A stretch of 12,805 bases of DNA from Verrucomicrobiota bacterium (GTDB lineage: Bacteria; Verrucomicrobiota; Kiritimatiellia; Kiritimatiellales; Tichowtungiaceae). Both the position numbers and the translations under genes were made by a program. The notes beneath the pieces were generated by a model. It saw only the letters and a list, made by a program, of their open reading frames with translations. It was not told where the DNA came from and did no database searches. The stretch is taken from the NCBI GenBank assembly GCA_020853375.1, contig JADYZA010000068.1, positions 1 through 12,805 of the forward strand, written 5' to 3'. Every line of letters starts with the position of its first letter. Position 1 is the stretch's first letter. Positions 1 through 12,805 of the stretch are shown piece by piece.

Positions 1-1639
<1,639 letters not shown>

Positions 1640-1656
1640 ACGATGAAAGATGAAGT

Positions 1657-2196
1657 ATGAAAAAGGTGTTGCTTCATACTTGTTGCGCGCCGTGCGCCGC
1701 GCCGTCAGCCGAACGACTGATCCTCGAAGGCCATGACGTGGTGCTGTATTTCAGCAACTTCAACATTCATCCGGTGGACGAATATCTGAAACGCCTCAGC
1801 CATGCGCGCAGGCTGGCGGAAAAAATGAATCTGGTGATCGAGGAGGATCAATACGATCACGACGTGTGGCTTAAGCACATCCAAGGTTTGGAAAACGAGC
1901 CGGAGAAGGGCGCGCGCTGCCGCAAATGCTTTGAATTCAGTTTGGCGCGCACCAGTCAGATGGCTGAACGGCTCGGCATTCCGGCCTTCGCCACGACGCT
2001 GACACTCAGCCCGCATAAAGTATCACGCATTATTTTTGAGATCGGCGCGCAGTTCCCGCGCTTTGTACCGATCGATTTTAAAAAGCAGGGCGGATTTCTT
2101 CGCGGAATCGAACTGACGGCGGAATACGAGCTTTACCGCCAGAGCTATTGCGGCTGTGAGTTTTCGCTGCGCGGTAGAGGGGTCTGCCCAAACTAG
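1657..2196 (+). CDS. queH: epoxyqueuosine reductase QueH (DUF208)
   Basis: The 179-residue protein matches QueH (DUF208), which reduces epoxyqueuosine in tRNA to queuosine and replaces the unrelated QueG in many bacteria. Visible family motifs, in order, are HTCCAPC (residues 7-13), FSNFNIHPVDEYLKR near 32-46, EPEKGARCRKCFEF near 81-94, FATTLTLSPHK near 110-120, FKKQGGF near 141-147, and LYRQSYCGCEFS near 159-170. The cysteine pairs CC, CxxC and CGC are the likely ligands of the iron-sulfur cluster and the second metal seen in this family. It starts 17 bp after tgt, through a linker in which TGAA recurs four times. Tgt and QueH act at an early and the final tRNA-level step of the same pathway; QueA, needed between them, is not in the window. 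The start ATG at 1657 places HTCC at the usual distance from the N-terminus. Confidence 0.95.
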   Translation: MKKVLLHTCCAPCAAPSAERLILEGHDVVLYFSNFNIHPVDEYLKRLSHARRLAEKMNLVIEEDQYDHDVWLKHIQGLENEPEKGARCRKCFEFSLARTSQMAERLGIPAFATTLTLSPHKVSRIIFEIGAQFPRFVPIDFKKQGGFLRGIELTAEYELYRQSYCGCEFSLRGRGVCPN

Positions 2197-2389
2197 CGGC
2201 GGCGGTTTGCCTGAAGCTGATAGCCGGGGTCATAGGAACAATCTCAGAAGAAGACCAGGGTGCATGCAAGGGAAGGTGACGGTTGATCCCGATCAAGAAG
2301 AGGAGTAAAAGCAAGCTACTCGCTCAGCGGAATGGAGGGGTATTTTGTATTTGACCGGAACCTCTAATGGGGATCCCTTGGGGAGATGA
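2197..2389. other. 193-bp gene-free stretch between queH and the NYN gene
   Basis: No frame on either strand gives a convincing protein here. The plus strand is purine-rich and broken by stops. Small self-complementary pieces are present: TTGATC-CC-GATCAA at 2283-2296, GAGTA/TACTC at 2303-2321, and GGGATCCC near 2370-2378. No T-tract follows any of them, so none is a clear terminator. The texture (stop-rich, purine-rich, several short helices) could be a structured RNA, a degraded mobile element, or simply a leader. I do not recognise a family. Confidence 0.4.
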
Positions 2390-2845
2390 ATGAAGTACGA
2401 TCGGCTCATCATAGACGGCTATAACCTGATGCATCAGGACTCGGCGCTCGAAGGGCGGCGGGATGACTTGCAGACCGCCCGTCAGCGGTTGGTTCGACGG
2501 ATTGAACAGGCCGCTTCAGGAATGGCTTCTAAAATCACTGTGGTCTTCGACGGACAAGAAGGCGGGCGGGACATCGCACTGGACGCGCCGAATCTTGAAG
2601 TGCTTTTTTCGCCCGCCAACCGCACGGCGGACGGCGTGATTGAGCAGATGGTTTGTAATGCGGAAAATCCGGCGCGGATTCTGGTGGTGACATCCGACTG
2701 GATTGAACAGCGGCTGGTTTCCGTTTTCGGTGCGTCGGTGATTTCCTGCCGCGAGTTTCTCCTGCATTGCGAAATGCCGCCATCTGTGCCGAGAAAAATA
2801 AAGCCGCCGCGCGGCTCTAAACTGGGTGATTTTTTTCCGGAGTAA
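2390..2845 (+). CDS. YacP-like NYN domain protein (predicted PIN-fold nuclease)
   Basis: The product has 151 residues and is a single NYN domain of the YacP (DUF901) type. It opens with the strand LIIDGYNLMH (residues 6-15). The conserved acidic positions of the fold are visible: D9, D54 in VVFDG, D81 in TADGVIEQM, and D103 in VVTSDWIEQ. In PIN-fold nucleases these carboxylates bind the metal that cuts RNA; YacP/Rae1 proteins act on RNA at the ribosome in Firmicutes, but whether this one does is inference. A good Shine-Dalgarno (GGGAG at 2381-2385) lies 4 nt before the ATG. The C-terminal tail, rich in Lys, Arg and Pro (residues 130-147), could contact RNA. It ends 2 bp before rimO, so the two are almost certainly translated from one message, and a role in translation quality would fit that partner. 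Confidence 0.85.
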   Translation: MKYDRLIIDGYNLMHQDSALEGRRDDLQTARQRLVRRIEQAASGMASKITVVFDGQEGGRDIALDAPNLEVLFSPANRTADGVIEQMVCNAENPARILVVTSDWIEQRLVSVFGASVISCREFLLHCEMPPSVPRKIKPPRGSKLGDFFPE

Positions 2846-2847
2846 AA

Positions 2848-4197
2848 ATGAAAAAAAATGTGAAAAAACAATCTGTTCGCGCCCCAGTCGTCGCGCTGGT
2901 CAGTCTCGGCTGTGCCAAAAACACAGTGGATTCTGAACTCATTCTCGGTCGGTTTGCTGAAAGCGGCTGGCTGATTGCCGAAGAACCCGCCGATGCAGAC
3001 ATCTGCCTCGTCAATACCTGCGGATTTATTCAGGATGCCCGCGAAGAGGCGGCGGGCGTTTTGCGCGAACTGCGCGGACTTAAAGAAGGCGGCGGCCCGC
3101 GCGCTGTGGTTGCTGTCGGATGTTTGGTGAAACGGGTTGCCGACAGTCCGGAGCTGGAAGAATTTCTGACGGCCGCCGATGCGCGGGTTTCGTTTCCAGA
3201 CTACAGTCGTCTGCCGGAAATCTGCGCAGGACTGCTGGGCGAAGAGGCTGAAACATCCGCGCCGGAAAGCTACAATGAATTTTTGATCCGTCCGCGCCTG
3301 CGGATGGGTTCGCCGCATACGGCCTATCTGAAAATTTCCGAAGGCTGTTCCAATCCTTGCACATTTTGTTCTATTCCGAAGATTCGTGGAAAGCAGGTCA
3401 GCCGCCCGATGGACGATATTCTCACCGAAGCCCGCGCACTGATTGAGGCGGGCGCGGTGGAACTTAATTTGATCGCACAGGACACAACCGCATATGGCAA
3501 GGACTGGGACGGTCAGCTTCATCTGGCAACGCTGCTCCGCCGTTTACGCGATGAAATTAAAGACGATGTCTGGTTCCGGCTGATGTATGTCTGTCCTCAG
3601 CATCTCACCCGCGACGTGCTGGAGGCGATGGCTTCCGATCCCCGGTTCTGTCCGTATATCGACATACCGCTTCAGCATATTTCTGATCACATGCTCAGCG
3701 CGATGGGCCGCCAGATTACCCGTTTCCAAACCTTGGAAAAACTCGATTTGATCCGCGAAGTCATTCCGGACTGCGCCATCCGCACGGCGTTTATTACCGG
3801 CCATCCCGGCGAAACGGAAGGCGACTTCAAAGAACTGCTCGAATTCGTCAGGGAAGGGCGCTTTACCCATGCGGGCGTTTTTGCCTATTCCGCCGAACCA
3901 GGCACTCGTTCCGCCAAAATGGATGACAGCGTGCCGGAGGCGATTAAAGAAGAACGCCGAACTCTCTTGATGGATGCTCAGCGCGATGTTTCCGCCGCAC
4001 GGTGCGCCGCGCGGATCGGAAAAACCATCGAGGTGATGATCGACGGACTGAGCGAAGATGGACTGATTGGCCGCTCGCAATATGAAGCGCCGGAAGTGGA
4101 CGGCGTGGTTTTTCTGCCGGAGTTTGATGCGGTTCCCGGCGACCGATTTGACGTCGAGGTCAGTTCAGCGCTTGATTACGATCTGATTGCCGGATGA
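2848..4197 (+). CDS. rimO: ribosomal protein uS12 (aspartate) methylthiotransferase RimO
   Basis: This radical-SAM enzyme adds a methylthio group to the conserved aspartate of ribosomal protein uS12. The 449 residues follow the family layout. The N-terminal UPF0004 domain has three cluster cysteines, C22 in VSLGCAKNTVDSE, C58 in VNTCGF and C92 in VAVGCL. The radical SAM core binds its 4Fe-4S cluster through C167, C171 and C174 in SEGCSNPCTFCSIP. The C-terminal TRAM domain covers roughly residues 385-449. The signatures SLGCAKNTVDSE and LIAQDTTAYG separate RimO from its tRNA-modifying relative MiaB. The start ATG is 2 bp after the stop of the NYN gene, and GGAG at the end of that gene serves as ribosome binding site. 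The stop TGA at 4195-4197 takes part in a hairpin with the stop of the convergent prepilin gene. Confidence 0.97.
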   Translation: MKKNVKKQSVRAPVVALVSLGCAKNTVDSELILGRFAESGWLIAEEPADADICLVNTCGFIQDAREEAAGVLRELRGLKEGGGPRAVVAVGCLVKRVADSPELEEFLTAADARVSFPDYSRLPEICAGLLGEEAETSAPESYNEFLIRPRLRMGSPHTAYLKISEGCSNPCTFCSIPKIRGKQVSRPMDDILTEARALIEAGAVELNLIAQDTTAYGKDWDGQLHLATLLRRLRDEIKDDVWFRLMYVCPQHLTRDVLEAMASDPRFCPYIDIPLQHISDHMLSAMGRQITRFQTLEKLDLIREVIPDCAIRTAFITGHPGETEGDFKELLEFVREGRFTHAGVFAYSAEPGTRSAKMDDSVPEAIKEERRTLLMDAQRDVSAARCAARIGKTIEVMIDGLSEDGLIGRSQYEAPEVDGVVFLPEFDAVPGDRFDVEVSSALDYDLIAG

Positions 4198-4220
4198 TTT
4201 TTCCAGATAGTGGAAAATCA
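4195..4220. terminator. hairpin between convergent rimO and prepilin genes
   Basis: An inverted repeat of about 10 base pairs with one bulged T (4202) and a GATAG loop (4206-4210) joins the rimO stop codon (4195-4197) to the complement of the prepilin stop codon (4218-4220). Inner pairs are CCA/TGG, outer pairs TGATTTT/AAAATCA. It is placed where a two-way terminator is needed. No clear T-run follows on either strand, so intrinsic termination is only likely, not shown. Confidence 0.4.
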
Positions 4221-4529
4221 GTAGGTTGCGCTGGTGCCAACTGGATTCAGCGTGATGGTGCTCCCGCCAACAGTCAGTCCCGCCTGATTCGTGATCCCGT
4301 TGCCCATATAGGTCGCAATATTGGTCCAGACGACGGCGGTTCCCGTCGCTTTGTTATTGATGATGGCCCACTGATCTTTAGCGGCATTCACGGAGGCGAC
4401 GTTGACTTCCTGCATATTGTCTTCCGCACTTCTGCGAGCGCCGATGAAAGAGGGAATGCCGATGGCGGCAATCAGGCCAATGATGGCCACGACAATCAGA
4501 ATTTCGACGAGGGTAAACGCTTTTTTCAT
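4218..4529 (-). CDS. type IV prepilin-like protein (103 aa), first copy
   Basis: The 103-residue protein starts MKKAFTLVEILIVV: a short charged leader, the prepilin peptidase site before F5 with E9 (+5) kept, and one hydrophobic helix up to about residue 28 (class III signal). The residue before the cut is Ala, not the usual Gly; Ala is tolerated in some prepilins. There is no cysteine, so the usual disulfide D-loop is absent. The tail GLTVGGSTITLNPVGTSATY resembles that of the prepilin at 6370-6726, so the two are paralogues. It could be a major pilin, a minor pilin, or a GspG-like pseudopilin. The middle (VNAAKDQWAIINN) resembles small prepilin-like proteins of PVC bacteria, from memory. 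AGGAGA at 4536-4541 is a good ribosome binding site 6 nt before the ATG, and a sigma-54-like promoter lies upstream at 4558-4573. The gene stands alone, convergent with rimO and divergent from the GT-C gene. Confidence 0.9.
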   Translation of the reverse strand: MKKAFTLVEILIVVAIIGLIAAIGIPSFIGARRSAEDNMQEVNVASVNAAKDQWAIINNKATGTAVVWTNIATYMGNGITNQAGLTVGGSTITLNPVGTSATY

Positions 4530-4557
4530 AACTTGTCTCCTAAACCAGCATATTCAG

Positions 4558-4573
4558 AGCATACTTTGTGCCG
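4558..4573 (-). promoter_or_regulatory. candidate sigma-54 promoter of the first prepilin gene
   Basis: Read on the minus strand the site is CGGCAC-AAAGT-ATGCT, against the RpoN consensus TGGCAC-N5-TTGCW. The invariant GG (4572-4571) and GC (4560-4559) are exactly 10 nt apart. The predicted start of transcription is near 4547, giving a leader of about 18 nt that just contains the AGGAGA ribosome binding site. A PilR-type activator is encoded at 6953-8326. Confidence 0.65.
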
Positions 4574-4632
4574 CAGGGACAGATAAAATAATGAACTGGC
4601 AGGAATTGTAGAGGTTCGTTAAAACAGCAGGC

Positions 4633-6339
4633 ATGAAATGGATTTCAAAACGTTTTTTATGGCCGCTCCTGGTGGCGGGATTGGCGGCGCTGTTTTTTCT
4701 ACCGGTTCTGCGGGGCGAATTCCTGCATTGGGATGATTATGCGCTGTATGTTGAAAACCCCTATTATACCGGGCTGGCTTTCGGGAATTGGCGTTGGATG
4801 TGCACAACGTTTCGTTACGGCCATTGGCAACCGCTCACCTGGCTGACCTGTGCGTTGGATTTCAATTTTTGGAAACTGAATGCGTCCGGCTGGCATCTGA
4901 CCAATTTGGGGATTCATGCCATCAACGCCATGCTGGTTTACGGTCTTTGTCTGACCTTTCTTAAAGACAAATCCAGACGCTGTACAGCGGCGCTGGCCGC
5001 GCTGTTCTGGGCGGTTCACCCTTTGCGGGTGGAGGCTGTGTCTTGGCTGGCAACACGCGGTTATCTGCTTTGCACCGCCTTTTGCCTTTTGACCGTTTTG
5101 TTTTATTTGCGAGCGATTGAGCAGAAACGTTACCCGCTGGCGGCGTTACTGTGTTTTGCACTGGCGACTCTCACCAAAGGGATCGGCATGATGCTTCCGC
5201 TGGTATTGCTGTTGCTGGATTGGTTTCCTCTCCGCCGAATCATTTCCATGCGAACGGCATTTCGTTGTGCGATTGAGAAAACCCCGTTTTTCATCCTGTC
5301 ACTGGTGACGGGGATCACCGCCTTTTTGGCCAAGAAAGCCGACGGAGGAATGGCGCCCGTTGCATTATACGGCCCAGTTGAGCGAATCGGACAGGCGGTG
5401 TACGGAGTTTGGTTCTATCTGTTCAAAACCGTCTCGCCACGGAATTTATCGCCGCTTTATGAGAAACATCCGGAGCTTTGGCAGGTGTTGGCCGCTTTGC
5501 TCTTTTTAACAGCGGCGGGCATCATTATTTTTCTGTTCCGGAAAAGGCTTTTTCCAATCATCGGAACTGCAGGCGCTTTTCTACTGCTTATTTTTCCAAT
5601 GCTTGGAATCACGCAAAGTGGTTCACAAATGTTTGCCGACCGCTTTACTTATCTGGCTGCCGTTCCGTTTTCAATTTTTCTGGCCGCCGGGCTGGTGCGG
5701 TTGCAAAAACCAATGCATAGAGCGGTGTGTGGTTTGCTGGCGGTGCTGTTACTCCTATTGGGTGTCCAGTCCGTTGTATATTCCAATGTTTGGAAAACTG
5801 AACTGTCACTTTGGAGCTATGCGGTTACCGTTGACGGCAGTCAGTCGGGTGCGCAAAACAATCTTGGCATTGTACTCATAGGACTCAACGAGTATGAAAA
5901 AGCGCTCGGTTGCTTGGACAAAGCTCTTGCGATGCGTCCGGAATATGCCGACGCCCTGAATAACAGAGCGTTAATAAAATTAAACAAGGGCCAATACGAA
6001 GAAGCCATTCATGATTTGAATATCGCCCTGCCTCAAGGGTTTATGAGGGCGAACGATCGCGCGAAAATGTGGGTCTTGCGGGGATTAGCTCTCGAAGGCA
6101 TGAGCAATAATCCTGCGGCCATTGTCGATTATTCGACCGTAATAGAGCGTCCGGATGTTGACTCAGGCTGTCGCCTGAAAGCGCTGCAGGCCCGCGCCCG
6201 GCTCCGGCTTGCCGCCGATAGAGTTAAGGATGCGGAAACCGATTTGAAGGCCATGCTGGTAACGCCCGATTCTTCCGGAGAATTTCATCGCCGAGCTGAA
6301 GCGGTACTCACTGAGATAAAAAAAATCCCCAGGGAATAA
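4633..6339 (+). CDS. GT-C-type membrane glycosyltransferase-like protein with C-terminal TPR repeats (TMTC-like)
   Basis: The 568-residue protein has many hydrophobic helices in its first about 385 residues and TPR-like repeats after that. Residues typical of GT-C and TMTC-type enzymes are visible: the acidic pair D34-D35 in HWDDYALYVENP in the first outside loop, HWQPLTW at 64-70, HPLRVEAVSWLATRGYL at 129-145, and ADRFTYLA at 335-342, close to the ERYLYLP signature of TMTC proteins. TPR-like units sit near 405-437 (AQNNLGIVLIGLNEYEKALG) and 440-470 (ADALNNRALIKLNKGQYEEA). GT-C enzymes move sugars from lipid carriers to proteins or glycans outside the membrane; TMTC proteins are O-mannosyltransferases in animals. 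The substrate here is unknown. Its place between two prepilin genes suggests pilin glycosylation (inference). It is divergent from the first prepilin gene, and its stop codon lies inside the terminator of the second. The ribosome binding site is weak (CAGG close to the ATG). Confidence 0.8.
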   Translation: MKWISKRFLWPLLVAGLAALFFLPVLRGEFLHWDDYALYVENPYYTGLAFGNWRWMCTTFRYGHWQPLTWLTCALDFNFWKLNASGWHLTNLGIHAINAMLVYGLCLTFLKDKSRRCTAALAALFWAVHPLRVEAVSWLATRGYLLCTAFCLLTVLFYLRAIEQKRYPLAALLCFALATLTKGIGMMLPLVLLLLDWFPLRRIISMRTAFRCAIEKTPFFILSLVTGITAFLAKKADGGMAPVALYGPVERIGQAVYGVWFYLFKTVSPRNLSPLYEKHPELWQVLAALLFLTAAGIIIFLFRKRLFPIIGTAGAFLLLIFPMLGITQSGSQMFADRFTYLAAVPFSIFLAAGLVRLQKPMHRAVCGLLAVLLLLLGVQSVVYSNVWKTELSLWSYAVTVDGSQSGAQNNLGIVLIGLNEYEKALGCLDKALAMRPEYADALNNRALIKLNKGQYEEAIHDLNIALPQGFMRANDRAKMWVLRGLALEGMSNNPAAIVDYSTVIERPDVDSGCRLKALQARARLRLAADRVKDAETDLKAMLVTPDSSGEFHRRAEAVLTEIKKIPRE

Positions 6340-6352
6340 TCCCCGGGGATTT
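6318..6352 (-). terminator. rho-independent terminator of the second prepilin gene
   Basis: AAATCCCC (6323-6330) pairs with GGGGATTT (6345-6352), and an inner GGG/CCC pairs around the loop AATAAT. On the minus strand the stem is followed by a run of T (complement of the A-run 6318-6325), the form of an intrinsic terminator, 17 nt after the prepilin stop. On the plus strand there is no T-run after the stem beyond TTT. The TAA of the convergent GT-C gene (6337-6339) lies in the loop. Confidence 0.8.
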
Positions 6353-6369
6353 CGAACCACATTTAATTT

Positions 6370-6726
6370 TTAGTAGGATGTGGTTGCGCCAACAGTGGCG
6401 CCGATCTGAATGGTCGTTCCGCCAACGGTCAGAGCAGATGTGTCTGTGATCTTCAGCGCGGCCAGCAGGTTCGTGCGGCCAGCTGTGCCGGCTGCGATTG
6501 AGGTGCTGTCATTCGCATCCATTGCGCCGGTAACCGAGCCTGTGGGCAGGGTCAAAACTGCTTTGGCTTTGTTTACTTCAGCAATGTTACGGGCTTTGCT
6601 CTTTTCCTGAGCGTTGCCGTATGCGCCGATGATGGACGGAATACCGATAGCGGCCAACAGACCGATAATGGCTACGACGATCATGATTTCAACCAGTGTG
6701 AACCCTTTTTTATTCATCTTTTTCAT
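6370..6726 (-). CDS. type IV prepilin-like protein (118 aa), second copy
   Basis: The protein begins with a classic class III leader, MKKMNKKG, then FTLVEIMIVVAIIG: Gly before the cut, Phe at +1 and Glu at +5, and a hydrophobic assembly helix to about residue 32. The mature part is about 110 residues with no cysteine, is rich in Ala, Thr and Gly, and ends ALTVGGTTIQIGATVGATTSY (final residues 98-118), like the tail of the prepilin at 4218-4529. It follows pilR on the same strand and has its own terminator, the position of pilA in many pil loci, so it is the better candidate for the main pilin. An inner ATG at 6717 (MNKKG) is an alternative start giving a five-residue leader. AAGG lies about 9 nt before the chosen start, in a very A-rich leader. 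No sigma-54 site with GG-N10-GC spacing was found in the 226 bp upstream. Confidence 0.92.
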   Translation of the reverse strand: MKKMNKKGFTLVEIMIVVAIIGLLAAIGIPSIIGAYGNAQEKSKARNIAEVNKAKAVLTLPTGSVTGAMDANDSTSIAAGTAGRTNLLAALKITDTSALTVGGTTIQIGATVGATTSY

Positions 6727-6853
6727 TTTTATTTACCTTACTTTTATTTTTTACTTTTAACCGCCGGTGGTCTGTTTCGTGATCAAGTCTCTTGTTTTGT
6801 GTACCGGTTTTAAAATTTTTGTCTTGAGCGAATCTCCGCTTCCGACGTCCGAA

Positions 6854-6885
6854 ATTCTAGCCTGTAAATTATTTGTTACAACAAA
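6854..6885 (-). promoter_or_regulatory. possible sigma-70-type promoter and inverted repeat upstream of the second prepilin gene
   Basis: In the 226-bp gap between pilR and the prepilin gene (6727-6952), the minus strand reads TTGTAA (6881-6876), 16 nt, TAGAAT (6859-6854), a fair -35/-10 pair. It overlaps the inverted repeat TTTGTT-AC-AACAAA (6872-6885), which would suit a regulator binding at the -35 box. The rest of the gap is AT-rich and holds no gene. The leader would be about 120 nt. Confidence 0.3.
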
Positions 6886-6952
6886 CTTATGCAAAAATCT
6901 ATGTCAGGTCTTAGACTACGGGAGCCGTCGAAATATTGCCTTCCGCTTGGCT

Positions 6953-8326
6953 TTATTTTTTTTGGTCAGAGGGCAGTTTGCGGTAGAGGGTGGCTAAGCT
7001 GATACCAAGTTCGCTGGCCGCTTTTTCTTTGTCGCCGTTCATGCTCTCGATGGTGCGTTGCAGGAATTCTTTTTCTTTGTCGTGCAGAAACGCCTTCAGA
7101 GACTTTGCCTTAAACTGTTCGCGACGGCTGGTGATGATACCGGACTTGAGTCCTTCTTCGACGGTTCCAACTATTTTAGCTGGCAGCGTGTCTTTGGTGA
7201 TGTTTCCCTGCGCGAAGGTCAGAGCGTGCAGAATCGCGTTTTCCAGTTCCCGCACATTTCCTGGCCAGTTGTAGTTATCGAGAATACTTTGCGCCTCGTG
7301 GTCGATCTGCGGGAGTTCTGCGCCTGATCCGAGTTCACGCCGCAGAATATGGTCTACCAGCGGCAGAATATCTTCCGGGCGGTTGCGTAGCGGCGGGATA
7401 TCGATACTGATGACGCTGAGGCGGTAGTAAAGGTCTTCGCGGAATTTCCCCTGCTCAATCAGCGTTTCAAGTTTTTCATTCGAGGCCGCAATAATCCGCA
7501 CATCGACTTCCGTGTGATCCGAGCCGCCAACCTTGCGGATTTTCTTATCCTGAAGAACCCGCAACAGCTTGGATTGGATTTCGAGCGGCATGGAGCTGAT
7601 TTCATCTAAGAAAAGGGTTCCACCGTGTGCAGTTTCAAACAGGCCTGCTTTTGTGGCATTAGCGCCGGTGAAAGAACCTTTCACATGCCCGAACATTTCA
7701 GATTCCATCAGTTGGGCGGGCAGGGCGGCGCAGTTGACGGCCATAAAGGTGGCTTCCTTACGTGGACTGTAATGGTGGAGTGCTCTGGCTACCAGTTCTT
7801 TGCCCGTGCCGCTTTCTCCGTAGATTAGCACCGTGGTGGAGGTGGGTGCCACGCGCTCAATCATTCCGCATACTTTGCGCATTCCTTGGCTTTCAGCCAC
7901 GATTCCGCCAAGCTGTGCTTTATGCTCAAGCCGTGCTTTGAGGTCCTTGTTTTCTGAGATGGCGTTGTGGTATTCGAGCGCCCGTTGAACTGTCAGCACC
8001 AGCTCATCCAGCTTGAAAGGTTTTGTGATATAATCAAACGCTCCTTCTTTCATGGCCTCGACGGCGGTGGCCACGGTTCCATAGGCGGTGAGCATGATGA
8101 CACCCATGTCCGGCCATGATGCGGCAGCTTTTCGCAGAAGTTCCATGCCGTTGATCGGAGTCATGTTGATATCCGAGATCATCAGATCGAACTTTTCGGT
8201 CTGGAGTAGTTGCAACGCCTTTTCGCCATTGCTGGCGGGAGTGGCATCATATCCCTGCCCGATAAGGATTTTATTAAGCAGGTTTAGGATGGTTGGCTCG
8301 TCGTCTACGATAAGAATACGCGGCAT
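6953..8326 (-). CDS. pilR: PilR-like sigma-54 dependent response regulator (NtrC family)
   Basis: The 457-residue protein has the three NtrC-family parts. The receiver domain (1-120) has D8/D9, phospho-acceptor D52 in ISDINM, T80 and K102. The AAA+ domain (about 140-375) has Walker A GESGTGKE at 170-177, the sigma-54 contact loop GSFTGA at 217-222 (a variant of GAFTGA with Ser at the second place), Walker B GGTLFLDE at 235-242, and RLSVISIDIPPLRNRPEDI at 302-320. The Fis-type DNA-binding helix-turn-helix is near 432-451 (DKEKAASELGISLATLYRKL). It should activate RpoN promoters when phosphorylated. The start is taken at MPRILIVDDE, where this family begins; a TTG at 8359 in the same frame is possible, but neither has a good ribosome binding site. 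It follows the pilS-like gene after 96 bp and precedes a prepilin gene, the classic pilS-pilR-pilA order. The call of PilR rests on context; other NtrC regulators look alike. Confidence 0.93.
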   Translation of the reverse strand: MPRILIVDDEPTILNLLNKILIGQGYDATPASNGEKALQLLQTEKFDLMISDINMTPINGMELLRKAAASWPDMGVIMLTAYGTVATAVEAMKEGAFDYITKPFKLDELVLTVQRALEYHNAISENKDLKARLEHKAQLGGIVAESQGMRKVCGMIERVAPTSTTVLIYGESGTGKELVARALHHYSPRKEATFMAVNCAALPAQLMESEMFGHVKGSFTGANATKAGLFETAHGGTLFLDEISSMPLEIQSKLLRVLQDKKIRKVGGSDHTEVDVRIIAASNEKLETLIEQGKFREDLYYRLSVISIDIPPLRNRPEDILPLVDHILRRELGSGAELPQIDHEAQSILDNYNWPGNVRELENAILHALTFAQGNITKDTLPAKIVGTVEEGLKSGIITSRREQFKAKSLKAFLHDKEKEFLQRTIESMNGDKEKAASELGISLATLYRKLPSDQKK

Positions 8327-8344
8327 GGGGTTATCTCGCTTCTT

Positions 8345-8360
8345 GTTGTTTGAAAACAAC
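8345..8360. promoter_or_regulatory. inverted repeat in the pilS-pilR gap, ahead of pilR
   Basis: GTTGTTT-GA-AAACAAC (8345-8360) is a 7-bp inverted repeat ending 18 nt before the pilR start, in an AT-rich 96-bp gap (8327-8422) without any gene. It may be an operator or a small hairpin in the pilR leader. It lies partly inside the alternative TTG-started reading of pilR. Confidence 0.3.
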
Positions 8361-8422
8361 GAATAATTATCATTTTCGAGAATATCCGTCTATACATATT
8401 GCTTGGAAACAAAGGCAGGTTG

Positions 8423-9682
8423 TTAACGCCGTTTTGCTTCCTGATCGATATCCATTTGAATTAAATCACGGACATCTTTTGGCGAGAATTCCGCATAATC
8501 GAGAAAGTTTTGGATAACTTTATCCATACGGATCGATTCCATAACAATCTGGTGGCAGAGTTCTTCACGGTCTTTGGCTATGGAAGGCTCGTGATCCTCT
8601 GCGCTCTTGAGGTTAATTTGGAGCAGTTGCACGGCGCCGGAAATGCCGGTGAGCGGTGTGCGGATCTGATGAGCCATCTCTTTTGCCATATTCGCGGCGG
8701 CCTTGATCCTTTCCAGTTGGCGGGTCTGGCTTTGCAATCGCAGGAAATGGGAAAGATCGTTGAAATTTAGAATTCGTGTATCAACCAAGCCGCCGACCGC
8801 AGAATTGGCGTGAGGAACAGCTTCAGAAGGGAGCGTCAGTCGGGCGTCTTCGATGCTAACCGGGAAGACGGTTCCATCCGAGCGTCGGAAATAATCGGAT
8901 GCGCCACGCAGATCGGTGTCGCCATTTTTAATTTCTGAAGGTTTTAGATGGATTGTGGAGAGAGTTTTTCCGATCAGTTCGTCTTCGTCGCGACTTAACA
9001 GAATGCAGGCTCGGTCGTTGGACATCAGGATTCGGTCATCTGAGTCGAGTAGCAGTAGACCCGTTTTCACGTTTTTAAAAATAATCTTCGTGATGTCGCG
9101 GAACTGCTTTTCTTTCTTGCTGATGTAGTCACACCGGCGTGAAACATACGCACTGGCGATGCCGAAGAAGATAAAGATGGCGATACGCAGCACCATTGCT
9201 CCGCCAGTGTCGATAATCTTCGGCGTGACGGCGGAGGACGGATATTGCACCAGAATATCCCGAGACATCAGCAGAATGACCAGCGTGTACGAAATAATGG
9301 CGAGGATGGTGATTTGTATCGTCTGCTTGATGGGCAGGATGATCCCGGCCGATAAAATAATCAGAGGGTAGAGCAGAATTAGAAAATCGTTTTGCATTCC
9401 GCCTGCGAAATAAACCAGTCCAGACACGAACACCAGGTCGACAAGAAACTGCAACGGGGCCAGCCGCCGCATCCGGTCCTGATTACGCATCCACAACGAG
9501 TAGGGAATGGTGATGATATAGGCAAACGCAATGAAGGCATAAAACGCGATACTGTCCTGCTTCAGCACAAAAGAGAGAACGATCAAAAATCCGCTGATCG
9601 TGGCTAAACGTCCGCCGAGCATTCCCATCATTGTGGTCCATGCTACCGCGCGAACCTCGTCTTCCTGCCCGATTTTTTTCAT
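8423..9682 (-). CDS. pilS: PilS-like membrane sensor with HisKA domain but no ATPase domain
   Basis: The 419-residue protein has about six hydrophobic helices (near 26-40, 46-64, 78-94, 100-118, 121-140 and 160-180), a PAS-like region (about 195-315) and a histidine dimerisation domain (about 325-398), as in PilS. The H-box is MAHQIRTPLTGISGA with H338, but the acidic residue usually next to the histidine (HE or HD) is Q339; T342 at H+4 is kept. After the second helix (IRMDKVIQNFLDYAEF) the protein ends within about 20 residues, so there is no N, G1, F or G2 box and no ATPase domain. Only 96 bp separate it from pilR, too little for one. It could not phosphorylate itself alone. It may act as a phosphatase or scaffold, or accept phosphate from another kinase (inference). 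ATG at 9682 has AGGA about 9 nt upstream; pilC ends 13 bp before it. Confidence 0.85.
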   Translation of the reverse strand: MKKIGQEDEVRAVAWTTMMGMLGGRLATISGFLIVLSFVLKQDSIAFYAFIAFAYIITIPYSLWMRNQDRMRRLAPLQFLVDLVFVSGLVYFAGGMQNDFLILLYPLIILSAGIILPIKQTIQITILAIISYTLVILLMSRDILVQYPSSAVTPKIIDTGGAMVLRIAIFIFFGIASAYVSRRCDYISKKEKQFRDITKIIFKNVKTGLLLLDSDDRILMSNDRACILLSRDEDELIGKTLSTIHLKPSEIKNGDTDLRGASDYFRRSDGTVFPVSIEDARLTLPSEAVPHANSAVGGLVDTRILNFNDLSHFLRLQSQTRQLERIKAAANMAKEMAHQIRTPLTGISGAVQLLQINLKSAEDHEPSIAKDREELCHQIVMESIRMDKVIQNFLDYAEFSPKDVRDLIQMDIDQEAKRR

Positions 9683-9695
9683 AACAGGATCCTTT

Positions 9696-10778
9696 TCACA
9701 TTACCACTTCGGTCATCTTGAAAATCGGCATAAACATGGCCAGAACAATTCCGCCGATCATCACCCCGATGACCACCATCAGAAGCGGTTCGAGCATGGA
9801 TGTGAGGCCTTCGAGCATCGTGTCGACTTCCTCCTGATAAAACTCGGCCAGCTTGCTCAGCATCTCCTCCATTTTTCCGGTCTGTTCGCCAGCGGAGAGC
9901 ATGTGAATCAGCATACTGGGGAACTCTTTGTTGGTTTTGAGGGTGGCCGAAACCGTGTTTCCCTGTTCCACGCTGGCGCGTGCGTCCAGAATGGCTTTAC
10001 CGATCACTTTATTTCCGGTTGCTACGCCGACGATGGTCATCGCCTGAATGATAGGCACGCCACTGGAAATCAGTTGGGCGAAGGTCGACGAAAACCGAGT
10101 GATCGCGATTTTTCGGGCTAGTTTTCCGAGCAGTGGAAACCGTAGTCGGAGCAGGTCGGCGTTGTAGCCGCCTTTTTCGGTTTGGACATAACGCTTCACG
10201 CTGTAGACCGTTGCGGCTATGGTGGCCAGCACAATGTACCAGTAGTCCCGTATAAAATTGCTCATATCCAGCAACATCTGCGTCGGTTTGGGGAGTTCGG
10301 CTCCGAATCCGGAGAACATTTTCGCGAATGTGGGCACGATAAAGATAATCAGACAGGTTGAGATGATCAGGGCAACGCAGATCACGACCGTCGGATACAT
10401 CATGGCGGATTTAACCTTGGCTCGCAACCGATTGGATGCTTCAAGAAAGGATGCCACCCGTTCAGATGTTTCTGCCAGCATACCGCCGGTTTCACCTGCA
10501 CGCATCATATTCACATAGAGCTCATCAAACACTTGCGGATACTCTTCAAGCGAGTCGGAATACATTGCGCCACTTTCGACGTTGGTCCGAACTCCCTTGA
10601 GAACCGCTTGAAAATGTTTGTTTGGAGTCTGCTCTTCAAGCGCGAGGATCGACTGCACCAGCGGCATGCCGGACGACAACATTGCCGCCAGCTGACGAGT
10701 GAATAAAGGAAGCTCTTTGAGCCGAATACTCCTCGCGCCACTGATTCTTTTTTTGACGATTTTTTTTTCAGCTGCCAT
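9696..10778 (-). CDS. pilC: type IV pilus inner-membrane platform protein PilC
   Basis: The 360-residue protein belongs to the T2SSF/GspF family and has two copies of the domain, about residues 25-148 and 228-350. The first begins FTRQLAAMLSSGMPLVQSI and the second FSSTFAQLISSGVPIIQAM; both carry the later motif AGE (MMRAGETGGML, MLSAGEQTGKM). Three membrane helices are seen, near 128-152, 177-193 and 330-352. It sits in the inner membrane as the base on which the PilB ATPase drives pilin assembly. It is about 40 residues shorter than typical PilC, missing the N-terminal extension. It begins 16 bp after pilB and ends 13 bp before the pilS-like gene, so it is in one transcript with them. GspF of a type II secretion system is the alternative, but with pilS and pilR next to it PilC is more likely. 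Confidence 0.93.
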   Translation of the reverse strand: MAAEKKIVKKRISGARSIRLKELPLFTRQLAAMLSSGMPLVQSILALEEQTPNKHFQAVLKGVRTNVESGAMYSDSLEEYPQVFDELYVNMMRAGETGGMLAETSERVASFLEASNRLRAKVKSAMMYPTVVICVALIISTCLIIFIVPTFAKMFSGFGAELPKPTQMLLDMSNFIRDYWYIVLATIAATVYSVKRYVQTEKGGYNADLLRLRFPLLGKLARKIAITRFSSTFAQLISSGVPIIQAMTIVGVATGNKVIGKAILDARASVEQGNTVSATLKTNKEFPSMLIHMLSAGEQTGKMEEMLSKLAEFYQEEVDTMLEGLTSMLEPLLMVVIGVMIGGIVLAMFMPIFKMTEVVM

Positions 10779-10794
10779 ACAACGGATTCCCGGA

Positions 10795-12504
10795 TTATTC
10801 AGTCGTTACTCGTAAGATTTCATCAATCGTTGTCAGTCCGTCTCGCACTCTGGAGAGCCCGGTTTCGCGCAAGGTCTTCATACCGCAACGCACGGCGACC
10901 TCGCGCAGAGCACTCGCCTCTGACGTTTCAAGAATCTTTGCGCGAAGCTCATCATTAAGCAGGAGAATTTCCATAATCGCGCCGCGACCTTTATATCCCA
11001 GTCCGCTGCACTTTGGGCACCCTTTGGCGTTGAAGAAGGTAACGTCTTTAAATTGATCGGGGTCGAGGCGGTTGAACCGGAGGGTTTTTTCTGGAATCTC
11101 AATGGCCTGCTTGCAGAACGGACAGAGCTTACGGTAAAGACGTTGCGCTTGAGTCATTACCAGTGAGGAGGAAAGCATGAACGGCTCGATGCCCATATAC
11201 GCCATGCGGGCGATTGCTCCTGCGGCATCGTTGGTGTGCAGGGTGCTTATTACCAAATGCCCCGTGAGCGCCGCCTGTACTGCGATGGAGGCCGTCTCGT
11301 TGTCGCGGATTTCACCGATCATTACGATATCCGGGTCCTGACGGAGGATGGAGCGCAGGCCGGCGGCGAAGGTCAGTCCGACTTCTGGGCGGGCCTGTAC
11401 TTGGTTGATGCCACCGAGCTGATACTCCACCGGATCCTCGACGGTGACGATGTTTACATCTTCCTGGTTGAGTTCTTGAAGGGCGGAATAAAGCGTCGTG
11501 GTTTTTCCGGAGCCGGTCGGACCGGTCACCAGCAACATTCCGTGCGGTTTCGCAATGGCGAACTTTAGATCTTCCAGCGCTTTCTGTTCCAAGCCGAGCG
11601 ACTCCAGATTGGGAGCCAAAGCGGTTTTGTCCAGAATACGCATTACAACTTTTTCGCCGTGCACGGTGGGAAGATAGCTCACGCGCAGGTCAACCTCTTT
11701 GCCCAGTGCTTTGATCTTGAAACGTCCGTCCTGAGGGATTCGCCGTTCGGCGATGTCAAGGTTGGACATGATCTTGATGCGCGAGGAAATGGCTGACTGC
11801 ACGCTTTTTGGTGGGCTGGGGTTTTCATAAAGGATGCCGTCAACACGGTAGCGCAGGCGGATTTTATGTTCCATTGGTTCAATATGAATATCGCTGGCGT
11901 GCTTACGGAGGGCTTCAATCAGGATCGAATTCACAATACGCACAACTGGGGCATCGGCCGCGCTTTCCAGCATTTCTTCAAGATTATCGGCACTGGTTGC
12001 ATCTCGGCCAATTTCGAGTTCACTGTCGTCCTCGATATCTTTAAGGATTTCCTCCAGCCCGCTTGCGCCTTCTTTGGCTGCGATGTCCAACACGCCGAGA
12101 ACATCTTTTACATCCGCGATAACTGGGGAAATCTGATAGTCGATTTGTGTTTTTAGCTGCTCGATTCCCATGATGTTGAAAGGATCTGCCACGGCAACCG
12201 TCAGCAACTTGCCGGTTTTGCAAAGGGGTACCATTTTTAATTGAGCCCATACGGCTTTCGGCAACAGGTCCACCAGTGAACGATCGACGACGAACTCTTC
12301 GAGGCTAATCGGCGTCATTTCAAGGTATTCTGCTTTAGTCAGCAACATGACGGATGCAGGCACAGCCCCCTGATGGACAAGAATTTCTTCAATCGGCGCG
12401 CCGCTCTTATCGGCCTCCTCACGGGCCGCAATCAATGCGCTTGTCGGCACGGTGAAGCGTTCGGAGAGGACTTCCAGCAGGGTTCTGTAGGCTTTGTCAT
12501 TCAT
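10795..12504 (-). CDS. pilB: type IV pilus extension ATPase PilB
   Basis: The 569-residue protein has the GspE/PilB plan. An N-terminal MshEN-like domain covers about 1-140, followed by SDIHIEP at 204-210. Walker A is GPTGSGKTT at 328-336, the Asp box TVEDPVEY at 354-361, Walker B DPDIVMIGEIRD at 390-401, and the His box GHLVISTLHTNDA at 415-427. A zinc site is formed by C461, C464 (CPFC) and C496, C499 (CPKC). It powers pilus extension at the inner membrane together with PilC. The frame is open to a TTG at 12582 and an ATG at 12573, but the family start matches MNDKAYRTLL at 12504, and the candidate sigma-54 promoter at 12527-12542 would put transcription start near 12517, downstream of the longer starts. 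No clear ribosome binding site is seen in that short leader. It is the first gene of the pilB-pilC-pilS-pilR run. A type II secretion GspE is the alternative. Confidence 0.94.
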   Translation of the reverse strand: MNDKAYRTLLEVLSERFTVPTSALIAAREEADKSGAPIEEILVHQGAVPASVMLLTKAEYLEMTPISLEEFVVDRSLVDLLPKAVWAQLKMVPLCKTGKLLTVAVADPFNIMGIEQLKTQIDYQISPVIADVKDVLGVLDIAAKEGASGLEEILKDIEDDSELEIGRDATSADNLEEMLESAADAPVVRIVNSILIEALRKHASDIHIEPMEHKIRLRYRVDGILYENPSPPKSVQSAISSRIKIMSNLDIAERRIPQDGRFKIKALGKEVDLRVSYLPTVHGEKVVMRILDKTALAPNLESLGLEQKALEDLKFAIAKPHGMLLVTGPTGSGKTTTLYSALQELNQEDVNIVTVEDPVEYQLGGINQVQARPEVGLTFAAGLRSILRQDPDIVMIGEIRDNETASIAVQAALTGHLVISTLHTNDAAGAIARMAYMGIEPFMLSSSLVMTQAQRLYRKLCPFCKQAIEIPEKTLRFNRLDPDQFKDVTFFNAKGCPKCSGLGYKGRGAIMEILLLNDELRAKILETSEASALREVAVRCGMKTLRETGLSRVRDGLTTIDEILRVTTE

Positions 12505-12526
12505 AAAATTACTGCCGCAGTTGTTA

Positions 12527-12542
12527 AGCACAAACGATGCCA
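12527..12542 (-). promoter_or_regulatory. candidate sigma-54 promoter of pilB
   Basis: The minus strand reads TGGCAT-CGTTT-GTGCT, against TGGCAC-N5-TTGCW. GG (12541-12540) and GC (12529-12528) are 10 nt apart. Expected transcription start is near 12517, 12 nt or so before the pilB ATG at 12504. Confidence 0.65.
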
Positions 12543-12562
12543 AGTACGACTTGACGATAGAC

Positions 12563-12662
12563 TTTCCAAACATCGTAAACAAGCGGCTTCAATCTGCAAT
12601 GTTGCTTTTTTAGTGCGGGTGTCAGGTTTCCTGAGTTCGGAATTTTGTCCAGAGTTTGGAAA
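12563..12662. repeat. inverted 9-bp repeat GTTTGGAAA in the pilB divergent region
   Basis: TTTCCAAAC at 12563-12571 and GTTTGGAAA at 12654-12662 are exact inverted copies. Each reads GTTTGGAAA toward its own sigma-54-like promoter, about 16-21 nt upstream of the -24 GG. They may be activator sites, but 9 bp shared once could be chance. Confidence 0.35.
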
Positions 12663-12677
12663 AAGAGAAGTGTACTC

Positions 12678-12693
12678 CGGCATAAATCGTGCT
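12678..12693 (+). promoter_or_regulatory. candidate sigma-54 promoter of the gene at 12739
   Basis: The plus strand reads CGGCAT-AAATC-GTGCT, with GG (12679-12680) and GC (12691-12692) 10 nt apart. Twelve of 16 bases equal the site upstream of the first prepilin gene. Expected transcription start is near 12704, about 35 nt before the ATG. The -12 part lies in a direct repeat AATCGTGCT (12685-12693 and 12696-12704). Confidence 0.6.
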
Positions 12694-12726
12694 TCAATCG
12701 TGCTGTCATTTCTGTTCAGTTTATGT

Positions 12727-12731
12727 GGAGG
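12727..12731 (+). promoter_or_regulatory. strong Shine-Dalgarno that fixes the start at 12739
   Basis: GGAGG at 12727-12731 lies 7 nt before the ATG at 12739. It is the main reason for calling a gene at the very end of the window. Confidence 0.75.
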
Positions 12732-12738
12732 ATGATTC

Positions 12739-12805
12739 ATGAGCGAGTCCGTCAATGTCAGAGAAGAACTTCAGCAGACTGCAACGATGCTTGAGCAGAT
12801 TCTTG
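12739..12805 (+). CDS. start of an unidentified gene, divergent from pilB (partial)
   Basis: Only the first 22 codons are visible (MSESVNVREELQQTATMLEQIL), after which the window ends. They contain no recognisable motif; the run from V7 to the end looks helical and hydrophilic. The call rests on a strong GGAGG ribosome binding site, an open frame to the window edge, and a sigma-54-like promoter 46-61 nt upstream. Shared control with pilB suggests a pilus- or motility-related job, for example a retraction ATPase or an accessory protein, but this is inference and no family can be named. Confidence 0.65.
   Translation, partial: MSESVNVREELQQTATMLEQIL

Follow-up and report, generated by a model that had tools for sequence, protein, structure and literature searches.

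A pilus gene cluster with a PilS-like sensor lacking an ATPase domain

The window analysed here, the whole stretch of 12,805 bases, is a complete contig of a draft genome (G000; 230 contigs, 87.9% complete), and the closest named relatives of this DNA are MAGs from the order Kiritimatiellales. The minus strand of the window carries pilB, pilC, a pilS-like gene that we call pilS', and pilR, in that order, together with two pilin genes:

10795..12510, minus strand: pilB (Pfam T2SSE, MshEN)
9696..10778, minus strand: pilC (Pfam T2SSF; conserved order pilB-pilC-pilS'-pilR)
8423..9682, minus strand: pilS', HATPase-less PilS-like gene, 419 aa plus stop (ORF with ATG start; Pfam; orthologues)
9113..9625, minus strand: membrane part of PilS', residues about 20-190 (6TM_PilS match; conservation of R25)
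8813..9085, minus strand: PAS-like region of PilS', residues about 200-290 (weak Pfam PAS matches at 202-281)
8450..8710, minus strand: DHp (HisKA) hairpin and conserved tail of PilS', residues 325-411 (Pfam HisKA 331-397; dN/dS)
8657..8680, minus strand: H-box of PilS', with E335 (H-3), H338, Q339 (H+1) and T342 (H+4) (translation; alignment counts)
8367-8390, minus strand: conserved element GACGNNNATTCTCGAAAATGATAA between pilS' and pilR (single match per genome searched)
6953..8326, minus strand: pilR, NtrC-type response regulator, 457 aa from the ATG (Pfam Response_reg, Sigma54_activat, HTH_8; alignment)
6370..6726, minus strand: type IV pilin-like gene (Pfam N_methyl; pilin-helix E5 and P22 read in the translation)
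4218..4529, minus strand: second type IV pilin-like gene (Pfam N_methyl)

The plus-strand gene at 4633-6339, flanked by the two pilin genes, encodes 568 aa. Pfam finds TPR repeats in the product, whose N-terminal half seems to span the membrane; by eye, it may be a TPR protein resembling a glycosyltransferase. pilR adjoins pilS' in the window, whereas in one other genome (G057) it lies about 10 kb away. A search of the window for sigma-54 promoters gave 6 matches against 7.4 expected, and thus no signal.

A preliminary description of this DNA had read pilS' as encoding a PilS-like sensor that keeps its membrane part, PAS-like region and HisKA helices, stops about 20 residues past the hairpin and 96 bp before pilR, has no ATPase domain, and carries HQ in place of HE with Thr at H+4. 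All of these observations held up. Pfam places HisKA (PF00512) at residues 331-397 (E 1.1e-10, 41.8 bits against a cut-off of 26.9) and 6TM_PilS at 44-140 (E 1.6e-5, 25.1 bits, just below the cut-off of 27), the PAS matches being weak; about 20 residues remain beyond the hairpin, and 96 bp separate the stop codon from the PilR ATG. The codon of H338 (8671-8669) is followed by that of Q339 (8668-8666), with T342 at H+4. Pfam found no HATPase domain in the protein, and a genome-wide search with PF02518 gave no match on the window contig and 19 elsewhere in the same genome. The proposed profile check agreed: a HATPase profile derived from the C-terminal parts of full-length PilS proteins matched no window frame of at least 60 aa at E <= 0.1 and matched all four control loci, and a frameshifted or overlapping HATPase downstream of pilS' was rejected on this result.

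HATPase-less PilS proteins form a clade

The same HATPase-less protein occurs in 30 of the 43 genomes of the order (E <= 1e-20, 36-87% identity), namely in 14 of 14 from the window's genus, where G003 contributes a contig-end fragment only, and in 16 of 29 from the other family of the order (f2). In 13 of the 43, some of which are incomplete genomes, the search met no intact gene, so PilS' is not essential. Across the class, 34 of 345 genomes match PilS' at E <= 1e-40; a phylum sample yielded 22 of 387 at E <= 1e-30, of which 19 are strong (E 2.7e-58 or better) and three weak (G062, G080, G108), the latter probably other kinases. Five of the strong phylum matches (G422, G469, G492, G551, G553) come from outside the class, and all eight PilS' copies in these genomes, one of them cut by a contig end, lack a HATPase domain. 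G422 has three HATPase-less PilS-like genes (L189-L191): one is followed by a pilR-like gene, one lies just 3' of pilB-pilC, and one has a strongly diverged H-box.

A first protein search returned 245 matches, and none of the 120 listed carries PF02518. In a second, the best 120 of 328 matches comprised 34 proteins without HATPase and then 86 comparison PilS, with an E-value jump from 4.5e-49 to 2.8e-28 between them. PF02518 is present in 84 of these 86, which are mostly 484-585 aa long, the exceptions P0211 and P0219 being short. The HATPase-less clade is represented below by 150 cluster representatives of 395-452 aa, including the window's own PilS'; the clade includes the named species Pontiella desulfatans, P. 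sulfatireligans and Kiritimatiella glycovorans. In a tree built with the H column left out, a single branch (SH-aLRT 100) splits 64 HATPase-less from 17 full-length rows.

No HATPase domain was seen in any intact orthologue from the order, the class or the five genomes of other phylum classes. With the whole clade, as far as seen, lacking it, the CA (HATPase) domain would most simply have been lost once, long ago, before the clade diversified. A draft so fragmented and incomplete might raise the suspicion that an assembly error, a frameshift or a recent deletion had affected this one genome, and the preliminary description had named orthologues with an intact ATPase domain as the sign of such an event. 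None was seen. The same architecture recurs through most of the order, including few-contig genomes (G009, G007, G024, G025), and in named Pontiella and Kiritimatiella species; this refutes the explanation, to which we give practically no credence.

A second, full-length PilS was not seen in the class either, as judged from 6TM_PilS matches in the 345 genomes. The profile scores above its cut-off in 14 of them, 12 being clade members with frames of 425-477 aa, and the five longer frames that were read (L140, L141, L161, L166, L167) have H-boxes of other kinds (VAHEVNNP, HDLKAPF or HQLKAPF); further matches, in frames of 492-694 aa, lie in G117, G320 and G323, with a second one in G325. Databases already hold the clade's proteins, for example as 'histidine kinase dimerization/phospho-acceptor domain-containing protein', and among the open-access papers listed by literature searches we found no description of a natural PilS without HATPase. 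Going by their domains, the normal route of autophosphorylation is closed to the proteins of this lineage that are annotated as 'histidine kinase PilS'.

Drift and constraint in the H-box

All 86 comparison PilS have the histidine, E at H+1 and N at H+4. Among the 150 clade representatives the histidine is kept in 142, and H+1 is Q in 82, E in 57, H in 6, D in 3, K in 1 and S in 1, leaving the acid in 60. H+4 is T in 118, N in 21, S in 6, P in 2, and V, A or H in 1 each (T or N in 139; T, N or S in 145), and H-3 is E in 143, D in 3, R in 2, and T or G in 1 each (acid in 146). With duplicates included, 177 of 181 clade rows have an acid at H-3 versus 0 of 86 comparison rows; by helix geometry, this position should lie on the same helix face as H+4. 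The share of Q at H+1 is inflated because 84 of the 150 representatives are of the window's own genus type. The other 66 have E in 57, Q in 5, D in 3 and S in 1, so that outside this type the acid linked to kinase activity is mostly kept within the class. The eight phylum-level copies all keep the histidine and have S (4), V (2) or E (2) at H+1, N at H+4 in all eight, and E at H-3 in seven.

The preliminary description had taken the missing domain and the Gln as changes that point the same way. Loss of the kinase with a remaining phosphatase is indeed the best supported outcome; the two changes, however, are separate events of different ages, the domain loss being clade-wide and the Gln genus-typical. 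HATPase-less orthologues in f2 have E or D at H+1, which rules out HQ as a cause or partner of the domain loss. From the alignment, the change from HE to HQ is a later one typical of the window's genus, and another Q arose separately elsewhere. FleS/FlrB-type kinases carry HQ and are active.

Loss of the histidine (to Q, K, N or D) falls at seven separate places on the tree when changes are kept fewest, some of them on weakly supported branches and one row, P0150, being long-branched. Five of the seven losses sit in otherwise well-kept DHp hairpins. Counting duplicates, 8 of 11 His-less rows have 0-3 deviations at 22 conserved DHp positions, and P0145, P0148 and P0150 have 5, 6 and 10; the close rows P0145 and P0148 have lost H+4 as well as the histidine. 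The contig-end fragment of G003, which is absent from the tree, has Tyr for His and is possibly a pseudogene.

Selection on PilS' and its predicted contact with pilin

Within the genus, the median dN/dS of the whole protein is 0.108 (Nei-Gojobori; dS defined for 70 of 78 pairs), and by region it is 0.090 for the membrane part (71 pairs), 0.142 for the PAS region (65) and 0.054 for the DHp (53), values that are rough because dS is near saturation (median pS 0.66). They indicate that PilS' is under purifying selection, most of all on the DHp. The helix-1 arginine R25 (codon 9608-9610) is invariant, being present in 179 of 179 clade rows and in all 84 full-length PilS with a letter there, and we infer that it corresponds to R24 of Pseudomonas aeruginosa PilS. 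In that species, PilS R24 and pilin E5 and P22 are reported to be important for the contact between PilS and pilin (PMC6528607), and the window's pilins have E5 and P22.

PilR is retained more widely than its sensor

PilR matches at E <= 1e-100 in 41 of the 43 genomes of the order, a wider spread than that of the sensor; in G030, G033, G034 and G039 the sole match is a 43-44% paralogue. The phosphorylation pocket (D8, D9, D52, T80, K102) is intact in all 37 rows of an alignment that left out G026 and G035, 27 of these rows being different and five coming from genomes without intact pilS. With its pocket intact though its own kinase is gone, PilR seems still to be phosphorylated, and sigma-54 output is still possible because rpoN is present in 42 of the 43 genomes.

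Seven genomes that have a close PilR yielded no intact PilS' (G014, G015, G020, G023, G026, G029, G035). In the six of these that were read, pilC runs into pilR across a gap of 168-475 bp, and five of the six gaps match pilS', that of G026 giving no match. The gap of G020 holds a clear pilS' match to both ends; those of G014, G015, G023 (weak) and G029 hold short C-terminal pieces, partly overlapping the pilR start region, and G035 likewise has a C-terminal piece. For the loss of pilS in f2, parsimony counts four changes, and the comparison of one event with several gave an AU p of 0.0585.

The element between the two genes, GACGNNNATTCTCGAAAATGATAA, has exactly one match (0 mismatches) in each of three genus genomes, always upstream of pilR, and its reversed control has 0. 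Its core can be made out at 11 of the 14 loci of the genus, at one of them with a mismatch; the other three were covered for the first 200 bases past the stop only. It is a probable pilR promoter or operator, which would uncouple pilR from pilS'. The two genes are separated in the window's genus and in G037 (L047); in four genomes of the other family (G036, G024, G025, G019; L033, L099, L174, L175) the end of pilS' overlaps the start of pilR, the last pilS' codons also holding the pilR start region. Extra PilR-like regulators, 45-77% identical, occur in G010 (C165), G013 (C20 and C1), G004 (C241) and G003 (C72, C48, C59), and the one such locus that was read (L100) has no PilS alongside.

Search for a partner ATPase or a new PilR kinase

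If PilS' is kinase-dead, PilR would, according to the preliminary description, depend on another kinase or on a separate ATPase subunit, and an orphan HATPase_c gene was to be looked for. PF02518 matches number 19 for G000, 22 for G007 and 34 for G009. G007, which is 95% complete and whose PilS' is 87% identical to the window's, has no short HATPase ORF, all 22 matches lying in frames of at least 398 aa. Five of these proteins were examined with Pfam: HisKA or HisKA_3 is present in three, the fourth is a double ATPase unlike a kinase, and the fifth (414 aa) has PAS and HATPase alone by Pfam and an HD-type box by eye. Short HATPase ORFs do occur in G000 (L016, G000:C163:3712-4014, 203 aa, no DHp) and G009 (G009:C1:2611104-2611406, 198 aa), and are presumably of a type from hydrogenase operons; they are not supported as partners of PilS', G007 having none. 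Contig ends truncate three further short HATPase frames of G000 (L009, L011, L012). All five genomes searched share a HATPase_c_2 protein (546-552 aa), which was rejected as a kinase half, its G007 member (L176) reading by eye as a receiver, a SpoIIE-type phosphatase and an ATPase.

The pil regions fetched from eight genomes (G009, G024, G025, G019, G057, G082, G059, G291) contain no HATPase beyond a chance-level match (E 0.015) inside pilC of G009, and no separate conserved ATPase was found beside the pilS' cluster. The ATPase-subunit half of the earlier suggestion has thus lost ground. The other half, another kinase, is supported because several relatives without intact pilS keep the PilR phosphorylation pocket. 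HATPase kinases are encoded some 5 kb away from pilS' in G007 (L098:746-3117, accompanied by a 205-aa receiver protein), G008 (L081:12482-13252) and G012 (L085:12398-13246), and in G422, with its three pilS' copies, a 1047-aa HATPase kinase (L191:4892-8032) comes directly 3' of one copy. The G007 and G422 kinases are complete, with their own HDFNN box. These kinases are candidate leads for the one feeding PilR. Prediction of the PilR kinase from docking residues gave nothing convincing.

Discussion

Why keep a sensor that has lost its kinase half? The reading we favour, with somewhat more confidence than doubt and on sequence comparison, is that PilS' is a natural kinase-dead off-switch, which dephosphorylates PilR~P without a CA domain or holds it, while PilR gets its phosphate from elsewhere. 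Loss of the CA domain has left the membrane part, the PAS region and the DHp hairpin for dimerization and docking, under purifying selection beside an intact PilR. The DHp would still bind PilR, and PilS' would serve the PilS/PilR circuit as its off-arm only, taking the phosphate off PilR~P or holding PilR~P with no need of ATP. The membrane part would control this arm, and its signal could plausibly be free pilin, as it is in P. aeruginosa; PilR would receive its phosphate from another kinase or a small phosphodonor. With the kinase duty gone, the H+1 acid and then the histidine would have been free to drift, and some lineages would later have lost the pilS' gene.

Experiments on the same sensor family bear on this reading. 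In NtrB and EnvZ the DHp is described as a sufficient phosphatase in vivo; only the kinase requires the H+1 acid, only the phosphatase requires T or N at H+4, and NtrB E140Q stays phosphatase-competent (PMC3510030). The same source reports that the CA domain greatly increases phosphatase activity, which counts against an off-switch without one. In HK853 the DHp alone is a phosphatase and the histidine takes part, H260A having diminished activity (PMC5727384). Further points against the off-switch are the H+1 acid that most class members outside the window's genus type retain, the loss of H+4 in P0145 and P0148, and the absence of an intact gene from 13 of the 43 order genomes as searched. In P. 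aeruginosa the phosphatase motif of PilS turns PilR off, N323A being constitutively active (PMC11960060), and the PilS phosphatase is likewise reported to shut PilR off (PMC6528607). Taken together, these experiments make PilS' probably a phosphatase or holder of PilR, and by analogy it would most likely sense pilin in the membrane and dephosphorylate or hold PilR while something else phosphorylates it. The preliminary description had left phosphatase and phosphate-relay functions side by side; the phosphatase fits the behaviour of the NtrB DHp and of E140Q, whereas a relay is disfavoured by the loss of the histidine at seven places. Because the histidine takes part in the HK853 phosphatase reaction, the His-less lineages may have little phosphatase activity, and would be weak unless other residues help. 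This leads to a more specific and rather doubtful proposal, that the clade evolved an ATP-free PilR phosphatase with a chemistry of its own, in which the new H-3 acid (E335) acts together with T/N342 and makes the CA domain, the H+1 acid and the phospho-His dispensable.

The repeated loss of the histidine would also suit a decaying remnant or a purely structural binder, in which PilS' sequesters PilR without catalysis or is itself being lost, and so would the six genomes without intact pilS' between pilC and pilR, five with pieces in the gap, the many changes in the long-branched P0150 and the Tyr of the G003 fragment. Such decay is hard to square with purifying selection that is strongest on the DHp and with a PilS' in every genome of the genus (one a fragment); H+4 and H-3 are moreover constrained while H+1 drifts, which argues against random decay, and we regard this as a minority reading. 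A split kinase, in which a separate ATPase or the CA domain of a complete kinase phosphorylates H338 and PilS' passes the phosphate to PilR, has a precedent in the phosphorylation of CheA3 by CheA4 (PMC3591291). It would account for the histidine kept in most representatives and in all phylum-level homologues, and the short HATPase-only ORFs of G000 and G009 and the HATPase kinases near pilS' in G007, G008, G012 and G422 could be taken as its other half. The seven separate losses of the histidine speak against it, as do G007, which has no short HATPase ORF and where three of the five proteins scanned with Pfam carry HisKA or HisKA_3, and the eight pil regions; since these regions hold no HATPase match save the chance-level one in pilC, a split kinase is improbable, trans-phosphorylation of PilS' by a complete kinase being a possible form of it.

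The DHp hairpin and the histidine, kept in most members, are equally what a histidine phosphotransferase would use to shuttle phosphate from another receiver to (or from) PilR, and ChpT, a known phosphotransferase, is reported to resemble histidine kinases (PMC3433190). We think this very unlikely for PilS', given the same seven losses and the retained PilS-type membrane and PAS input, which would be unusual for a relay shuttle. A phosphorelay and a separate ATPase subunit are both disfavoured because the histidine was lost at seven places and no convincing ATPase partner was found.

PilS' has several close counterparts among known systems. It resembles the PilS of the PilS/PilR systems of P. 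aeruginosa, Geobacter and others in lying beside pilR, pilB and pilC, in a membrane part with an invariant helix-1 Arg, and in its PAS region, HisKA hairpin and docking residues like ISGxxQLL. It differs from them in that its clade has no HATPase, does not require the H+1 acid, sometimes loses the histidine, and has the H-3 acid that no comparison PilS shows. Like the isolated DHp of NtrB, EnvZ and HK853, PilS' is a DHp without CA in which the H+4 residue is kept, and NtrB E140Q is the same change as HE to HQ; unlike those engineered fragments, it is a natural, conserved membrane protein. With the CheA3/CheA4 pair of Rhodobacter sphaeroides it would share the type of a phospho-acceptor without an ATPase of its own and, CheA3-like, may also be a phosphatase, whereas no convincing ATPase partner was found for PilS', its histidine is dispensable in several lineages, and in place of a P1 phospho-acceptor domain it has a HisKA hairpin. 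DivL, which we take to be the repurposed pseudo-histidine kinase of Caulobacter, keeps a CA-type domain; PilS' appears to resemble DivL as a kinase relative without ordinary kinase output, and differs from it in having no CA-type domain. Use of a kinase relative without ordinary kinase output has been reported for that Caulobacter protein (PMC4211667).

In most HisKA sensors two activities oppose each other, and it is a standing question which one conveys the signal. Nature has set up an experiment in a clade that is without the kinase half and in which the pocket of the regulator is kept: such a clade puts to the test whether PilS signalling can run on the phosphatase arm alone and which residues this arm needs, and also how a regulator changes kinases. 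If the proposal for E335 were true, a family of 'kinases' would have become a dedicated membrane-signal-gated phosphatase, with its regulator handed to other kinases.
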